Source: Oscillospiraceae bacterium (lineage in GTDB: Bacteria > Bacillota > Clostridia > Oscillospirales > Ruminococcaceae). From it: DNA of 64,000 nt. The notes under the pieces are model-generated. The model made no database searches and was not told where the DNA came from. It was given only the letters and a program-made list of their open reading frames with translations. Each line of letters begins with the position of its first letter. The first letter of the stretch is position 1. Both the position numbers and the translations under genes were made by a program. Positions 1 through 64,000 of the stretch are shown here, in pieces. Where the stretch lies: positions 124,001 to 188,000 of the forward strand of contig JAKSPJ010000001.1 of NCBI GenBank assembly GCA_024404915.1, written 5' to 3'.

Positions 1-8
1 CTTTTTTC

Positions 9-644
9 TTAGTAATAAAGAACTGTTCCGTCCATAACAAATGTAAATACAGTTAATAATCCCGCAACTACACCGCTTACTACTGCAAGTCTAATCTTAT
101 TTTTCTCATTAGAATACATTTTCCACAATAAAAATATACCAATCAAATCAACAACTGTCTGAAATAAAAACTTATGATTCATCATTACCGACAGCAACAA
201 TGATATAAACTCATAGACTAATAGCCCGATTGGCAATGATAATGCTATTATTCCCACCATATTGTTTTTTTGGGCTAAATGTGCTATCAGTGCACATAAT
301 CCACAAATTGCGGATGGAATCAACCATATCGCAGACTGCACGAGTGCCTCTGATAACTCACTAATTCTAGGGTACTGAAACAACGGTGAAATCAGAAAAT
401 GTACAATAAAAAAAGAAGTATTCATAAATGCAAAATAAAGAAACGTTCCCACAGAGGCTTCCCATGCTTTATCATAAAGCATAACAACTATCATTCCTGA
501 AATCGCCCAAAATCCAAGAGAACCAGAAAACGAACTAAATGTCCAAATATTATTTCCTGGAAATAAATCCAATACTGCGCATAGTGTGCCAGCAACTATT
601 CCAAAAACAATAGCCAATAGCAATCGATTCTCAAATTTTTTCAT
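9..644 (-). CDS. Hypothetical multi-pass membrane protein
   Basis: 211 residues with about six hydrophobic segments (roughly 8-28, 42-58, 66-88, 100-122, 128-150, 160-175 and 185-208) and short polar loops. I recognise no family and propose no function. The ATG at 644 is preceded by AGAGGG with 5 nt spacing. The gene and the 200 bp upstream are clearly more AT-rich than the rest of the window, which could mean recent acquisition. It stands alone: ppdK, on the same strand, ends in its own terminator before it. Existence is supported by length, ribosome-binding site and coherent membrane topology. Confidence 0.75.
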   Translation of the reverse strand: MKKFENRLLLAIVFGIVAGTLCAVLDLFPGNNIWTFSSFSGSLGFWAISGMIVVMLYDKAWEASVGTFLYFAFMNTSFFIVHFLISPLFQYPRISELSEALVQSAIWLIPSAICGLCALIAHLAQKNNMVGIIALSLPIGLLVYEFISLLLSVMMNHKFLFQTVVDLIGIFLLWKMYSNEKNKIRLAVVSGVVAGLLTVFTFVMDGTVLYY

Positions 645-678
645 ATATTCCCTCTACGTTAAAGCAGAATTTACCATC

Positions 679-705
679 CAGATAAATTCAAATTCAATTT
701 ATCTG
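679..705. promoter_or_regulatory. Perfect inverted repeat upstream of the membrane-protein gene
   Basis: Ten-base arms (CAGATAAATT and its complement) surround a 7-nt centre, 35 nt before the ATG at 644. In this position it could be an operator or a leader hairpin. Nothing in the window identifies a cognate regulator. Confidence 0.4.
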
Positions 706-767
706 AATTATAAGTAATAACGTAAACTATTACTATAATAAAATGCAATATAGAAAAAAGTATTCAA

Positions 768-812
768 TTTACGCCATAAAATACATTTATGCCATTTACG
801 CCATTTACGCCA
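768..812. repeat. Short direct repeats of TTTACGCCA
   Basis: Three to four near-identical copies of a 9-10 nt unit (TTTACGCCAT, one with TTTATGCCAT) are packed into about 45 nt of AT-rich DNA between the ppdK terminator and the upstream region of the membrane-protein gene. Tandem half-sites can be protein-binding sites, but they may also be simple-sequence drift. Confidence 0.4.
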
Positions 813-856
813 AAAGGGTACAGAATAGCAATCTCTACTCTTTTTTTATTGCAATT

Positions 857-893
857 AAAAAAACACCCCGTAATTCCAAAGAATACGGGGTGT
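857..893 (-). terminator. Rho-independent terminator of ppdK
   Basis: On the minus strand a 10-bp stem (ACACCCCGTA paired with its complement, 863-893) is followed directly by a run of seven U. It begins 38 nt after the ppdK stop codon. Confidence 0.9.
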
Positions 894-930
894 CATTTGC
901 ATTATAGCGATGGAATCATCCTGCGCAGCA

Positions 931-3561
931 TTATTTTGCTTCAGCAATTGCAGCCTGAGCAGCAGCCAGTCTTGCAATCGGAACACGGAACGGAGAGCAG
1001 GAAACATAGTCCAGGCCAATCTTGTGGCAGAACTCAACGGAAGTCGGATCGCCGCCGTGCTCACCACAGATACCGCAGTGGAGCTTCGGGTTCACCGGCT
1101 TGCCAAGCTCGATTGCCATCTTCATCAGCTTGCCAACGCCTGTCTGATCCAGCTTTGCAAACGGATCATTTTCGAAAATCTTTGCATCGTAGTAAGCACC
1201 GAGGAACTTACCAGCATCATCACGGGAGAAGCCGAATGTCATCTGTGTCAGGTCGTTTGTACCGAAGCAGAAGAAGTCAGCTTCCTTAGCGATATCGTCA
1301 GCTGTCAGAGCAGCACGCGGAATCTCGATCATGGTACCAACTTCGTACTTCAGGTCTGCGCCTGCCTCTGCGATAACAGCATCAGCAGTCTCAACAACAA
1401 CCTTCTTTACATACTTCAGCTCCTTGACTTCGCCAACCAGCGGAATCATGATTTCCGGCTTAACGGTCCAATCCGGATGTGCCTTCTGTACATTGATAGC
1501 AGCCTTGATGACAGCCTTTGTCTGCATTGCAGCAATTTCCGGATATGTAACAGCCAGACGGCAGCCACGGTGACCCATCATCGGGTTGAACTCGTGGAGA
1601 GAAGCGATAATTGCCTTGATGTCCTCAACAGTCTTACCCTGAGCATCTGCAAGTGCCTTGATGTCAGCTTCTTCTGTCGGAACGAACTCGTGGAGAGGCG
1701 GATCCAGGAAACGGATTGTAACAGGGTTGCCTTCCAGAGCCTCATAGAGAGCCTCAAAGTCAGCCTGCTGCATCGGCTCAATCTTTGCCAGAGCAGCTTC
1801 ACGCTGTTCAACTGTATCTGCACAGATCATCTCACGGAAAGCAGCGATTCTGCTCGGCTCGAAGAACATGTGCTCTGTACGGCAGAGACCGATACCTTCT
1901 GCGCCCAGCTCTCTTGCCTTCTTTGCATCAGCCGGTGTATCTGCATTGGTACGAACCTTCAGCTTACGATACTTGTCAGCCCAACCCATAACACGGCCGA
2001 ACTCACCAGCGATCTGAGCGTCAACTGTCGGGATGATGCCCTTGTAGATGTTACCGGTAGTACCATCGATAGAAATCGGATCGCCTTCCTTGAATGTTTC
2101 ACCAGCAAGTGTGAACACCTTGTTTGCTTCGTCCATATTGATTTCGGAGCAGCCGGATACACAGCATGTACCCATACCACGAGCAACAACAGCTGCGTGA
2201 GAAGTCATACCGCCACGAACTGTCAGGATACCCTGAGAAGCCTTCATACCGGTGATGTCCTCCGGAGAGGTCTCCAGACGAACCAGAACAACCTTCTCAC
2301 CCTTTGCGTTCCATGCCTCAGCATCGTCAGCAGTAAATACAACCTTACCGCAAGCTGCACCAGGAGATGCACCCAGGCCCTTGCCCAGCGGAGTTGCAGC
2401 CTTCAGAGCCTTTGCATCGAACTGCGGGTGGAGCAGTGTATCCAGGTTACGAGGATCAATCATCAGAACAGCTTCCTGCTCAGTCTTCATTCCCTCATCA
2501 ACCAGGTCACAAGCAATCTTCAGAGCAGCCGGAGCTGTTCTCTTACCGTTACGGCACTGGAGCATATAGAGCTTCTTGTTCTCAACAGTGAACTCCATAT
2601 CCTGCATATCGTGGTAGTGATTCTCAAGGATATCACAAACCTTAATGAACTCTTCGTATGCTGCCGGGAACTCCTGCTCCATCTGTGCAATCGGCATCGG
2701 AGTACGAACACCAGCAACAACGTCTTCGCCCTGTGCATTCTTCAGGAACTCGCCCATGAGCTTCTTCTCACCAGTTGCAGGGTCACGAGTAAATGCAACG
2801 CCTGTACCGCAATCGTCGCCCATGTTACCGAATGCCATCATCTGCACGTTAACAGCGGTACCCCAGGAATACGGAATATCGTTGTCACGACGGTAAACGT
2901 TTGCACGCGGGTTATCCCAGGAACGGAAAACTGCCTTAACAGCGCCCATCAGCTGCTGCTTCGGGTCTGTCGGGAAGTCCTCGCCGATCTTGGACTTGTA
3001 CTCTGCCTTGAACTGCTCTGCCAATTCCTTCAGATCAGCTGCTGTCAGCTCAACGTCCTGCTTCACACCACGATCAGCCTTCATCTTGTCGATGAGCTCC
3101 TCGAAGTACTTCTTGCCGACTTCCATAACAACATCAGAATACATCTGGATGAATCTTCTGTAGCAGTCATATGCCCAACGCTCATTGCCGGACTTTGCAG
3201 CCATTGTCTGAACAACTTCCTCATTCAGGCCGAGGTTCAGGATGGTGTCCATCATACCGGGCATAGAAGCTCTTGCACCGGAACGAACAGAAACGAGAAG
3301 CGGGTTCTCCTTATCACCGAACTTCTTACCGGTGATGCCTTCCATCTTTACGATGTACTCTTCGATTTCAGCCATGATGTCAGGATTGATCTGACGGCCA
3401 TCCTCGTAGTACTGTGTGCAGGCTTCAGTAGAAATTGTGAAGCCCTGCGGAACCGGCAGACCGATTTTGGTCATTTCAGCCAGGTTCGCACCTTTGCCGC
3501 CAAGCAGCTCACGCATGCTTGCGTCGCCCTCTGAGAAGAGGTAACAATACTTTTTACCCAT
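931..3561 (-). CDS. ppdK: Pyruvate, phosphate dikinase
   Basis: 876 residues, the usual length for bacterial PPDK, which interconverts pyruvate + ATP + Pi with PEP + AMP + PPi in the cytoplasm. The N-terminal nucleotide-binding domain opens MGKKYCYLFSEGD and contains GGKGANLAEM. The swivelling phosphohistidine domain carries GGMTSHAAVVARGMG (catalytic His in TSHAA). The C-terminal PEP/pyruvate barrel shows the CGICGEHGGDP motif. The reading frame continues 28 codons further upstream, but the ATG at 3561 has GGAGG at 8 nt and matches the family N-terminus, so I start there. The gene is monocistronic, with its own promoter, structured leader and terminator. In fermentative Clostridia the enzyme usually works with PPi-dependent glycolysis. 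Confidence 0.97.
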   Translation of the reverse strand: MGKKYCYLFSEGDASMRELLGGKGANLAEMTKIGLPVPQGFTISTEACTQYYEDGRQINPDIMAEIEEYIVKMEGITGKKFGDKENPLLVSVRSGARASMPGMMDTILNLGLNEEVVQTMAAKSGNERWAYDCYRRFIQMYSDVVMEVGKKYFEELIDKMKADRGVKQDVELTAADLKELAEQFKAEYKSKIGEDFPTDPKQQLMGAVKAVFRSWDNPRANVYRRDNDIPYSWGTAVNVQMMAFGNMGDDCGTGVAFTRDPATGEKKLMGEFLKNAQGEDVVAGVRTPMPIAQMEQEFPAAYEEFIKVCDILENHYHDMQDMEFTVENKKLYMLQCRNGKRTAPAALKIACDLVDEGMKTEQEAVLMIDPRNLDTLLHPQFDAKALKAATPLGKGLGASPGAACGKVVFTADDAEAWNAKGEKVVLVRLETSPEDITGMKASQGILTVRGGMTSHAAVVARGMGTCCVSGCSEINMDEANKVFTLAGETFKEGDPISIDGTTGNIYKGIIPTVDAQIAGEFGRVMGWADKYRKLKVRTNADTPADAKKARELGAEGIGLCRTEHMFFEPSRIAAFREMICADTVEQREAALAKIEPMQQADFEALYEALEGNPVTIRFLDPPLHEFVPTEEADIKALADAQGKTVEDIKAIIASLHEFNPMMGHRGCRLAVTYPEIAAMQTKAVIKAAINVQKAHPDWTVKPEIMIPLVGEVKELKYVKKVVVETADAVIAEAGADLKYEVGTMIEIPRAALTADDIAKEADFFCFGTNDLTQMTFGFSRDDAGKFLGAYYDAKIFENDPFAKLDQTGVGKLMKMAIELGKPVNPKLHCGICGEHGGDPTSVEFCHKIGLDYVSCSPFRVPIARLAAAQAAIAEAK

Positions 3562-3582
3562 TGGAAAAACCTCCATTTCATT

Positions 3583-3643
3583 GTGTACCGGCAAAATTTG
3601 ACCAATCTGCCTTTGCAGACAGGGCATACTGCCGGATGTACAC
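3583..3643 (-). promoter_or_regulatory. Structured 5' leader of ppdK
   Basis: An outer stem (CCGGCA at 3588-3593 with TGCCGG at 3630-3635, extended by GTGTA/TACAC across a 3-nt bulge) encloses a small hairpin TCTGC-cttt-GCAGA (3606-3619). The predicted transcript begins near 3639, so the CCGGCA stem lies at the very 5' end of the mRNA, ending about 12 nt before the ribosome-binding site. It could stabilise the 5' end or regulate translation. No known riboswitch class is recognised. Confidence 0.45.
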
Positions 3644-3645
3644 AT

Positions 3646-3675
3646 ATTATATCACAATTCCCATTGAAATGTAAA
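3646..3675 (-). promoter_or_regulatory. Sigma-A promoter of ppdK
   Basis: Reading the minus strand, -35 TTTACA (3670-3675), an 18-nt spacer, and -10 TATAAT (3646-3651) with an upstream TG extension. The start would be near 3639. Confidence 0.8.
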
Positions 3676-3977
3676 GCGTTTTCTAAATATTTTTCTATAT
3701 TTTTGTATTTTTGTCATTTTTCACAAATCTGTTTCAATTGCTTGCATTTTACGTTGAAATCGTAGATAATAGATAAGAGCAAAGAGCAGCGCAAAACGAT
3801 TCGCAAATGCTTCGTATTTCCGTGCAATATACAGATTGTCCATCAGGCTGCTGCCTTATATTGCAGGAAATATGCCGTTCCGCAGTTTCAGGCTTATCTC
3901 AGCATTGTGGATAATTTTCAGACACATGTTGTGATTTTCACCAATCCGTTCTGCTGCTCATTTCATAACAGAAAAGG
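3676..3977. other. Intergenic region between ppdK and rnhA
   Basis: About 300 nt without a supportable gene. It holds a perfect 9-bp inverted repeat, TGCAATATA (3823-3831) and TATATTGCA (3857-3865), around a 25-nt centre, and a fragment (about 3777-3800) with GAGCAAAGAGCAGCGC words reminiscent of the dispersed repeat at 6275. I see no convincing sigma-A promoter for rnhA here. Confidence 0.5.
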
Positions 3978-3986
3978 ATGAATACT

Positions 3987-4454
3987 ATGCAATCAAACAC
4001 ATTTCCCCATGTACGCATTTTCTCAGACGGTGCCTGCAGCGGAAATCCCGGTCCCGGGGGCTGGGGCACGATTCTGCAGTTTACCGATGCCGCAGGCACG
4101 CTTCACGAAAAGGAATTATCCGGAGGTGAGGCACAGACCACCAACAACCGCATGGAACTTCTGGGTGCCATTCACGGTCTGGAACAGCTGAAAACGCCCT
4201 GCGATGTGGTCATCACCACAGACAGCCGCTATCTCGTGGACAGCGTGACAAAAGGCTGGGTATACGGCTGGCAGAAAAAGGGATGGAAAAAATCTGACAA
4301 CAAGCCCGCACTGAATGTTGACCTGTGGGAACGGCTGCTGCCGCTTCTGCAGAAGCATCAGGTGACTTTTCACTGGGTAAAGGGGCATGCAGGCCACCCG
4401 GAGAACGAGCGATGCGACGCACTGGCTGTTGCAGAGCGACTGAAATTTGACTGA
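3987..4454 (+). CDS. rnhA: Ribonuclease HI
   Basis: 155 residues, the normal size for single-domain RNase HI, which cuts the RNA strand of RNA-DNA hybrids. The four carboxylates are visible: Asp in [17 protein letters not shown], Glu in [13 protein letters not shown], Asp in [15 protein letters not shown], and Asp in NERCDALA, with the conserved His in [13 protein letters not shown]. An upstream in-frame ATG at 3978 directly abuts the AAAAGG ribosome-binding site, so the ATG at 3987 (9 nt spacing) is the better start. It stands alone between convergent ppdK and its own downstream neighbour floT. Confidence 0.95.
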
Positions 4455-4481
4455 CTTCAATAAAAATATTTATGTAACATA

Positions 4482-4510
4482 TTGACTTTATTTCTTATAT
4501 ATGGTATAAT
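4482..4510 (+). promoter_or_regulatory. Sigma-A promoter of the flotillin gene
   Basis: TTGACT (4482-4487), 17-nt spacer, TATAAT (4505-4510) with TG extension. This leaves a leader of about 90 nt before the ATG at 4606. Confidence 0.85.
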
Positions 4511-4605
4511 AATAATGCAAGCATATGGCAGAAATACCGGTATCTGCATTGCTTTGCGAATGTAATTATATTGCGAAAGCTGTACACAGAAAGGACGTGT
4601 TCTAA

Positions 4606-6141
4606 ATGCTCAAGAATGCAATTGGCTTCGCAGCCCTGTTCCAACTCCCCCTGGACCCCATTGCCCTGGTTTGTATCGCAGTTGGTGTCATCCTGATTAT
4701 CTCGATTCTCGCTTCCGGTTATCTGAAAGCACCACCAGATACTGCCTACATCATTTCAGGTCTTCGCAGAAAAATCATCATCGGAAAGGCCAGTGTGCGC
4801 ATTCCCTTCTTTGAGAGAGTCGATAAGCTGAAGCTGCAGCTGATTGCAGTTGACGTCAAGACCTCCAGTGCAGTACCCACCGCAGACTATATTAATATCA
4901 ATGTTGATGCAAATGTCAATATCAAGGTCAGCAGTGATCCTTCCCTGATTAAGCTGGGTGCGGAGAACTTCCTGAACCGTGATACAGAATACATTGCAAA
5001 AATTGCCCGTGAGGTTCTGGAAGGCAATATGCGTGAAATTGTCGGTCAGATGACACTGGAAGCAATGGTAAATGACCGTAAGGCATTTGCAGAGAAGGTT
5101 CAGGAAAACGCTGCACCGGACCTGAATCGTATGGGCCTTGAAATCGTATCCTTCAATGTGCAGAACTTCACAGACGATCAGAACCTGATTGAAAATCTTG
5201 GTATTGACAATACCACGAAGATTCAGAAGAAGGCCGCTATTGCAAGAGCAGATTCCGAAAAGGAAATTGAAATTGCAAAGGCACTGGCAAAGAAAGAGGC
5301 AAACGATGCCCGTATTCTTGCAGAAACTGAAATTGCACAGAAGAACAACGAGCTTGCTATTCGTCAGGCAGAGCTGAAAAAAGAAGCAGATACACAGCTT
5401 GCAATTGCTGATGCTGCTTATGAAATCCAGAAGGAAGAGCAGAGAAAATCCATTGAGATTTCCAAGGCAAATGCGAATATTGCCGCTTCTGAAAAGGATG
5501 TCGAACTGAAGGCAAAGGAAGCCGAAGTCAAGGAAAAGGCATTGGAGGCAGATGTCAAGAAAATGGCGGAGGCTGCCCGTTACAAGGCACAGCAGGAAGC
5601 CGATGCAAAGCTGTATCAGCTGAAGAAAGATGCAGAAGCAGACCGTTTCCAGCGTGAGCAGGATGCGGAGGCACAGAAGGCAGAGGCAGAAGCAGCAAAG
5701 TTTGCCAAGATGCAGGAAGCAGAGGGTATTGCCGCTGTTGGTCAGGCTGAAGCAGATGCTATTCGTGCAAAAGGTCTTGCAGAGGCAGAAGGTATCAATG
5801 CTAAGGCAGAGGCAATGAAGAAATACGGTGAGGCTGCCGTTCTGGAAATGTACTTCAAGGCATTGCCTGAGGTAGTTCTGAATGCAGCAATGCCGCTTAC
5901 CAAGGTAGATAAGATCACCATGTACGGTGACGGCAATTCCAGCAAGCTTGTGGGTGACATCATTGGTTCCACCACAAAGATTACAGATGGACTCACAGAG
6001 GCAACGGGCATTGACCTTCGTGCATTGCTGGCAGGGTTCCTGGGCGGCAAGATTGCGGAAAACAATGCACAGGCTGTACCGGCAGCACAGACAACAGAAA
6101 GCGCACCGGAAACCACAGCAGAAGATCTGGCAGAATTCTGA
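4606..6141 (+). CDS. floT: Flotillin-family (SPFH) membrane scaffold protein
   Basis: 511 residues, matching B. subtilis FloT (YuaG). A single N-terminal membrane segment (about 18-40) is followed by the SPFH/Band 7 domain (about 45-200, including PPDTAYIISGLRRKIIIGKA) and a long Ala/Glu/Lys-rich coiled-coil (about 200-410, many AEA repeats). The C-terminal part is short, ending in an acidic tail. Flotillins oligomerise at the inner face of the membrane and organise membrane microdomains. Unlike B. subtilis, no nfeD gene adjoins it; a separate NfeD/SPFH pair sits 3.5 kb away. The ATG has AAAGGA at about 10 nt. The gene has its own promoter and terminator. Confidence 0.9.
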   Translation: MLKNAIGFAALFQLPLDPIALVCIAVGVILIISILASGYLKAPPDTAYIISGLRRKIIIGKASVRIPFFERVDKLKLQLIAVDVKTSSAVPTADYININVDANVNIKVSSDPSLIKLGAENFLNRDTEYIAKIAREVLEGNMREIVGQMTLEAMVNDRKAFAEKVQENAAPDLNRMGLEIVSFNVQNFTDDQNLIENLGIDNTTKIQKKAAIARADSEKEIEIAKALAKKEANDARILAETEIAQKNNELAIRQAELKKEADTQLAIADAAYEIQKEEQRKSIEISKANANIAASEKDVELKAKEAEVKEKALEADVKKMAEAARYKAQQEADAKLYQLKKDAEADRFQREQDAEAQKAEAEAAKFAKMQEAEGIAAVGQAEADAIRAKGLAEAEGINAKAEAMKKYGEAAVLEMYFKALPEVVLNAAMPLTKVDKITMYGDGNSSKLVGDIIGSTTKITDGLTEATGIDLRALLAGFLGGKIAENNAQAVPAAQTTESAPETTAEDLAEF

Positions 6142-6151
6142 TTACACACAA

Positions 6152-6183
6152 AAAGCAGCAGATGAAGTCATCTGCTGCTTTTG
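6152..6183 (+). terminator. Terminator of the flotillin gene
   Basis: A 13-bp stem (AAAGCAGCAGATG and complement) with a 4-nt loop followed by TTTTG, 10 nt after the stop codon. The near-symmetric A and T flanks could let it act on both strands. Confidence 0.85.
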
Positions 6184-6194
6184 CATTCCCATAA

Positions 6195-6274
6195 AACGGG
6201 ATTCCCAAGGGACAATGTCCCTTGGGCCGGGAGGTCCGAAGGGCTGAAAGCCCTCTGGAAATCAACAAAATAAG
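6195..6274 (+). repeat. Dispersed hairpin repeat, family A, copy 1
   Basis: Begins AACGGGATTCC and contains a 10-bp hairpin CCCAAGGGAC-aat-GTCCCTTGGG, then GGCCGGGAGGTCC, then a second hairpin AGGGCT-gaa-AGCCCT. Near-identical copies lie at 6404 and 8559. It runs straight into family B copy 1. Confidence 0.8.
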
Positions 6275-6336
6275 AAGGCGCAAAGAGCAGGAGTATGGGG
6301 GAGAGAAAACAAGAGTTTTCTTTCCCCCGTTTTCAA
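6275..6336 (+). repeat. Dispersed hairpin repeat, family B, copy 1
   Basis: AAGGCGCAAAGAGCA followed by a long G-run/C-run hairpin (GGGGGAGAGAAAA opposite TTTTCTTTCCCCC) and TTCAAT. A close copy is at 10681-10745. Confidence 0.75.
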
Positions 6337-6403
6337 TCGTTCGGGCATCTGCGCAATAAGCCACGCCTAAAACAATTTCCTCAAATCAAAACCTGTACTC
6401 CCC

Positions 6404-6475
6404 AAAACGGGATTCCAAAGGGATAATGTCCCTTGGGCCGGGAGGTCCGGAGGGCTGGAAGCGCTCCGTAAAGCA
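6404..6475 (+). repeat. Dispersed hairpin repeat, family A, copy 2
   Basis: Same consensus as copy 1 (ACGGGATTCC ... AATGTCCCTTGGGCCGGGAGG ... AGGGCTGGAA), but the first hairpin has mismatches (GGGATAATGTCCC) and the 3' end diverges after GCGCTCC. It lies between the flotillin terminator region and the sigma-factor promoter. Confidence 0.8.
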
Positions 6476-6495
6476 CCGCACACTGTATCCGGCAC

Positions 6496-6524
6496 TGGAC
6501 AATACCGAGCAAATGCGCTATAAT
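6496..6524 (+). promoter_or_regulatory. Sigma-A promoter of the ECF sigma operon
   Basis: TGGACA (6496-6501), 17-nt spacer, TATAAT (6519-6524), about 83 nt before the ATG. Confidence 0.7.
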
Positions 6525-6533
6525 AAATTAAAA

Positions 6534-6560
6534 TGTAACCTTTTTATTCCATTTCTCGAT
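6534..6560 (+). promoter_or_regulatory. Possible ECF-type autoregulatory promoter
   Basis: TGTAAC (6534-6539) followed by a T-rich stretch and, after 16 nt, TCGAT (6556-6560). The layout resembles promoters read by ECF factors (AAC-type -35, CG-containing -10), located 45 nt upstream of the sigma gene. This is inference from spacing and motif only. Confidence 0.35.
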
Positions 6561-6606
6561 TATCATGGTGAACAGTGCATTGTTCTTTTTGAAAGGAGGC
6601 AGAAGC

Positions 6607-7173
6607 ATGAACAATACCATATCTGATGAGGAAATTGTGGAGCGTTATACGCTGCGTGATGATGCTGCATTGGATTACAGCATAAAAATATACGGCAAAA
6701 GGTTGCTGTGCCTGGCTTCATCGTTTCTATCAGATACCCGTGATGCCGAGGAGTGCGTAAACGATACCTTTCTAAAAGCGTGGAATTCCATTCCGCCGCA
6801 GAAACCGCAGGATCTGTTTTCCTTCCTTGCAAGACTTTGCCGATGTACAGCGTATGACATCATCAAGAAAAACAATGCTGCAAAACGCAGCGCCCAAATT
6901 GTGGAACTGACTCGTGAAATGGAAGAGTGCATTCCAGACAAAATGAGCGAGACATGGCTTTCAGAAAAAGCACTTGCGGACATCATAAATGATTTTCTGA
7001 AAACGCTTTCAGAAGAACACAGAGTCATTTTTGTGCGGCATTACTGGTTTGGAGAACCCGTTTCTGTCATTGCAGAAACATATCACTTTTCAAAAAGCAA
7101 GGTGAAAACCACACTGCATCGAAGCCGTGAAAAACTGAAAGTGTTTCTGTCTGAGAAAGGAGCATCGCTATGA
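6607..7173 (+). CDS. ECF RNA polymerase sigma factor
   Basis: 188 residues with sigma region 2 at about 20-85 (RDAEECVNDTFLKAWNSIPP) and region 4 at about 125-180 (LSEEHRVIFVRHYWFGEPV followed by a helix-turn-helix and LHRSREKLK). This is the minimal two-domain group-4 architecture. An in-frame ATG exists at 6565, but the ATG at 6607 has AAAGGAGG at 7 nt and is chosen. The stop overlaps the start of the next gene by 4 nt (ATGA), indicating a coupled sigma/anti-sigma pair. The signal sensed cannot be read from sequence. Confidence 0.9.
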   Translation: MNNTISDEEIVERYTLRDDAALDYSIKIYGKRLLCLASSFLSDTRDAEECVNDTFLKAWNSIPPQKPQDLFSFLARLCRCTAYDIIKKNNAAKRSAQIVELTREMEECIPDKMSETWLSEKALADIINDFLKTLSEEHRVIFVRHYWFGEPVSVIAETYHFSKSKVKTTLHRSREKLKVFLSEKGASL

Positions 7174-8546
7174 ATGGAAACGATTTTATGGAAGCAATGA
7201 ACAGCATTAATGAATCCTATCTGCGGGAAGCAACGCACTATATCCCACATGCGAAAGAGAATCATCGGGTGATGCGGTGGGTGATCGGCATTGCGGCGAC
7301 GGCAGCAGCAATTGCCCTGCCTGTAGTATGGCAGAACCAGGTCAAGACAGAAAGTCCTGCTGCTATGAGCGGAAAGGAGCCGGATATTCTGGAAATGAAC
7401 TGCCCTTTCCCGGACTTTTCAGAAAGCGCTGTCCGTGTCACAACTGCTGCATATGCGCCGTATCTGCTGGAGGTTAACCGTTCCGAAATTCATTCTTTAT
7501 CAGACAGGCTTCTGCATGTCACATGGGAAAAGATTTCACCTGATACTGACTATATGGGTGGAGAAACACAGCTTGTATTTGTGGAGAATAACGGTAATCC
7601 TTTCAAACTTGTCTTTTATGCTGATGGTGTGGTGGATTACGAATACAACGGTGTTGCTGAGAAGTACAAAGTAAGTGATGAGAGTATCCATAGTATGGTT
7701 TATAATATTGCTCATCCTGAAAATCTCGAAAATATCACTGATACCTTGATATGGTGTGCGCCTGAATGTCTGACAAATGAAGAAGTCTGGAAGGCACATA
7801 ATTCTCAGCATATCACAGTAGAACCCCAGTGCGCTTCCGCTTTTGGTTTTGCATTCGAACTGCCTGATATGCTGACCTATGAGGTCATTCAAACAGATGA
7901 TGAACCGACAAGCACGCTGCTTGCAACTATTTATCCGATGGGTGAGAATACTCCTATTATCTCTATTGGATTTGGTGTGTGCCGCACAGGACTTGAAACA
8001 AAGTCAATTGACTTCAACGGCTGTTCTGCAACACAAGGATTCTATGATGGCAGTGAAATGTGGAGTTTCATTTCTCTTGCAGATGATTATGAAGGCTGTG
8101 TGATTCTTATGCAGGATGAAAAGCTGTTCCATCAATATGAGGCGGATATAAATACTGTATTGAACACACTGAAATTCAAAAAGTTTGAGAGCGAAAGAAC
8201 CCTTGCAGAACTGAAAACAATCTACCCGGAATTCTCTGAATTGGAAGGAGAGCCTTTCAAAGGAGTAGAGGTGTATATTTGGCAGATGGGAGAAAACTCC
8301 TATGAATGCGGTCTGATGTTCGGGACGAACCGAAACAAGACAGAGGAGGAGATTCTGGCATTATCGAAAAAGGCTTTATCCATAGGTGAAGCAAAGCGGA
8401 TTCTGAGAGCGAGCGGCATCAGCCAGGAAAGTGTTTATGTTATCCCGGTCAGAATGATGTATTCAAATTATTACTATGAGATAGACGAAGCATATTGTGA
8501 AGCTGTCAGAGCCATGTTTGATCAATTTATAGCGGAGGCCGGATAA
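7170..8546 (+). CDS. Putative membrane anti-sigma factor
   Basis: 458 residues. A short cytoplasmic N-terminus beginning MNGNDFMEAMNSINESYL precedes one membrane segment at about 36-53 and a large extracytoplasmic region of about 400 residues rich in aromatic and acidic positions. This layout and the 4-nt overlap with the ECF gene are typical of anti-sigma factors whose outer domain senses a signal. I recognise no zinc-binding (ZAS) motif. The outer domain matches no family I can name, so the function rests on context. A bidirectional terminator and a family-A repeat copy follow. Confidence 0.7.
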   Translation: MNGNDFMEAMNSINESYLREATHYIPHAKENHRVMRWVIGIAATAAAIALPVVWQNQVKTESPAAMSGKEPDILEMNCPFPDFSESAVRVTTAAYAPYLLEVNRSEIHSLSDRLLHVTWEKISPDTDYMGGETQLVFVENNGNPFKLVFYADGVVDYEYNGVAEKYKVSDESIHSMVYNIAHPENLENITDTLIWCAPECLTNEEVWKAHNSQHITVEPQCASAFGFAFELPDMLTYEVIQTDDEPTSTLLATIYPMGENTPIISIGFGVCRTGLETKSIDFNGCSATQGFYDGSEMWSFISLADDYEGCVILMQDEKLFHQYEADINTVLNTLKFKKFESERTLAELKTIYPEFSELEGEPFKGVEVYIWQMGENSYECGLMFGTNRNKTEEEILALSKKALSIGEAKRILRASGISQESVYVIPVRMMYSNYYYEIDEAYCEAVRAMFDQFIAEAG

Positions 8547-8558
8547 ACATTACCTCCG

Positions 8559-8640
8559 AACGGGATTCCAAAGGGACAATGTCCCTTTGGCCGGGAGGTC
8601 CGGAGGGCTGGAACCCCTCTGGAAAGCACTAAAGTAAAGA
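8559..8640 (+). repeat. Dispersed hairpin repeat, family A, copy 3
   Basis: Same consensus as copies 1 and 2. The hairpin here is CCAAAGGGAC-aat-GTCCCTTTGG, so compared with copy 1 a C-G pair has become A-T on both arms. It ends at AAGGCGCAAA (8641-8650), the same junction word that begins family B at 6275. Confidence 0.8.
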
Positions 8641-8646
8641 AGGCGC

Positions 8647-8685
8647 AAAAAAGAACCTGCAGCCAACCAGCTGCAGGTTCTTTTT
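8647..8685. terminator. Bidirectional terminator between anti-sigma and SPFH genes
   Basis: A 13-bp stem (AAAGAACCTGCAG and complement) flanked by A-runs and T-runs on both sides, placed between two convergent transcription units. Confidence 0.9.
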
Positions 8686-8692
8686 CATATTC

Positions 8693-9679
8693 TTACGTTT
8701 CGTTTGCTTTATTCTGGATGTCCGCATCAACTGCAATGTTTTTCAGTGCAGCGGTCAGACCTGCAAGATTCTGGATCTCACTGGGGATAATAATCTTAGT
8801 GGCCTTTCCGTCGGCAGCCTTTGCGAATGCCTCCAGAGATTTCAGCAGAATAATCTGGTTATTAGGAGCTGCATTGTTCAGCATCTGGAGAGCCTCTGCT
8901 TCACCCTGTGCCTCCAGCATCTTCTGCTGACGAATTGCCTCTGCACGCAGGAGTGTTGCCTGCTGCTGTGCCTCAGCCTCCAGAATGTGGGATTCCTTAT
9001 CTGCCTGTGCACGGAGAATCTTGGATTCCTTTTCACCTTCTGCCACGAGAATTGCAGACTTCTTTTCACCCTCTGCCTGGAGAATCTTCTCACGACGCTC
9101 ACGCTCTGCCTTCATCTGCTTTTCCATGGCATCCTGAATCTCACGGGGCGGCAGAATGTTTTTCAGCTCTACGCGGTTAACCTTGATGCCCCAACGGTCA
9201 GTTGCCTGGTCGAGGATTGCGGTAATTTTTGTGTTGATAACATCACGGGATGTAAGTGTGGAGTCCAGTTCCATTTCACCGATAATATTACGGAGTGTTG
9301 TTGCGGAAAGATTTTCGATTGCAGCCAGAGGACGCTCCACACCATAGGTGTACTGCTTTGCATCTGTTACCTGGAAGAATACGACGGTATCAATCTGCAT
9401 GGTAACGTTATCCTTGGTAATAACCGGCTGGGGCTTGAAGTCCACAACCTGCTCTTTGATGCTGACAATCTTAACCACTCTGTCAAAGAAAGGAATCAGG
9501 AAATGGGGGCCTGTGTGCCATTCCTGGTAGAATGCGCCAAGACGCTCCACCACATAGACACTTGCCTGGGGCACAATCTTGATATTGGAAACGAAGATAA
9601 TCAAAGCGATGACAATCAGGACAAGACCTGTAATCAGACCTGCATTGCCTGCGGCAAAAGAAAAGAATGTTGCTAACAT
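8693..9679 (-). CDS. SPFH/Band 7 (stomatin-like) membrane protein
   Basis: 328 residues: a membrane segment at about 12-32, a Band 7 domain (VPQASVYVVERLGAFYQEW onward) and a coiled-coil with repeated AEGEKKSAILVAEGEKES-type heptads, then a short C-terminal domain. This is the stomatin/QmcA type. It is co-transcribed 23 nt downstream of an NfeD gene, the classic partnership in membrane quality control or microdomain organisation. The longer frame begins with a TTG inside the Shine-Dalgarno; the ATG at 9679 has GGAGG at 8 nt and is chosen. The partner protease or client is unknown. Confidence 0.9.
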   Translation of the reverse strand: MLATFFSFAAGNAGLITGLVLIVIALIIFVSNIKIVPQASVYVVERLGAFYQEWHTGPHFLIPFFDRVVKIVSIKEQVVDFKPQPVITKDNVTMQIDTVVFFQVTDAKQYTYGVERPLAAIENLSATTLRNIIGEMELDSTLTSRDVINTKITAILDQATDRWGIKVNRVELKNILPPREIQDAMEKQMKAERERREKILQAEGEKKSAILVAEGEKESKILRAQADKESHILEAEAQQQATLLRAEAIRQQKMLEAQGEAEALQMLNNAAPNNQIILLKSLEAFAKAADGKATKIIIPSEIQNLAGLTAALKNIAVDADIQNKANET

Positions 9680-9702
9680 AGTGTATACCTCCAAAAAATT
9701 TT

Positions 9703-10143
9703 TTATGATGCTTCATTGGCGGGGGTGACAATCAGCTTTGCGCCCTCGACACGGACTACTTTCACAATCGCATCGGGGGGAAGAATTGCTCCCGTTTCAG
9801 AGACTGCCATCCAGTCTACGCCGTTGAGTCTGGCACGGCCGGTGCCCAGGGATTCGTTCACTTCCTCCAGGATGACGGCGGTTTTGCCTACTGTACCATC
9901 GGCATTTGTAGGTGTGACATGCTTGACACGGATTGCGGCGAGCAATGGTCTTGTGATGAGCAGAAGGAACACGGATACCACAACGAATATCGCCAGCTGC
10001 CACTGAAAACTCAGGTTCATCAGTGCAGCAATGAATGCTCCCACTGCGCCCACAGCAAACCAGATTGTTACCAGCTGCAGTGTCATGATTTCAGCGATGA
10101 GGCCGAGAACGAAAACGGCACCCCAAAAAATCAGGTTTCCCAT
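9703..10143 (-). CDS. NfeD-family membrane protein
   Basis: 146 residues, the short NfeD1b form: three to four membrane segments in residues 1-75, then a C-terminal OB-fold domain (about 85-146, GKTAVILEEVN, GTGRARLNGVDWMAVSETG, VVRVEGAKLIV). Such proteins act with the SPFH protein encoded directly downstream. The ATG at 10143 has AAAGGAGG at 7 nt; an upstream in-frame start lacks one. It is the first gene of a two-gene operon with a clear promoter at 10193-10221. Confidence 0.9.
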   Translation of the reverse strand: MGNLIFWGAVFVLGLIAEIMTLQLVTIWFAVGAVGAFIAALMNLSFQWQLAIFVVVSVFLLLITRPLLAAIRVKHVTPTNADGTVGKTAVILEEVNESLGTGRARLNGVDWMAVSETGAILPPDAIVKVVRVEGAKLIVTPANEAS

Positions 10144-10192
10144 AGGATATCCTCCTTTCTGCGTCATCTTTCGGTTGACGCCTTATGCTTGT

Positions 10193-10221
10193 ATTTTACC
10201 ATAATTATAAAGATTTTGCAA
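10193..10221 (-). promoter_or_regulatory. Sigma-A promoter of the NfeD-SPFH operon
   Basis: Minus strand: TTGCAA (10216-10221), 17-nt spacer, TAAAAT (10193-10198) with TG extension. Confidence 0.75.
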
Positions 10222-10499
10222 GTTTCAAAAATCAACAAATTATACACGAACCTCCAAATAGACGGATTATTTTCATATTTCCTATAGTTTTCTTCTAAAT
10301 GCTCCGTTTTTCTCCCATATTTGCATCATATTGTTTTTTCTGCATTATCGCATCATAATCGTCGTATCTGCGTAAAAAATCATATATGATGCATACTATG
10401 GGAATATTAGTAAAATGGAGGAACGAAATCACTTACTGCAATATCCTACTAAAATTCAGCAGTAAAAAAGGCGGGAAGATGGGCAAATAAAAAAGGGGC
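10222..10499. other. AT-rich intergenic region before tRNA-Pro
   Basis: Nearly 280 nt with no supportable gene. The word GCATCATA occurs twice (about 10323 and 10350) and once inverted (TATGATGC, about 10386), with a small palindrome ATCATATATGAT near 10380. The possible 16-codon frame at about 10415 has no ribosome-binding site. Confidence 0.5.
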
Positions 10500-10528
10500 T
10501 TGACAAAATACGCAAAGTGTGGTAAAAT
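10500..10528 (+). promoter_or_regulatory. Promoter of tRNA-Pro
   Basis: Consensus TTGACA (10500-10505), 17-nt spacer, TAAAAT (10523-10528), 11 nt before the tRNA. Confidence 0.85.
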
Positions 10529-10539
10529 AGATAGGCAAT

Positions 10540-10612
10540 CGGGGTGTAGCGCAGTTGGTAGCGCGCCTGCTTTGGGAGCAGGATGCCGCAGGTTCGAATC
10601 CTGTCACTCCGA
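10540..10612 (+). tRNA. tRNA-Pro (UGG)
   Basis: 73 nt. Acceptor CGGGGTG pairs with CACTCCG and the discriminator is A. The anticodon stem CCTGC/GCAGG holds the loop TTTGGGA, giving anticodon TGG. The T-arm has GGTTCGAATCC. CCA is not encoded. It has its own promoter and terminator. Confidence 0.96.
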
Positions 10613-10615
10613 CTG

Positions 10616-10648
10616 AAAACGCATCTGCAGCAATGCAGATGCGTTTTT
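10616..10648 (+). terminator. Terminator of tRNA-Pro
   Basis: ACGCATCTGC-agcaat-GCAGATGCGT followed by seven T. Confidence 0.9.
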
Positions 10649-10680
10649 TTCATAAGAATATGCATAAGGACCTGCAGGAA

Positions 10681-10745
10681 AAAGGCACAAAGAGCAAAAA
10701 TATGGGGGGAGAGAAAATAAGCGTTTTCTCTCCCCCATATTCAAT
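10681..10745. repeat. Dispersed hairpin repeat, family B, copy 2
   Basis: GGCACAAAGAGCA, then a stem of about 16 bp (TATGGGGGGAGAGAAAA opposite TTTTCTCTCCCCCATA) and TTCAAT, closely matching 6275-6336. On the minus strand the hairpin is followed by a U-run, so it may also end the ABC-transporter operon that stops at 10788. Confidence 0.75.
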
Positions 10746-10787
10746 TTGTTGATACGCTCAAACACGAACTGAATGAAGGCAAAATGC

Positions 10788-11546
10788 TCACTGCTCCAGT
10801 TTACGAAGGAATGTGCGTGTTCTCTCATTAGAAGGATTGTCAATGACATCCTCCGGCTTTCCCTCTTCCACAATGAGACCGCCATCCATAAATACCACAT
10901 GACTTGAAACACTGCGTGCAAAATCAATTTCGTGTGTAACAATCAGCATTGTCATTTTTTCCTGTGCCAGGTCTTTCAGCACCTTGAGAATCTCCGCTGT
11001 CAGTTCGGGGTCCAGTGCAGATGTAGGCTCATCAAAGAACAGAATCCTCGGCTTCATTGCCAGTGCACGGGCAATCGCCACACGCTGCTGCTGACCGCCG
11101 GAAAGCTGATAGGGATAATAATCCCCCTTGTCAGCAAGCCCCATTTTTTGCAGCAAAACCTTTGCCTCTGCCATAACCTCTGCACTGCTGCGCTTCAGAA
11201 CATGAATCGGCGCCTCTGTAATATTCCGCAGAACCGTATAATGCGGGAACAGATTGAAATTCTGGAACACCAGCCCAAAGGAATGCTTGATTTCTTTCAA
11301 TTCCTGTTTCGAAACATAAACCGGTTTTCCATTTTCCTCTTTTACGGCTTTGCTGCCGCAATAGGACATCTCACCGCCGTCAATGGTCTCCAGCATAGAA
11401 ATGCAGCGGAGAAAAGTGGATTTTCCGGAGCCGGAGGGACCGAGAATGGAAACCACTTCGCCTTCTCCCACTGTCATGCTGATATCCTTTAACACCTGAA
11501 GGTCGCCAAAGCTCTTTTTCAGATTCTTTACTTCAAGCAAATTCAT
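10788..11546 (-). CDS. glnQ: Amino-acid ABC transporter ATP-binding protein
   Basis: 252 residues, typical of GlnQ/HisP ATPases for polar amino acids. Walker A GPSGSGKST, Q-loop LVFQNFNLFPHYTV, signature LSGGQQQRVAIARAL, Walker B ILFFDEPTSALDPE and H-loop VTHEIDFARSV are all intact. An ATG two codons upstream lies only 3-4 nt from the GGAGG, so I use 11546 (9 nt spacing). It is the second gene of an operon, 21 nt after the receptor-permease fusion, and the pair forms a complete importer. The substrate cannot be fixed from sequence; glutamine, cystine or another polar amino acid are all possible. Confidence 0.93.
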   Translation of the reverse strand: MNLLEVKNLKKSFGDLQVLKDISMTVGEGEVVSILGPSGSGKSTFLRCISMLETIDGGEMSYCGSKAVKEENGKPVYVSKQELKEIKHSFGLVFQNFNLFPHYTVLRNITEAPIHVLKRSSAEVMAEAKVLLQKMGLADKGDYYPYQLSGGQQQRVAIARALAMKPRILFFDEPTSALDPELTAEILKVLKDLAQEKMTMLIVTHEIDFARSVSSHVVFMDGGLIVEEGKPEDVIDNPSNERTRTFLRKLEQ

Positions 11547-11567
11547 ATGCATTCTCCTCCTGCGATT

Positions 11568-13064
11568 TTATCTGAAATAATTCATTTTCTTTTCGATATA
11601 TTCCATTGCGAATGCAACAATCAAGTTGAATACATAATAGAATACACCTGCGATGAACAGCGGCATAATAGTTGTCTCCGCAGCTGCCACCTGCTTGGCA
11701 AGGGTAAACATTTCTGTGTAGGAAATTGCGAAGGCCAATGAGGTATCCTTTACCAGCGTAATCACTTCATTTGTAATGGAGGGCAGAATATTTTTGAACA
11801 TCTGCGGCAATACAATCCTGATGAATTCCTGTGTTTTGCTGAAGCCCAGGATTTCACAGGCTTCGTGCTGGCCCACAGGTACAGCCTGTATGCCGGAACG
11901 ATAAATTTCTGCAAAGTAGGCGGCATAATTCAGGGTGAAACCGATGATAACCGCAATAAAACGATATTCTGTGGAGGTGGAAACATGGAACAGGAAGTAC
12001 GGGCCGAAAAACACCACCAGCATCTGAAGCATCAGCGGCGTACCACGCACCACAGAGATGTACAGCTTAATCAGTACACTAAGAGGCTTGAATTTGCTCA
12101 TGCGGCCCAGGGCAATAAGCAGGCCGAGGGGCAGGGCAAACAGCAGTGTCAGGAAGAAGATGGAAAGGGATGCCCCGACACCTTTCAGAAGCTGGCGGCA
12201 GATGCTGACCAGCTTTTCACCGAAGGGCGTTTCATCTTCAGTGAAATCATCACGGACAGCCACATCTTCACTGAGGCAAACGCTGTCTGACAAATCCCAT
12301 TCTTCAGCGATTTCAGCAAAGGTTCCGTCCTCCAGCATTTGCAGCAGCGTGGACTGTACTTCATCACGAAGCTCTGTGTTTCCCTTCAGAAAACCAATAC
12401 CGTAACGCTCCGAGGAAACCTGTTCATCCAGCATCTTGAATTTATCGCCACGCTTTGATATTTCATATTTCGCAACGCCGATATCCATGCAGATGACATC
12501 AACAGAACCGCTTTCCAGATTCATGAATGCGCTGTTATAGTCACCAATCTGCTGAAGCTCCTTGAATGTGTTTGCCAGGTCGATATTCTTCTGCTCTGCA
12601 TCTTCTCCCGTGAAGGCAGCCAATGCAGAACTGTCTGTCTGGACAGCAACAATCTTGTTTTCCATATCAGAAAGCTGGGAAATATCGGAATCTGTACGGA
12701 CAACTGCCACCTGGGAATTGTCTACATAGGGCACAGACCAGGTATAGTCGTTTTCTCTGCCATTGATGGTAAAGCCATTCCAGATGCAGTCAATGGCACC
12801 TGTTTTCAGCTCCATATCCTTGGAATTCCACTCGATGGGAGTTTTCTTCAGTTCCCAGCCGTTTCTGTCACAGACTTCCTGTGCCAGGGAGAGGTCAAAT
12901 CCCACATATTCTCCCTCTTCATTCTGATAGCCATAGGGCGGAAATTCTGCATCAAAACCCACGGTGAACTGCGTGCGGTCAGCGGCAAATGCTGACAGAG
13001 ACGGTGTGAAAAGTGTGAGCAGCAGCGATGCGGCACAAAGCGCAGAGATACCTTTTTGATTCAT
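11568..13064 (-). CDS. Fused amino-acid receptor and permease of ABC importer
   Basis: 498 residues. A signal peptide (1-28, cut near AFAAD) leads to a periplasmic-type type-3 solute-binding domain (about 32-255: FTVGFDAEFPPYGYQNEEG, GFDLSLAQEV, AIDCIWNGFTI), a linker, and a permease domain (about 285-498) with several membrane helices and the EAA loop (EACEILGFSKTQEFIRIVLPQ). Such receptor-permease fusions are known in Firmicutes GlnP-type importers. In a monoderm the receptor stays tethered at the membrane. The ATG has AAGGAGG at 7 nt. It is first in the operon with the ATPase gene. Confidence 0.94.
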   Translation of the reverse strand: MNQKGISALCAASLLLTLFTPSLSAFAADRTQFTVGFDAEFPPYGYQNEEGEYVGFDLSLAQEVCDRNGWELKKTPIEWNSKDMELKTGAIDCIWNGFTINGRENDYTWSVPYVDNSQVAVVRTDSDISQLSDMENKIVAVQTDSSALAAFTGEDAEQKNIDLANTFKELQQIGDYNSAFMNLESGSVDVICMDIGVAKYEISKRGDKFKMLDEQVSSERYGIGFLKGNTELRDEVQSTLLQMLEDGTFAEIAEEWDLSDSVCLSEDVAVRDDFTEDETPFGEKLVSICRQLLKGVGASLSIFFLTLLFALPLGLLIALGRMSKFKPLSVLIKLYISVVRGTPLMLQMLVVFFGPYFLFHVSTSTEYRFIAVIIGFTLNYAAYFAEIYRSGIQAVPVGQHEACEILGFSKTQEFIRIVLPQMFKNILPSITNEVITLVKDTSLAFAISYTEMFTLAKQVAAAETTIMPLFIAGVFYYVFNLIVAFAMEYIEKKMNYFR

Positions 13065-13135
13065 CTTGAATCCTCCTTATATTTCGGCAGCACCGTAAAA
13101 AAGTCGGCATTGCCTCTATAGAATCCTGTATTTAT

Positions 13136-13164
13136 ATTTTATCATATTAATATGTAAAAGTCAA
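13136..13164 (-). promoter_or_regulatory. Promoter of the ABC importer operon
   Basis: Minus strand: TTGACT (13159-13164), 17-nt spacer, TAAAAT (13136-13141), about 70 nt before the ATG. Confidence 0.8.
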
Positions 13165-13176
13165 GTAAAAAAATAA

Positions 13177-13219
13177 GCGCAAAGTAAAGGAGAGAACAAC
13201 AGTAGTTCTCCCCTTTACT
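13177..13219 (-). terminator. Terminator-like hairpin after the YczE gene, possibly a diverged family-B repeat
   Basis: The stem AGTAAAGG.GAGAAC pairs with GTTCTC.CCTTTACT (13183-13219), and a T-run follows on the minus strand after a short gap. The flanking words GCGCAAAG and ATCAATT resemble the ends of family B, so it may be a diverged copy used as terminator. Confidence 0.55.
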
Positions 13220-13261
13220 GCACATCAATTCTTTTAACTATTGTAACGACATTCTGTGATT

Positions 13262-13903
13262 TCAGGAAGGCTGTTTCCGTATCTTCCGGTAAAGACGATT
13301 GCAGCACTTTATGATATTGCCAATCAGAACTGCCGCAATGATACTTCCCTCCCGGACGCCTTTCAGCGAACCAACAAACAAGAAGCAAATCACAGCTGCC
13401 GCTGCAATGTACAGCACATCAAACAGAATCTTGATATTTTCATATCGCCTGCCTGTCACCTGGGCAATGGCACGATTCATGGCTTCACCGGGCAGCATCG
13501 CCACATTCCCAAGGAACTGTATCCAGATGCCCACACCCAGAACCACACAGCTCAGCAGCATAAACAGCAGCTGTGCACCGTAGCTTTCCACATGAATGTT
13601 TTTCAGTAAGCTGCATGAAAAGTCTGTCAGATAGCCATAGACAAAGGCAAGAATCGTCTGAATCACAATCTCCGACGGCTTGCACTTGCTGCGCAGCAGA
13701 ATTACCTCTGTAGCAATTTGCAGAACGCTCCAGATATTCAGCCACCAGCCGAAAGTTATAGTATGATTGACCAGTGAAACGGAATAGGGTACAGAGGCAA
13801 CGGGGGATGTACCCAGACCTGCCTTTGCAGACAGTGCTACACCCATTGCGGCAATGAACAGTCCAATGAGAAACAGCCCGTAGCTTCGAATCACAGCCTT
13901 CAC
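13262..13903 (-). CDS. YczE/YitT-like integral membrane protein
   Basis: 213 residues with five to six membrane helices, opening GLFLIGLFIAAMGVALSAKAGLGTSPVASVPYS in the manner of the YczE/YyaS family, whose biochemical role is poorly defined (B. subtilis YczE affects surfactin-type metabolite production). The start overlaps the upstream 122-residue gene by 4 nt (ATGA), so translation is probably coupled. Third gene of the GH3 operon. A transport role is likely but the substrate is unknown. Confidence 0.8.
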   Translation of the reverse strand: MKAVIRSYGLFLIGLFIAAMGVALSAKAGLGTSPVASVPYSVSLVNHTITFGWWLNIWSVLQIATEVILLRSKCKPSEIVIQTILAFVYGYLTDFSCSLLKNIHVESYGAQLLFMLLSCVVLGVGIWIQFLGNVAMLPGEAMNRAIAQVTGRRYENIKILFDVLYIAAAAVICFLFVGSLKGVREGSIIAAVLIGNIIKCCNRLYRKIRKQPS

Positions 13904-14268
13904 TTTTCTGCACGCATTCTGTATTCCAGTGCTTCCAGAATCTTGCTGTCCATTTCTACAAGAACACGTTTGTAGTCCTTGAATTGAATCAAAACCGTAT
14001 AGATACCTTTTTTCTGATAGGCTTCGGATGCACGGAAACTCAGCTCCAGCAGTCTTCCCGGATCCAGGATTCCCGTGAGATAGACGGAACGGCCGGAACG
14101 AATTTCATCTTCCAGCATCACCTGATAATCGCTAACATAGGCAGGTGTCAGATAGATATCATCCATTTTTTTCATCGTACCGGAAATATAGGCAATGCCG
14201 CCCGGCATACGAAACAGCCGACAGCCTGTGAAATTTCCTGCAAGTACAATGTTTCTTGCGGATGCCAT
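13900..14268 (-). CDS. Hypothetical protein in GH3 operon
   Basis: 122 residues, soluble, no signal peptide. The order of predicted strands and helices suggests a small alpha/beta domain: a beta-rich N-terminal half (NIVLAGNFTGCRLFRMPGG, VYLTGI) and a helical C-terminus. I recognise no family. AGGAGG lies 7 nt before the ATG. It starts 23 nt after the GH3 stop and overlaps the next membrane-protein gene by 4 nt, so it belongs to this operon. Its role is unknown. Confidence 0.7.
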   Translation of the reverse strand: MASARNIVLAGNFTGCRLFRMPGGIAYISGTMKKMDDIYLTPAYVSDYQVMLEDEIRSGRSVYLTGILDPGRLLELSFRASEAYQKKGIYTVLIQFKDYKRVLVEMDSKILEALEYRMRAEK

Positions 14269-14291
14269 GATAATTCCTCCTGTGTGAAATA

Positions 14292-17066
14292 TTATGTTTC
14301 ATCGGACGGAAGCAATTCCGTCGGTGCTTTCTGGTCATGCAGCATATGGAACTGAATACGTTCCATTTTCAGACCACTCTGTGCAAAATATAGCCGCATG
14401 GTTGTAAAGTGTGAATAAATCGGCAATTCGTTGGAGAAGGAAACCGGCTCGCCGTTTGTGCCATTCCAGGTGAATGTGCCGCTTGCGGTACTCATGCTGA
14501 ACAATGTAACAGGCATCTGTGCCAGTGGACTCTGTGTGGAAGATGCCGTCAGCGTAACCAGATACCAACCCGGCCGGTTCACCGTCAGAGCAAATGCATG
14601 ACTGGTGCCCTGGTCCGTACAGATATCCTCCAGCGGAATTTCCATATCGCCGTTCAATTCATAGAAGATGACCGGCGCACCGGAATCCGTTTCTTCTGCA
14701 GGACGATTCAGCACTTCCGGCTCATGATTTTCGCCCATGGCCCGCCGCATGGCATTGGTATGCAGAAGGAATCCGCAGATATTGGCTGCACAGCGCTGCA
14801 ATTCACCTCTGGTCAATGTACCTTCTTCCAGTGCCGCCATAATATTATCCTCATGGTCTGCACAGTCTGCACAAACCATGTAAAGGTCGTTCTGTGCCCG
14901 TACCATTGCAGCAAGGCAAGATGCATCCGGCTCCTTCATGCCACGCTCATTGATATTTGCCCACCAGTCCGTCATCAGAATGCCCTTGAACTGCCACTCA
15001 CGGCGAATAATCTCTGTGCACAGGTCATAGTTGCCAGCTGTCCACAGGCCATTGACAGAACCATAGGTTGTCATAATCGAATCCGCATTGCCCTCACGCA
15101 CCGCAATTTCAAAGCCCTTCAGATAGATTTCACGCAGGGCACGTTCTGAAACGGTATCATTCAGGAAATGGCGTCTGGTTTCCTGATTATTGCCGCAGCA
15201 ATGCTTGATGGTACCTGTCACGCCCACCTGATGCAGACCCCGCAGCTCCGCTGCCGCAATTTTTCCCGTTAGAAGCGGATCTTCCGAAAAGTATTCAAAG
15301 TTGCGGCCATTCAGCGGATGGCGATGGATATTCATGCCGGGGCCAAGAAGGCAATCCACATGATTGGCTGACATTTCCATACCCACGCAGGTAAACAGAT
15401 CAGTCATCAGCTGCTCATTGAAAGTGGATGCCAGCAATGTGCCATTGGGCAGACTAAAGGCTTTCGTGCCGCAGTCCAGGCGCATTCCGGAAGGACCATC
15501 TGAACAGCAGGCCGCAGGAATGCCGTAGGCTTCCAGCTGTGCAGTAACACCGCCGAATGCAGAAGCGGTACCTGCGGTAACACGGGGGCTGCCCATGCCC
15601 TCACCACGGACAATTTGTGCCAGCTCCTCATTGGTGAACTGTGCAATAAACTGCTGCAGCGTCAGCTTCCCATTGAATACATCCTGCAGGCTGCCCTGTT
15701 TTGCATCTTTCCATTCCTCAGGCAATGCATCGGCTCTGCGCTCTGCTTCATCAAAGGCCAGCAAAGGCACAGCTTCTTCCCCTGCAATTATGCCGTTTTC
15801 TGTGGCAATGGGGCGCATTCTGGAAAAGGACTTGACAGGTGCCATTGCCTGTCTGCATTCTGCCACAACCTCTGTTTCTTCCAGCGCAATCATACCCAGA
15901 AGGGATTCCGCAGACCGTACATCCGAGCCCACATAAATCTTGTAGAGTCCGATTTCACGCACCCAGCAATGTGCATGCCCTGTTATGCCGCTGTCATCAT
16001 AGGAAGCAGGCAATTCCACCCGATAGGAAAAGCTCTGGCTTGCTCCCGGCTGAAGGGTATCCGTCTTGAAGAATGCAATCAGCTGACGGGAAGGCGAACC
16101 CAGCTTACCCTGGGGAACCTCACAATATACCTGTACCACTTCCTTGCCCGGGCGGACACCGGTATTTGTTACCGTTATTTCCGCATAGATTTCCTCGTCC
16201 TCGCCGCCAATCAGCTCCGCAGCAACAGAAAATGTGGTATAGGATAAGCCATAGCCGAAGGGATACCGCACCCGTTCCTTTGCAAAGGTCTCAAAATAGC
16301 GGTAGCCAATGTAAATATCCTCCTGATAGATATTATCATTCTCATCGCCGAAATTGCGGTGAGAGGGATAATCCGTAATGTCATATGCAATGGTATCCGG
16401 CAGTTTTCCGCAGGGAGAAACTGCACCTGTCAGAACATCCGCTGCGCCGGTACCGCCCGTCATGCCGCCCTGCCACAGATACAGCACCGCATCCGGGGCA
16501 TAGTCATCCACGAAGTGCATATCAATAATATTACCTGTATTCAGCAGCACAATGACTTTCTCAAAATATTTTCGGGTCAGGCGAAGCATCTCGCATTCCC
16601 CATCCGTCAGCAGATAGGAGCCCTTCTGCATACGATTATCCTGCTCCTCGCCTGCGGTCCGGCCAATTACCACCACAGCACGCTGACAATGTGCGGCCGC
16701 ATCTGCCACCAGATGTTCCTCCAGCGGCATTTCCTCCTGTGCCCAGGGTTCTCCGCCCCAGCCTGTACCGTTATCGAAAGGATGTGCCTTCTCCCACTCG
16801 CAGTATGTCTCACGCAGGGGCGCATACAGGGTGATACCTGCCGCCTCCAGGCCTTCGGGAATCCCTACCACTTTCGACACATTCACCATGCCGCCGGAGC
16901 CGGTTCCGCTCTTATAATAATGCATCTGTATTCTGCCAAACAATGCAATCTGTTCCTTTTCCGCAAGGGGAAGTGCATCGTTTTTGTTTTCCAGCATAAC
17001 GATGCCCTCTGCCGCAGCCTGTGCAGCATGTTTCAGATATATATTCCAATCAAGTGTATGTTTCAT
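14292..17066 (-). CDS. Circularly permuted GH3 beta-glucosidase
   Basis: 924 residues, no signal peptide, therefore probably cytoplasmic. The GH3 domains are in reversed order. The part normally C-terminal comes first (about 10-270, AAAEGIVMLENKNDALPL, then a fibronectin-III-like module to about 390, FGYGLSYTTF). The (beta/alpha)8 domain follows (about 470-760), with GRNFEYFSEDPLLTG, KHCCGNNQE and the nucleophile motif GILMTDWW (Asp about 700). A beta-sandwich resembling a carbohydrate-binding module ends the protein (about 795-910). Permuted GH3 enzymes are known from Ruminococcus and Butyrivibrio and release glucose from cello-oligosaccharides. CGGAGA lies 8 nt before the ATG. First gene of a three-gene operon. 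Confidence 0.93.
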   Translation of the reverse strand: MKHTLDWNIYLKHAAQAAAEGIVMLENKNDALPLAEKEQIALFGRIQMHYYKSGTGSGGMVNVSKVVGIPEGLEAAGITLYAPLRETYCEWEKAHPFDNGTGWGGEPWAQEEMPLEEHLVADAAAHCQRAVVVIGRTAGEEQDNRMQKGSYLLTDGECEMLRLTRKYFEKVIVLLNTGNIIDMHFVDDYAPDAVLYLWQGGMTGGTGAADVLTGAVSPCGKLPDTIAYDITDYPSHRNFGDENDNIYQEDIYIGYRYFETFAKERVRYPFGYGLSYTTFSVAAELIGGEDEEIYAEITVTNTGVRPGKEVVQVYCEVPQGKLGSPSRQLIAFFKTDTLQPGASQSFSYRVELPASYDDSGITGHAHCWVREIGLYKIYVGSDVRSAESLLGMIALEETEVVAECRQAMAPVKSFSRMRPIATENGIIAGEEAVPLLAFDEAERRADALPEEWKDAKQGSLQDVFNGKLTLQQFIAQFTNEELAQIVRGEGMGSPRVTAGTASAFGGVTAQLEAYGIPAACCSDGPSGMRLDCGTKAFSLPNGTLLASTFNEQLMTDLFTCVGMEMSANHVDCLLGPGMNIHRHPLNGRNFEYFSEDPLLTGKIAAAELRGLHQVGVTGTIKHCCGNNQETRRHFLNDTVSERALREIYLKGFEIAVREGNADSIMTTYGSVNGLWTAGNYDLCTEIIRREWQFKGILMTDWWANINERGMKEPDASCLAAMVRAQNDLYMVCADCADHEDNIMAALEEGTLTRGELQRCAANICGFLLHTNAMRRAMGENHEPEVLNRPAEETDSGAPVIFYELNGDMEIPLEDICTDQGTSHAFALTVNRPGWYLVTLTASSTQSPLAQMPVTLFSMSTASGTFTWNGTNGEPVSFSNELPIYSHFTTMRLYFAQSGLKMERIQFHMLHDQKAPTELLPSDET

Positions 17067-17099
17067 ATTAATCGTCTCCGATAAACAGATTTTATGTAT

Positions 17100-17128
17100 A
17101 TTATACCATATTATTCCGATTGTGTCAA
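17100..17128 (-). promoter_or_regulatory. Promoter of the GH3 operon
   Basis: Minus strand: consensus TTGACA (17123-17128), 17-nt spacer, TATAAT (17100-17105) with TG extension. Confidence 0.85.
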
Positions 17129-17135
17129 CTGTAAA

Positions 17136-17175
17136 GCAACAGGGAGGAACCGCTTTTGATTTCCTCCCTGCTGCA
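17136..17175 (-). terminator. Terminator of the SDR gene
   Basis: Minus strand: GCAGCAGGGAGGAA pairs with TTCCTCCCTGTTGC across a 10-nt loop, followed by a weak U-run. It lies between the SDR stop codon and the GH3 promoter. Confidence 0.7.
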
Positions 17176-17212
17176 TCTTTCAGTCCATCTTTCCGCTGTC
17201 TGCGGTATTGTC

Positions 17213-17944
17213 TTATTCCATGGAATCGGCCTTTGCAGCAGCCTCTTCCAGAGTCATATCATAGAAGTCCCCTGCTGCAAACAGTCTGCCGGATTTCGGC
17301 TGCTCAATGAATGCACCGACAATCACGCCTGGCAAAGCACTTTCCGGTGCATTTGGCGCATTCGGACCGCCCAGGTCTGTTCTGCACCAGCCCGGATCCG
17401 TCAGATTGATTGCCACCCCCGTACCTTCCAGCTTGGAGCCCAGATCAACAGTCACTTTATCAAGTGCCGCTTTGCTTGCAGAATATCCTGCCTGCTCCGG
17501 TTCCAGGCGAATGCCGCTTGTAGTATTCACCACTCTGCCGAAGCCCCGTGCAATCATCTTCGGAATGAAGTGATAGCAGAACATCATAGGCGCAATGGTG
17601 TTAATGCGGAAACTGATTTCGTAATCACTGACAGGCGTCTGCCAATAGTCTGTGCGGTAGGCAATCTGTACACCTGCGTTGTTCAGAATGACATCCACAG
17701 GTACATTCAGCCCGTCAATTTCTGCAATCGCCTGTGTGACGGAAGCAGGATCACCCAGGTCACATGCAACCTGAAATACCTGTACCTTTTCAGACAATTC
17801 CGCTGCAAACGCAGCAGTATGTGCAGTGTCACGGCTCAGCAGAATCAGATTGCAGCCCTGCTCAGCCAGTTTCTCTGCTGCCAGTTTGCCGATGCCTCGG
17901 CTGGCACCTGTTACCAGTGCCCACTTTCCTTGGAGATTCAACAT
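17213..17944 (-). CDS. Short-chain dehydrogenase/reductase
   Basis: 243 residues, classical SDR length. It has the nucleotide-binding TGASRGIG (about 13-20), NNAG (about 89), the catalytic Ser in VVNTTSG and the Tyr-Lys pair in YSASK. A Rossmann fold oxidoreductase acting on a small alcohol or ketone with NAD(P) is certain; the substrate is not. GAGAGGG lies 6 nt before the ATG. It is monocistronic, between its own promoter and terminator, next to but not within the GH3 operon. Confidence 0.92.
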   Translation of the reverse strand: MLNLQGKWALVTGASRGIGKLAAEKLAEQGCNLILLSRDTAHTAAFAAELSEKVQVFQVACDLGDPASVTQAIAEIDGLNVPVDVILNNAGVQIAYRTDYWQTPVSDYEISFRINTIAPMMFCYHFIPKMIARGFGRVVNTTSGIRLEPEQAGYSASKAALDKVTVDLGSKLEGTGVAINLTDPGWCRTDLGGPNAPNAPESALPGVIVGAFIEQPKSGRLFAAGDFYDMTLEEAAAKADSME

Positions 17945-18040
17945 AATATACCCTCTCTTTTATTTTTACAGTTCACTCCTGCTATGGGGAGCAAAAGAGC
18001 GCACTGCATGTACGGCGTACCCTCATAAGCCGATGTATTC

Positions 18041-18069
18041 ATCATACCATATTGTAAAAAAAAAGTCAA
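18041..18069 (-). promoter_or_regulatory. Promoter of the SDR gene
   Basis: Minus strand: TTGACT (18064-18069), 17-nt spacer, TATGAT (18041-18046) with TG extension. Confidence 0.75.
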
Positions 18070-18380
18070 CCTTTTCCCGTAGATTTATCATTTTTACATT
18101 CCGAAGTGTCCGGATGCACTGTATAGGATACAATATATGGCCCGGAACAGGCAGCAGCTCAGCAATAACCATTGTAACAATCTTGACTTGTATGTACAAG
18201 AAAGGATACAGTATCGAAAAAGGGCATTTCCTTGAATATGCAAATAATACAGTCTGGCTATTATTTTTGCAGTATCGCATTTATTGCTATACTGTTTGTA
18301 TATTATTTGTCATACTATACAATGAAATAGATTTAATCTTATATACTATGCTGATTTTTGACGAATCTTACAATAAACGC

Positions 18381-18409
18381 TTGACAATCAAAAAAATTTT
18401 TGCTATAAT
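18381..18409 (+). promoter_or_regulatory. Strong promoter of an orphan transcription unit
   Basis: Perfect TTGACA (18381-18386), 17-nt spacer and perfect TATAAT (18404-18409), with an A/T-rich spacer. Transcription should begin near 18416. There is no recognisable protein gene downstream on this strand. Confidence 0.85.
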
Positions 18410-18415
18410 ATAGCC

Positions 18416-18575
18416 ATGGTGAGGGAAGGAAACGAACAAATCGAATCTGAAACTCATCACCCTATGCAAGTGATTTATCTTGCTTGCCTCTTTCATGATA
18501 AATCATTGCCCTCTCGATTTCATTACCCGTAACAAAAACGCCTTCTCATTTACCCGTGAGAAGGCGCTTTTGTTT
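18416..18575 (+). ncRNA. Candidate small RNA or leaderless micro-ORF transcript
   Basis: About 160 nt between a consensus promoter and a strong terminator, in a 640-nt gap. Internal pairings include TGATTTATC (18471-18479) with GATAAATCA (18497-18505) and AAATCGA (18438-18444) with TCGATTT (18514-18520), which nest properly. CU-rich single-stranded words (GCCTCTTT, GCCCTCTC) are exposed. A 38-codon frame (18416-18532) begins exactly at the predicted 5' end, with no ribosome-binding site, and ends just before the terminator; it may be chance. I cannot assign a known RNA family; it does not resemble SRP RNA, tmRNA or RNase P. Confidence 0.6.
18539..18575 (+). terminator. Terminator of the orphan transcription unit
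   Basis: CGCCTTCTCA (18539-18548) pairs with TGAGAAGGCG (18557-18566), followed by CTTTTGTTTCTTCTT. Confidence 0.88.
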
Positions 18576-18601
18576 CTTCTTGTATTCACTGATTTTCAAA
18601 A

Positions 18602-18645
18602 AATGGAACAAGCCGTATCAAATTTGTATTGATACGGCTTGTTTT
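18602..18645. terminator. Terminator after the pseudokinase gene
   Basis: ACAAGCCGTATCAA and its complement form a 14-bp stem around a 7-nt loop. On the minus strand it is followed by CCATTTTTTG. Confidence 0.85.
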
Positions 18646-18655
18646 CTTGTCTGCA

Positions 18656-20878
18656 TCATGTGGGATCATTCTGTGCCGGCGGATTGGTGGCCGGTGGGAA
18701 TGTCGCAGGAGCCTGGGTAACCGGAGCCTGGGTGACAGGTGCCTGGGTAACCGGAGCCTCTGTAACAGGGTTTGACGGCGGATCATCCTCACCCTGGTTT
18801 TCCCCTCTTTCTGCTTCCTCATTGGTTTTCGTCACAGTGGTTTTGGTAGTAGAAGTCTCCTTGCCTGTTGTCTTCTTTTTATTGCTGGTTGTACTTGTAC
18901 CCGAACCATTGATATAGGTTTCATTGATTGGATTATAGGCATAATAAACAGTAATATAATAATCGCCCAATGCATCCACAATTGTCATCGGCGGCGGATC
19001 AATACCGCAGACATAGCCATTGGTATAGTTGTAATCCACTTTTGCCTTGTAAATAACGGTCTGGGATTTTCCTTCGCTGTTGGTGGTAACCACATAGTTA
19101 TTATTGTTGCTGTTGGGCTTTGTGGTGCCGCCCATGGAATTGCTGAATGTTACAGAGTTATCATTACCGCCATTGGTTGCAACAACAAATCCCATATCCT
19201 GAAGCTTCTTCAGGAAGGGCTGCAAACGCTGTCCCTCATAATCTGGAATAGAGAGAATGGAGGAACCAAGGCTGACCCAGACCTTCATGGAAGAACCACT
19301 GACGAATTCAGAATCCGGCTCAAATTCCTGCTGGAAAATGGTATCCTTCATATGAATGTCGCTGAATTCAAAAATCGGTTCCAGATCCAGCCAGCCTGCC
19401 ATTTCATCCCGCTTAATGGAGAAGCTCTTTCCCACCAGATTTGGAATATAGGCATCCGGAACCACTTCATTTTGTCCCGGATCCGTCTGAGAAGGAACCA
19501 CATTATCTGCCGCAGAAGTTTCCTTATCCTTAGAATTTGCCATATGTTTCTGATTACTCATGCCCCAGATTTTAGAGAAGGCGATGATAACAATGGTCAG
19601 AATTACAATAAACAAAAAGGCAATCAGCAGCGGCGCACGAACACGCTCAAACAAAGTCATCTCACGGTCACTGTAGCTTCTGCCATACTGGGGACGGCCG
19701 GAACGTTCACGATAGTACTGTGCATCTCTTCCTCGTCCGCCGTTCTGGGATCTGCGCTGATTTGACTGACGGCTGTTATAATTCCGCTGGCCGCCATTCT
19801 GGGACTGTCTTCTCATATTCTGCTGACCATTGCGGCTAGGCGGCTGATTTCTGCTGCGGCTTGCCGCAACTGCCGCTCTTGCATCATATACAGCAGTATC
19901 GCCCTTGCGGTTTTCTTCTGCATTGTCATCCGAGAAAAGCAGCGTAACCAGATCGTTGATGGTACGCACACGCTTTGTGCTGTCCAGTTCCAGGCCCTTC
20001 ATAATCGCAGAGGATACATGTTCCGGTACCTGCGGATTCAACTCCGAAGGAGGAACAAGAATATCATAATCCTGACGGGAATTGGAATCCGTCGCACGGC
20101 AGCCTGTCAGAATACGATACAGCACGGCGGAAATGCCATAAACATCCGTCCATGTGCCCTGCTGACGGTCTGCGTAATACTGTTCCGGTGCTGCATAGCC
20201 GTCAAACAATTCCGCATCCAGCTCTGTATCATTGGTACGAGCCGCAGAAATACAGAAACCGCTGAGCTTGATTTCGCCCTTTTCCGTCACGAAAATAGTT
20301 TCCGGGCTTAAACCTCTGTGCAGAACCCCTGCATTATGCAGCAGGCTCAATGTGGTAAATAAGGGCGGAAAAATCCGCTCCACCACATCCCAGCTGAGTT
20401 CACCGGCATTTTCCTTGAGGTATTCAAGCATTGTGCCGCCTTCCTGGAATTCATAGACAACATAATTGGTGTTGTTTTCTGCAAACATATCCAGCGCAGG
20501 ATAGAGATGGCTGATATCACGCATGCGTGCCAATGCCTTATTCAGTTCTGTGAATTCGGCTTTCAGTGCCTTATACTGTGCGAGGTTGTCTCCGCTGACA
20601 TCGACGGCACCTGTTTCCACATTACGGCTGCACAGCCGCTCCGGGAAATACTCACGAATCAGAACCTTACATTCCACGGACTGATCGTAGCCCACATAGG
20701 TTACGCCTTCGCCGTTGGAGTCAAATACTTTTCCAATCATGTAGCGGTCATGCAAAATGCTTCCCGGCTTCAGATAATTTACAAGAGAAGCGGCATTCTG
20801 ATCATGTCCGCAATATGGGCAAACGGACTCGCCGTTCAATGCTTCCATGCATCCAAAACAGAGCTTCAACTCACTCAT
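18656..20878 (-). CDS. Membrane pseudokinase with zinc ribbon and PASTA-like domains
   Basis: 740 residues. An N-terminal zinc ribbon (C7-x2-C10 ... C20-x2-C23) precedes a serine/threonine-kinase-like domain (about 42-310), a low-complexity Arg/Asn/Gln linker (about 320-410), one membrane segment (about 415-436), two PASTA-like repeats (about 473-660) and a Thr/Pro-rich tail with tandem APVTQ repeats. Catalytic residues are altered: the VAIK-type lysine is Arg75 (VLIREYF), HRD is HRG (187-189, HRGLSPETIF), and DFG is SGF (206-208). The glycine loop (DSNGEGVTYVG) is partly kept. A signalling or scaffolding role at the cell wall, not phosphotransfer, is likely. AAAGGAG lies 8 nt before the ATG. 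Confidence 0.88.
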   Translation of the reverse strand: MSELKLCFGCMEALNGESVCPYCGHDQNAASLVNYLKPGSILHDRYMIGKVFDSNGEGVTYVGYDQSVECKVLIREYFPERLCSRNVETGAVDVSGDNLAQYKALKAEFTELNKALARMRDISHLYPALDMFAENNTNYVVYEFQEGGTMLEYLKENAGELSWDVVERIFPPLFTTLSLLHNAGVLHRGLSPETIFVTEKGEIKLSGFCISAARTNDTELDAELFDGYAAPEQYYADRQQGTWTDVYGISAVLYRILTGCRATDSNSRQDYDILVPPSELNPQVPEHVSSAIMKGLELDSTKRVRTINDLVTLLFSDDNAEENRKGDTAVYDARAAVAASRSRNQPPSRNGQQNMRRQSQNGGQRNYNSRQSNQRRSQNGGRGRDAQYYRERSGRPQYGRSYSDREMTLFERVRAPLLIAFLFIVILTIVIIAFSKIWGMSNQKHMANSKDKETSAADNVVPSQTDPGQNEVVPDAYIPNLVGKSFSIKRDEMAGWLDLEPIFEFSDIHMKDTIFQQEFEPDSEFVSGSSMKVWVSLGSSILSIPDYEGQRLQPFLKKLQDMGFVVATNGGNDNSVTFSNSMGGTTKPNSNNNNYVVTTNSEGKSQTVIYKAKVDYNYTNGYVCGIDPPPMTIVDALGDYYITVYYAYNPINETYINGSGTSTTSNKKKTTGKETSTTKTTVTKTNEEAERGENQGEDDPPSNPVTEAPVTQAPVTQAPVTQAPATFPPATNPPAQNDPT

Positions 20879-20895
20879 TCCATATTCTCCTTTCT

Positions 20896-20920
20896 ATTCT
20901 GTACTGCAGCAGCACAGAAT
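20896..20920. promoter_or_regulatory. Inverted repeat in the pseudokinase leader
   Basis: ATTCTGT-a-CTGC-a-GCAG-c-ACAGAAT, an almost perfect dyad between the promoter and the ribosome-binding site of the pseudokinase gene. It may be an operator or an mRNA hairpin. Confidence 0.45.
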
Positions 20921-20942
20921 ACCGACAACTGTCTCATGATAC

Positions 20943-20971
20943 ATTGTAACAGGAAATTGCGATTCTGTCAA
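20943..20971 (-). promoter_or_regulatory. Promoter of the pseudokinase gene
   Basis: Minus strand: TTGACA (20966-20971), 17-nt spacer, TACAAT (20943-20948) with TG extension. Confidence 0.75.
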
Positions 20972-21059
20972 TCATTTTTTTGCGATTGCAACGATGTGCT
21001 TATAAAAACTGTTTTTGTGAAAATTGTTTCGGCACATTTTATCAAATTGCCGCACAGCC

Positions 21060-21854
21060 TCAATTCTGCGGACTTGCCAGCAATGTTCCGATATAGTTTT
21101 TGCGGTTGTCGGTAATACTGGTGAGCTGATTGTTCTCATCCCAGACTGCGGTAATCACATATGCAACGTTGTCACCGGAATCTCCGTCCTTATAGCAGTA
21201 GCGGTATTCCCGCAGAACCGTTTTGCCCTGGAGATACTGCACAAGATACGGCTTCAGATTCAGATATTCCTCCGCTTCCTCCGGAGAAATGCTCAGGGGC
21301 ACCAGATTCGGGTCAATATAGGACTTACGGTTGGTTCCGAACACGTTTTTCTCCAGAACAGCGTAATTATAATATGTGATATTCGTCAGTTCCTCCGCAT
21401 CTGTATTACAGAAAATAGCCCACTCCGGCATTTTCACACCGGAAATACGGCAGCTCTTCTTGCTCTCAAACATGCCCTGATAAGAAGCGAACAGAGAATT
21501 CAGCGTCGGATATGCAGAATTTGCCACCAGGGTAACATCTGCTTTTTTCTGGGCATCCCCGATCTGCACGCCAATCTGTTCAGAAAGCTTTCTGGCATAT
21601 CGTGCGCCGTCATTCTTTACACGGCTGACGAGAATGAAAACAAACAAAGCCGCTGCCAGTACCGCAGCCACTGCAAGAATCACCAGAAACCGTTTCAGTT
21701 TCGGATGGGATTTTTTTCTGTTTTTCTTCCCTTTCTTGCCTGTCTGCTGAATTTCAAAGGGGTTCTCTATTTCTTTCTGTTCTGCAAGACCTTCATTGAA
21801 GTATTCATCCATGGAATACTCCTGCTCATGCGAATCTCTTCCCACTTTTTTCAC
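21060..21854 (-). CDS. Hypothetical membrane-anchored protein
   Basis: 264 residues: a charged cytoplasmic N-terminus ending in a very basic stretch (KKGKKNRKKSHPKLKR, about 40-55), one membrane segment (about 56-77) and an extracytoplasmic domain of about 185 residues that I do not recognise. The frame opens with GTG at 21854, 9 nt after the stop of the upstream PLP-enzyme gene. An ATG at 21812 (residue 15) has AGGAG at 6-7 nt and could be the real start. Last gene of the M42-GNAT-PLP-enzyme operon, next to the pseudokinase gene. Function unknown. Confidence 0.75.
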   Translation of the reverse strand: MKKVGRDSHEQEYSMDEYFNEGLAEQKEIENPFEIQQTGKKGKKNRKKSHPKLKRFLVILAVAAVLAAALFVFILVSRVKNDGARYARKLSEQIGVQIGDAQKKADVTLVANSAYPTLNSLFASYQGMFESKKSCRISGVKMPEWAIFCNTDAEELTNITYYNYAVLEKNVFGTNRKSYIDPNLVPLSISPEEAEEYLNLKPYLVQYLQGKTVLREYRYCYKDGDSGDNVAYVITAVWDENNQLTSITDNRKNYIGTLLASPQN

Positions 21855-21863
21855 CCTTTCCCA

Positions 21864-23129
21864 TTATAATTGAATCAAGCCTCGTTCCAGCATTTTTTGT
21901 GCAGCAGTCAGAACGCCGAGTTTTCCGCTGGAATAGGTAATACCGCCCTGGAGATATACTGCAAAGGGCTCTCTCATAGGGCCGTCCGCAGACAGCTCAA
22001 TGGATGCGCCGCCTGTAAATGTACCTGCCGCCATAATGACCTTGCTCTCGTAGCCGGGCATATCCCAGGCTTCCGGTGTCACATAGGAATCCACCGGGGA
22101 ACCTGCCTGAATGCCGGCGCAGAACGCCTCCATTGCCTCAGGGCTTCTCAAAGCCAGCACAGTAATAATATCTCCCGCTGTACGGCCCGGCTCCGGCAGA
22201 CATTCAAACCCAAGCTGACGGAACAAGGATGCTGCAAATGCGCCTGTTTTTCTTGCGCTTGCCACAACGTCCGGTGCCATGAACAAACCAAGGTACATGG
22301 AGCGGCACTGATTCAGGGAACATCCCACTTCCTTGCCCATGCCGACACAGGTCAGACGATAGGCACACTGCTCCACCAGGTCTGCCCGGCCTGCAATGTA
22401 TCCGCCGGTTTCTGCAATGCCGCCGCCGGGATTCTTAATCAGCGAACCAATAATTAAATCTGCGCCCACATCCGTCGGCTCCTGATAATCCACAAATTCG
22501 CCGTAGCAATTGTCAACCATAATCACCGCATTCGGATTCTCTTCTCTTGTCAGTGTGACAATTTTTCCAATCTCCGCCACAGAAAGTGCGGGGCGAAGAG
22601 AATAACCTCGGGAACGCTGAAGATATACCACTTTTGCGCCCTTCACCGCCTCAGGAATCCGCTCATAATCCGGCGTACCTTCTGCCGTCAGGTCACACTG
22701 ACGATAGGATATGCCGTAATCTGCAAGAGAGCCGTTGCCCTTGCCACGGATACCGATTACTTCCTCCAGTGTATCATAGGGGCCGCCTGTAACGGAAACC
22801 ATGCAGTCACCGGTTCTCAGAACGCCGAACAATGCAGTGGAAAGCGCATGTGTTCCCGAAACAAAATGATGACGTACCAGCGCATCCTCTGTATGAAAAA
22901 CAGATGCCCAGACCTTATCCAGTGTATCCCGTCCCACATCGTCATAGCCGTAACCGTTTGCACCTGCAAAGCATGCCGCAGAGACTTTATGCGTCTGAAA
23001 TGCATGCAGAACCTTTGCTGCCGCATGCTGTGCAATTGCCTCAATTTCCTGAAACTGCGGCTGTGCAGCCTGTTCCGCAGCCTTTGCCGCAGCCAGCAGC
23101 TTTTCATCAAACGAAAAAATCTGTTTCAT
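21864..23129 (-). CDS. Methionine gamma-lyase / aluminium-resistance family PLP enzyme
   Basis: 421 residues of the YnbB-type fold-type-I PLP family, often annotated aluminium resistance protein or methionine gamma-lyase-like. The cofactor site is visible: VSVTGGPYDTLEEVIG (phosphate-binding region), MVDNCYGEF (Asp for the pyridine nitrogen) and GSLIKNPGGG (Schiff-base Lys). The actual reaction is not established for most members; carbon-sulphur lyase activity is inferred from homology. The frame runs 22 codons further upstream, but ATG 23129 has AAAGGAG at 5 nt and sits 10 nt after the GNAT stop. Confidence 0.88.
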   Translation of the reverse strand: MKQIFSFDEKLLAAAKAAEQAAQPQFQEIEAIAQHAAAKVLHAFQTHKVSAACFAGANGYGYDDVGRDTLDKVWASVFHTEDALVRHHFVSGTHALSTALFGVLRTGDCMVSVTGGPYDTLEEVIGIRGKGNGSLADYGISYRQCDLTAEGTPDYERIPEAVKGAKVVYLQRSRGYSLRPALSVAEIGKIVTLTREENPNAVIMVDNCYGEFVDYQEPTDVGADLIIGSLIKNPGGGIAETGGYIAGRADLVEQCAYRLTCVGMGKEVGCSLNQCRSMYLGLFMAPDVVASARKTGAFAASLFRQLGFECLPEPGRTAGDIITVLALRSPEAMEAFCAGIQAGSPVDSYVTPEAWDMPGYESKVIMAAGTFTGGASIELSADGPMREPFAVYLQGGITYSSGKLGVLTAAQKMLERGLIQL

Positions 23130-23139
23130 GATAACTCCT

Positions 23140-23937
23140 TTATAATATGCCCTTTCCGCCATCCGGTTCCGCATCATGCACACGTTCCAGAACAAACTCG
23201 GATTCCATCAGCGTGAAACCGATTTCTTCGTAGAAACTCTTGCGGATATCCAGTGCATAGAGAATCCCTGTTTTTCCCCGTGCTTCCAGATCATTGGCAA
23301 TCCAGTGCAGAAAATCTCTGGCGTAGCCCTTTCCCCGGGCAGCCGTTTTTGTGGCAACCTGCCCAATCAGCACCTGATTGCCATAATCATAAATGGCCGT
23401 TGCCGCAGTCACATCACAGTATGTAAAGCACTGCCGCAGTCCACGGCGCACCATATGAGAAGTATCCGTCAGCCAGATGTCGTAGGCAATGAGATTCGGA
23501 AATCCCTCCGACAAAATCTCGTATACGTCATCCAGTTTCGGCGCACGATTAACCTGCTCCTCCTGAAATGAGGCAGAAATCTCGCCGGGTTCCAGACGAA
23601 ATACAGAACGGTGCAGCGGCACATATTCTGCCAGGGAAATCCCTTTCAGAAGACTCTGGGCACCCTCCACACGAAATGGGCTGTGCATTTGTATAAACAG
23701 CGATAATTCCTCTGCCGCTTCACGGTCATCGGTAAAATCATCCTGTGAACTGATCAATAAAGTGCTGTTCTGAAGCATCATCCAGGCAAAACGCTGATGG
23801 GACTCCAGACAGAAGAAGCGGCAAAAGCTGTATTTTGTACCGTAGGCAACCAGGCAGCTCAGAATCTTTCTGCCGTAATGGCAACCGGAAAGAGACTTGC
23901 GCTTCACATCGGATGCATGCTGAATTTCTATAATCAC
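23140..23937 (-). CDS. GNAT-family N-acetyltransferase
   Basis: 265 residues. The acetyl-CoA-binding motif A is ATKTAARGKGYARDFLHW (about 205-222), followed by an IRKSFYEEIGF motif-B region. The N-terminal half (1-120) is not recognisable and may bind substrate. The GTG start at 23937 overlaps the upstream M42 stop (GTGA) and has GGAGG at 7 nt. It is co-transcribed with two aminopeptidase-like genes and a sulphur-amino-acid-type PLP enzyme, so an amino-acid or peptide substrate is plausible but unproven. Confidence 0.85.
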   Translation of the reverse strand: MIIEIQHASDVKRKSLSGCHYGRKILSCLVAYGTKYSFCRFFCLESHQRFAWMMLQNSTLLISSQDDFTDDREAAEELSLFIQMHSPFRVEGAQSLLKGISLAEYVPLHRSVFRLEPGEISASFQEEQVNRAPKLDDVYEILSEGFPNLIAYDIWLTDTSHMVRRGLRQCFTYCDVTAATAIYDYGNQVLIGQVATKTAARGKGYARDFLHWIANDLEARGKTGILYALDIRKSFYEEIGFTLMESEFVLERVHDAEPDGGKGIL

Positions 23938-24974
23938 AACGCAGCCTCCTGAATTGCAGGAATCAGGGCACAGGCAATCTTTTCACAGGCTTCCGCATCC
24001 GAAAGGCGAATCAGCGAGCAAGGTGCATGAAGATATCTGCAGGGCACACTCACCGCCAGCACACGCACGCCATCCCCTGCATTCTGTATTGCTCCCGCAT
24101 CATTGCCCCCTGCAATTTTTGTCTTGGTCTGCCAGGGAATCTGCTGTTGTTCACAAACCGAAACAGCAAGGTCATATAACGCTTTATCATAAATGGTACG
24201 GCCGTCCATAAAGGAAATCACTGCACCGCCGCCCAGACTGCATACACGGTCTGCGCCCTCCGAGCCGGGAATATCCGCTGCGGTAGTGGCCTCCAGCACA
24301 ATGGCAAATTCCGGGCTGATGCTCCGTGCTGCAACTGCAGCACCACGCAGTCCCACTTCTTCCTGTACCACAAAGGCGAAATCCGTGTCATAGGGCAAAT
24401 CCTGCCGCAGCAGCGTCAGCAGAATTTCGCATCCGAACCGGTCATCAATCGCCTTGGAAAGCAGAGTATCCTTTCCGATTTCCTCTGCATTTTCGCAAAA
24501 ATAAATCACATCGCCGGGATGCACCTGCTGCTCCGTTTCCTCTTTGGAAAGGGTACCGATATCACAGTACAGACTGTGCATCTCCGCCGGTTTGCTGCGC
24601 TCCGACTTGCTCATCAGGTGGATGGGCTTGCAGCCGATGACACCGGGAATATGATTCTTTCCCACAGCCACCTGTCTGCCAATGACGGCAGCGGCATTCA
24701 CACCGCCCACCATATCAAATCCAAGTGTGCCGTCACCGTGAATCTGTGTCACCATCAAAGCGACCTCATCCATATGGGCAGAAAACAGCACACGCTTTTC
24801 AGCCGGCTTCGCACCCTTTTTATGTACCAGCACATTGCCAAGACGGTCAATCTTCACTGCATCCTCGGGCAGCTGCATCTCCTGCAGTGCCTGCAAAATA
24901 TAATTTCTCACATCGTGTTCTCTGCCGGATGTGCCATACAGGGAACATAGTGTTTTCAGTTCTGAAAGATTCAT
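23934..24974 (-). CDS. M42-family metallo-aminopeptidase (second copy)
   Basis: 346 residues, typical of PepA/FrvX/TET aminopeptidases, which form large cytoplasmic shells and trim peptides. Metal ligands and catalytic residues are recognisable: AHMDEV, the bridging Asp in KAIDDRFGCE, VQEEVGLRGA, VLEATTAAD and the distal His in RYLHAPC. The ATG overlaps the stop of the preceding M42 gene by 4 nt (ATGA). The ribosome-binding GGAGG is about 11 nt away, so translational coupling is likely. It is clearly diverged from its neighbour, so the two may form a mixed complex or have different specificities. Confidence 0.92.
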   Translation of the reverse strand: MNLSELKTLCSLYGTSGREHDVRNYILQALQEMQLPEDAVKIDRLGNVLVHKKGAKPAEKRVLFSAHMDEVALMVTQIHGDGTLGFDMVGGVNAAAVIGRQVAVGKNHIPGVIGCKPIHLMSKSERSKPAEMHSLYCDIGTLSKEETEQQVHPGDVIYFCENAEEIGKDTLLSKAIDDRFGCEILLTLLRQDLPYDTDFAFVVQEEVGLRGAAVAARSISPEFAIVLEATTAADIPGSEGADRVCSLGGGAVISFMDGRTIYDKALYDLAVSVCEQQQIPWQTKTKIAGGNDAGAIQNAGDGVRVLAVSVPCRYLHAPCSLIRLSDAEACEKIACALIPAIQEAAL

Positions 24975-26002
24975 GCCCGGCCGCACCTCCTTGCATAGGC
25001 TGCCATCAGCTGTGCGGTCTGCTCCACATCGGACAGCTGTACTACTTCCACCGGTGTATGCATATTCCGAATCGGAATGGACAAAGTGCCTGCCGCACAT
25101 CCGCCGGGGGCCAATGCCAGCGCATCCGCATCCGTGCCTGTTCCCTCCGGCATCACCTCCACCTGAAAATCAATGCCAGCCGCCTTTGCGGTTTCTGTCA
25201 TGGCATCTGAAAGCTCCGCAGACAGCATGGAAGAAATACCGATTGCAGGGCCTTTTCCCAGGGGAAAACATTCTTCAGGGGATTCACCATGGGCCATGCC
25301 GAAGGTGGTATCCACCGCAACGGCGTAGTCGGGACGGCACTGATAAGCCGCCTGTCTTGCCCCTCTGCCGCTTCTTTCCTCCTGACCGCTGCAGACAAAC
25401 ATCACATTGCAGGGCAGATTATCCGCATCGGCCAGCAATTCTGCGGCACGAATCAAAGCAGCCACGCCGCATCTGTTATCCAGTGCAGGTGCAGTCACCA
25501 GGCCATTCTGCAGCTTTCGGGGAGATGTACCGTAGTACACAGCATCTCCTCTGGAGACCAGCTGCTCCACCTCCGCCCCGGAATCATATCCCAAATCCAC
25601 GCAAAGCTGTGCATCTTCAGGTACTGCCTGTTCCCTTTTCAGCAAATGAGGCGGCAGAATTGAAAGCACGCCATGGAGAGCGCCCTGCTTTCCCTCTACT
25701 GTCACAGGCTGTCCCAGCAGCAGCCGGTGGTCAATGCCGCCCACTGCCCCGATGCGCAAAAAGCCCTCTTCAGTGATATCCGTCACCAGAAAGCCAACCT
25801 GGTCCATATGTGCACAGAAGAGCAGATTCGGCTTCTCTGCATCACTGCCAAGGCTTGCTGTCACAAGGCCATTATGATAAGCTGCATTGGGTATATAAGC
25901 ACGCAGCAATTCTGCGGATTTCATTCCAATATTCTGTTCCCTTCCGGATACACCGCAGATGCTGCAAAGTGTTTCAATCACTCGGAACGCACGATCCTTC
26001 AT
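24971..26002 (-). CDS. M42-family metallo-aminopeptidase (first copy)
   Basis: 343 residues, same family as the following gene. Metal-site motifs: AHMDQVGFLV, APALDNRCGVAAL, CSGQEERSGRGA (the GQEE catalytic Glu), AVDTTFG and NMHTPVEVV. The ATG has AAGGAGGG at 5 nt. First gene of an operon M42-M42-GNAT-PLP enzyme-membrane protein, with promoter at 26045-26073. Peptide processing linked to amino-acid use is the likely theme. Confidence 0.92.
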   Translation of the reverse strand: MKDRAFRVIETLCSICGVSGREQNIGMKSAELLRAYIPNAAYHNGLVTASLGSDAEKPNLLFCAHMDQVGFLVTDITEEGFLRIGAVGGIDHRLLLGQPVTVEGKQGALHGVLSILPPHLLKREQAVPEDAQLCVDLGYDSGAEVEQLVSRGDAVYYGTSPRKLQNGLVTAPALDNRCGVAALIRAAELLADADNLPCNVMFVCSGQEERSGRGARQAAYQCRPDYAVAVDTTFGMAHGESPEECFPLGKGPAIGISSMLSAELSDAMTETAKAAGIDFQVEVMPEGTGTDADALALAPGGCAAGTLSIPIRNMHTPVEVVQLSDVEQTAQLMAAYARRCGRA

Positions 26003-26044
26003 GCTGTCCCTCCTTCTTTCACATTACAGAATTATTCACGTTAT

Positions 26045-26073
26045 ATTATACCAGAAATCCTGTAAAAATGCAA
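26045..26073 (-). promoter_or_regulatory. Promoter of the M42 operon
   Basis: Minus strand: TTGCAT (26068-26073), 17-nt spacer, TATAAT (26045-26050) with TG extension. Confidence 0.75.
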
Positions 26074-26216
26074 TATGCCGCCACTGTTTTCCCCTTTTAA
26101 TACAAATCAAACACAGATTCCACAATACATCCTGTCGAATTGTATATTCCTGATTTCAATTCATTCTTTTCACAATGAAACAACGCCCAACAATCTGGAA
26201 AATTCTGCGGAAAAGA

Positions 26217-26246
26217 TTGATTTTCTTATCGGTTTTGTGATATAAT
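26217..26246 (+). promoter_or_regulatory. Promoter of the PrsW-family gene
   Basis: TTGATT (26217-26222), 18-nt spacer, TATAAT (26241-26246) with TG extension. The 140 nt between this and the divergent M42 promoter hold nothing else I can identify. Confidence 0.7.
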
Positions 26247-26321
26247 AATACCATAAAACGGCACTGTACAGCAACGCTTTACAGTCCGGTTTACAGTATT
26301 TTTTCTGCCAAGGAGTATCCT

Positions 26322-27116
26322 ATGAACTACCTGATGACACTTGCATTGCTTCCGGTTATTCTTCTGATTATCTTCGTACGGAAACTGGACCGCATAGAAC
26401 CAGAACCCAAACCGCTGCTCATCAAGCTGCTGGCATTCTCTGCCCTTTCCATCATTCCCGTTGCGGTGCTGGAAAATCTGGGGGACACATGGCTCACATA
26501 TCTGCAGGAAACCACAAATCTGCCGAAGATTGTGTTTTCCCTTCTTGAATACTTTGTCGTGGTTGCAGGCCTGGAAGAATTCGCCAAATGGTTCGTGATG
26601 AAGAAAGTAACCTGGAATCACCCTGCCTTTGATTATACTTTTGACGGCATTGTTTATGCCGTTACCGCATCCATGGGCTTTGCCGCCGTTGAAAATATCC
26701 TCTATGCGCTGGGCGGTGGTTTTTCCGTTGCGCTCATGCGTGCCGTTACCGCCATTCCGGGGCATGCCATTTTCGGCCTGTTCATGGGTATCAATTATGG
26801 CATTGCGAAAAAGCATCGGCAGCACATGGAGGACGGAAAGAAGAGGCTGTATCTGTTTCTTTCCCTTTTCTGCCCGATGCTGATTCACGGCTGTTATGAC
26901 TTTATACTCTCCCTGGATAAATGGTATTTCACCGCATTATTCATATTCGGCTTTATCCTGCTGACATTCTATTCCTATCGTCTGATCAATCGGAAATCCA
27001 TGGAAGATACACCCGTTTCGCCCCGGTTTTCCTCCTTCGAGCCGGATTTTGACAGTTTTCAGATGCAGGGTACTCCGCCAACATACACAGACCATGATAC
27101 CCACGGTTTTTTATGA
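26322..27116 (+). CDS. prsW: PrsW-family intramembrane protease
   Basis: 264 residues with about seven or eight membrane helices. The family's conserved residues are present: paired Glu in VAGLEEFAKWFVMKK, Asn/Glu in FAAVENILYALG, His in IPGHAIFGLFMG and His in LIHGCYDF. In B. subtilis PrsW starts cleavage of the anti-sigma factor RsiW. Here the ECF/anti-sigma pair at 6.6-8.5 kb could be a client, but nothing in the sequence proves it. Members of this superfamily also include non-proteolytic membrane proteins. The C-terminal tail (about 225-264) is polar and cytoplasmic. Confidence 0.88.
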   Translation: MNYLMTLALLPVILLIIFVRKLDRIEPEPKPLLIKLLAFSALSIIPVAVLENLGDTWLTYLQETTNLPKIVFSLLEYFVVVAGLEEFAKWFVMKKVTWNHPAFDYTFDGIVYAVTASMGFAAVENILYALGGGFSVALMRAVTAIPGHAIFGLFMGINYGIAKKHRQHMEDGKKRLYLFLSLFCPMLIHGCYDFILSLDKWYFTALFIFGFILLTFYSYRLINRKSMEDTPVSPRFSSFEPDFDSFQMQGTPPTYTDHDTHGFL

Positions 27117-27123
27117 GAATCAC

Positions 27124-27152
27124 TTGACAAATATATGGAAAACTGGTATAAT
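27124..27152 (+). promoter_or_regulatory. Promoter of tRNA-Leu
   Basis: TTGACA (27124-27129), 17-nt spacer, TATAAT (27147-27152) with TG extension. Confidence 0.85.
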
Positions 27153-27185
27153 AATAGTCGCTGTCACGATATACAGCACAGAAAT

Positions 27186-27267
27186 GCGAGTATGGCGGAA
27201 CTGGCAGACGCACCAGATTTAGGTTCTGGCGGAGAGATCCATGCAGGTTCGATTCCTGTTACTCGCA
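27186..27267 (+). tRNA. tRNA-Leu (UAG)
   Basis: 82 nt, class II. Acceptor GCGAGTA pairs with TACTCGC and the discriminator is A. Anticodon stem CCAGA/TCTGG holds TTTAGGT, giving anticodon TAG. There is a variable arm, and the T-arm is GGTTCGATTCC. CCA is not encoded. Confidence 0.96.
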
Positions 27268-27268
27268 T

Positions 27269-27303
27269 AAAAGCAGTCCTTCTTACAAAGGGCTGCTTTT
27301 TCT
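27269..27303 (+). terminator. Terminator of tRNA-Leu (UAG)
   Basis: AAAGCAG.CC pairs with GG.CTGCTTT across a 10-nt loop, followed by TTTTC. Confidence 0.85.
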
Positions 27304-27354
27304 TGTGTCATCTTCCGAAAAAGAATGACCAAGGACAACCGCCCGAAAAAAACA

Positions 27355-27390
27355 AAAAATCAGCAGTACGAATGTACCGCTGATTTTTCT
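27355..27390 (-). terminator. Terminator of the DUF805 gene
   Basis: Minus strand: AAATCAGC.GTAC pairs with GTAC.GCTGATTT around a 4-nt loop, followed by a U-run. An A-run precedes it, so it could work in both directions. Confidence 0.85.
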
Positions 27391-27404
27391 TTCATACATG
27401 CATC

Positions 27405-27788
27405 TTATACGCCCTGATCCAGCTTCGGATCAGAACCAAACTGGTTATCGCCGGAATCACCGGGCAGCAACAAGAAAATGATAATAACAATAGCACCGAT
27501 ACCTGTGATGCTCAGCAGAAGCCACCAGCCGCTCTTGCCGGTGTCATGCAGTCTGCGAACACACAGCGACAATGACGGAACAATCAATACCAATTCATAG
27601 AGGAACAGCAAGATTTTTCCAACAACGCCCAGGAGACCGAAGACAAAGCAGAAAACCATGCTTGCCAAAAAAACTGCCAGGTATGCCCACCAGTAATCTG
27701 AACGCGAAGCTCTTCCTTTGAAATCAGAAAAGTTTGCAATCATCTTCAGAGCTGCTTTCACAAATGGCAAATCCAAAAATCCTTCCAT
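27405..27788 (-). CDS. DUF805 membrane protein
   Basis: 127 residues. It has the DUF805 hallmarks: FKGRASRSDYWWAYL near the N-terminus, CVRRLHDTGKSGWWLLL in the middle, four membrane helices, and a Gly/Asn-rich C-terminal tail (GDSGDNQFGSDP). The family's role is unknown, though it is linked to envelope or stress functions. The longer frame begins with a TTG inside the Shine-Dalgarno; ATG 27788 has GGAGGG at 7 nt. Monocistronic. Confidence 0.9.
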   Translation of the reverse strand: MEGFLDLPFVKAALKMIANFSDFKGRASRSDYWWAYLAVFLASMVFCFVFGLLGVVGKILLFLYELVLIVPSLSLCVRRLHDTGKSGWWLLLSITGIGAIVIIIFLLLPGDSGDNQFGSDPKLDQGV

Positions 27789-27832
27789 ATCATTACCCTC
27801 CAAAAATCATTCAGGAATCATCCTGTAAGCAT

Positions 27833-27861
27833 ATTATATACGAAAATATTATAATTGTCAA
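27833..27861 (-). promoter_or_regulatory. Promoter of the DUF805 gene
   Basis: Minus strand: TTGACA (27856-27861), 17-nt spacer, TATAAT (27833-27838). Confidence 0.8.
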
Positions 27862-27886
27862 TAGTTAACGCAAATTTTTTTCAGAA

Positions 27887-30244
27887 TCAGCACTGGGAAA
27901 TATGCCAGCACTCCTCTGCATACTGACGAATGGTGCGGTCAGAACTGAATGGGCCTGCTGCGCATGCATTGCGCCACTGCTTCGCAGAGAATGCCTCTGT
28001 ATCACGATAATCTGCCAGGGCACGCAGCTTGGTCTCCACATAATCCGGCAAATCCAGAAGCAGGTAGTAATGGTCCGGCTGATGCCAGCTTGCGCCGTCC
28101 AGCAAAGCAAAATACAGTTCACGGAATTCCCCTGTGCCATCGTCGGATACAGTACCGTCAATCAGACTTCTCACCACACGGGCAATCTTCGGGTTCTTCG
28201 CCATAACAGAACGGCTGCAGTAATCCTTCAGATTTTCAATTTCTTCGACAGTTGCGCCAAAGATATAGTTGTTTTCTGTGCCGGCAGCCTCCACAATCTC
28301 AATGTTTGCGCCATCCAGTGTACCCAGTGTCACAGCACCATTCAGCATCATCTTCATGTTGCCGGTACCGGAAGCCTCTGTACCTGCAGTGGAAATCTGC
28401 TCGGAGATATCACAGGCAGCCACCAGTTTTTCCGCATAGGAAACATTGTAGTTGGTGACAAAATGCACCTTCAGCAAGCCCTTCATATCCGGGTCATTGT
28501 CTATCAGCTTCGCAATCTCATTGATATACTTGATAATAGCCTTTGCTCTGCGGTAGCCCGGTGCAGACTTTGCGCCAAACAGGAATGTAGTCGGCTGGAA
28601 GTTCTGAATGCTGCCGTCCTTGATGCCGTAATAAATCCACAGAATGGAGAAGGCATTCAGCAGCTGTCTCTTGTATTCATGCAGTCGCTTAATCTGAATA
28701 TCAAAGCAGGAATCCGGATCAATTTCCACGCCCTCGGTTTTTGCGATATAATCTGCAAGCTGCTGCTTTTTCTGCTGCTTCACCGCATGGAATTTTGCCA
28801 TAACGGCAGAATCATCAGCATAGGATGAAAGATTCTTCAGTGCATTCAGGTCTTTCAGGAATGCATCAGAGCCATTCAATTCTGTCAGCAAATCCGTAAG
28901 TTCCGGATTGCAGACACCCAGCCAGCGGCGCTGTGTAATACCATTGGTCTTGTTCTGGAATTTCTCAGGCCAGAGTGCATACCAGTCACTCAGAACAGTG
29001 GTTTTCAGCAATTCCGTATGAATTGCAGCCACGCCATTGACATATGTGCCGCAATACATTGCCATATTTGCCATGTGAACCTGGTTGTTCTTGATGATTC
29101 GCAGAGAAGCAATCTGCTTTTCACTGATATCCATTGCATAAAGCTCCTCCAGAAAACGCTCAGAAATCTGAAGCATGATGGAATAAATCTCCGGGAGAAT
29201 TTCCTCCACCAGATCACAGTCCCATTTTTCCAGAGCTTCCTGCATAATGGTGTGGTTGGTGTAAGAGAAAATCTTCTTTGCCATTTCCAGAGCTGCCTCA
29301 AAGGAATAGCCCTCCAGTTTCAGCAGACGAATCAGTTCCGGAATGGAAATAACCGGGTGGGTATCATTCAGCTGCACTGCCAGATGCTCCGGCAAAGAAT
29401 CCAGTGTGCCGAACTGTGCCTTATGCTTTTTCAGGCAGTCTGCCAGAGATGCAGCACAGAAGAAATACTGCTGCTTCAGGCGAAGCAGTTTTCCGGATCT
29501 GGTATCATCATTGGGATACAGACAGCGTGAAATATCCTCTGCGGCAATGATTGCCTGGGATGCATTCAGGTAATCCTGTGCATTGAAGGTGTGGAAGTCG
29601 AATGCCTGTACCGGCTCTGCCTGCCACAAGCGCAATGTGCCGATATGAGGTTGTTTGCCGTCGGTTTCGTAACCGATAACCGGCATATCATACGGCACTG
29701 CACGGACAGTCTGTCCCTGATACTGAATCAGGACTGCTTCACTTTCATTGCGAATGCTCCAGGGATCGCCGAAGGTCTGCCAGTCGTCACCTGTTTCTGT
29801 CTGACGACCGTTTTCAAAGCCCTGCTTGAACAAGCCATAGCGATAACGCACGCCATAGCCGTCCACCGGCAGAGAGCATGCTGCCGCACTGTCCAGAAAA
29901 CAGGCAGCCAGTCTGCCGAGACCGCCGTTGCCCAGTGCAGCATCTTCAATATCCTCAAATACAGAAAGGGAGGTGCCTGCCTTCTCAAAGGCCTGCTCCA
30001 TGTCCTTCAGCAGTCCCAGGCAGTACAGGTTATTGTATACTGCACGGCCCACCAGAAATTCCATGGAAAAATAGCATACTCTCCGTGATGCCAGATGTGA
30101 TGCCCTGCACTGATTCCAATGGGGCAGAATCTGCTCCATTACCGCCTGGCTGACAGCATTGTGAAGCTGATGCGCATCCGCAGAGGATGCAGATGTCTGA
30201 AGTAATTCTTCCGCACGATGAAAAATTGTATCTGCTTGACTCAT
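27887..30244 (-). CDS. glgP: Glycogen/maltodextrin phosphorylase
   Basis: 785 residues, within the 750-850 range of GT35 phosphorylases, which release glucose 1-phosphate from alpha-1,4-glucans. Landmarks: CYFSMEFLVGRA, LGNGGLGRLAACFLDS, LNDTHPVISIPELIRLL, TNGITQRRWLG, FDIQIKRLHEYKRQLLN, and the PLP-lysine region EASGTGNMKMMLNGAVTLGT followed by DGANIEI. AGGAGG lies 6 nt before the ATG. It has its own promoter and is separate from the dtd operon upstream. No other glycogen gene lies in the window. Confidence 0.97.
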   Translation of the reverse strand: MSQADTIFHRAEELLQTSASSADAHQLHNAVSQAVMEQILPHWNQCRASHLASRRVCYFSMEFLVGRAVYNNLYCLGLLKDMEQAFEKAGTSLSVFEDIEDAALGNGGLGRLAACFLDSAAACSLPVDGYGVRYRYGLFKQGFENGRQTETGDDWQTFGDPWSIRNESEAVLIQYQGQTVRAVPYDMPVIGYETDGKQPHIGTLRLWQAEPVQAFDFHTFNAQDYLNASQAIIAAEDISRCLYPNDDTRSGKLLRLKQQYFFCAASLADCLKKHKAQFGTLDSLPEHLAVQLNDTHPVISIPELIRLLKLEGYSFEAALEMAKKIFSYTNHTIMQEALEKWDCDLVEEILPEIYSIMLQISERFLEELYAMDISEKQIASLRIIKNNQVHMANMAMYCGTYVNGVAAIHTELLKTTVLSDWYALWPEKFQNKTNGITQRRWLGVCNPELTDLLTELNGSDAFLKDLNALKNLSSYADDSAVMAKFHAVKQQKKQQLADYIAKTEGVEIDPDSCFDIQIKRLHEYKRQLLNAFSILWIYYGIKDGSIQNFQPTTFLFGAKSAPGYRRAKAIIKYINEIAKLIDNDPDMKGLLKVHFVTNYNVSYAEKLVAACDISEQISTAGTEASGTGNMKMMLNGAVTLGTLDGANIEIVEAAGTENNYIFGATVEEIENLKDYCSRSVMAKNPKIARVVRSLIDGTVSDDGTGEFRELYFALLDGASWHQPDHYYLLLDLPDYVETKLRALADYRDTEAFSAKQWRNACAAGPFSSDRTIRQYAEECWHISQC

Positions 30245-30308
30245 TTGGTTCCTCCTAAAATGAAAACTGAATAGTTGTGGTTGTCTGTTTCTATCTCCCG
30301 TCCCATAT

Positions 30309-30337
30309 ATTATAACACATTTTACGAATCATTGCAA
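30309..30337 (-). promoter_or_regulatory. Promoter of glgP
   Basis: Minus strand: TTGCAA (30332-30337), 17-nt spacer, TATAAT (30309-30314) with TG extension. It lies in the 97-nt gap after dtd, in which I see no clear terminator. Confidence 0.75.
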
Positions 30338-30341
30338 TGCC

Positions 30342-30806
30342 TTAGTGATTACGGGGTTTCTTGAAATCATCCGTATCCAGCCAGATGGTAAAGGGACCAT
30401 CATTCAGCAATGACACATCCATATGTGCGCCAAAAACGCCGCAGTCCGTATGGGGAATGACCGCACGGCATTTTTCAATAAACATTTCATAAAGCCGCTT
30501 TGCTTCATCCGGCTTTGCGGCATGGGAAAAGCTGGGCCTTGTACCCTTGCGGCAGTCTGCACAAAGCGTAAACTGCGAAATAATCAGCAATGCGCCGCCC
30601 ACATCCTGAATGCTGCAGTTGGTCTTGCCTTCTGCATCCGGAAAAATGCGCAGCTTCAGCAGTTTTTCTGTCAGCACACGGACTTCCTCTTCTGTATCCT
30701 CCTCTGTTACTCCCAGCAGTACCAGAAAGCCCTTTTCTATGGCGCCCGTGACGGTTCCCTCCACTGTCACGGATGCCTGTGTCACACGTTGAATCAATGC
30801 CCGCAT
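30342..30806 (-). CDS. dtd: D-aminoacyl-tRNA deacylase
   Basis: 154 residues, typical of DTD, which hydrolyses D-amino acids from tRNA and recycles mischarged tRNAs. Motifs: MRALIQRVTQASVTV at the start, the SQFTL motif (LLIISQFTLCADCRKGTRPSF) and the cross-subunit GPFTI variant motif NDGPFTIWLDT. The ATG has GGGGG at about 5 nt and lies 15 nt downstream of metH. Last gene of the alr-metH operon. Its presence downstream of alanine racemase, which makes D-alanine, is functionally sensible. Confidence 0.96.
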   Translation of the reverse strand: MRALIQRVTQASVTVEGTVTGAIEKGFLVLLGVTEEDTEEEVRVLTEKLLKLRIFPDAEGKTNCSIQDVGGALLIISQFTLCADCRKGTRPSFSHAAKPDEAKRLYEMFIEKCRAVIPHTDCGVFGAHMDVSLLNDGPFTIWLDTDDFKKPRNH

Positions 30807-30821
30807 ATGAACCCCCTGTTA

Positions 30822-33185
30822 TCAGTCATAGACCTGTTTTGCAAAATCCACAGTTGCTTTTGCATCCTTGGCATAGCAGTCAGCGCCGATGGATTCCGCA
30901 TAGTCAGCTGTCAGCACAGCACCGCCCACCACCGTTTTACAGGATGGGTATTGTTCATGCAGCAGCCTGATGGTTTCCTCCATCGCTCCCACCGTGGTTG
31001 TCATCAGAGCCGACAAGCCCACCAGCCGCACCTGATGTTCGATTGCCGCATCCACGATGGTCTGGGGAGCAACATCCTTGCCCAGATCCAGCACCTGATA
31101 GCCATAATTATCCAGCAGCAGGCGCACAATATTCTTTCCGATATCATGGACATCGCCCTTGACAGTTGCCAGTACGATTCCGCCCTTTTTTCCGGATCCG
31201 CCATTTTCCTGCGCCGTGATATGCTGTTTAATCACGCCAAAGGCACTCTGGGCTGCGGTGGCCGCCTGAATCAGCTGCGGCAGGAACACCTTGCCCTTTT
31301 CGTAATCCTCACCCACTGCATCCAATGCGGGAATCAGCATATTGTTCACCACATCCAGCGCATCCTGGGTGGTCAGCGCCTCCTCTGTCAGCCGTGCCGC
31401 ATCCTGCCGCAGTCCATGCATTACTGCACCCTGCAGCGTCAGCTTTTCATTTGCAGGGGCAGGTGCCGCATTGGCCGCAGGCTGTCCGTCGCCCTGATAT
31501 GCCGCAATAAAATCAGCACAGTTTTCGTCGAATCCTGCCAGCATGCGATAGGCACGAACCGCATCCATCATGCCCTCTGCCATGGGGTTCATAATCGGCA
31601 GTGTCAAACCCTTTGTCAACGCCATGCAAAGAAAATTGCGGTTAATCATAGGACGATTCGGCAAACCAAAACTGATATTGGAAACGCCAAGCACCGTCTG
31701 CAAGCCCAGTTCCTCATGCACACGCTGTACTGCTGTCAGCGTTTCCACAGGGCCGTTTGAACCTGTGGAGGCAGTCAGTGTCAGGCAGTCCAGAAAAACA
31801 TCTTCCTTTGGAATACCCAGCGCCACTGCACGTTCCAGTATTTTTTTGCCAATCTGAAAACGTTCCTCCGATGAAGTGGGAATACCGTTTTCATCCAGCG
31901 TCAGGCCCACAATTGCAGCACCGTAGTGCTTCACCAGGGGCAAAACCGCCTGCAAAGACTCCTCTTTGCCGTTCACAGAATTCACAATCGGCTTTCCGGG
32001 ATAAATACGCAGTGCCGCTTCCAGTGCAGCCGGAGAAGAAGAATCCAGCTGCAGAGGCAAATCCGTAACTTCCAGAATCGCTTCCACTGCCTTTGGCAAT
32101 ACCGCTGTCTCATCAATGCCGGGCGTTCCCACATTTACATCCAGAATATCAGCACCTGCTTCTGTCTGGGAGATGGCTTCATTTCGCAGATAATCAAAGT
32201 CTCTCTCCAGCAGTGCCTGTTTCATGCGCTTTTTGCCTGTGGGATTAATTCGTTCACCAATAACACGCGGCATATCCAGCATCACCGTTCTTGTGCCGGA
32301 ACAAATCGCATGTATCTTTTTCGGCAAGTCCCTGCCCCGCTTCTGATTCTTCAAATGGCTGCACACACTGCGGATAAACTCCGGTGTTGTGCCGCAGCAT
32401 CCGCCGAAAATCTGCACGCCGCTTTCCGCAAAGGGCAGCATATATTCGCCAAAGGCCTCCGGTGTCATATCATAAGCACCTGTCACCGGATCTGGCAAAC
32501 CTGCATTTGGCTTTGCAATCAGCGGCAGGCTGGTCCATTTGGCCATTTCACGAATCATAGGCAGAATTTCGTTTGGTCCCAGAGAACAGTTAATGCCGAT
32601 GGCAGATGCACCCAAGCCCTCCAGGGTCATTGCCGCCGCAGAAACGGGACAGCCTGTAAAGGTTCTGCCGTTTTCCATAAAGGACATGGTCACCATCACA
32701 GGCAGACTGGTGTTTTCCTTTGCTGCCAGCAATGCCGCCTTTGTTTCCAGCAGGTCACTCATGGTCTCAATCACAATGAGATCTGCGCCCGCAGCTGCGC
32801 CTGCAAGACATACTGTCCTGAAAGCATCATATGCCGCATCAAAGGTCATAGAACCGGCCGGCGGCAAAAGCTGTCCTGTGGGGCCGATATCCAGTGCCAC
32901 ACAGACATGTTCTCCCACAGCTTCCCTTGCAAGACGAATTGCCGCAGCAATACTTTCTGCTGCATCAACGCCTGTATTCGCAAGTTTCAAGGGGTTTGCG
33001 CCAAAGGTATTGGCATATACAATCTGGGAACCTGCCTCTGCATAGGCACGATGCACCGCCGCCACCCGTTCCGGTTCTGTCAGGTTCAGACGTTCCGGCA
33101 GTTCGCCGGGGGCAAGGCGCAGCATGGTACCCATACCGCCATCCAGAAATACAAATTCCTGTTTCAGTAAAGCGTTAAAATCCAT
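30822..33185 (-). CDS. metH: Cobalamin-dependent methionine synthase, without activation domain
   Basis: 787 residues with three MetH modules: homocysteine-binding barrel (about 1-290; zinc ligands in GINCSLG and GGCCGTTPE), pterin/methyltetrahydrofolate-binding barrel (about 305-560; IGERINPTGKKRM, GADILDVNVGTPG) and cobalamin cap plus B12-binding domain (about 585-787; DVHDIGKNIV with the lower-ligand His). The C-terminal SAM-binding reactivation domain of E. coli MetH is absent; a separate gene at 33223-33876 encodes it. ATG 33185 has GGAGG at 5 nt; the longer frame is rejected. It makes methionine from homocysteine using methyl groups produced by MetF, encoded in the same operon. Confidence 0.96.
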   Translation of the reverse strand: MDFNALLKQEFVFLDGGMGTMLRLAPGELPERLNLTEPERVAAVHRAYAEAGSQIVYANTFGANPLKLANTGVDAAESIAAAIRLAREAVGEHVCVALDIGPTGQLLPPAGSMTFDAAYDAFRTVCLAGAAAGADLIVIETMSDLLETKAALLAAKENTSLPVMVTMSFMENGRTFTGCPVSAAAMTLEGLGASAIGINCSLGPNEILPMIREMAKWTSLPLIAKPNAGLPDPVTGAYDMTPEAFGEYMLPFAESGVQIFGGCCGTTPEFIRSVCSHLKNQKRGRDLPKKIHAICSGTRTVMLDMPRVIGERINPTGKKRMKQALLERDFDYLRNEAISQTEAGADILDVNVGTPGIDETAVLPKAVEAILEVTDLPLQLDSSSPAALEAALRIYPGKPIVNSVNGKEESLQAVLPLVKHYGAAIVGLTLDENGIPTSSEERFQIGKKILERAVALGIPKEDVFLDCLTLTASTGSNGPVETLTAVQRVHEELGLQTVLGVSNISFGLPNRPMINRNFLCMALTKGLTLPIMNPMAEGMMDAVRAYRMLAGFDENCADFIAAYQGDGQPAANAAPAPANEKLTLQGAVMHGLRQDAARLTEEALTTQDALDVVNNMLIPALDAVGEDYEKGKVFLPQLIQAATAAQSAFGVIKQHITAQENGGSGKKGGIVLATVKGDVHDIGKNIVRLLLDNYGYQVLDLGKDVAPQTIVDAAIEHQVRLVGLSALMTTTVGAMEETIRLLHEQYPSCKTVVGGAVLTADYAESIGADCYAKDAKATVDFAKQVYD

Positions 33186-33222
33186 AGTTTCCTCCAACAT
33201 CCCGCCAATGCGATTCGTGTAT

Positions 33223-33876
33223 TCAGGAACGCATGCTGCAATCATCGTGATAGGGGCATTCCCCGCAGGAATTGCCGCAGCAGAATCTTCTTGCATCCTT
33301 CACCGGCTGATGGGAAAGCCCCATCACAGCGGTCACTGACTTCATCGGCAGAAGCATCTGATTCGGTGTCACCGTCAGCCCGATTTTTCGGGTGGCATCT
33401 GCCAGCTGCAGCAGGCTTTGCTGCTGTGCAATAGGGAAATCGCCGTATCCTGCACTGAATCGTGCCGTATAATAGGGATAGGGATATTTTTGTTTAATTT
33501 CTTCTTCCAGGTCATTGCAGACCTTCTCCACAGCGGCACCAGCAACAGCATCCAGCATAACTGCCTTCGTCATATCGCTAACCTCTGCACGGCGAATCAG
33601 CGCATCCACCGGGGCAGAAAGTGTCACCGCCATCAATACAGCCTCTGTACAGCCTGTGAGATGTGCGGCGATGTCCTTTCCCTGCAGCAGCAATCCACCC
33701 AGGTACACCCCTTCCGCTTTGTGCTCCACCGGCAGCAATCTGTAGATGGTTCGGGGATTCGCCGCACGGCACAGCTCTTCCATGCACTGCTCCAGGGTTT
33801 CCGAAAGCTGTGCATCCAGCTCCGGTGTGCGCAGATACATCAGGATCTCTTGTCTGTCCAGTTCCGAGGGCTGCAT
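33223..33876 (-). CDS. Stand-alone methionine synthase reactivation-domain protein
   Basis: 217 residues resembling the vitamin-B12-dependent methionine synthase activation domain (ARFSAGYGDFPIAQQ and MLLPMKSVTAVMGLS, the SAM-binding region). It ends in a cysteine cluster CCGNSCGECPYHDDC that could bind an iron-sulphur cluster or zinc and is not part of the E. coli MetH domain. It lies directly between metF (adjacent: stop and start abut) and metH. Together they support a split-reactivation MetH. GGAGG lies 6-8 nt before the ATG. Redox partner unknown. Confidence 0.88.
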   Translation of the reverse strand: MQPSELDRQEILMYLRTPELDAQLSETLEQCMEELCRAANPRTIYRLLPVEHKAEGVYLGGLLLQGKDIAAHLTGCTEAVLMAVTLSAPVDALIRRAEVSDMTKAVMLDAVAGAAVEKVCNDLEEEIKQKYPYPYYTARFSAGYGDFPIAQQQSLLQLADATRKIGLTVTPNQMLLPMKSVTAVMGLSHQPVKDARRFCCGNSCGECPYHDDCSMRS

Positions 33877-34734
33877 TCAGCACTCCTCCCCGATCTGTTC
33901 CATAATATAACGTGCCACATCGGGATTATTCATTGTGTAGATGTGAATGCCGTCCACGCCCTGACTCTGCAAATCCAGAATCTGAACAATCGCATATTCC
34001 AGTCCTGCCGCTTTCAGCGATACCGGATCGTCTGCATAGCGTGCCATCAGCTTGGAGAGTCTGGAAGGAATGCTTGCGCCGCAGAGTGATACCATTCGTT
34101 CAATGGATTTCTTAGAGGTCACAGGCATAATGCCGGCCTCCATAGGGACGGTAATTCCCTTCCGGGCCAGTTTCTCTCTGAACGCATAGAAATCCGGGTT
34201 GTGGAAAAACAGCTGTGAAATCAGATGCATTGCACCTGCATCCACCTTCTCTTTCAGGTGCTGAATATCCGTTTCCAGATCCGGTGCCTCCGGATGTCCT
34301 TCCGGATAACAGGCCGCCGCAATATCAAAATCGCCCTGTTCACGGATAAAAGCAATCAGGTCAGCTGCATAGTGAAAATCTGTTTTCGGCGGCAGATTGG
34401 GATTACGGTCACCACGAAGTGCAAGAATATTCTCAATCCCCTTCTGACGAAAAATCTGCAGCTTTTCCAGAACAGACTCCCTGGTTTCATTGATACAGGG
34501 AAGATGTGCCACAGATGCAATCTGATGCTGTTCCTGAATGGCCTCACAGATGTCTGCTGTGGAGGCTCCGGGGGCAGAACCGCCTGCGCCATAGGTCACA
34601 CTGATGAAGTCCGGTTTCAAATCCTTCAACGTCCCCAGTGTACGATAGATATTCTCAATGGGAACGTCCGGCTTCGGCGGAAACACCTCAAAGGACACCA
34701 CTTTTTTCTTTGCAAACAATGAACCAACTTTCAT
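33877..34734 (-). CDS. metF: Methylenetetrahydrofolate reductase
   Basis: 285 residues, single-domain bacterial MetF that reduces 5,10-methylene-THF to 5-methyl-THF. Motifs: VVSFEVFPPKP at the N-terminus, DFISVTYGAGGS, ILALRGDRNP (FAD region) and LISQLFFHNPDFYAF. ATG 34734 has GAGGA at about 5 nt and follows ung by 7 nt. Its product is the methyl donor for MetH in the same operon, and glyA (51-52 kb) supplies methylene-THF. In acetogenic and related Firmicutes MetF may pair with other electron-transfer subunits; none is seen here. Confidence 0.95.
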   Translation of the reverse strand: MKVGSLFAKKKVVSFEVFPPKPDVPIENIYRTLGTLKDLKPDFISVTYGAGGSAPGASTADICEAIQEQHQIASVAHLPCINETRESVLEKLQIFRQKGIENILALRGDRNPNLPPKTDFHYAADLIAFIREQGDFDIAAACYPEGHPEAPDLETDIQHLKEKVDAGAMHLISQLFFHNPDFYAFREKLARKGITVPMEAGIMPVTSKKSIERMVSLCGASIPSRLSKLMARYADDPVSLKAAGLEYAIVQILDLQSQGVDGIHIYTMNNPDVARYIMEQIGEEC

Positions 34735-34741
34735 ATTATCC

Positions 34742-35431
34742 TCATTTCCTGTCTGATTCCGCTTGCACATGCCAGTCAATGGGCTGCATGCCATGCTGCA
34801 TCAGGAATGTATTTGTTTTTGAAAAATGTCTGCATCCGAAAAATCCATGATATGCAGATAAGGGACTCGGATGAGGACACTGCAGCACCAGATGCTGCGG
34901 ATTGGTAATGAATTTTGCCTTTTCACGGGCATTGCGGCCCCACAGCAGAAAAACCATCGGCTTTTCCCGCTGATTCAGCTTCTGGATAATGGCATCTGTC
35001 AGCTGCTCCCATCCCACGCCATGATGGGAATTCGCCTGCCCTGCACGGACAGTCAAGGCCGCATTCAGAAGCAGCACGCCCTGTTTCGCCCAGGCAGTCA
35101 GGTCTCCGCCGCTGCTGCGGTTGTCAATCCCCACATCATCCAGTATTTCCTTGTAGATGTTCACCAGAGAAGGAGGCGGCTGCACTCCCTCCTGCACCGA
35201 AAAACTTAGACCATGTGCCTGTCCTTCCCCGTGATAGGGATCCTGTCCCAGAATCACGCATCGCACATCGGCGTAGGGGGTATACTTCAATGCATTAAAA
35301 ATATGATGCATATTCGGATATATCACTTTTGTCTGATATTCCACAATCAGGAATTTCCGTAATTGCTGATAGCTTTCACTTTCAAAATCTTCCTTCAGCA
35401 AAAGATCCCAGTCATTTCCAATATGTACCAT
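34742..35431 (-). CDS. ung: Uracil-DNA glycosylase
   Basis: 229 residues, family 1. It has the catalytic water-activating motif VILGQDPYHGEGQAHG (Asp), the LLLNAALTVRAG loop, and the DNA-intercalating HPSPLSAYHGF motif (catalytic His). It removes uracil from DNA as the first step of base-excision repair. It begins one base after the stop of the preceding small membrane-protein gene, so translation is coupled. There is no biochemical link to metF; operon membership seems to be housekeeping. Confidence 0.97.
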   Translation of the reverse strand: MVHIGNDWDLLLKEDFESESYQQLRKFLIVEYQTKVIYPNMHHIFNALKYTPYADVRCVILGQDPYHGEGQAHGLSFSVQEGVQPPPSLVNIYKEILDDVGIDNRSSGGDLTAWAKQGVLLLNAALTVRAGQANSHHGVGWEQLTDAIIQKLNQREKPMVFLLWGRNAREKAKFITNPQHLVLQCPHPSPLSAYHGFFGCRHFSKTNTFLMQHGMQPIDWHVQAESDRK

Positions 35432-35432
35432 G

Positions 35433-35921
35433 TTATTCTTCCTTTTCTGCGTGCAGATGCAGATAATAATACCAATTCTGCTCTTTCAGATCTGAGCATG
35501 GTGTGCCTTTGTCCGTGGGGGGCACATCGCCTTCTGCAAATACCAGATAGCTCTGATTCAGAATACCGCCGCTTCTGCGCAGAATAAATTTTACACAGCT
35601 GTCAGAGCTGACAACAGATTCCACATCAGCGTGAATCAGCTCCTCCACTGCCTTTTCAAAGGCTCTGTATTCATTGGTATCCTCTGCACGCACTCCATAA
35701 TGCGCATCAATGGACAGTACGCCTTCAATGCGGGTTGTAATTTCGCTGGCCTTCAGATAGGAGGCCACCGTATGATACGCATCTGCGTGTTCTGCATAAA
35801 TGGCATTCACCTGGTCTTCATCGTATTTTCCATCTCTGAACAGGGCAAAGTTACCTATTCCCACCAGAATCAGAAAGCCCAGTGCCAGATAAATCCAGTG
35901 TCTGATTTTTGAATTTGACAT
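35433..35921 (-). CDS. Hypothetical single-span membrane protein
   Basis: 162 residues: a short basic N-terminus (NSKIRH), one membrane helix (about 9-27) and an extracytoplasmic domain of about 130 residues with one or two cysteines. I recognise no family. The longer frame uses a TTG upstream; ATG 35921 has GAAGGAGC 5-6 nt away. It lies 11 nt after alr and one base before ung in a continuous operon. The first gene of the operon (alr) makes D-Ala for the cell wall, so an envelope role is conceivable but unproven. Confidence 0.8.
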   Translation of the reverse strand: MSNSKIRHWIYLALGFLILVGIGNFALFRDGKYDEDQVNAIYAEHADAYHTVASYLKASEITTRIEGVLSIDAHYGVRAEDTNEYRAFEKAVEELIHADVESVVSSDSCVKFILRRSGGILNQSYLVFAEGDVPPTDKGTPCSDLKEQNWYYYLHLHAEKEE

Positions 35922-35932
35922 TTTCTGCTCCT

Positions 35933-37129
35933 TCACCGTTTCCAAATGTTGTCTGATACATCCACAGGCAGACCGTCCTCCAGGAAAAATCTCGGAACAC
36001 GCTCACCCACAGCACAGACAACCTCATAGTTGATGGTACCTGTCTGCTCTGCGATTCCGTCAGCTGAGCAAAGCCCGTCTGCATCGCCAAAGACTGTCAC
36101 AATATCCCCTTCATGGATATCGTGGGTGTCTGTAATATCAAGCATCAGCTGATCCATGCACACTCTGCCAATCAACGGACAGAGCTGTTTTTTCACCAGC
36201 ATTTTGCAGTGCCCGGAATTGGAACGCCAGAAGCCGTCTGCATAGCCGATGGGCACGGTTGCCACTCTGCGGGGGGAATCTGCCTCATAGGTACGGCCAT
36301 AGCTGACTGTATCCCCCGGCTGAATGGTTTTGATATGGGATACAATGCTTTTCAGTGCCATGACAGGCCGAAGTTCCGGCAATTTTCTGGTTTGCATGGA
36401 AGGCGCAAGGCCATACAGTACCACGCCTGCACGCACCATATCCAGGTGCACATCCGGATAATCCGGGACAACAGGCTTGTCAAAAATGGCTGCGCTGTTG
36501 GCACAATGCCGCAGTGCAAACTGAATGCCGTAGCATTTCAGCATCTCAATGGCATCAATAAAATTCCGATACTGCTCTGCGGTGAAGGCCTCACCTTCTG
36601 CGCCGTCATCTGCCACTGCAAAATGGGTAAAAATGCCCTCCGGCACCAGGCCCGGCAATCTGCATGCAGCCAGCGCATCCTCCATTTCGGAGTGTCCGTT
36701 GCGATGCTGGAACCCGATGCGTCCCATACCGCTGTCAATCTTAATATGCATTTTCACCTGTACGCCTTCGCTCTCCGCAGCCTCGGAAAGGGCTTTTGCA
36801 TAGGAAAGGGAGTAGACGCACTGGGAAATATTCTGTCTTGCCAGAATTCCTGCGCAATCCGGCGGCGTATAGCCCAGAATCAGAATCGGCAATGTGATCT
36901 TCTCCTGCCGCAGTCCAAGAGCCTCCTCCGGATTTGACACCGCAAGAAAATCTGCGCCCATGGATTCATACAGCTGTGCCAGCCGCACCGCATTATGTCC
37001 ATAGGCATTCGCCTTGATGACACAGCAAACCTTTGATTCCTCACGCACTGCCTGACGAATCTGTCTGAAATTCCATGCAGCAGCATCCAGATTGATTTCT
37101 GCCCAGGTTCGTTTTCTCACACCTAACAT
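35933..37129 (-). CDS. alr: Alanine racemase
   Basis: 398 residues. A fold-type-III PLP barrel: the Schiff-base Lys is in VCCVIKANAYGHN, with the catalytic Tyr region DTVSYGRTY in the C-terminal domain, plus HIKIDSGMGRIGF and RVCMDQLMLDIT. Supplies D-alanine for peptidoglycan. AAGGAGA lies about 11 nt before the ATG. First gene of the seven-gene leftward operon ending at dtd, with promoter at 37238-37266. Confidence 0.96.
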   Translation of the reverse strand: MLGVRKRTWAEINLDAAAWNFRQIRQAVREESKVCCVIKANAYGHNAVRLAQLYESMGADFLAVSNPEEALGLRQEKITLPILILGYTPPDCAGILARQNISQCVYSLSYAKALSEAAESEGVQVKMHIKIDSGMGRIGFQHRNGHSEMEDALAACRLPGLVPEGIFTHFAVADDGAEGEAFTAEQYRNFIDAIEMLKCYGIQFALRHCANSAAIFDKPVVPDYPDVHLDMVRAGVVLYGLAPSMQTRKLPELRPVMALKSIVSHIKTIQPGDTVSYGRTYEADSPRRVATVPIGYADGFWRSNSGHCKMLVKKQLCPLIGRVCMDQLMLDITDTHDIHEGDIVTVFGDADGLCSADGIAEQTGTINYEVVCAVGERVPRFFLEDGLPVDVSDNIWKR

Positions 37130-37237
37130 TTTATATTCAGTCTCCTTCTATGACGATTTCATCTGCATCTCATTCCTGAAAAATGACGCCATTCCATATC
37201 TCTATTATCATGGCTGATTTTTCCACATGATGCTTTT

Positions 37238-37266
37238 ATTATATCACATCTTTATTTTTTTGTAAA
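37238..37266 (-). promoter_or_regulatory. Promoter of the alr-metH-dtd operon
   Basis: Minus strand: TTTACA (37261-37266), 17-nt spacer, TATAAT (37238-37243) with TG extension. The leader of about 100 nt before alr shows no known riboswitch. Confidence 0.75.
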
Positions 37267-37322
37267 GAAAAATCAGCAGATTCCACGGCAATTCAAATAA
37301 AATGTGGCTCTCTTATTGCATA

Positions 37323-37351
37323 TTGACATATTTTATAAAAAGTGGTATGAT
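37323..37351 (+). promoter_or_regulatory. Promoter of the dockerin lysozyme-like gene
   Basis: TTGACA (37323-37328), 17-nt spacer, TATGAT (37346-37351) with TG extension. Confidence 0.8.
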
Positions 37352-37476
37352 ATGAATGCAGGCTATGCCGTCCAAAATGCAGATGATATGTACCGAATCA
37401 GCATGCAGATACAGGGCGGCACCGCAATCATAACGCAGTCTGATGAAGAATGCAGAAAGAAATGTGAGGGGATTTT

Positions 37477-38739
37477 ATGAGAAAAGCAATCACAAAACTG
37501 ACCGCCGTGTTCAGCAGTCTGGTACTGCTGGCCACACCAATCCGATTTCCAAAGGTGCATGCTGCGGATATCGCACATGACCCAGGGCGAAATGTGCAGA
37601 CGGAAGGCGTAGGCAATCCGTTCAATTTCGGAGAACGCAACACGCCGGAAAATGCATCCACAGCAGAAATCAGAGCAATCAATCACAAGATGACAGTACA
37701 GGAGGTCAAATATGCGCTGTACAAGGAGATTGATGAACACTGGGATCTGATTACTGTTCGCTTTGGACAGACAGATCGTGAAAAGGTTTATGCCCTGTTT
37801 CTGGGCATCGGCACACTGGAATCCACACTGGGCGGAAACGGTGACGGCACCGATATTGAAACCGCATTTTCCGAGGGCTTCGGTGTCAGCTCCGCACACG
37901 CCTACGGCACATTGCAGACAGCTGTCACCGCCTTCCAGGATCCCGGTTCAAGCTTTATGCAGGAGGAGGACGTGCCGGAAATGGAATGGTACCGCCTGAA
38001 CGAATCCAATTTCTATGACGGCATCATTTCCAATCACATGGGCATCCGCAAAATCATTCACTTTATCCGGCAGGCCATGGTAGACTATAATCTGACAGGG
38101 TATCAGATTGTCAGAGGTGCCCTGAAGGGACATAATACCGGATGGGCAAATTACACAGGGGAAGACGGATACTATGCAAATTACCCGGATGAAGGTGCAG
38201 CACTGGCACAGTGGTACTACGAAGAGGGCCACCTCTATGACAATGTGTTCACATGGACAAAGGCGGAAGCTGCTGCAAAACAGCGTGCAGGCAACCCCTG
38301 GGAAGACTGGTGGTATGATGTTGAACCCAGCCTGGCGGAGATTACCGCACAGCCGCCAGTGACAACTACCACCACAACAGCCACAACTACAACAACCACT
38401 ACTACAACAACCACTACCACAACAAGCACTACTACTACAACCACTACTACTACAACAGCCACCACTACCACAACAAATACAACAACAACAACCACCACCA
38501 CTACAACAACTGCCACAACCTCCGAGCCAATCGTGGCAGCTGTGAAAGGTGATGTGAACACCGACGGAGGCGTGGACGTGGCAGATGCTGTTTTGCTGGC
38601 ACGCTACCTTTCGGAAGAACCGGATGCTGTCATCAGCGGACAAGGAAAGCGCAATGCAGATTGTGATGATTCCGGCACACTGAACAATGACGATGTCATT
38701 CTGATTCTGAAAGTTGTTGCACGCATCCTGGAATTCTGA
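37477..38739 (+). CDS. Secreted lysozyme-like protein with dockerin
   Basis: 420 residues. A signal peptide (1-29, cut near HAAD) is followed by a domain of about 260 residues with a lysozyme/transglycosylase-like feel (LGIGTLESTLGGNG with candidate Glu115, AYGTLQTAVTAFQ, LKGHNTGWANY). A Thr tract of about 50 residues (about 296-347) links it to a type-I dockerin (about 357-420; GDVNTDGGVDVADAVLLARY and the second NADCDDSGTLNNDDVI calcium loop). It would attach to a cohesin on the cell surface. The catalytic identity is inference: the domain is only superficially like SLT lysozymes, so substrate could be peptidoglycan or another glycan. GAGGGG lies 5 nt before the ATG. Confidence 0.85.
   Translation: MRKAITKLTAVFSSLVLLATPIRFPKVHAADIAHDPGRNVQTEGVGNPFNFGERNTPENASTAEIRAINHKMTVQEVKYALYKEIDEHWDLITVRFGQTDREKVYALFLGIGTLESTLGGNGDGTDIETAFSEGFGVSSAHAYGTLQTAVTAFQDPGSSFMQEEDVPEMEWYRLNESNFYDGIISNHMGIRKIIHFIRQAMVDYNLTGYQIVRGALKGHNTGWANYTGEDGYYANYPDEGAALAQWYYEEGHLYDNVFTWTKAEAAAKQRAGNPWEDWWYDVEPSLAEITAQPPVTTTTTTATTTTTTTTTTTTTTSTTTTTTTTTTATTTTTNTTTTTTTTTTTATTSEPIVAAVKGDVNTDGGVDVADAVLLARYLSEEPDAVISGQGKRNADCDDSGTLNNDDVILILKVVARILEF
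38360..38520 (+). repeat. ACN-codon threonine repeat tract
   Basis: About 160 nt of ACN codons (ACA, ACT, ACC) encoding an almost pure Thr linker with a few Ala, Ser and Asn. The low-complexity DNA, with recurring ACAACAACCAC and CACTACTAC words, could slip and vary in length between strains. Confidence 0.85.
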
Positions 38740-38750
38740 TAAAACCAGAC

Positions 38751-38786
38751 AAAACACCGAAGAATGCAACGTTCTTCGGTGTTTTG
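38751..38786 (+). terminator. Terminator of the dockerin lysozyme-like gene
   Basis: AAAACACCGAAGAA pairs with TTCTTCGGTGTTTT around a short loop, 12 nt after the stop; A- and T-rich flanks. Confidence 0.88.
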
Positions 38787-38856
38787 TATTATATTCGCAT
38801 AGGCATAGCGTATTTTTTGTATATTTCGACATTTTTCTATTTTTTTTCAAAAAAGC

Positions 38857-38885
38857 TTGACTTTTCTCCATGAATCTGCTATAAT
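38857..38885 (+). promoter_or_regulatory. Promoter of the tRNA-Leu/tRNA-Ser pair
   Basis: TTGACT (38857-38862), 17-nt spacer, TATAAT (38880-38885). Confidence 0.8.
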
Positions 38886-38900
38886 ATACGAGTAGTGAAT

Positions 38901-38983
38901 GCGAGTGTGCTGGAATTGGCAGACAGGCACGTTTGAGGGGCGTGTGTTTCGGCGTACGGGTTCAAGTCCCGTCACTCGCACCA
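38901..38983 (+). tRNA. tRNA-Leu (GAG)
   Basis: 83 nt including CCA. Acceptor GCGAGTG pairs with CACTCGC; discriminator A and encoded CCA follow. Anticodon stem CACGT/GCGTG holds TTGAGGG, giving anticodon GAG. The T-arm is GGTTCAAGTCC. Unlike the other tRNAs here, CCA is encoded. Confidence 0.95.
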
Positions 38984-39000
38984 CATCAAATCGCATATAT

Positions 39001-39089
39001 GGAAAGATGGCTGAGCTGGTCTAAGGCGCACGACTGGAAATCGTGTAGGCGTTAATAGCGTCTCGAGGGTTCGAATCCCTCTCTTTCCG
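39001..39089 (+). tRNA. tRNA-Ser (GGA)
   Basis: 89 nt, class II. Acceptor GGAAAGA pairs with TCTTTCC; discriminator G. Anticodon stem CACGA/TCGTG holds CTGGAAA, giving anticodon GGA. Long variable arm; T-arm GGTTCGAATCC. CCA not encoded. It lies 17 nt after tRNA-Leu, presumably one transcript. Confidence 0.95.
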
Positions 39090-39092
39090 CTG

Positions 39093-39132
39093 AAAAAAGG
39101 GATTGTGAACTTCGGTTTGCAATCCTTTTTCA
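39093..39132 (+). terminator. Terminator of the tRNA-Leu/tRNA-Ser unit
   Basis: AAAAGG.GATTG pairs with CAATC.CTTTT across a loop, followed by a T-run. Confidence 0.8.
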
Positions 39133-39140
39133 TTTGCATC

Positions 39141-39189
39141 AAAAAGAAAGACGGCATTCTCCATACAGTCCGGAGAATGCCGTCTTTCT
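39141..39189 (-). terminator. Terminator of the LRR-peptide-PqqD operon
   Basis: An 18-bp stem (AGAAAGACGGCATTCTCC and complement) around a 9-nt loop; on the minus strand it is followed by TTTTTG. Confidence 0.9.
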
Positions 39190-39206
39190 GCAATGGTGCA
39201 GGGCGG

Positions 39207-39470
39207 TTAGTCCTCGATGATGCCCTTTGCACGAAATTTGCTGATGATATTTGCCACATCCCGTTCCACGGTTGGGCGGTCTGCGCCCGTGTATTCGCTC
39301 ATGAGCCTGTCCACAATGGCAGCTTCGGTGGTGTCATTTTTCAGACATTCCACGATAACCGCTGCTGTTTCGTTGCTTCTGACAACGCCTTTGAATTCCG
39401 TTTCATATGTGGAAATCGTGTAGTGCTCTCCCTTGGTAGCGTGGGTAAGAAATCCTGCTTTCAGTTTCAT
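39207..39470 (-). CDS. PqqD-like protein (RiPP recognition element)
   Basis: 87 residues, the size of PqqD/RRE domains, which bind leader peptides of ribosomally made, modified peptides. Start MKLKAGFLTHATKGEHYTI, a Lys/Arg-Ser-Asn-Glu-Thr-Ala turn (VVRSNETAAVIVECL) before the first long helix, and a C-terminal winged-helix part (VERDVANIISKFRAKGIIED) fit the family. It is the last of three genes after a leucine-rich-repeat protein and a 44-residue peptide. The longer frame is rejected: ATG 39470 has AAAGGAA at about 8 nt. No radical-SAM or other modifying enzyme is in the window, so a RiPP role is inference from the family and the neighbouring peptide. Confidence 0.82.
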   Translation of the reverse strand: MKLKAGFLTHATKGEHYTISTYETEFKGVVRSNETAAVIVECLKNDTTEAAIVDRLMSEYTGADRPTVERDVANIISKFRAKGIIED

Positions 39471-39510
39471 GTTGGTTTTTCCTTTCCTATATGATTCGCA
39501 TAAATGCATT

Positions 39511-39540
39511 TCGGCGGACAGCATCGCTGCCGTCCGCCGA
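39511..39540. promoter_or_regulatory. Strong hairpin between micropeptide and PqqD genes
   Basis: A perfect GC-rich stem TCGGCGGAC/GTCCGCCGA extended by AGC/GCC-type pairs, 30 nt in total, in the 100-nt gap between two co-directional genes. On the minus strand it has no U-run (AAATGCATTT follows), so it is better read as an attenuating or mRNA-stabilising hairpin than a full terminator. Such hairpins are common between precursor-peptide and processing genes. Confidence 0.65.
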
Positions 39541-39572
39541 GGGATTATTGTGATACCTCATTACCAACCTCT

Positions 39573-39707
39573 TCATTCTTCTTCCACATCACCTTCAGCC
39601 AACCAACCCGTATTATTTCCACTAGACGAATCATTTGTCAAGATATCTTCTGCCTCAAATTCTGAAAATTCCACATCAGGAGTCACATAACCCTTTTTAT
39701 TCTCCAT
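39573..39707 (-). CDS. 44-residue peptide, candidate RiPP-like precursor
   Basis: A small gene between a secreted LRR protein and a PqqD-like protein. Residues 1-18 read MENKKGYVTPDVEFSEFE, followed by AEDILTNDSSS, a Gly/Asn patch, GW, and an acidic end (AEGDVEEE). The pattern Lys-x-Tyr-x-x-Pro-x-x-Glu-x-x-x-Phe-x-x-Glu-Asp-Ile-Leu-Thr resembles short precursor-like proteins seen in Ruminococcaceae; that resemblance is from memory, not a search. There is no signal peptide. GGGGGTGG lies about 8 nt before the ATG, and the start is 18 nt after the LRR stop. There is no Cys in the C-terminal part, so a sactipeptide is unlikely. The acidic, Ser/Thr-containing core could be an ester- or ether-linked product, or the peptide could be unmodified. 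Confidence 0.7.
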   Translation of the reverse strand: MENKKGYVTPDVEFSEFEAEDILTNDSSSGNNTGWLAEGDVEEE

Positions 39708-39725
39708 AATAATCCACCCCCGGTA

Positions 39726-41648
39726 TTAATTGTTTCGGAAATATTCTTTCGCTTTCTGATTATACAGGAAGAAAGCTTTCATTACGTTCTGCAGCGAAGC
39801 ATTAACATCTCTGGAAAGAACTGTATGGCAATACTTCATCGGACTATACTGAATATAACAGCCCTCATTTGCACCGTCATCTCCAAGAGAAATCTCAACC
39901 CTGACAAACTCGTTCAGGTTCTGTGCAGTAATCCCCTTGATAGACAGTTTAACCTGCTGTCCGGATACTGTCGAAGCAAGAACTACTCCCTTGCTGTCCG
40001 TCGAGAATTTCATTTCTTTATCCGTATCATTCTTAAAATAAAGATTCAATTCCGTCTCTGATTCAAGCGTCAAGGTAGAGCCCGTATAAGAAATATCAGC
40101 AGGCATTTTCATCACAGCCTTACCATTCAATACCTCTTTCACCATGTCAGCATCTACCACGCTGATATAATCTTCCCCACTGTAATTCGCATCGCCGCCA
40201 AAGCCCGCATTGGCAGGATTCTCAACGTTATAATTAAAATAAGCCTGAGAATATGCGCCGTAGTTGACCATGGCTTCTACAAGACTATATGTCGCTGCAA
40301 AAGCTTCGTTCTGTTCCGTCTTGTATTTTGTGCTCACAGCATCTGCATAGGTCTTAACAGAATAATCATCCAGCTGATATGTATTTTCACCAACATACAG
40401 CACAGCCTTGATGGCATCGCTCATTTCCTTTGCGGCAACCTTGCACTGGAATACATAGGTATTTGCATTGCACTCCTTCTTATTCGCTTCAGCAAGTGTC
40501 ACCTTCTGCTCTTTTCCATTCGGCAGAGTGAAAAGCATGTACACATCCTCTGCATTCACAACATCATCGCTCAATTCCGTGTAGTAGTTCACACCAATAT
40601 TGCCCTTCAGGCTGAGAGAATGGCCGATGCATTTTACAGCATCCTTATCCTCGTCCTGTACAGGTGAATCATGCTTAATCAGGCGGCCGCAGCAATCGCA
40701 TTTTCCTGATATGCCGTTGTACTGGTGATCTACCATCTGGAGTGTCTCGATTTCCGATTCTCCGCAGCCCTCACGGGTACATTTGCGCTCCTGCTCCCCG
40801 GTTTCTGTGCAGGTGGGCTCTTTTGTTGTTACCCATTCACCCCAAACATGGCCGAGGGCTTCGATGGGTTCCTGTGAAGTAAAAATCTCATCACATATTG
40901 AACATTTCTCGCCTTCAGTAAGGCCTTCCTTTTCACAGGTAGGATCTACGGCATCCAGTTTATCCTTTTCCTCTGGATGCAAATATGAAACTATTATTGT
41001 TCCTTTATTATTTTTTTTCCAGATGTTCTCAGTTTTCTTTATACTACACGGAGCGGTAACGGTAGCGGTAACGCTCACAAGACTTCCGCAGCCGAAAAAA
41101 ACACTGTCTCCAATCGTTTCAATATTGGAACTTAATCTTACATATTTAAGATTTGTACAACCATAAAAAGCGTTCGTCTGAATTTCATTCACGGAATCCG
41201 GAATGGTTATTTCTGTAAGGCCTGTACAATATTCAAACGCATTCGTTCCTATTACTTCAACGCTATTAGAAATAGTAACGGATTTAAAATTGTAAGAACC
41301 AGAATTACTGCATTTGAAAAAACGATTTCCAATTCGAGTTACGCCATCCTCAATTATAACTTTCTTTACGTCCTTGGGCATGTAAGTTCTGATGGGGGAT
41401 ACAGTTTTATCATAGTCCTCTATCGCTCCCGTGCCACTAATTGTCAAAAGACCATTGTTGTCAAGTGTCCACTTCACATTATCGCCTTGAGCACCACAAG
41501 AGCCACTGGCTTTAATGGCTGGCTCGCCCTCCTCCGCACTGGCAGTAATTGTATAGCTGCCGATACATTCAGAAACAGACTGCAGGGGTGCGGCACTGCA
41601 GATCACAGCAAGTGATGCAACCGCCGCAAAGAATTTGTTGAGTTTCAT
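39726..41648 (-). CDS. Secreted BspA-like leucine-rich-repeat protein
   Basis: 640 residues. A signal peptide (1-about 34, ASA) is followed by BspA-type LRR units (about 75-210: VTRIGNRFFKCS, VIGTNAFEYCTGLTEITIPDSV, EIQTNAFYGCTNLKYVRL), a Cys/Trp-rich region of two related repeats (about 240-330: PTCEKEGLTEGEKCSICDE and HVWGEWVTTKEPTCTETGEQ, with CxxC pairs) and a C-terminal domain of about 300 residues typical of Ruminococcus surface proteins (VKCIGHSLSLKGNIGVNYYTEL). No dockerin. LRR proteins of this type often mediate adhesion. AAAGGAGG lies 5 nt before ATG 41648, which is chosen over the longer frame. First gene of the three-gene operon with the peptide and PqqD genes. Confidence 0.86.
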   Translation of the reverse strand: MKLNKFFAAVASLAVICSAAPLQSVSECIGSYTITASAEEGEPAIKASGSCGAQGDNVKWTLDNNGLLTISGTGAIEDYDKTVSPIRTYMPKDVKKVIIEDGVTRIGNRFFKCSNSGSYNFKSVTISNSVEVIGTNAFEYCTGLTEITIPDSVNEIQTNAFYGCTNLKYVRLSSNIETIGDSVFFGCGSLVSVTATVTAPCSIKKTENIWKKNNKGTIIVSYLHPEEKDKLDAVDPTCEKEGLTEGEKCSICDEIFTSQEPIEALGHVWGEWVTTKEPTCTETGEQERKCTREGCGESEIETLQMVDHQYNGISGKCDCCGRLIKHDSPVQDEDKDAVKCIGHSLSLKGNIGVNYYTELSDDVVNAEDVYMLFTLPNGKEQKVTLAEANKKECNANTYVFQCKVAAKEMSDAIKAVLYVGENTYQLDDYSVKTYADAVSTKYKTEQNEAFAATYSLVEAMVNYGAYSQAYFNYNVENPANAGFGGDANYSGEDYISVVDADMVKEVLNGKAVMKMPADISYTGSTLTLESETELNLYFKNDTDKEMKFSTDSKGVVLASTVSGQQVKLSIKGITAQNLNEFVRVEISLGDDGANEGCYIQYSPMKYCHTVLSRDVNASLQNVMKAFFLYNQKAKEYFRNN

Positions 41649-41700
41649 ACACGCCTCCTTTATCATTCAGCCAACAAAACATTTAAAAATTCCTTAAAAC

Positions 41701-41729
41701 ATTATATCATCAATTTGATAAAAAGTCAA
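41701..41729 (-). promoter_or_regulatory. Promoter of the LRR-peptide-PqqD operon
   Basis: Minus strand: TTGACT (41724-41729), 17-nt spacer, TATAAT (41701-41706) with TG extension. Confidence 0.8.
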
Positions 41730-41763
41730 GTATATCTTTAAACTTTGAGACATTAAACCAAAA

Positions 41764-41794
41764 AAGAAAGGCCCGCCAGCGGCAAGCCTTTCAT
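41764..41794 (-). terminator. Terminator of the first GH5 gene
   Basis: Minus strand: GAAAGGC pairs with GCCTTTC around a loop that itself pairs (CCGC/GCGG), followed by TTTTTT. Confidence 0.85.
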
Positions 41795-41805
41795 ATAGTA
41801 CATCA

Positions 41806-43689
41806 TTACGGAGCAAGCTCCTCGGCTGTAATCATGCGTGCAACAAAGCGCAGAATTTTCACAACATCCTGTGAATTCAGTTTGCCGTCTCCTGTTACAT
41901 CTGCATTCAGCTTTCCTTCTGATGAGACTTCCGCCGTTTTATCCTCAGCCACATAACGGCTGAGAAGCACAGCGTCGGCAACATCCACGGTAGTATCGCA
42001 GTTCGTATTGCCCCAGTCTGCTTGCCTGGCAGACACAGAAGTGGTTGTCTTCGGTGCAGCAGTTGTGGTGGCAGCTGTTGTTGCGGTGCTTTCAACAGGC
42101 TTCTTTGTTGTGGTAACAGCCGGCTGATCGGTTGTTGTCGGAATGATATCCACCCCATTGCCTTCGCCGCCCTGGGACTTCTTTCCGCCGTCCAGGTTGG
42201 AGCCCTCTGTAGAAGCGTAGCTCTTATAGAACTCTGTAAGGGAAAGACCTGTGTTATTGACGCCCAGAGGACGCTGGTGATCCAGACCAATGTACTTTCC
42301 GCTGACAGAAGTCTGCCACAGCGCTTCCTCAAACAGTGCATACTTGTTTTCTTCCCACACTGCAGAGGTCTTCTGTGCTTCTCTGTCCATGTTGAAACCG
42401 GACCACAGTCCGCCTGTATCACCGGAGTTGGTATTCAGGCACCAGAATGTGTGATTGATATGATGGTTAATCATGTAGTCACGGAGCAGTGTCATCCATT
42501 TCTGGTTGTCACCGGCATCCATATGGCCGCCCCATTCGCCAATCAGTTCCGGCGCAATGTCCTCGGCATTGATATATGCCCATGTGTCATACCAGTAATC
42601 ATCCAGCAGTGTCTGCTCTGTAAAGTCCTTTGCAAACCATGTCTGGTCGTAAACAGAAGGGCCGTAGTCATGCGGGGAATATACAATCTGTGATGTGCCC
42701 TGCTTCGGAACAATCGGATATTCACGGGCACCACGGAAGTTTCCGCCCCACCATGCACCGATATACGGAGAATTATCTCTTCTGTCAGGCATGCCCCAGT
42801 AGTCGCCTGCCATTGCACCGCTCATGGACTGCTCAACGCCCTCAATAAAAATCAGTGCATGGGGGTTCACATCCAGAATGGCCTCTGCACACTTTGTTGC
42901 AGCATATGCCCAGTTATTTTCATCGGTGGAGCCATCCCATTTTGCAGCTTCGTCACCCTCCTGGCCCTTACCATGGGGCTCGTTCTTCAGGTCAAAACCA
43001 ATCAGTGTATCGTCATTCTTGTATTTATCAGCCATCCATGCCAAAGATTCAATCCAAGACTCTGTGGTAACACCGGCCTTTCCATACCACAGATTGTAGT
43101 TGTGACCACTGTTATCCGTATGGGGGCTATGGATATCAATAAATGCCTTAATGCCGTACTTTTTGCACTTGCCCAGAATGACATCAAAGATTTCTTCGGA
43201 ATTCTTCACCGTCTTTCCGTCTTCCTTGACAAAATCGATATTGATTTTTCCATAGGTGCCTGCCTTGATAATGCCGCCGTTGCCGTCATCCTGATCCACC
43301 GGAGGATTATAGGATGCCTGGACGCTTCCCACAGGGTTCGGCTTGCCATTCATCCAGGAGAGAATCAGTTCTGTGGAAATAGGGAAACGAATAACATTAA
43401 TGCCGCGGTCTGCAACCTCACTGAGCAGATCGTCGCAGTCCGCAGACCACAGATAATGAGGCAGTGCCTCATTACAGTTCAGGCCAAACCAGTTTGCGCC
43501 GGTCAGCCAGACTTCATTGCCGTCCTTGTCATAAAGGCGGCTTCCCTCTGCATGAAGCCAGTCGTCATTGCCGTCATCCAAAGCATAGGATGTGATGGTG
43601 TCACCGCCGATACTGCCAGCATAGCCATTCGTACCGGCAATGGTGATGAGTGCTGCCAACCCGATGGACAGCAGGTGTCTGTGTTTCAT
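41806..43689 (-). CDS. GH5 endoglucanase with dockerin (copy A)
   Basis: 627 residues: signal peptide (about 1-24), a catalytic GH5 domain (about 42-490; RGINVIRFPIS, acid/base Glu237 in FDLKNEPHG, nucleophile Glu385 in LIGEWGGH), a Ser/Thr/Ala linker (about 510-560) and a type-I dockerin (about 563-625; NTNCDTTVDVADAVLLSRY and NADVTGDGKLNSQDVVKILR). It would cleave beta-1,4-glucan such as cellulose or beta-glucan from the cellulosome. GAGGGG lies 8 nt before the ATG. It is a tandem paralogue of the next gene upstream, with which it shares long identical blocks, such as DYGPSVYDQ and FTEQTLLDDYWYDTW. Confidence 0.94.
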   Translation of the reverse strand: MKHRHLLSIGLAALITIAGTNGYAGSIGGDTITSYALDDGNDDWLHAEGSRLYDKDGNEVWLTGANWFGLNCNEALPHYLWSADCDDLLSEVADRGINVIRFPISTELILSWMNGKPNPVGSVQASYNPPVDQDDGNGGIIKAGTYGKINIDFVKEDGKTVKNSEEIFDVILGKCKKYGIKAFIDIHSPHTDNSGHNYNLWYGKAGVTTESWIESLAWMADKYKNDDTLIGFDLKNEPHGKGQEGDEAAKWDGSTDENNWAYAATKCAEAILDVNPHALIFIEGVEQSMSGAMAGDYWGMPDRRDNSPYIGAWWGGNFRGAREYPIVPKQGTSQIVYSPHDYGPSVYDQTWFAKDFTEQTLLDDYWYDTWAYINAEDIAPELIGEWGGHMDAGDNQKWMTLLRDYMINHHINHTFWCLNTNSGDTGGLWSGFNMDREAQKTSAVWEENKYALFEEALWQTSVSGKYIGLDHQRPLGVNNTGLSLTEFYKSYASTEGSNLDGGKKSQGGEGNGVDIIPTTTDQPAVTTTKKPVESTATTAATTTAAPKTTTSVSARQADWGNTNCDTTVDVADAVLLSRYVAEDKTAEVSSEGKLNADVTGDGKLNSQDVVKILRFVARMITAEELAP

Positions 43690-43728
43690 AATGATTACCC
43701 CTCTCGTTTTTGCATAATGCTTATATTA

Positions 43729-43776
43729 CGCTGAAACAGAACTCAGTACCCATTCCTGTTTCAGCGCTGAAACCTG
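43729..43776. promoter_or_regulatory. Operator-like repeats upstream of GH5 copy A
   Basis: Three GTTTCAGC half-sites: CGCTGAAACAG (43729-43739), CTGTTTCAGCG (43756-43766) and the overlapping GCTGAAACC (43766-43774). The last two form a perfect 14-bp palindrome TTTCAGCGCTGAAA (43759-43772). They lie 40-90 nt before the start codon and could bind a cellulase regulator, or pair in the mRNA. No obvious -35 is seen; TAATAT (minus strand) near 43722-43727 is a possible -10. Confidence 0.5.
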
Positions 43777-43789
43777 ACATTCATGGAAA

Positions 43790-43835
43790 ACCGCACAAAG
43801 TAATCCTTTTGCTGTGCTGCATTGCTTTGTGCGGT
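43790..43835 (-). terminator. Terminator of GH5 copy B
   Basis: ACCGCACAAAG pairs with CTTTGTGCGGT across a 24-nt loop; on the minus strand TTTTCC follows. A related hairpin, ACCGCACA...TGTGCGGT, lies in the leader of the DUF1292 gene at 47565-47611. Confidence 0.75.
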
Positions 43836-43852
43836 GTATCCCAAATCATTTG

Positions 43853-45670
43853 TTACAGTTTTTCAATCAGTCGTGCAACGAACTTCAGAATCTGAATTGT
43901 ATCGCCGTTTCCGACTTTTCCGTCTCTGTCCACTTCTGCATTCATCATACCTGCTTCAGAAATCTTTGCGCCGGCATCTTCTGAAATAAAGCGTGCCAGC
44001 AAAACTGCATCTGAAACATCGACATCGCCGTCGCAGTTCACATCACCGAGTTTTGCTGCGGCAGAAGCTTTCTGTGTTGTAACGGTGGTTGTTGTGGTGG
44101 TTGTCGCCTTTGCAGTAGTTGTTACCGTAGTCTGAGCAGCACCGGGCGTCGTGGTATCCGGTGAAATAGTCGCCTTTTTGCCGCCGTCCAGATTGGAGGA
44201 TGCGCCGGAAGCATAAAACTCTGTCAAAGTCAGACCATTCTTGCCAAGCGGTGTCTGATGATCCAGACCGATATATTTGCCGCTGTCCGTCTGCCACAGG
44301 GACTCCTCAAACAGGGCATACTTATTATCATCCCATTCAGAGAATGTTGCATTCAGCAGACCGCCTGTATCGCCGGAATTCGGATTCAGGCACCAGAATG
44401 TATGGTTGATATGGTGGTTAATCATATAGTCACGAAGCAATGTCATCCATTTCTGGTTTTTGCCGTCATCCATATGACCGCCCCATTCTCCAATCAGAAG
44501 CGGGGCAATATCCTCTTCGTTGATATAGGACCATGTATCATACCAATAGTCATCCAGCAGTGTCTGCTCTGTAAAGTCCTTTGCAAACCATGACTGGTCA
44601 TAAACAGAAGGACCATAGTCGTGAGGTGAGTACACAATCTGACTCGTTCCGCTCTTCGGAGTAACAGGATACTCACGGACACCACGGAGATTTCCGCCCC
44701 ACCATGCGCCATACCAGGCAGCATTTTCAGCAGTTGCATTCCATACATCAGGTGTATCATAGGTATAGCCCTTTTCTGTCATGGGATACTGCTCAACGCC
44801 CTCAATCAGAATCAAGGCGTTGGGATTCACTGCCAGAATGGAATTTGCACACTGCTCAGCGGAATATTTCCAGTTGTTTTCCAGCTCTGTATCATCCCAT
44901 CTGGCAATATCAGACGGGCAGGTACTGCCAGAATAGCCACGCTTGCCATGTGGCTCATTCTTCAGGTCATATGCAAGCAGTGTATCGTCGTTGGCATATT
45001 TCTTTGCCAGCCATGTCAAAGAGTCAATCCAGTCATTCCATGTAACAGGTGTTCCCTGATCTCCCTGCTTTTCCTTGATACATGCCATATCTTCTGCGGT
45101 CTTGCTGGACTCTTCGTAATACCAGAGTTCGTAGTTATGGCCGGAGTTATGGGAAGCAGGGCTGTGAACGTCTACGAAAGCCTTGATGCCGTATTTTTTG
45201 CACTTCTGCATAATCACGTCGAAGATTTCCATACTGTTCATCTCCGTGCCGTCATCGTGGCAGAAATCCGGATTAAAGCTGTAGCCGTCTGTCTTTTTCG
45301 GATTCAGTCCCTCCGCTTTATAGGGATTGCCGTTCATCCAGGAAATCAGCAATTCAGAAGAAATCGGGAAACGAATAATATTGATGCCACGGTCAGCGAC
45401 CTGTGAAAGCAGCACGTCAATATCTGCGCTCCAGAGTCCATGCGGAAAGTTTTCAGTACAGTTCATACCGAACCAGTTTGCGCCGGTCAGCCAGACTTCT
45501 CTGCCATCCTTGTCATAAAGACGGCTTCCCACAGCATGCAGCCAGTCGTCTGACGTATCATCTGCTGCGGAAACAGACATCTGCGCCTGTTCCATGTGCA
45601 TCGGTGCGGTTGTAGCCGCTGCAGCTACAAGTGCTGCCAAAGAAAAAGACAGCAAGGTCTTGTGCTTCAT
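43853..45670 (-). CDS. GH5 endoglucanase with dockerin (copy B)
   Basis: 605 residues: signal peptide (about 1-35, ASA-type end at SVSAADD), GH5 domain (about 40-490; acid/base Glu239 in YDLKNEPHG, nucleophile Glu395 in LIGEWGGH), Thr-rich linker (about 505-535) and type-I dockerin (about 538-600; GDVNCDGDVDVSDAVLLARF, NAEVDRDGKVGNGDTI). Closely related to copy A but with an extra loop of about 25 residues near positions 190-215 (AEDMACIKEKQGDQG) and a different C-terminal region. The longer frame starts upstream; ATG 45670 has GAGGGGG at 8 nt. The two copies are separate transcription units with a terminator between them. Confidence 0.94.
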   Translation of the reverse strand: MKHKTLLSFSLAALVAAAATTAPMHMEQAQMSVSAADDTSDDWLHAVGSRLYDKDGREVWLTGANWFGMNCTENFPHGLWSADIDVLLSQVADRGINIIRFPISSELLISWMNGNPYKAEGLNPKKTDGYSFNPDFCHDDGTEMNSMEIFDVIMQKCKKYGIKAFVDVHSPASHNSGHNYELWYYEESSKTAEDMACIKEKQGDQGTPVTWNDWIDSLTWLAKKYANDDTLLAYDLKNEPHGKRGYSGSTCPSDIARWDDTELENNWKYSAEQCANSILAVNPNALILIEGVEQYPMTEKGYTYDTPDVWNATAENAAWYGAWWGGNLRGVREYPVTPKSGTSQIVYSPHDYGPSVYDQSWFAKDFTEQTLLDDYWYDTWSYINEEDIAPLLIGEWGGHMDDGKNQKWMTLLRDYMINHHINHTFWCLNPNSGDTGGLLNATFSEWDDNKYALFEESLWQTDSGKYIGLDHQTPLGKNGLTLTEFYASGASSNLDGGKKATISPDTTTPGAAQTTVTTTAKATTTTTTTVTTQKASAAAKLGDVNCDGDVDVSDAVLLARFISEDAGAKISEAGMMNAEVDRDGKVGNGDTIQILKFVARLIEKL

Positions 45671-45787
45671 GATAAATTCCCCCTCAAGAATCATTTACTC
45701 GTGCGGTACACACGAAATATCATTACGGTGCCATCAGAATTCCCTCAAATTCTGAATGCCGTGCGAACCATGATATTATTACCCGTA
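45671..45787. other. Leader region of GH5 copy B
   Basis: A short gap with an inverted repeat TCAGAATT...AATTCTGA (45734-45755). No clear sigma-A promoter is seen, so transcription could also continue from the SseB-like gene upstream. Confidence 0.4.
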
Positions 45788-46729
45788 TCAGAACAAGCCA
45801 AAACGCTTCTTTTCGTAGAAAGGCTTTTCTGCTGCAACCAGCTCCTTTGCACGAATAGAAGATACTGCCACACAGTCGAAGGGCAAATCGGAATAATCTG
45901 CGCACTCTGTGGAAATTTCGCTGTTGATTGCCTCAATATCAGAATTTTCAGCAGCCTCCAATGCGATCAGCAGGAACCGCTCGCCATGCTCAGAATCTGC
46001 CTTAATGTAGGCCTTCTTGACATCCTTCTGCTTCTTGAGAACACCCTTCAATGCGCCAAGAAGTTCATCTGTAATGGGATTGGTTTCCGGTTCAGCGGAA
46101 GCATTCTGCTCTTTTGCAGCTTCCATTTCTGCCATTGCCTGACGCAGCATATCCTGCTGCTGTGTGCGTGCATAATCCGCAGATTCCGTTGCATTATTGG
46201 ACTGTGTCATGGTGATAGTCTGGGCAGGTGCCTCAGCCTGGGGTGCCTGCTTCGGTGCAGATACCACAATCTGTCCGTCACGATCGCCGATTGCAATAAT
46301 CTGCTGACGTACCAGACAAAGGGCACTGCCGAAAGGATTGATAACCACGCCGCTGATAGGCTCGTTTGCCTTCATGAAACGGTACAGATCCATGAAAGAC
46401 ATCACAGCCACCTGAAAACGCTCACCCGGCTTACGGTTCTTCTTCAGCTCCACTTCATCTGTAAAGGCAGGAACAAAGCGTTCGCCCTTAGGATTGTTCA
46501 TAATCTGGAAAGAAACCCTTGCCTGCACCTGGCCGTTTTCATCGGGTGCCTCATCTTTTTTCTCGATAAGAGCCGGTAACAGATACTTGGCAGCAATTGC
46601 CTCCTTCAGGAAAGCAATTTCATGTTCTCTGAACTTTTGCTCATCGTCACGATTTGCAATATCCAGTTTAAAAGTTGCCATCGCATCCACAAGGTTCGGA
46701 TTCGTAATCGGTTCCATTGGTTCTGCCAT
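45788..46729 (-). CDS. SseB-family protein
   Basis: 313 residues, two-domain SseB layout: an N-terminal SseB domain (about 10-150, NPNLVDAMATF, IMNNPKGERFVPAFTDEVEL, INPFGSALCLVRQQI), a Gln/Ala-rich linker (about 160-225) and an SseB C-terminal domain (about 232-313, KKAYIKADSEHGERFLLIALEA). In E. coli SseB relates to serine tolerance; the Firmicute members are poorly characterised. AGGAGG lies 6 nt before the ATG. Its promoter is at 46779-46807, and no terminator is evident before the GH5 gene. Confidence 0.85.
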   Translation of the reverse strand: MAEPMEPITNPNLVDAMATFKLDIANRDDEQKFREHEIAFLKEAIAAKYLLPALIEKKDEAPDENGQVQARVSFQIMNNPKGERFVPAFTDEVELKKNRKPGERFQVAVMSFMDLYRFMKANEPISGVVINPFGSALCLVRQQIIAIGDRDGQIVVSAPKQAPQAEAPAQTITMTQSNNATESADYARTQQQDMLRQAMAEMEAAKEQNASAEPETNPITDELLGALKGVLKKQKDVKKAYIKADSEHGERFLLIALEAAENSDIEAINSEISTECADYSDLPFDCVAVSSIRAKELVAAEKPFYEKKRFGLF

Positions 46730-46778
46730 GAGAAACCTCCTATAAATATTATTTCGCTGAAAATCAGCGTACGCTTAT

Positions 46779-46807
46779 ATTCTAACATATTTCTGATGAA
46801 AATGCAA
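46779..46807 (-). promoter_or_regulatory. Promoter of the SseB-like gene
   Basis: Minus strand: TTGCAT (46802-46807), 17-nt spacer, TAGAAT (46779-46784) with TG extension; a small hairpin CGCTGA-aaa-TCAGCG (46756-46770) lies in the leader. Confidence 0.65.
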
Positions 46808-46841
46808 TAGATTTTCACGAAATAATCACAAAAACAAATAT

Positions 46842-46875
46842 AAAAAACGGACGAATTCCACATGGAATCCGTCCG
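46842..46875 (-). terminator. Terminator of the probable 6S RNA
   Basis: CGGACG.ATTCC pairs with GGAAT.CGTCCG around a 4-nt loop; on the minus strand TTTTTT follows. Confidence 0.88.
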
Positions 46876-47024
46876 ATTCATCATCACTCTCCGCCTTGCC
46901 GTCGCCTGAGGAATAAAACCCGCTTGAAGCAGGTGGGTATTCGCCTGGGCATCTCATGCTCCCTGCTACCGCCGAGGCGGGAGGTCTGCAATTCTTACAC
47001 AGAGCTAAATTCCCTATTCATAGA
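46842..47024 (-). ncRNA. ssrS: Probable 6S RNA
   Basis: A transcript of about 183 nt in a 460-nt gap, from a promoter at 47031-47059 to a U-tailed terminator. The 5' half CTCCCGCCT (about 46973-46982) pairs with AGGCGGAG (about 46889-46896) near the 3' end. Between them are a GGG-a-GCAT-gag-ATGC-CCC hairpin (about 46947-46964) and a terminal arm ACCC.CCTGCTT-c-AAGC.GGGT (about 46918-46938). The long rod with a central open region, the length, and the 3' half pattern (hairpin, then CAGGCGACGGC) fit 6S RNA, which mimics an open promoter and binds RNA polymerase. Not confirmed by a covariance search. Confidence 0.55.
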
Positions 47025-47030
47025 TGTTGG

Positions 47031-47059
47031 ATTATATCAAATCAGGCTTGCTCGCACAA
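47031..47059 (-). promoter_or_regulatory. Promoter of the probable 6S RNA
   Basis: Minus strand: TTGTGC (47054-47059), 17-nt spacer, TATAAT (47031-47036) with TG extension. Confidence 0.65.
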
Positions 47060-47189
47060 GGCAGAACAATCATTGGTATTAGTATATCACAACCGACATC
47101 AAATGTCAATAGCAAAGATAACTAATTTATTTCTTCAATTTTTGATAACTTTCACAGATATTATCAAAAAGCGCAAAACGATTAACGGA

Positions 47190-47516
47190 TTACTCCTCGT
47201 CCTCTTCTTCCTCATCCAGACGTGCGATGAACAAGTCAGCGATACGCTCATACTCTTCGTCGCTCTCGATGGGTTCCAGAATCTCATTGCCCTCATCGTC
47301 TTTCTTTACGCTGAGCACAACCAGCTCCACTTCGCCATTCAGCAATTCAGCAGGATCCTGCACATGGGGAATCAGTGCGAAGTACAGATTGTCGCCTTCA
47401 TTCAGCATATCAATCAGTTCAAACAAAGACTCATTGCCCTCTTCATCCACCAGTGTGTAGAGGTCAGCTTCATCCATCATGTTATCCAGTTCATTCGGTG
47501 TTACTTGATCAGCCAT
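47190..47516 (-). CDS. DUF1292 family protein
   Basis: 108 residues, strongly acidic. It matches the DUF1292 (YrzB-like) family: DLYTLVDEEGNESLFELIDML, YFALIPHVQDP, VVLSVKKDDEGNEILEPIES, ending in an acidic tail. The function is unknown; in many Firmicutes the gene lies near ruvX and alaS, but here it stands alone. ATG 47516 has GGAG at about 6 nt; the longer frame is not used. Its promoter is followed by a 5' hairpin. Confidence 0.9.
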   Translation of the reverse strand: MADQVTPNELDNMMDEADLYTLVDEEGNESLFELIDMLNEGDNLYFALIPHVQDPAELLNGEVELVVLSVKKDDEGNEILEPIESDEEYERIADLFIARLDEEEEDEE

Positions 47517-47564
47517 CTTATATACTCCGTTCTCCAGACTATTCTGGTTCGTTTTTGCAATAGG

Positions 47565-47611
47565 CAGCACCGCACAAAGCTTGCTGTATGCACAGCCCTG
47601 TGCGGTACTGC
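47565..47611 (-). promoter_or_regulatory. 5' hairpin of the DUF1292 leader
   Basis: On the minus strand GCAGTACCGCACA pairs with TGTGCGGTGCTGC (13 bp, one U-G), with an inner hairpin GCTGT-gcat-ACAGC. It begins about 6 nt after the predicted transcript start. ACCGCACAAAG words resemble those in the GH5 copy B terminator (43790-43835). Confidence 0.55.
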
Positions 47612-47623
47612 TTACACAATAAT

Positions 47624-47652
47624 ATTTTACTCGATTTTATACGAAATGTCAA
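47624..47652 (-). promoter_or_regulatory. Promoter of the DUF1292 gene
   Basis: Minus strand: TTGACA (47647-47652), 17-nt spacer, TAAAAT (47624-47629). Confidence 0.8.
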
Positions 47653-47698
47653 TATCTATTCCACTGTTGAATTGCACAAAAAAGGCAAGTACAATTTA

Positions 47699-47730
47699 GG
47701 CAACACAGCTGAAATGTTAGCCGTGCTGCC
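47699..47730 (-). terminator. Possible terminator of prfB
   Basis: Minus strand: GGCAGCAC.GC pairs with GC.GTGTTGCC, but the U-run (TTTTTT at about 47678-47683) is some 15 nt further on, so the assignment is tentative. Confidence 0.45.
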
Positions 47731-47767
47731 CTTATTTTACATAATGCATAACAGATTGCTGAAAAAC

Positions 47768-48907
47768 TCAGTCATCTCCTGCAGCTGCGCCTGCCTTCAG
47801 TGTACCATGGGAAAGTGCCTTCAGGTAAGCGTTGATAAAACTATCCAGATCGCCGTCCATAACAGCCTGAACATTACCGTTTTCGCAGCCTGTTCTGTGG
47901 TCCTTTACCAAAGTGTATGGCATGAATACATAGGAGCGAATCTGGCTGCCCCATTCGATTTTCAGCTGGTCACCCTTAATATCGGAAATCTTTTCCAGAT
48001 GCTCACGTTCCTTGATTTCCACAAGCTTTGCACGCAGCATTTTCATACAGTAATCCTTATTCTGGAACTGGCTTCGCTGTGTCTGGCAGGAAACCACAAT
48101 ACCTGTAGGAAGATGCTTCAAACGGACAGCGGAACTTGTCTTGTTGATGTGCTGACCGCCGGCACCACTGGAACGGTACACCTGCATTTCAATATCTTCC
48201 GGGCGAATCTCCACTTCCACGTCATCTGAAAGCTCAGGCATGACTTCCAGAGCCGCAAATGAAGTATGGCGGCGGCCGGAGGAATCAAAGGGAGAAACAC
48301 GCACAAGACGATGCACGCCTGCTTCTGATTTCAGGAAGCCGTAAGCATTTTCGCCCTGAATCATAAAGGAAGCAGATTTTACGCCGGCATCATCACCGTC
48401 CAGCCAGTCCAGCAGATCCACTTTAAAGCCGTGGCTTTCTGCATATTTGTTATACATACGGTACAGCATCTGAGACCAGTCCTGTGCCTCTGTGCCGCCT
48501 GCACCTGCATGCAGTGTCAGAATAGCATTGGAATTGTCATATTCACCTGTCAGCAGAGACTTCAGTTTTTCCTTTGCAAGCTGTTCCTGGAAGCGTTCTG
48601 CATCCGCAATGATTTCCTCGTTGGAGGAATCATCTCCCTCCTCCAGAGACATCTCCAGCAATTCAATGGTATCCTCCAGCAGAGACTGGAGACGCTCAAA
48701 GTTCTCGATTTTTCGTTCCAGAGAATTACAGCGCTGGGTAATTTTCTGTGCCTTTTCATGGTCATCCCAGAATCCGTCATACTCCATCTGAATACGCAAA
48801 TCGTTCAAATCAGCCTTTGCACGTTCAATCTGCAGCACCTCGCCAAGTTCCTTGACCTCGGGCCGTGCATTGATCAGATCCGTGCGGACATTATCCAAAA
48901 GAATCAT
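47768..48907 (-). CDS. prfB: Peptide chain release factor 2
   Basis: 379 residues. It has RF2 hallmarks: the SPF stop-recognition motif (RVSPFDSSGRRHTSFAAL), the catalytic GGQ loop (RSSGAGGQHINKTSSAVRLKH-region) and an RF2-type helical N-terminal domain. It ends peptide synthesis at UGA and UAA. The reading frame is uninterrupted: the programmed +1 frameshift at about codon 25 found in many bacteria is absent, and no UGA follows a CTT slippery codon. ATG 48907 has AAAGGA at 7 nt; the ATG two codons upstream is too close to it. Confidence 0.96.
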   Translation of the reverse strand: MILLDNVRTDLINARPEVKELGEVLQIERAKADLNDLRIQMEYDGFWDDHEKAQKITQRCNSLERKIENFERLQSLLEDTIELLEMSLEEGDDSSNEEIIADAERFQEQLAKEKLKSLLTGEYDNSNAILTLHAGAGGTEAQDWSQMLYRMYNKYAESHGFKVDLLDWLDGDDAGVKSASFMIQGENAYGFLKSEAGVHRLVRVSPFDSSGRRHTSFAALEVMPELSDDVEVEIRPEDIEMQVYRSSGAGGQHINKTSSAVRLKHLPTGIVVSCQTQRSQFQNKDYCMKMLRAKLVEIKEREHLEKISDIKGDQLKIEWGSQIRSYVFMPYTLVKDHRTGCENGNVQAVMDGDLDSFINAYLKALSHGTLKAGAAAGDD

Positions 48908-48948
48908 ATACATTTCCTTTCATGTTTCGTTTTCGCATACACAATACT

Positions 48949-48977
48949 ATTTTAACGTATTTTCACGAATTTGTCAA
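48949..48977 (-). promoter_or_regulatory. Promoter of prfB
   Basis: Minus strand: TTGACA (48972-48977), 17-nt spacer, TAAAAT (48949-48954). The -35 overlaps the last codons of maf, so prfB can be transcribed independently. Confidence 0.75.
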
Positions 48978-49537
48978 GCTATGATTTGCAATTCCTGCAA
49001 TTTGCGTGCCAGACGGGCAATCGGAAGCCCCATAACATTGTAATAATCGCCGTGAATTCCACGAACCAGAAGCGCACCCTGGCCCTGAATACCGTAGGCA
49101 CCTGCTTTATCATAGGGTTCCTTCAGGTCAGCATACTGCTGAATTTCCTTTTCAGAAAGCGCATAGAACTCCACTGCTGTCTGATCAGAAAAGGAGATGG
49201 TACGTCCATCCTTCACAATGGCGACACCTGTTATGACAGAATGGGTACAGCCGGAAAGTCTTTGAAGCGTTTCGATGCAGTCTGCATGATTTTTCGGTTT
49301 GCCGAGAATACGATTGTCAAGAATCACAGTGGTATCTGCACCAATGACAACCGCCTCGGGATATAGCCGTGCAACCGCCTCTGCCTTCCGCTCCGCAAGC
49401 ATTCGCGCCGCTTCTTCCGCATTCGTATCCTGCGGCAGAGATTCATCACATTCTGACACAATAATATCAAAAGGTATGTTCAGTTTTTCAAGCAGTTCTT
49501 TTCGGCGTGGAGAGCCGGAAGCTAAAATCAGATGCAT
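48974..49537 (-). CDS. maf: Maf-family nucleotide pyrophosphatase
   Basis: 187 residues. Maf signature ILASGSPRRKELLEKL at the N-terminus, then AERKAEAVA, VVIGADTTVIL, LGKPKNHADCIETLQRLSG and YNVMGLPIARL. Maf proteins hydrolyse dTTP/UTP and modified nucleotides and are also linked to septum formation. AGGAGG lies 6 nt before the ATG, 18 nt after the antiporter gene, so the two probably form an operon. Confidence 0.94.
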   Translation of the reverse strand: MHLILASGSPRRKELLEKLNIPFDIIVSECDESLPQDTNAEEAARMLAERKAEAVARLYPEAVVIGADTTVILDNRILGKPKNHADCIETLQRLSGCTHSVITGVAIVKDGRTISFSDQTAVEFYALSEKEIQQYADLKEPYDKAGAYGIQGQGALLVRGIHGDYYNVMGLPIARLARKLQELQIIA

Positions 49538-49555
49538 AAAGAACCTCCTGTATAT

Positions 49556-50872
49556 TTACGGCTTCACCGGTTCGTCGATATTGTGGTGAATGTTTTCCAA
49601 CGCCTCAGAAGAAATATTAACGGTGTAATCTGAACCTTCCGAAACCTCAGCGGTATTATAATTGCGGAATACCAGTTTGAGGAATACCGGGCATAGAACA
49701 GAACTGCTGATAATCAGAAAAATGGTAGCAACCAAAGGATCAATACCGTCCTGGGGAGCAATCAGAATCTGACCCGTTGCATATACTGCCAACGCAACTT
49801 CACCTCTCGCCACCATGCCAAAGCCTGCTGCCAGAGATTCTGTTTTGTTGTATCCGAAGCAGTTTGCCACAGCACCGCAGCCAAGAATCTTGCCAAGCAC
49901 GCCTGCCAGCACAAAGGCAAGAACAAACAGGAGACTGGAAGGCGCAAAGCCGCTGAAATCTGCGCTGATGCCGATATAAGCAAAGAACATGGGTGTAAAG
50001 AACATATAACCGCTGACGATTACTTTACGGTCCACAAAATGGCTGTCTCCCAGGCCGCTCAGCATCAGGCCGGCCATGTAGGCACCTGTGATTGCAGCAA
50101 TCCCAAAGAATTCTTCTGCGGCATAGGAGAAGAAAAAGCAGGCTGCAAAGGCAAAGATACTGGTTCTGCGCTTGTGGGGATAAATCTTAACCAACAAACG
50201 GAACAATCGACGCATGCCGTATCCGATAATGACAGTGAAAGCAAAAAAGCCAAGTACATGCAGAATCGTGGTGAGAATGCCGCCTTCTCCGCCAAGGCCT
50301 GTAAGAATACTCAGGGCAATGATGCCGATGACATCATCAATAATGGCAGCACTCAGCACCGTCGTACCGATTTTTGTCTTCAGTTTTCCGAGTTCGCGCA
50401 GAGTTTCCACAGTGATACCGACACTGGTTGCAGAAAGAATGCATCCCACAAACAGAGCGTTCATCAGCTTATACGGCTCAGATGCTGCAGACAATCCGCC
50501 CATAAACAGAAGCGACACCACAGTACCGAAGGCAATGGGAACAAGCACACCTGCCAGTGCAATCGCGGTTGCAGCGGCACCGCTGCGTTTCATTTCACGA
50601 AAATCCGTTTCCAGACCGCTGGAAAACAGAATATACACAACACCAATCTGTGAAAAACTCTTCAGAACATCCATCTCAATATCCGTGGGATGAATCAGGC
50701 CGGGAAAGCTGCTGTTGAAAAACAATGCAGGGCCAATCAGCAGACCAGCGATAATCATGCCAACGACCTGGGGCAGACCGCATTTTCTTGCAAGCATGCC
50801 CAGTGCCTTGGTAGACAGCAAAATAATGCCGCAATCAAGCAAGATATGCATGACATTAAACTCAGATTCCAT
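49556..50872 (-). CDS. CPA2-family cation:proton antiporter
   Basis: 438 residues with 12-13 membrane helices. The ion-site region GCILSATSVGITVETLRELGKL and SAAIIDDVIGIIALSIL (paired Asp in helix 5, IIDDVIG) fits NapA/GerN-type Na+/H+ antiporters of the CPA2 family. No RCK/TrkA nucleotide-binding domain is attached. The longer frame is rejected: the ATG at 50872 has AAAGGAG at about 11 nt; ATG 50851 is another possibility. A weak TATAAT (50906-50911) may be the promoter. Co-transcribed with maf. Confidence 0.88.
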   Translation of the reverse strand: MESEFNVMHILLDCGIILLSTKALGMLARKCGLPQVVGMIIAGLLIGPALFFNSSFPGLIHPTDIEMDVLKSFSQIGVVYILFSSGLETDFREMKRSGAAATAIALAGVLVPIAFGTVVSLLFMGGLSAASEPYKLMNALFVGCILSATSVGITVETLRELGKLKTKIGTTVLSAAIIDDVIGIIALSILTGLGGEGGILTTILHVLGFFAFTVIIGYGMRRLFRLLVKIYPHKRRTSIFAFAACFFFSYAAEEFFGIAAITGAYMAGLMLSGLGDSHFVDRKVIVSGYMFFTPMFFAYIGISADFSGFAPSSLLFVLAFVLAGVLGKILGCGAVANCFGYNKTESLAAGFGMVARGEVALAVYATGQILIAPQDGIDPLVATIFLIISSSVLCPVFLKLVFRNYNTAEVSEGSDYTVNISSEALENIHHNIDEPVKP

Positions 50873-50925
50873 ACAAATAGTTACTCCTTTTGTCAAGCTA
50901 AGACGATTATATAGTGGCACCAAAA

Positions 50926-50949
50926 AGCAGGACATTGGCTGTCCTGCTT
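50926..50949 (-). terminator. Terminator of glyA
   Basis: Minus strand: AAGCAGGACA pairs with TGTCCTGCTT around a 5-nt loop, followed by TTTGG. Confidence 0.88.
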
Positions 50950-50964
50950 CGGTTCGATTCAGTT

Positions 50965-52218
50965 TTATTCGTACAGTGGGTGCTTTTTGCAGATTGCATT
51001 AACACCTTCACGAATCTCATCTGCCTTTGCATCAAACTGTGTAGCGGTGAGATACATGAACTCAGCAATTTTTTCCATGTCAGAAGTATCCAAACCTCTG
51101 GTGGTCACTGCCGGTGTACCCACTCTGACACCGCTTGTGATTGTCGGCTTCTGAGGATCATTCGGAATTGCGTTCTTGTTGACGGTGATGTATACCTCAT
51201 CAAGACGATGCTCAAACTCTTTACCAGTCAGGTTGAAGGGACGGAGATCAACCAGCATGAGGTGGTTGTCTGTACCGCCGGAAACAAGATCAAAGCCTCT
51301 GTCCAGCAGGCCCTTGGCAAGTGCCTGTGCATTTGCAACGATATTCTTGCCATACTCCTTGAACTCCGGCTTCAGTGCCTCACCGAAGCACACTGCCTTT
51401 CCTGCAATGACGTGCATCAGAGGGCCGCCCTGAGTACCAGGGAAAATTGCAGAGTTGATCTTCTTTGCAATGTATTCGTTGTTGGTAAGAATCAGACCGC
51501 CGCGAGGTCCACGAAGTGTCTTGTGTGTTGTAGTGGTTACAACATCAGCATAAGGTACAGGACTCTGGTGCATGCCGGAAGCAACAAGACCTGCAATATG
51601 AGCCATATCGACCATCAGATAAGCACCAACTGCTCTTGCAATGGAAGACAGCTTTTCAAAGTCGATTGCTCTCGGATATGCGGAAGCACCTGCAACAATC
51701 AGTTTTGGCTTGCACTTGTTTGCAGCCTTGTAAAGTGCTTCGTAATCAATGTTGCCTTCCTCATTCACGCCGTAAGGAATGAAGTTGTAGACCTTACCGG
51801 AAATATTAGCGGGAGAACCGTGTGTCAGATGGCCGCCTGCATCCAGGGACATACCCATAACGGTGTCACCCGGCTGAAGCAAAGCAACATAAACAGCAGT
51901 ATTTGCCTGTGCGCCGGAGTGAGGCTGAACATTTGCATAAGCTGCGCCGAAGAGCTTCTTTGCTCTTTCAATTGCAATAGCTTCCACAACGTCAACACAC
52001 TCGCAGCCGCCGTAGTAGCGTTTGCCGGGATAACCCTCAGCATACTTGTTTGTCAGAACAGAACCCATTGCAGCCATAACAGCAGGAGAAACAATGTTCT
52101 CACTTGCAATCAGCTCCAGATTTCTCTTCTGACGGGAAAGCTCCGTCAGCATTGCATCGCCCAGCTCCTGGTCATACTGCTGAAGATAACCGATTGTATC
52201 GATCAGATCATTAAACAT
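50965..52218 (-). CDS. glyA: Serine hydroxymethyltransferase
   Basis: 417 residues, normal SHMT length. It has [42 protein letters not shown], the PLP-lysine motif [16 protein letters not shown] and [13 protein letters not shown]. It converts serine + THF to glycine + 5,10-methylene-THF, feeding MetF and MetH encoded at 31-35 kb. The start ATG 52218 has AAAGGA at 8 nt; the 27 upstream codons are not translated in this reading. Monocistronic. Confidence 0.97.
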
Positions 52219-52263
52219 AAAAAACATCCTTTCTGAAGAAACGCCTGAATAGGCTCTGCTATT

Positions 52264-52292
52264 ATTATACCATATATTTTTGAAAGAATCAA
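52264..52292 (-). promoter_or_regulatory. Promoter of glyA
   Basis: Minus strand: TTGATT (52287-52292), 17-nt spacer, TATAAT (52264-52269) with TG extension. Confidence 0.75.
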
Positions 52293-52324
52293 GAGACAAA
52301 GCCGTGTTTTTTTGACTTTATCAA

Positions 52325-52364
52325 GAAAAAGGCATACTGTCAAATCTGACAGTATGCCTTTTTT
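52325..52364. terminator. Terminator of the cohesin-dockerin gene
   Basis: AAAAAGGCATACTGTCA and its complement form a 17-bp stem with a very short loop; A- and T-runs on both flanks would allow use on either strand. Confidence 0.9.
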
Positions 52365-52379
52365 CACAGATATTATGAA

Positions 52380-53195
52380 TTATTTTGCCAGATCGTCCTT
52401 TGTGATGATCATAGCAACGTACTTCAGAATCTTGGTAACGTCGTTGGTGTCCTGCTTGCCGTCGTGTGTAACGTCAGCATTCAGAATGCCCTGGCTGGAA
52501 ACCTTTGCAGAGGTATCTTCAGCGATGAATCGAGCCAGAAGTACGCAGTCTGCAACGTCAACAGTCTTATCGCAGTTTACGTCGCCCCAGTCAGCATCTA
52601 CCGGTGCTGTGGTTGTGGTGGTCTTGCCGCCGATGGAAACAGAACCTGCTGTGAAAGCTGCTGTGTAATCAGTGGTGGAAGTCTCACCAACTGCTGCGAA
52701 AACGATATCTCCGTTTGCGCCGCCACCAGGATATGCTGCACGATCAACAGCAACACCCTTCAGGTCTGTCTTGTCGCCTTCGCTGCCAACTGCCTTACCG
52801 GAGATGGTCAGGAAAGTGCCGTTCTTTACCCAGTACTGGGAATCGGTCAGGCCAGTTGCCCAAACGATAACAATCTGCTTGCCGTTGTCATACCAGTCGA
52901 ACAGGGTAGAACCCAGTTCGCCTTCCTTCTCAGCAGCACCGGTCTTGCCAGCAGCGCCCAAGGAAACATCGGTAACCTTAATAACGGAAGCATCGTAGCT
53001 GATTGCGAAGTCGATGGAGCTCAGACCGCTTGTCGGAACGGAAGACAGATCAACGTCAACGCTGAATGCTGCACCCTTCTCAACTGTCTCACTGCCGATC
53101 TTAACACTAACATCTGCTGCATTAGCGATAACGCCCATGCTCATAACGGACATTGCAGCTGCCATAATAGCGGAAGCAATTCTCATTTTTTTCAT
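52380..53195 (-). CDS. Single-cohesin adaptor scaffoldin with dockerin (ScaC-like)
   Basis: 271 residues: signal peptide (1-27, cut at ANAAD), one cohesin domain (about 28-190; VSVKIGSETVEKGAAFSVDV, LSSIDFAISYDASVIKV, jelly-roll strands through TAAFTAGSVSIGG), a 7-residue Thr linker and a type-I dockerin (about 202-262; GDVNCDKTVDVADCVLLARF, NADVTHDGKQDTNDVTK). A lone cohesin plus dockerin is the architecture of R. flavefaciens ScaC, which swaps specificity by binding the main scaffold with its dockerin and enzymes with its cohesin. ATG 53195 has GGAGG at 8 nt. It lies far from the GH5 genes, as a single gene between glyA and tsf. Confidence 0.93.
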   Translation of the reverse strand: MKKMRIASAIMAAAMSVMSMGVIANAADVSVKIGSETVEKGAAFSVDVDLSSVPTSGLSSIDFAISYDASVIKVTDVSLGAAGKTGAAEKEGELGSTLFDWYDNGKQIVIVWATGLTDSQYWVKNGTFLTISGKAVGSEGDKTDLKGVAVDRAAYPGGGANGDIVFAAVGETSTTDYTAAFTAGSVSIGGKTTTTTAPVDADWGDVNCDKTVDVADCVLLARFIAEDTSAKVSSQGILNADVTHDGKQDTNDVTKILKYVAMIITKDDLAK

Positions 53196-53440
53196 TTTAC
53201 ATTCCTCCACGTTTATATGTTTTCTAAAATGGAAATGTATCACCTTGTGATGTTCGTGTCCCCTTCTTCACTCGCAGTCACATGATACCATCTATATATT
53301 AACTGAATATGAGAAAAAATGCAATGACTTTTTGTAACCTCTTTATTACTTATTAGGCAATATTATTTGTCATTGGTTGCAATGTTGCGATTGAAAGCAA
53401 ATAAAAGCAATATATCCCATATTCTTAATATTTATCTTTA

Positions 53441-53480
53441 AAAAAATCGCCTGTCAATACATTGACTGACAGGCGATTTC
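53441..53480 (-). terminator. Terminator of rpsB-tsf
   Basis: Minus strand: AATCGCCTGTCA pairs with TGACAGGCGATT around a 10-nt loop, followed by TTTTTT. Confidence 0.9.
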
Positions 53481-53495
53481 ATGCGTAAATAGTAA

Positions 53496-54419
53496 TTATT
53501 TCAGCATGCTTGCAATCTCGCCGGCGAGATCGTCAACACGCTTCTCAATGCCTTCACCGCAAACAAAACGAACAAAGCTTGTGAGCTTAATCGGAGCGCC
53601 GGCCTTCTTGCCGCAGGCAGCAACGTACTGTTCAATTGTCTCACCCTCGCCCTTAACGAATTCCTGAGCCAGCAGGCAGTTTTCCTTATAGTAAACGCCC
53701 AGTTTACCCTCAGCAATCTTAGCGAGAACCTGCTCCGGCTTGTTAGCCATCTTGGGATCCTCAGCCATCTGAGCCATTACAATCTGCTTCTCCTGCTCGA
53801 TTGTCTCTGCCGGTACCTCTTCCTTTGTCAGGTAGGTTGCCTTCATAGCATCAGCCTGGAGAGCAACGTCGTTCAGGCACTCCAGAACTGCATCTGCAGC
53901 ACCAGCCTCTGTCTGAGCAGCAACAATAACGCCTTCCTTCTTGTTGAAGTGAACGTATTCCTTAACTGTGCCTTCCAGACGAGCAAAACGACGAATCTTC
54001 AGATTCTCACGGAACTTCAGGAAGATCTCCTGAAGAGCTTCCTCAACAGTCATATCCTTGCCTGCGAACTTTGTCTTGTTCAGAGCATCCAGATCAGCCG
54101 GGTTCTCGTTGAGAACAGTCTGTGCAAGGCCTTCGCAGAATGCAACAAACTCATCGTTCTGTGCAACAAAGTCTGTCTCGGAGTTTACTTCAACGATTGC
54201 AGCTGCGGTGTTGTCTGCATTTGTTACAGCGATAACAGCACCTTCAGCAGCGATACGGTCAGCCTTCTTTGCCTGGTTTGCAAGGCCCTTTTCACGGAGA
54301 ATGACGATTGCCTTCTCTACATCACCTTCAGCCTCAGTGAGAGCCTTCTTGCAGTCCATCAGGCCAACGCCGGTGGACTTACGAAGATCATTGACATCTT
54401 TTGCAGTAAAGTTTGCCAT
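53496..54419 (-). CDS. tsf: Elongation factor Ts
   Basis: 307 residues, nucleotide-exchange factor for EF-Tu. The N-terminal UBA-like part FTAKDVNDLRKSTGVGLMDCKKAL contains the EF-Tu-contact TDF motif (EVNSETDFVAQNDEFVAF). AGGAGG precedes the ATG. It follows rpsB after 19 nt, the standard rpsB-tsf order, and is followed by the shared terminator. No pyrH or frr is found downstream. Confidence 0.98.
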   Translation of the reverse strand: MANFTAKDVNDLRKSTGVGLMDCKKALTEAEGDVEKAIVILREKGLANQAKKADRIAAEGAVIAVTNADNTAAAIVEVNSETDFVAQNDEFVAFCEGLAQTVLNENPADLDALNKTKFAGKDMTVEEALQEIFLKFRENLKIRRFARLEGTVKEYVHFNKKEGVIVAAQTEAGAADAVLECLNDVALQADAMKATYLTKEEVPAETIEQEKQIVMAQMAEDPKMANKPEQVLAKIAEGKLGVYYKENCLLAQEFVKGEGETIEQYVAACGKKAGAPIKLTSFVRFVCGEGIEKRVDDLAGEIASMLK

Positions 54420-54438
54420 TTTCGTATCCTCCTGTTAA

Positions 54439-55164
54439 TTATTCAGCAGTCTCTTCAGTTGCTTCAGCAGCCTGTGCATCAGCACCCTGTCTGCCCTCGA
54501 TGATTGCGTTTGCAATGGTGCCGGCAATGAGCTTTACAGCACGGATTGCATCATCGTTACCCGGGATAACGTAGTCAACATCATCCGGATCACAGTTTGT
54601 ATCAACAATTGCAACGATCGGAATGCAGAGCTTCTTTGCCTCAGCAACTGCAATCTTCTCCTTGCGGGGGTCAACGATAAACAGAGCACCCGGCAGTTCC
54701 TTCATGCCCTTGATACCGCCCAGGAACTTCTCCAGCTTCTCAATTTCCAGAGAAAGCTTAGCAACTTCCTTCTTCGGCAGCAGTGCGAATGTGCCGTCCT
54801 CTTCCATAGCATGGAGCTGCTCCAGACGCTTGATACGCTGCTGGATGGTCTTGTAGTTGGTCATCATGCCGCCCAGCCAACGTGCGTTTACATAGTAAGA
54901 GCCGGAACGCTGTGCTTCTTCACGAACGGAATCAGCAGCCTGCTTCTTTGTACCAACAAAGAGTACAGTCTTGCCCTCTGCGGACAGATCACGGATGAAG
55001 CTGTAAGCCTCTTCCAGCTTGCGAACTGTCTTCTGCAGATCGATGATGTAGATGCCATTACGCTCTGTAAAGATATACGGAGCCATTTTCGGGTTCCAGC
55101 GTCTGGTCTGATGACCGAAGTGAACGCCTGCTTCGAGGAGCTGTTTCATAGATACAACGCCCAT
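54439..55164 (-). CDS. rpsB: 30S ribosomal protein S2
   Basis: 241 residues. S2 signature: [53 protein letters not shown] and [13 protein letters not shown]. The C-terminus has a short acidic extension (EATEETAE). AGGAGG lies 8 nt before the ATG. First gene of rpsB-tsf, with a structured leader at 55209-55268 and a promoter at 55286-55314. Confidence 0.98.
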
Positions 55165-55208
55165 TTTGGATTCCTCCTGTTAAATAAAAAATTTTGGTTT
55201 TGACCTCC

Positions 55209-55268
55209 GGGTGATACAAGGCGTTGCCGCAATGATATTGCTATCAAACCGTGCAGCTGTATCAGCCC
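55209..55268 (-). promoter_or_regulatory. Structured rpsB leader, candidate ribosomal-protein autoregulatory element
   Basis: On the minus strand GGG.TGATACA (55258-55268) pairs with TGTATCACCC (55209-55218), enclosing smaller hairpins GCAAT-atc-ATTGC (about 55229-55241) and GGC-aac-GCC. The multibranched leader ends only a few nt before a GGAGG at 55203-55207 and 40 nt before the rpsB start. S2 feedback control is known in proteobacteria by a different RNA; this structure is not one I recognise. Confidence 0.5.
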
Positions 55269-55285
55269 GTGCGAAGTGCCTTACT

Positions 55286-55314
55286 ATTATACCATATTTC
55301 CTTCTGTTTTGCAA
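55286..55314 (-). promoter_or_regulatory. Promoter of rpsB-tsf
   Basis: Minus strand: TTGCAA (55309-55314), 17-nt spacer, TATAAT (55286-55291) with TG extension. Its -35 abuts the terminator hairpin of the upstream operon. Confidence 0.78.
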
Positions 55315-55315
55315 G

Positions 55316-55356
55316 AATCAGCCTGAAATTTCATTGGGAAATTTCAGGCTGATTTT
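55316..55356. terminator. Terminator of the V-ATPase/amidohydrolase operon
   Basis: AATCAGCCTGAAATTTC pairs with GAAATTTCAGGCTGATT around a 4-6-nt loop, with T-rich flanks. Confidence 0.9.
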
Positions 55357-55382
55357 CTCTATTTTATATACAATTTGCACAA

Positions 55383-56264
55383 TTACGGTCGGGTGATGGC
55401 ATCATAACAATGAGGACGGCGGTCACGGAAGAGACCCCAGTCCAGTTTTGCCTGTGCAATCTGCTCCAGATCGAAGGTCTGTGTCAGAATCTGCTCTGTA
55501 TTTCTGTCCGCCTGCACACGCACAGCACCCACTTCATCTGTTATAAAGGAAGAACCGTAGAATTGCAGCGCAGAGGACTGCATGCCGTTTTCCTCGCAGG
55601 GTTCCACTTTTTCCAGGCCAATTCTGTTTGCCGCAATCACCGGCGTTATATTGGATGCCGCATGTCCCTGCATACAGATACGCCAATGCGGCGCACTGTC
55701 TGTATTGAGAATAGGCTCGCTGCCGATGGCGGTCGGATAGAACAGCAGTTCTGCGCCATTCAGAACCAAAGAACGAGCCGTCTCCGGGAACCACTGATCC
55801 CAGCATATACCTACGCCAATGGTGGCATAACGGGTTTTCCATGTGCAGAAGCCTGTATTGCCCGGCGTGAAATAGAATTTCTCCTGGTAATAATGGTCAT
55901 CCGGGATATGGGTTTTGCGGTAAACACCCATCAGACTGCCGTCAGCATCAATGACAGCAGCTGAATTATAAAGCCGGCTGCCGTCACGCTCATAGAAACT
56001 AACGGGAAGAACCACGCCCAGCTCCTTTGCTAATTCCATACAGCGCAGAACGGCCGGATTTTCCTCTGTCCTTGTGGCGAAGCTGTAGTAGTCGTATCGT
56101 CTTTCCTGACAAAAATACTGCCGTTCAAACAATTCTGGCAGAAGAATTATCTGCGCACCTTCAGAAGCCGCCTGACGCACAAAGGATTCTGCCTTTGCAA
56201 GACTTTCAGAAGGGTCGGAACTGCATTTCATCTGAATGGCTGCTGCGGTGACCTGTCTGCTCAT
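55383..56264 (-). CDS. aguB: Nitrilase-superfamily amidohydrolase, N-carbamoylputrescine amidase-like
   Basis: 293 residues. The catalytic triad is clear: Glu in ILLPELFERQYF, Lys in YRKTHIPDDHYYQEKFYF, Cys in GVGICWDQWFPE. Overall pattern and length are those of AguB, which hydrolyses N-carbamoylputrescine to putrescine. No agmatine deiminase gene is nearby, so another C-N amide substrate is possible. It starts 11 nt after the V-ATPase subunit D gene and is probably the last gene of that operon; the functional link is unclear. Confidence 0.86.
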   Translation of the reverse strand: MSRQVTAAAIQMKCSSDPSESLAKAESFVRQAASEGAQIILLPELFERQYFCQERRYDYYSFATRTEENPAVLRCMELAKELGVVLPVSFYERDGSRLYNSAAVIDADGSLMGVYRKTHIPDDHYYQEKFYFTPGNTGFCTWKTRYATIGVGICWDQWFPETARSLVLNGAELLFYPTAIGSEPILNTDSAPHWRICMQGHAASNITPVIAANRIGLEKVEPCEENGMQSSALQFYGSSFITDEVGAVRVQADRNTEQILTQTFDLEQIAQAKLDWGLFRDRRPHCYDAITRP

Positions 56265-56275
56265 ATCATTTCCTC

Positions 56276-56887
56276 TTATTTCTTCGTCGCTTTAATAATT
56301 TTCATTCGGGTGAATTCTTCACGTTCCTTATCTTCCAGAGCATCAGAAATCATACGAATGATATTGGAATAGCGTGGAATCAGCACATTTTTCAGGGCAT
56401 TGGCACGGCGCTGGGTTGCCTGAATGGCAGTTGCCAGACGAAATACGCCATTGTCCACCTCAGCCAGCAGAAGCGTCATATGCTTCACACGCATGAATGC
56501 GGCATACGCCTCATCCAGCTGCACGTTTGTATCCAGAAAGCCATATGGCACCTGGGCAGAAAGCGTCTGCTCATGTGTGACGATGGGAATTTCCACGCCC
56601 ATAACGGTTCTTGTCTCAATTTCAATAGAGTCATCAACGGGTACAGAATTTGCAAAACGCTCGATCACACCCAGCGTAATATTGGCTTCCTGCAAATCCT
56701 GATACGCCGTTTTATAAGTATCCTCAATTGAACCCCGCAATTCCTTGGCACGTTCCACAAGCTGCATCAGTTCCCGAATCAGCACATTTCGTTTTCTGTC
56801 CATCAGGTCGTAGCCCAGCTTGGAAAGTGCCAGAGAACGCTTGGCAGCCATCAGATTGCCTTTCGTTGGAAATACCTGATCAGCCAC
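56276..56887 (-). CDS. atpD: V-type ATP synthase subunit D
   Basis: 203 residues; central-stalk subunit forming the long coiled-coil rotor axle: PTKGNLMAAKRSLALSKLGYDLMDRKRNVL at the start and RRANALKNVLIPRYSNIIRMISDALEDKEREEF near the end. The GTG start overlaps the subunit B stop by 8 nt, with GAGGGAG before it. Last V-ATPase subunit in the operon. Confidence 0.94.
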   Translation of the reverse strand: MADQVFPTKGNLMAAKRSLALSKLGYDLMDRKRNVLIRELMQLVERAKELRGSIEDTYKTAYQDLQEANITLGVIERFANSVPVDDSIEIETRTVMGVEIPIVTHEQTLSAQVPYGFLDTNVQLDEAYAAFMRVKHMTLLLAEVDNGVFRLATAIQATQRRANALKNVLIPRYSNIIRMISDALEDKEREEFTRMKIIKATKK

Positions 56888-58298
56888 GCTGCTCCCTCAC
56901 TTTCTCAACAAGTGCTTTCGCAGCGGCAGGATTATAGTATTGATTCAGCACCTGATCATCCACACGATCCAGTGCAGATTTCGGCAGAAGGGAAAGAAGC
57001 GTCCATCCCAGGTCCAGTGTTTCCTCCATTGAACGGTTTTCGTCAAAGTCCTGAGACAGGAAGCATTTTTCAAAGTATCTGCCAAATTCCAGGTAATTCT
57101 TATCCAGTGCGGACAATTCCTCTTCACCGATGACAGAAGCCAGGGAACGTGCATCCTGCACCTGGGCATAAGAGGCAAAGAGCTGGTTTGCTACGGCAGA
57201 ATGATCTGCACGGGTATAGCCTTCGCCGATGCCGTCCTTCATCAGTCGGGAAAGAGAAGGCAGAACTGCAATGGGCGGATAGACACCGCCCTGTTCCAGG
57301 CCACGCTCCAGAACAATCTGTCCCTCAGTAATATAACCTGTCAGGTCCGGTACCGGGTGAGTAATGTCATCGTTGGGCATGGTGAGAATCGGAAGCTGTG
57401 TGACACTGCCCTCAATGCCCTCTATGATGCCTGCACGCTCATACAGGGAAGCAAGGTCGGAATAGAGATAGCCCGGGAAGCCCTTTCTGCCGGGAATTTC
57501 GCCCTTGGAGGAAGAAAACTCACGGAGTGCCTCTGCATATGCGGTCATATCCGTCATAACAACCAGAATGTGCATATGCTTTTCATATGCCAGATATTCT
57601 GCGGCGGTCAGAGCGCATCGGGGGGTAATGATTCTTTCGACTATCGGGTCATTTGCCAGATTCAGGAACATAACAACATTCTGCAGTACACCGCTCTCTG
57701 CGAAGCTGCGGCGGAAGTAGTCTGCAACGTCGTTCTGAATGCCCATGGCAGCGAAGACCACTGCAAATTCCGCTCCGGAATCCTTGGCAATTTTCGCCTG
57801 CTGCACAATCTGTACTGCAAGCTTATTATGGGACAGACCTGTGCCGGAGAAAATCGGCAGCTTCTGTCCACGAATCAAAGTCATCAGGCAGTCAATGGAA
57901 GAAATACCTGTCTGAATATAGTTTCTCGGATACTGACGGGAAACAGGATTCAATGGCGCACCATTGATATCACCGAATTTTTCAGGCATCACCTCTCCCA
58001 GTCCGTCTGCGGGACGGCCTGCGCCTGTGAACACACGGCCAAGCAAATCAGCAGACAAAGGCATCTCCATCGGTCTGCCTGTAAACTGGGTACGGGTATT
58101 GGTCAGAGAAAGGCCATGGGTACCTTCAAACACCTGCAAAACAGCCTTGTCACCTTCCAGCATGGCCACTCTGCCGATACGCTCTGTTCCATCGTCCAGC
58201 ACAATTCGTGCCATTTCATCGAACTGTGCGCCTTCCACATGGTCCAGTACCACCAAGGAACCGCTGATGCTGTGAAGTCCGAAATATTGCAAGCTCAT
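56880..58298 (-). CDS. atpB: V-type ATP synthase subunit B
   Basis: 472 residues; the non-catalytic nucleotide-site subunit of the V1/A1 headpiece. GRVFTGAGRPADGLGEVMP, PVSRQYPRNYIQTGISSIDCLMTLIRGQKLPIFSG and PGYLYSDLASLYERAG fit the family, and the degenerate P-loop is as expected. GGAGG lies 11 nt before the ATG. It follows subunit A after 3 nt and overlaps subunit D. Confidence 0.96.
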   Translation of the reverse strand: MSLQYFGLHSISGSLVVLDHVEGAQFDEMARIVLDDGTERIGRVAMLEGDKAVLQVFEGTHGLSLTNTRTQFTGRPMEMPLSADLLGRVFTGAGRPADGLGEVMPEKFGDINGAPLNPVSRQYPRNYIQTGISSIDCLMTLIRGQKLPIFSGTGLSHNKLAVQIVQQAKIAKDSGAEFAVVFAAMGIQNDVADYFRRSFAESGVLQNVVMFLNLANDPIVERIITPRCALTAAEYLAYEKHMHILVVMTDMTAYAEALREFSSSKGEIPGRKGFPGYLYSDLASLYERAGIIEGIEGSVTQLPILTMPNDDITHPVPDLTGYITEGQIVLERGLEQGGVYPPIAVLPSLSRLMKDGIGEGYTRADHSAVANQLFASYAQVQDARSLASVIGEEELSALDKNYLEFGRYFEKCFLSQDFDENRSMEETLDLGWTLLSLLPKSALDRVDDQVLNQYYNPAAAKALVEKVREQRG

Positions 58299-58301
58299 GG
58301 A

Positions 58302-60074
58302 TTACAGCACCTCCTTTTTCGATGCACGCAGGGAATCCAGAATATCGTCAATCTGTCGGGTAAGGGTATCAAACTTTTCCAGCTGACGATTGGGAATATC
58401 GTATTTTACCTTGACGACCAGCTCCATAATGCCGCTGTTCTTAATGGCATCCAGATCAATATGGTCTGCAATCATGGCCTTGGTTGTGTGGTACACATGG
58501 AGAATCAGCTCCATCATGCGGAACTGCTTTTCCAGCGGCACATAGGTATCTTCTGCATGATAGGCATTCTGCTGAAGGAATCCGACACGAATCAGACGAG
58601 CGATTTCGATAATCAGCTTCTGGTCCTCCGGCAGAACATCCGAACCAATCAGTCGGACAATATCCATCAGCGACTGTTCCTCTTTCAGCAGTGTGCTGAT
58701 TTCGGTACGGTACTCGTTGAATTTCGGATCAACATTTGTCTCATAGAAACCTGCCAGGTCATCCAGATATTCGCTGTAACTCATATTCCAGTTAATGGCA
58801 GGATAGTGACGAGCATAGGCAAGTGCCTTGTCCAGTCCCCAGAAGCAGCGCACAAAACGGCGTGTATTCTGGGTTACAGGCTCAGAGAAGTCACTTCCCT
58901 GGGGGGAAACAGCGCCGATAACAGTCACGCTGCCTTCTCTGCCGTTCAGTGTTTCATATGCACCGGTACGCTCATAGAATTCGGACAGACGGGAAGGCAG
59001 ATAAGCAGGATAGCCTTCTTCCGCCGGCATTTCCTCCAGACGGCCGGAAATCTCACGAAGTGCCTCTGCCCAACGGGAAGTAGAGTCTGCCATAATCGCA
59101 ATATGATAACCCATATCACGGTAATATTCTGCCAATGTGATACCTGTATAAATGGATGCCTCACGGGCTGCCACAGGCATATTGGAGGTATTGGCAATCA
59201 GCACGGTACGCTCCATCAGTGACTTTCCTGTGCGGGGGTCCTTCAGGGCGGTGAACTCTTCCAGAACCTGCGTCATCTCGTTGCCTCGCTCACCGCATCC
59301 GATGTATACGATGATATCTGCGTCACACCATTTTGCAATCTGGTGCTGCGTCATAGTTTTGCCGGTACCGAAACCGCCCGGGATGGCAGCTGTACCGCCT
59401 CTTGCAATGGGGAACAGCGTATCCAGAACACGCTGTCCGGTAATCATCGGCCGTGAAGGTGAAAGACGTCTTGCAGCAGGTCTTGCACGTCGGATCGGCC
59501 ATTTCTGGCACAGTGTCAGGCTGTGCACCCTGCCGTTTTTGTCTTCCAGACGAATAATTTCGTCATTGATTTTATATTTGCCGTCCGGGGCAGCATATAC
59601 TACCTTACCGGAAAGCTGCGGCGGAATCAGGCAGAGATGCAGGATGGCGGAGGTTTCCGGGCAGGAAGCATAGGCCTCACCGCCATGCATTTCTACGCCT
59701 GCTTTTACCTTGACGCTGACTTCATATTCCTTTTCCGTATCCAGAATCGGAACATCCAGACCATCACCGATAAAGGCACCGGAGGCTGCCTCCAGGGCAC
59801 GCAGCGGACGTTCAATGCCATCGAAAATATTAGTGAGAATACCGGGGCCAAGGGTAACAGACATGGGTGCGCCTGTCGGCTCCACCGGCTCCCCGGTCTG
59901 CAGGCCGGATGTACTTTCATAAACCTGAATGGTGGTTTCCACATCTGTCAGGCCGATGACCTCGCCAATCAGGCGGCGATTGCCCACATAGACCATTTCC
60001 ATCATGGAAAAAATATTGGTATTTCTGACCTTGACAACAGGTCCGTTGACACTGTAAATTACCGGATTTTGCAT
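58302..60074 (-). CDS. atpA: V-type ATP synthase catalytic subunit A
   Basis: 590 residues. The P-loop GGFGTGKT is at 233-240. The nonhomologous region typical of A subunits lies at about 120-210. Other family blocks are [18 protein letters not shown] and [32 protein letters not shown]. It hydrolyses or makes ATP at the A3B3 head. Its ATG shares a base with the subunit E stop (TAATG), indicating coupling. Confidence 0.97.
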
Positions 60075-60664
60075 TATCTGTCACCTCCGTCAATTTTGTG
60101 ATTGCGGTAGAAATTACGGAGCTGTCCCGCATAGGCATCATCCAGCGTATGATTGCTGCAGCGTCTGCCGTCAGCAGAGAGAATGGAAACGCCGCCAATC
60201 AGAATGGCGGGGTCTGTGCGGAATGTGACTTCTGCCTTTATGACTTCCGCCAGCTGTGCCTGAAATGCGGTATCTGCTTCACGAATCAGAATCACGGCAT
60301 TTGCTTCCGGCTGATGCTTCTCCAGCACCTTGCGCATCCAGGGCAGATATTCCTCCGATGCCGCAAATGCCTTCAGCTGCTCCCGCAAATCCTGAAACAG
60401 CTCCATAAGGAGTGTCTGACGAAGATTCTGCAGAGTGGTTTTTCCCTGATAGCCGACCTGTGCGGTCTGCTTCTGATATTTTGCAGTAATTTTGGATTTT
60501 GCTGCCGCAACAGTACGCAGTGCTTCTGCTTCGCACTGCTCCTGCGCTTCACGAAGATACGCTTCCGCTTCCTTGTCGGCTTCCTTCTCCGCCAAAGCAA
60601 CCTTCGCTTCCGTGCTGCGGTTGACAGCCTCCATAAACTGCATAAGCTTTTGTGTTGCGTCCAT
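60074..60664 (-). CDS. atpE: V-type ATP synthase subunit E
   Basis: 196 residues; peripheral-stalk subunit. A charged Ala/Glu/Lys coiled-coil (about 1-95) precedes a globular C-terminal domain with VILIREADTAFQAQL and ILIGGVSILSADGRR. Of three closely spaced ATGs, 60664 has AAGGA at 9 nt and is preferred. An intra-operonic hairpin and a 110-nt gap separate it from subunit F. Confidence 0.88.
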   Translation of the reverse strand: MDATQKLMQFMEAVNRSTEAKVALAEKEADKEAEAYLREAQEQCEAEALRTVAAAKSKITAKYQKQTAQVGYQGKTTLQNLRQTLLMELFQDLREQLKAFAASEEYLPWMRKVLEKHQPEANAVILIREADTAFQAQLAEVIKAEVTFRTDPAILIGGVSILSADGRRCSNHTLDDAYAGQLRNFYRNHKIDGGDR

Positions 60665-60721
60665 GATCATCAATCCTTAATTTTCGGTAGAGCCACTATA
60701 AAATGGCCGATATTTATGACA

Positions 60722-60751
60722 AGGCAGAATCGCAATATCGGGATTCTGCCT
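60722..60751 (-). promoter_or_regulatory. Intra-operonic hairpin between V-ATPase F and E genes
   Basis: A perfect 10-bp stem AGGCAGAATC/GATTCTGCCT around a 10-nt loop in the only long gap (about 110 nt) inside the operon. No U-run follows, so it is more likely a processing or stability element than a terminator. Confidence 0.55.
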
Positions 60752-60778
60752 GTCTGCTTTTCTATGTGTGCAGAAATC

Positions 60779-61087
60779 TCAGATGTGGATACCAACCGTT
60801 TCCGCCAGATAACGGGAAATTGCGGCAGTCATATTGGACGTGCCGTGGCGGTCAGGAATGACAACCAGAAGCGGCTGTGCGGTCTGTTCCTTTAGATTCT
60901 GAATCTCTGCGCCGCAGAGTTCTGCCAGTTTTTCTGTAATCAGTACTACAGCGATATCCTTTCTGTGAATGGCTTCCTGCAGTGCATTCAGGGTTTCACT
61001 GCGCTCATGCACAAGGGTTCCCTCAATACCTGCCAGACGCATTCCCATCTGTGTATCAGAATTGTCACTGATTAAATAGCATTTCAT
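60779..61087 (-). CDS. atpF: V-type ATP synthase subunit F
   Basis: 102 residues; small rotor-stalk subunit with the family pattern CYLISDNSDTQMGMRLAGIEG, DIAVVLITEKLAELC and PLLVVIPDRHG. The ribosome-binding AAGGTG overlaps the end of the subunit K gene, 7 nt upstream. Confidence 0.9.
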   Translation of the reverse strand: MKCYLISDNSDTQMGMRLAGIEGTLVHERSETLNALQEAIHRKDIAVVLITEKLAELCGAEIQNLKEQTAQPLLVVIPDRHGTSNMTAAISRYLAETVGIHI

Positions 61088-61094
61088 ATGATGA

Positions 61095-61544
61095 TTACAC
61101 CTTGGAGAGAATCATAATTGCAATCAAAACACCGTAGATTGCAACACCTTCACCCAGAGCAACGAAAATCAGTGCCTTTGCGAAGGACTTAGGCTCTTCT
61201 GCAACAGCGCCGATTGCAGCAGGTGCTGCGTTTCCAACAGCGATGCCGCAGCCGATGGAACCGATACCAACGGACAGACCGGCTGCCAGATAGCCGAGAC
61301 CTGCAGCGGAATTTGCAACAGCAGCAGTTGCCTCTGCAGCTTCCTCAGCAGATACGAAACCGCCGATCGGCAGTGCGATGGCACAGAGAAGCACCACTGC
61401 AAATGCGCACAGGTTGGTAATCATTGCTCTGCGCATGGACTTGCCGGATTTCTTTTTGGTGATTGCGGCATATACCGGCAGAGCCAGAAGGGCAACAATC
61501 AGCAGCGGAAGAATAATGATCTCAAGAATTTCATAGATAGTCAT
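61095..61544 (-). CDS. atpK: V-type ATP synthase subunit K (proteolipid)
   Basis: 149 residues, four hydrophobic segments (about 8-28, 44-64, 78-100, 120-145). The C-terminal hairpin carries GYLAAGLSVGIGSIGCGIAVG and FVALGEGVAIYGVLIAIMIL with the ion-binding Glu in ALGEG; the N-terminal hairpin has no matching acidic residue. So each subunit probably binds one ion. Whether the ion is H+ or Na+ cannot be told: the Na+-type Gln/Thr ligand pattern is not obvious. The F gene follows after 7 nt. Confidence 0.9.
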   Translation of the reverse strand: MTIYEILEIIILPLLIVALLALPVYAAITKKKSGKSMRRAMITNLCAFAVVLLCAIALPIGGFVSAEEAAEATAAVANSAAGLGYLAAGLSVGIGSIGCGIAVGNAAPAAIGAVAEEPKSFAKALIFVALGEGVAIYGVLIAIMILSKV

Positions 61545-61564
61545 GGTAATAACCTCCTAAATAA

Positions 61565-63523
61565 TTATGCTTTTGCAGCCTGTTCGGACTGTACAGCTTC
61601 AGAAAAATCATCAAATGTGACAGTAATCGGCTGGAACGGCTTGCCGTCACCATCGTAGCAGCGGGAGAAAATCTCGTAGAATTCAAGACGGAGCACCTGA
61701 ATGCCGACAATCAGACCCTCCAGGCCCATAACAAACAGGTTGCCGATAATCACAGTCAGAACAGACATGTGATCCTTGCCAATCATATCGGCCAGCAGCA
61801 TGACAACGCCCATCAGGCCGGCGTGGGAGAATACGAAACCGCCCACACGGATAAAGGAAATGGTGTTGGATGTATATCCAATCAGGAATTCAAAGCATTC
61901 AAAGAAATTGGAAGCAATGAAATCGCCCATTCCCGGAAATTCATAGTGCTTATGTGCCATCCAGTGTCCAAGCGGTTCACGGAAGAACATCAGAATCAAT
62001 GTGACTGCGGCAACTGCCACGATTACGCCTGTGGGAACCAGATGAACGTCTGCAACCAGGCCCACAATCAGCAGCAGCATGCTGGAAAAGAACAGCAGAC
62101 CTGCAATACCGTTATTGCTGAAAATGCCTTCTTCGTAGTTTCTGTTTTTCAGCCGTACACAGATATTCACCAGCATGGAAATGATAATGATTGCGGCACC
62201 GATGCCCACAGCACCGAAGATAATCGTATTGGTGTTTTCCATGGCCTTCAGCGGCAGGAAGGATATCCCCAGAGATTCATACATAGGATCCAGCATTTCT
62301 TCAAAGCCGAACACAGAGCCGTACAGCGTACCGAAGACGGCACTGGAAATGCCGATGCGTGACATGACTGCACCCAGTTCAAAATTCATTTTCTTGTGAA
62401 GCAGGAAACCGATCAGTGCCAGCAGCAGGCCTTGTCCCAGGTCACCAAACATGATGCCGAACAATAATGTATATGTTATGGCGACAAAGGTGGTGGGGTT
62501 GTAGCCGTTGTAATTCGGCAGACCGTACATCTCCACGAACATGCCGAAGGGCTTTGTGAACCATCCGTTTTTCAGCCGTACAGGCGGCTGCACCTTGGAA
62601 TTGGTCCAGGGCTCCTCATAGGTCACGCTGAGGTCATCCAGCTGGCGGAGTGCCTTGTCAAAGGTTTCCTTGTCCGCATCCGGCACATAGCCCATGAGAT
62701 TGAACTTTTCCGAAGTCAGAATGCACTGTGACCGCAGTTTGCTGACCTCGTTCTGATACTTTGCGCAGCGGTACATGGATGCAAGGGATTTTGCCTCGGA
62801 GCTGTAGATTTCGGCTTCCTCTTTCTCCAGCTTTTCCAGCTTTGCTTTGGATTCCGTCAGCTTAATCTGCAATTCCTGCAATGCCTGCTCCGGTGTACCG
62901 GAAAGTTCCTCCGGCAGCGCATACTGCTCGAACAGCAGGCTTTTCATAATGGCATCTGCTGCCTGAATCCGCTCCTGAGTGGCAAAGTAGAAACCCCATA
63001 CATATTCATGCGCCGTGTGATACACCTGAAAAATAAAGCCATCATCGCTGTAGTATTCCAGCTTTTTCATGCTTTCCTCCGGCATTCTGCCGAAACGGTG
63101 CTGAATGTGCCGGCATTTGGTCAGCTCTCCCAGGTCCACATCGGAACCTGTCAGATGCTTCAGATGAATGGATGCGCTCTCAAAATCCGTGATTCTGGTG
63201 CGAAGCTCTGTCAGCGCCTCACGCACATCGTGCAGTCTGTCGGAAATACGCCGGGTCTCAGTCAGAATATACGCAGGCGAATAGTCTGCATCCCCTGCCG
63301 CGGCTGACATGTCAATCTGGCGGAGATTCAGCTCCATCAAGGCTTTCAGCGGTTCAGCGTACGGATTGTTGTCCGTTCTGCCGCCGGAATCCTCGGCTGT
63401 GCCAAGCAGCTTGCCGGCATTTTCAATGTGAAACACGCCGCTTCGTAAGCAGGCAGTGATTGCTTCATTCAATCGCTCTGCCTTGCCTGCTATGCTGACA
63501 AGTTTCATCTTTTCAATGGACAA
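61565..63523 (-). CDS. atpI: V-type ATP synthase subunit I (a)
   Basis: 652 residues: an N-terminal cytoplasmic coiled-coil half (about 1-330) and a membrane half with seven or eight helices (about 350-620; MFGDLGQGLLLALIGFL, FSNNGIAGLLFFSSMLLLIVG, SFIRVGGFVFSHAGLMGVV with the half-channel Arg). It is the stator subunit that conducts ions to the K ring. The TTG start at 63523 has GGGGGTG 5 nt upstream and restores the family N-terminus (MSIEKMKLVSIAGK); the ATG five codons on has no ribosome-binding site. Confidence 0.94.
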   Translation of the reverse strand: MSIEKMKLVSIAGKAERLNEAITACLRSGVFHIENAGKLLGTAEDSGGRTDNNPYAEPLKALMELNLRQIDMSAAAGDADYSPAYILTETRRISDRLHDVREALTELRTRITDFESASIHLKHLTGSDVDLGELTKCRHIQHRFGRMPEESMKKLEYYSDDGFIFQVYHTAHEYVWGFYFATQERIQAADAIMKSLLFEQYALPEELSGTPEQALQELQIKLTESKAKLEKLEKEEAEIYSSEAKSLASMYRCAKYQNEVSKLRSQCILTSEKFNLMGYVPDADKETFDKALRQLDDLSVTYEEPWTNSKVQPPVRLKNGWFTKPFGMFVEMYGLPNYNGYNPTTFVAITYTLLFGIMFGDLGQGLLLALIGFLLHKKMNFELGAVMSRIGISSAVFGTLYGSVFGFEEMLDPMYESLGISFLPLKAMENTNTIIFGAVGIGAAIIIISMLVNICVRLKNRNYEEGIFSNNGIAGLLFFSSMLLLIVGLVADVHLVPTGVIVAVAAVTLILMFFREPLGHWMAHKHYEFPGMGDFIASNFFECFEFLIGYTSNTISFIRVGGFVFSHAGLMGVVMLLADMIGKDHMSVLTVIIGNLFVMGLEGLIVGIQVLRLEFYEIFSRCYDGDGKPFQPITVTFDDFSEAVQSEQAAKA

Positions 63524-63578
63524 AATAACACCCCCAATGAGATTTGGAATGGTGGAAGCAGAAATGCTGCTTCACCGG

Positions 63579-64000
63579 TTAATCCATAATTAGCATGGAT
63601 TGGATAACAGATACAGGCATATCATATCGCTTGCCTTCAATAATTGTAATCAGATTCTGTACTTCAATCTGATACAATACATGAACAGCATACAGGCTGA
63701 CTGCTGCGTGTCCTGAAAAATGAAGCGCTTTTCTTGCGCTGTGCTGCCGCAGCACCTGAAAAGAATGTTCCAGACGAACAGACTCCGGTGCATCCGGCAT
63801 ATCCAGTTCCCGCATCCGCTTGCCGTAGCGTGTGGTATCCAGTATTTCAAAAAACGCATCTGTATCCTGGGCTGTATACAGTTCTTCGCAGATGCGCTGA
63901 GGCAGTCTGCCCGGAATCGGCAGCATCATCGACTTCAGCTCATTTCTTTCGGCATGGAATACATGCTTGAGACGGTAGGCGTTGATGAGATTAATCAGAT
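63579..64000 (-). CDS. atpC: V-type ATP synthase subunit C, partial
   Basis: The C-terminal part of subunit C (AC39-like, central stalk cap), open at the right edge of the window. The frame continues upstream of the Met at 63929 as LINLINAYRLKHVFHAERNE, followed by SMMLPIPGRLPQRICEELYT, matching the family's conserved R-x-K and IPGG-type region. The Met at 63929 is therefore internal, not the start. The subunit I gene follows after about 55 nt. Confidence 0.88.
   Translation of the reverse strand, partial: LINLINAYRLKHVFHAERNELKSMMLPIPGRLPQRICEELYTAQDTDAFFEILDTTRYGKRMRELDMPDAPESVRLEHSFQVLRQHSARKALHFSGHAAVSLYAVHVLYQIEVQNLITIIEGKRYDMPVSVIQSMLIMD

Follow-up and report, generated by a model that had tools for sequence, protein, structure and literature searches.

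A putative LPP-like RiPP variant of Oscillospirales with dispersed precursors paired with secreted surface proteins

The cassette described here appears to belong to a widespread new variant of RiPP systems like those of the linear polyphosphorylated peptides (LPP). In this variant, the precursors are dispersed over the genome, are coupled to surface proteins and are matured by enzymes encoded elsewhere. This verdict is drawn from sequence comparison. The whole proposal joins LPP-type maturation of a small peptide to a partnership of this peptide with a C-terminal domain (CTD) of secreted proteins at the cell surface, and a probability of about 0.6 was assigned to it. LPP-type maturation, taken by itself, is quite likely. 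The window, i.e., the whole stretch of 64,000 nt that was analysed, corresponds to C1:124001-188000 of a 2.33-Mb Ruminococcus-like genome. The pairing of peptide and surface protein recurs dozens of times in related bacteria, and the host is a gut or rumen Ruminococcus.

The cassette, its signals and the RRE protein

Three genes were found on the minus strand in the order of secreted LRR protein, 44-codon peptide and PqqD-like protein, and all three frames are present where the first-pass annotation had placed them. The secreted protein is composed of a signal peptide, a BspA-type LRR, a variable middle part and the CTD. The features of the cassette are listed below.

39726-41648, minus strand: secreted surface protein gene, 640 aa from the ATG at 41648
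41064-41375, minus strand: BspA-type LRR region (PF13306, 81.9 bits)
39741-40625, minus strand: CTD of about 280 aa, constant partner of the peptide family as judged by profile comparison
39573-39707, minus strand: putative LPP-like RiPP precursor of 44 codons, MENKKGYVTPDVEFSEFEAEDILTNDSSSGNNTGWLAEGDVEEE
39636-39707, minus strand: predicted leader M1-T24, from family conservation and analogy with LppA (PMC13381572)
39678-39689, minus strand: YxxP motif of the leader
39576-39635, minus strand: predicted core N25-E44, NDSSSGNNTGWLAEGDVEEE
39207-39470, minus strand: discrete RRE (PqqD fold) of 87 codons, PF05402 match
41701-41729, minus strand: promoter-like site TTGACT-17-TATAAT with TG, score 11/12
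39145-39189, minus strand: intrinsic terminator, 19-bp hairpin with T-run
39511-39540, minus strand: 13-bp hairpin without T-run between the peptide and RRE genes, z = -3.3

The ATG of the surface protein gene is preceded by AAAGGAGG, and the longest frame starts from 41666. The peptide gene was confirmed to lie 18 nt past the LRR stop, and the start of the PqqD-like gene is preceded by AGGAAAGGA. A single promoter and a terminator had been proposed as the bounds of the cassette. The terminator was recovered as a hairpin, and the promoter-like site was located exactly as proposed, but the word single was slightly too strong, as a second site, also scoring 11/12, lies inside the peptide gene at 39612-39641. 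The 13-bp hairpin may set the expression ratio of peptide to RRE.

Proteins with Thr-rich linkers and dockerin-like C-termini adjoin the cassette at positions 37477-38739, 41806-43689 and 43853-45694 of the window, and two of them are glucanase-like, i.e., GH5-like by eye. The dockerin-like neighbours suggest a cellulosome-forming Ruminococcus.

The 87-aa protein was matched to the PqqD family PF05402 with 49.5 bits, over the cut-off of 23.4, whereas the best NCBIfam model, a lasso PqqD chaperone, stayed below cut-off. The AlphaFold model of the protein (mean pLDDT 84.9) was aligned with 5v1v, i.e., the lasso RRE TbiB1 bound to its leader, at TM 0.84, and with 5v1u at TM 0.80-0.83; 6jx3 also matched. 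The protein is a RiPP recognition element (RRE) with a PqqD-like winged-helix fold, and the RRE-like features that had been noticed in a PqqD-sized protein were thus recovered by both the HMM search and the model. Two more RRE copies were found in the same genome, on contigs C12 and C15. At the end of C15 (L005:11622-12022), the third copy is followed by a signal-peptidase frame that ends after GDSMM near the contig end, and this stop may come from the insertion of a mobile element or from a break in the assembly. Zero matches were obtained in a plasmid search with the RRE and in a phage search with the peptide.

A different PqqD-like family of 116-128 aa was also observed (L056:8078-8428, L057:8063-8449 and L104:1493-1852). 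Its closest NCBIfam model was ScmD, below cut-off, and its genes adjoin a membrane transporter-like gene. The family occurs in genomes with and without LPP-like peptides.

The RRE is closest to lasso B1 proteins, and the peptide has a YxxP leader. Both fit a lasso precursor, for which the RRE (B1) would be encoded here and the cyclase and B2 peptidase elsewhere. However, Gly1 with Asp/Glu at 7-9 is not a rule in the cores, and a cyclase was not seen in the operons. The Transglut_core3 B2 peptidase (PF13471) was over cut-off in 0/30 genus genomes, the genome of the window included, and on this ground the lasso reading was rejected as very improbable.

The peptide family and its CTD partner

A peptide profile was built from 23 relatives, and by searching with it, 94 members were found in 20/30 genus genomes, with up to 17 peptides per genome and differing tails. 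Across the order, members were detected in 98/394 sampled genomes and 54/169 genera, so that about a quarter of the sampled Oscillospirales genomes carry LPP-like precursors. The family leader reads YxxPExEIxxFExEDVITxS, with Y, P, F, ED, T and S strongly conserved among 88 aligned genus members. The Y, F, D, T and S are conserved at 97-100%, although the rule used for alignment accounts for part of this at Y and D, and has far less influence on F (98%), T (97%) and S (98%). The leader-like pattern first seen at the N-terminus of a single peptide is borne out by family conservation. The tails are variable and acidic, have 6-23 residues, and show a median net charge of about -3.

The peptide of the window reads ...ILT-NDS..., i.e., T-x-x-S, and T-x-S is found in most relatives. 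By analogy with the LPP peptides, in which the same T-x-x-S spacing occurs (PMC13381572), cleavage is predicted after T24, and S27 (39627-39629) is the predicted phosphorylation site. Serine stands at this place in 98% of the genus relatives.

The peptide frame is short and would be missed by usual gene callers, as could be expected of a chance frame among unrelated neighbours. However, the frame is kept, with its motif, in about 90 genus relatives. Over 43 independent relative pairs, a pN/pS ratio of 0.21 was obtained for the leader and of 0.55 for the tail, frame 0 codon usage was coding-like in 88/88 genus members, and a Shine-Dalgarno-like site was found in 82/87 peptide genes against a background of 11%. 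Because of the pN/pS, codon usage and ribosome-binding sites, the chance of a spurious frame is negligible, and the 44-codon frame is a real gene under purifying selection.

Two observations were made on other precursors. In G007 (L007/L059, contig C112), two LPP-like peptides lie in tandem, with the adjoining secreted protein on the opposite strand; the kinase, RRE and CTD were not found in this genome. Proteins of 114-131 aa starting with MxxMAVPxMxVVRFxExDIIxAS were found at L048:1652-1996, L050:8415-8765 and L055:7303-7698. They are probably a second precursor class with a long core and no Tyr, and their cassettes also contain an acyltransferase (PF01757).

The coupling of the peptide to a surface LRR protein, claimed in the first-pass annotation, held in part. 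The pairing with a surface protein recurs, but LRR is only one of several N-terminal halves, i.e., LRR_5, DUF285/PARCEL, CotH or no known family. LRR was dropped as the conserved partner after an iterated profile search, in which the constant part was the CTD, a domain of about 280 residues, after which mostly no more than a dozen residues remain to the C-terminus. No credible family was found for it in Pfam and NCBIfam. Judged by these searches, the CTD is an undescribed domain family and the constant partner of the peptide.

By coordinates, 81/94 genus peptides are located behind a CTD, a count that is partly circular because the CTD profile was trained on peptide-adjacent proteins. The counts that follow are less affected. 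In 80/96 genus CTD loci, a same-strand peptide gene comes next, mostly no more than 100 nt away. In the genus, the CTD was found in 19/20 peptide genomes and 0/10 others (Fisher p = 4e-7), and copy numbers of CTD and peptide per genome match (rho 0.93). In the order-wide sample, the CTD was found in 38/98 peptide genomes, against 10/296 others (p = 2e-17), so that beyond the genus this CTD occurs in only part of the peptide genomes. A signal-peptide-like start, by a crude rule, was present in 45/47 closed CTD proteins and also in 343/648 other long genes. Peptide and CTD co-vary within genomes significantly and weakly (rho 0.21-0.29); joint duplication can give such values, so the co-variation was not used as proof of contact.

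It could also be considered that the peptide is a free-acting LPP-like RiPP, i.e., an exported diffusible signal or weak antimicrobial, and that the surface protein is a co-expressed neighbour, a receptor or an immunity protein. The maturation gene set agrees with this, as it is that of the LPPs, the function of which is unknown, and the many different tails in one genome resemble those of signals or bacteriocins. A chance neighbour, however, would not be one same CTD in about 80 loci, and the short acidic tails are unlike most antimicrobials. A free-acting peptide was therefore regarded as unlikely.

Maturation enzymes encoded in trans

A recurring gene set was found in the PqqD neighbourhoods of the genus, i.e., an HprK-related protein, an archaeal/SipW-type signal peptidase, an MsbA-like ABC exporter and an NTP_transf_5 protein. 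The HprK-related protein showed weak HprK_rel_B and ScmC matches, and the kinase model of a relative has the HprK/PEPCK fold. The Ser, His and Asp of the peptidase are invariant in 10 aligned members, including that of the window's genome. The NTP transferase was matched by PF14907 in a relative.

Every part was found in the window's genome, scattered over at least four contigs. The HprK-like kinase was located at C3:84860-85588 (371 bits) with a lipoprotein gene beside it, the SipW-like peptidase on C12 adjoining an RRE, and the MsbA-like exporter on C4 (823 bits, where the second-best ABC protein scored 126) next to the nucleotidyltransferase. Within the contigs, C15 excepted, the scattered genes are flanked on both sides by unrelated genes, and so the scatter is not an effect of breaks in the assembly. 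As identified by homology, all enzymes are present in this genome and unlinked to the cassette. Enzymes acting in trans had been assumed from the cassette itself, and this assumption agrees with the genome. Unlinked radical SAM or other maturases had been named as genes to look for. The maturases now expected are an HprK-like kinase and a SipW-like peptidase of the LPP type rather than a radical SAM enzyme, and radical SAM genes accompany only a subset of peptides, mostly with Cys cores.

Co-occurrence was counted in 53 named loci of more than 12 kb around the kinase. The RRE was present in 46/53, the peptidase in 43/53, the exporter in 42/53, the nucleotidyltransferase in 28/53 and a peptide gene in 25/53, and all five maturation genes were together in 24/53. 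In R. flavefaciens ND2009 (L182), a complete operon has the order CTD protein, peptide, lipoprotein, RRE, nucleotidyltransferase, kinase, peptidase and exporter. The operon of SAb67 (L188) is similar, but its gene calls did not show the peptidase and nucleotidyltransferase. In one genome (G025), the kinase was present and the peptide was not found.

Radical SAM/SPASM maturases were encoded beside some peptides (L124:7647-9011, L126:381-1754, L133:7548-9017, L127, L131, L146, L173, L186, L191 and L106), and their closest model was TIGR04463, far below cut-off. Cys-containing cores were found in 11/13 peptides adjoining such a gene, and the gene was nearby for 11/14 peptides with Cys after the ED motif. 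In the three Cys peptides lacking the gene, the Cys is inside the motif and not in the tail, and tails without the gene have no Cys. This match, seen in the predicted cores, supports the peptides as RiPP precursors, and the linked peptides are possibly a hybrid of LPP and radical-SAM RiPP chemistry. In the window, the peptide lacks Cys and a radical SAM gene is absent from the cassette. For this peptide, maturation by a radical SAM enzyme was rejected, with the radical SAM genes of its own genome counted, as genes of the type described above adjoin mostly Cys-bearing relatives.

A regulatory or chaperone role would require no such enzymes. An unmodified peptide, presented by the RRE, would aid folding, secretion or regulation of the CTD protein in the cytoplasm, and the LPP enzymes would serve other substrates. 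The tight translational spacing of CTD and peptide genes (about 15-30 nt) agrees with this, and the operon of the window joins RRE and peptide without enzymes. In addition, the kinase was not found in six peptide-bearing genomes (G007, G018, G019, G022, G028 and G029), several of which are incomplete. Against such a role stand the T-x-S, which hardly varies where cleavage and phosphorylation are predicted, the radical SAM gene that tracks Cys content, and the one operon with kinase, peptidase and exporter. The role was considered improbable.

Proposed working and comparison with known systems

With LPP-type maturation and a CTD partnership as the preferred reading, the RRE would bind the YVTP leader of the peptide, and the HprK-like kinase encoded elsewhere in the genome would phosphorylate S27 of the core, next to the leader. 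The SipW-like serine peptidase would cut after T24, and the MsbA-like exporter would move the acidic core of about 20 residues outside. The nucleotidyltransferase possibly decorates the core further. At the cell surface, the mature peptide would serve as the specific partner of one CTD, that of the protein encoded 18 nt upstream, and would dock, anchor or shield it or signal through it. The sequences show the pairing of the genes, their conservation, their families and the presence of every enzyme, and the steps of this route are inferred from them.

Small lipoproteins with a Thr/Ser-rich linker and the tail (D)GxIELPxIPI adjoin peptide or kinase genes (L097:7415-7864, L020, L026, L038, L043, L147, L182, L185, L188 and L196). 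The lipoprotein beside the kinase of the window's genome has the tail ELPFIPIENIQ, and one peptide (L071) ends in GAIELPIIPVK like the lipoprotein tails. The motif [EDG][LMT]P was found in 24/80 peptide tails, against 5.3 +/- 2.1 after shuffling. This likeness of the tails suggests docking. A surface-display system can be drawn from it tentatively, in which the CTD of a secreted protein would be held at, or licensed by, a phosphorylated RiPP peptide of its own that is encoded directly downstream, the ELP-tail lipoprotein would be the membrane docking point, and one enzyme set per genome would mature all peptides in trans.

The function of LPPs has been unknown since their description in 2026, and the CTD pairing is the first concrete hint of the purpose of such peptides. 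Within the genus, the near one-to-one tie to CTD proteins makes the function directly testable in cultivable rumen species. A new domain family is also defined on surface proteins of gut fibre degraders. RiPP precursors that are matured in trans have a further meaning for annotation, as usual gene callers may miss such genes.

The LPP RiPPs were described in Bacilli by Popov et al. 2026 (PMC13381572), with the genes lppAKBSDN in P. alginolyticus. LppB, the RRE, binds the YxxP leader, Ser3 of the core receives several phosphates from the kinase LppK, and LppS, which is SipW-like (S29, H68 and D93), cuts after a Thr (PMC13381572). The loci are found close to capsule genes, neither the final product nor the function is known, and the main text has no mention of Clostridia, lipoproteins or surface proteins (PMC13381572).

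The system found here shares with LPPs the short precursor, whose leader bears YxxP and whose C-terminus varies, the discrete RRE, the HprK-like kinase, the SipW-like peptidase with Ser-His-Asp, the MsbA-like exporter, the uncharacterised NTP transferase and the lack of a macrolactam cyclase. In both, Thr precedes the cut and Ser follows shortly after, and the window peptide keeps Thr-x-x-Ser. However, the published consensus is YxxPxVLxHQxIxFETxxS, and its correspondence to the family leader is limited to YxxP and the T-(x)x-S end. Counted from Y, the Thr of the predicted cut comes two residues later here. Because of this unlike consensus, the peptides are called LPP-like, and strict membership is not claimed. 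Other differences are the host order, i.e., Oscillospirales and not Bacilli, the use of one enzyme set for many dispersed precursors, the ELP-tail lipoprotein, the radical SAM subtype, and the position of the precursors behind a secreted CTD protein rather than in capsule loci. As for gene clustering, the genes are scattered in the window's genome and form one operon in ND2009.

Paeninodin-like phosphorylated lasso peptides are similar in the RRE, HprK-like kinase, NTP transferase and exporter. They differ in that no B2 peptidase was found here, the motif has Tyr and not Trp, and lasso core features are absent. BspA-type LRR proteins resemble the N-terminal half of the window protein (PF13306), but LRR is not constant in the partners, where DUF285/PARCEL, CotH and unassigned halves occur as well. 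In PEP-CTERM/exosortase-type systems, one enzyme set per genome serves many surface proteins with a common C-terminal module, and the arrangement found here is alike in this respect. Here, however, a whole domain stands in the place of that module, and what is processed has a small gene of its own immediately downstream.
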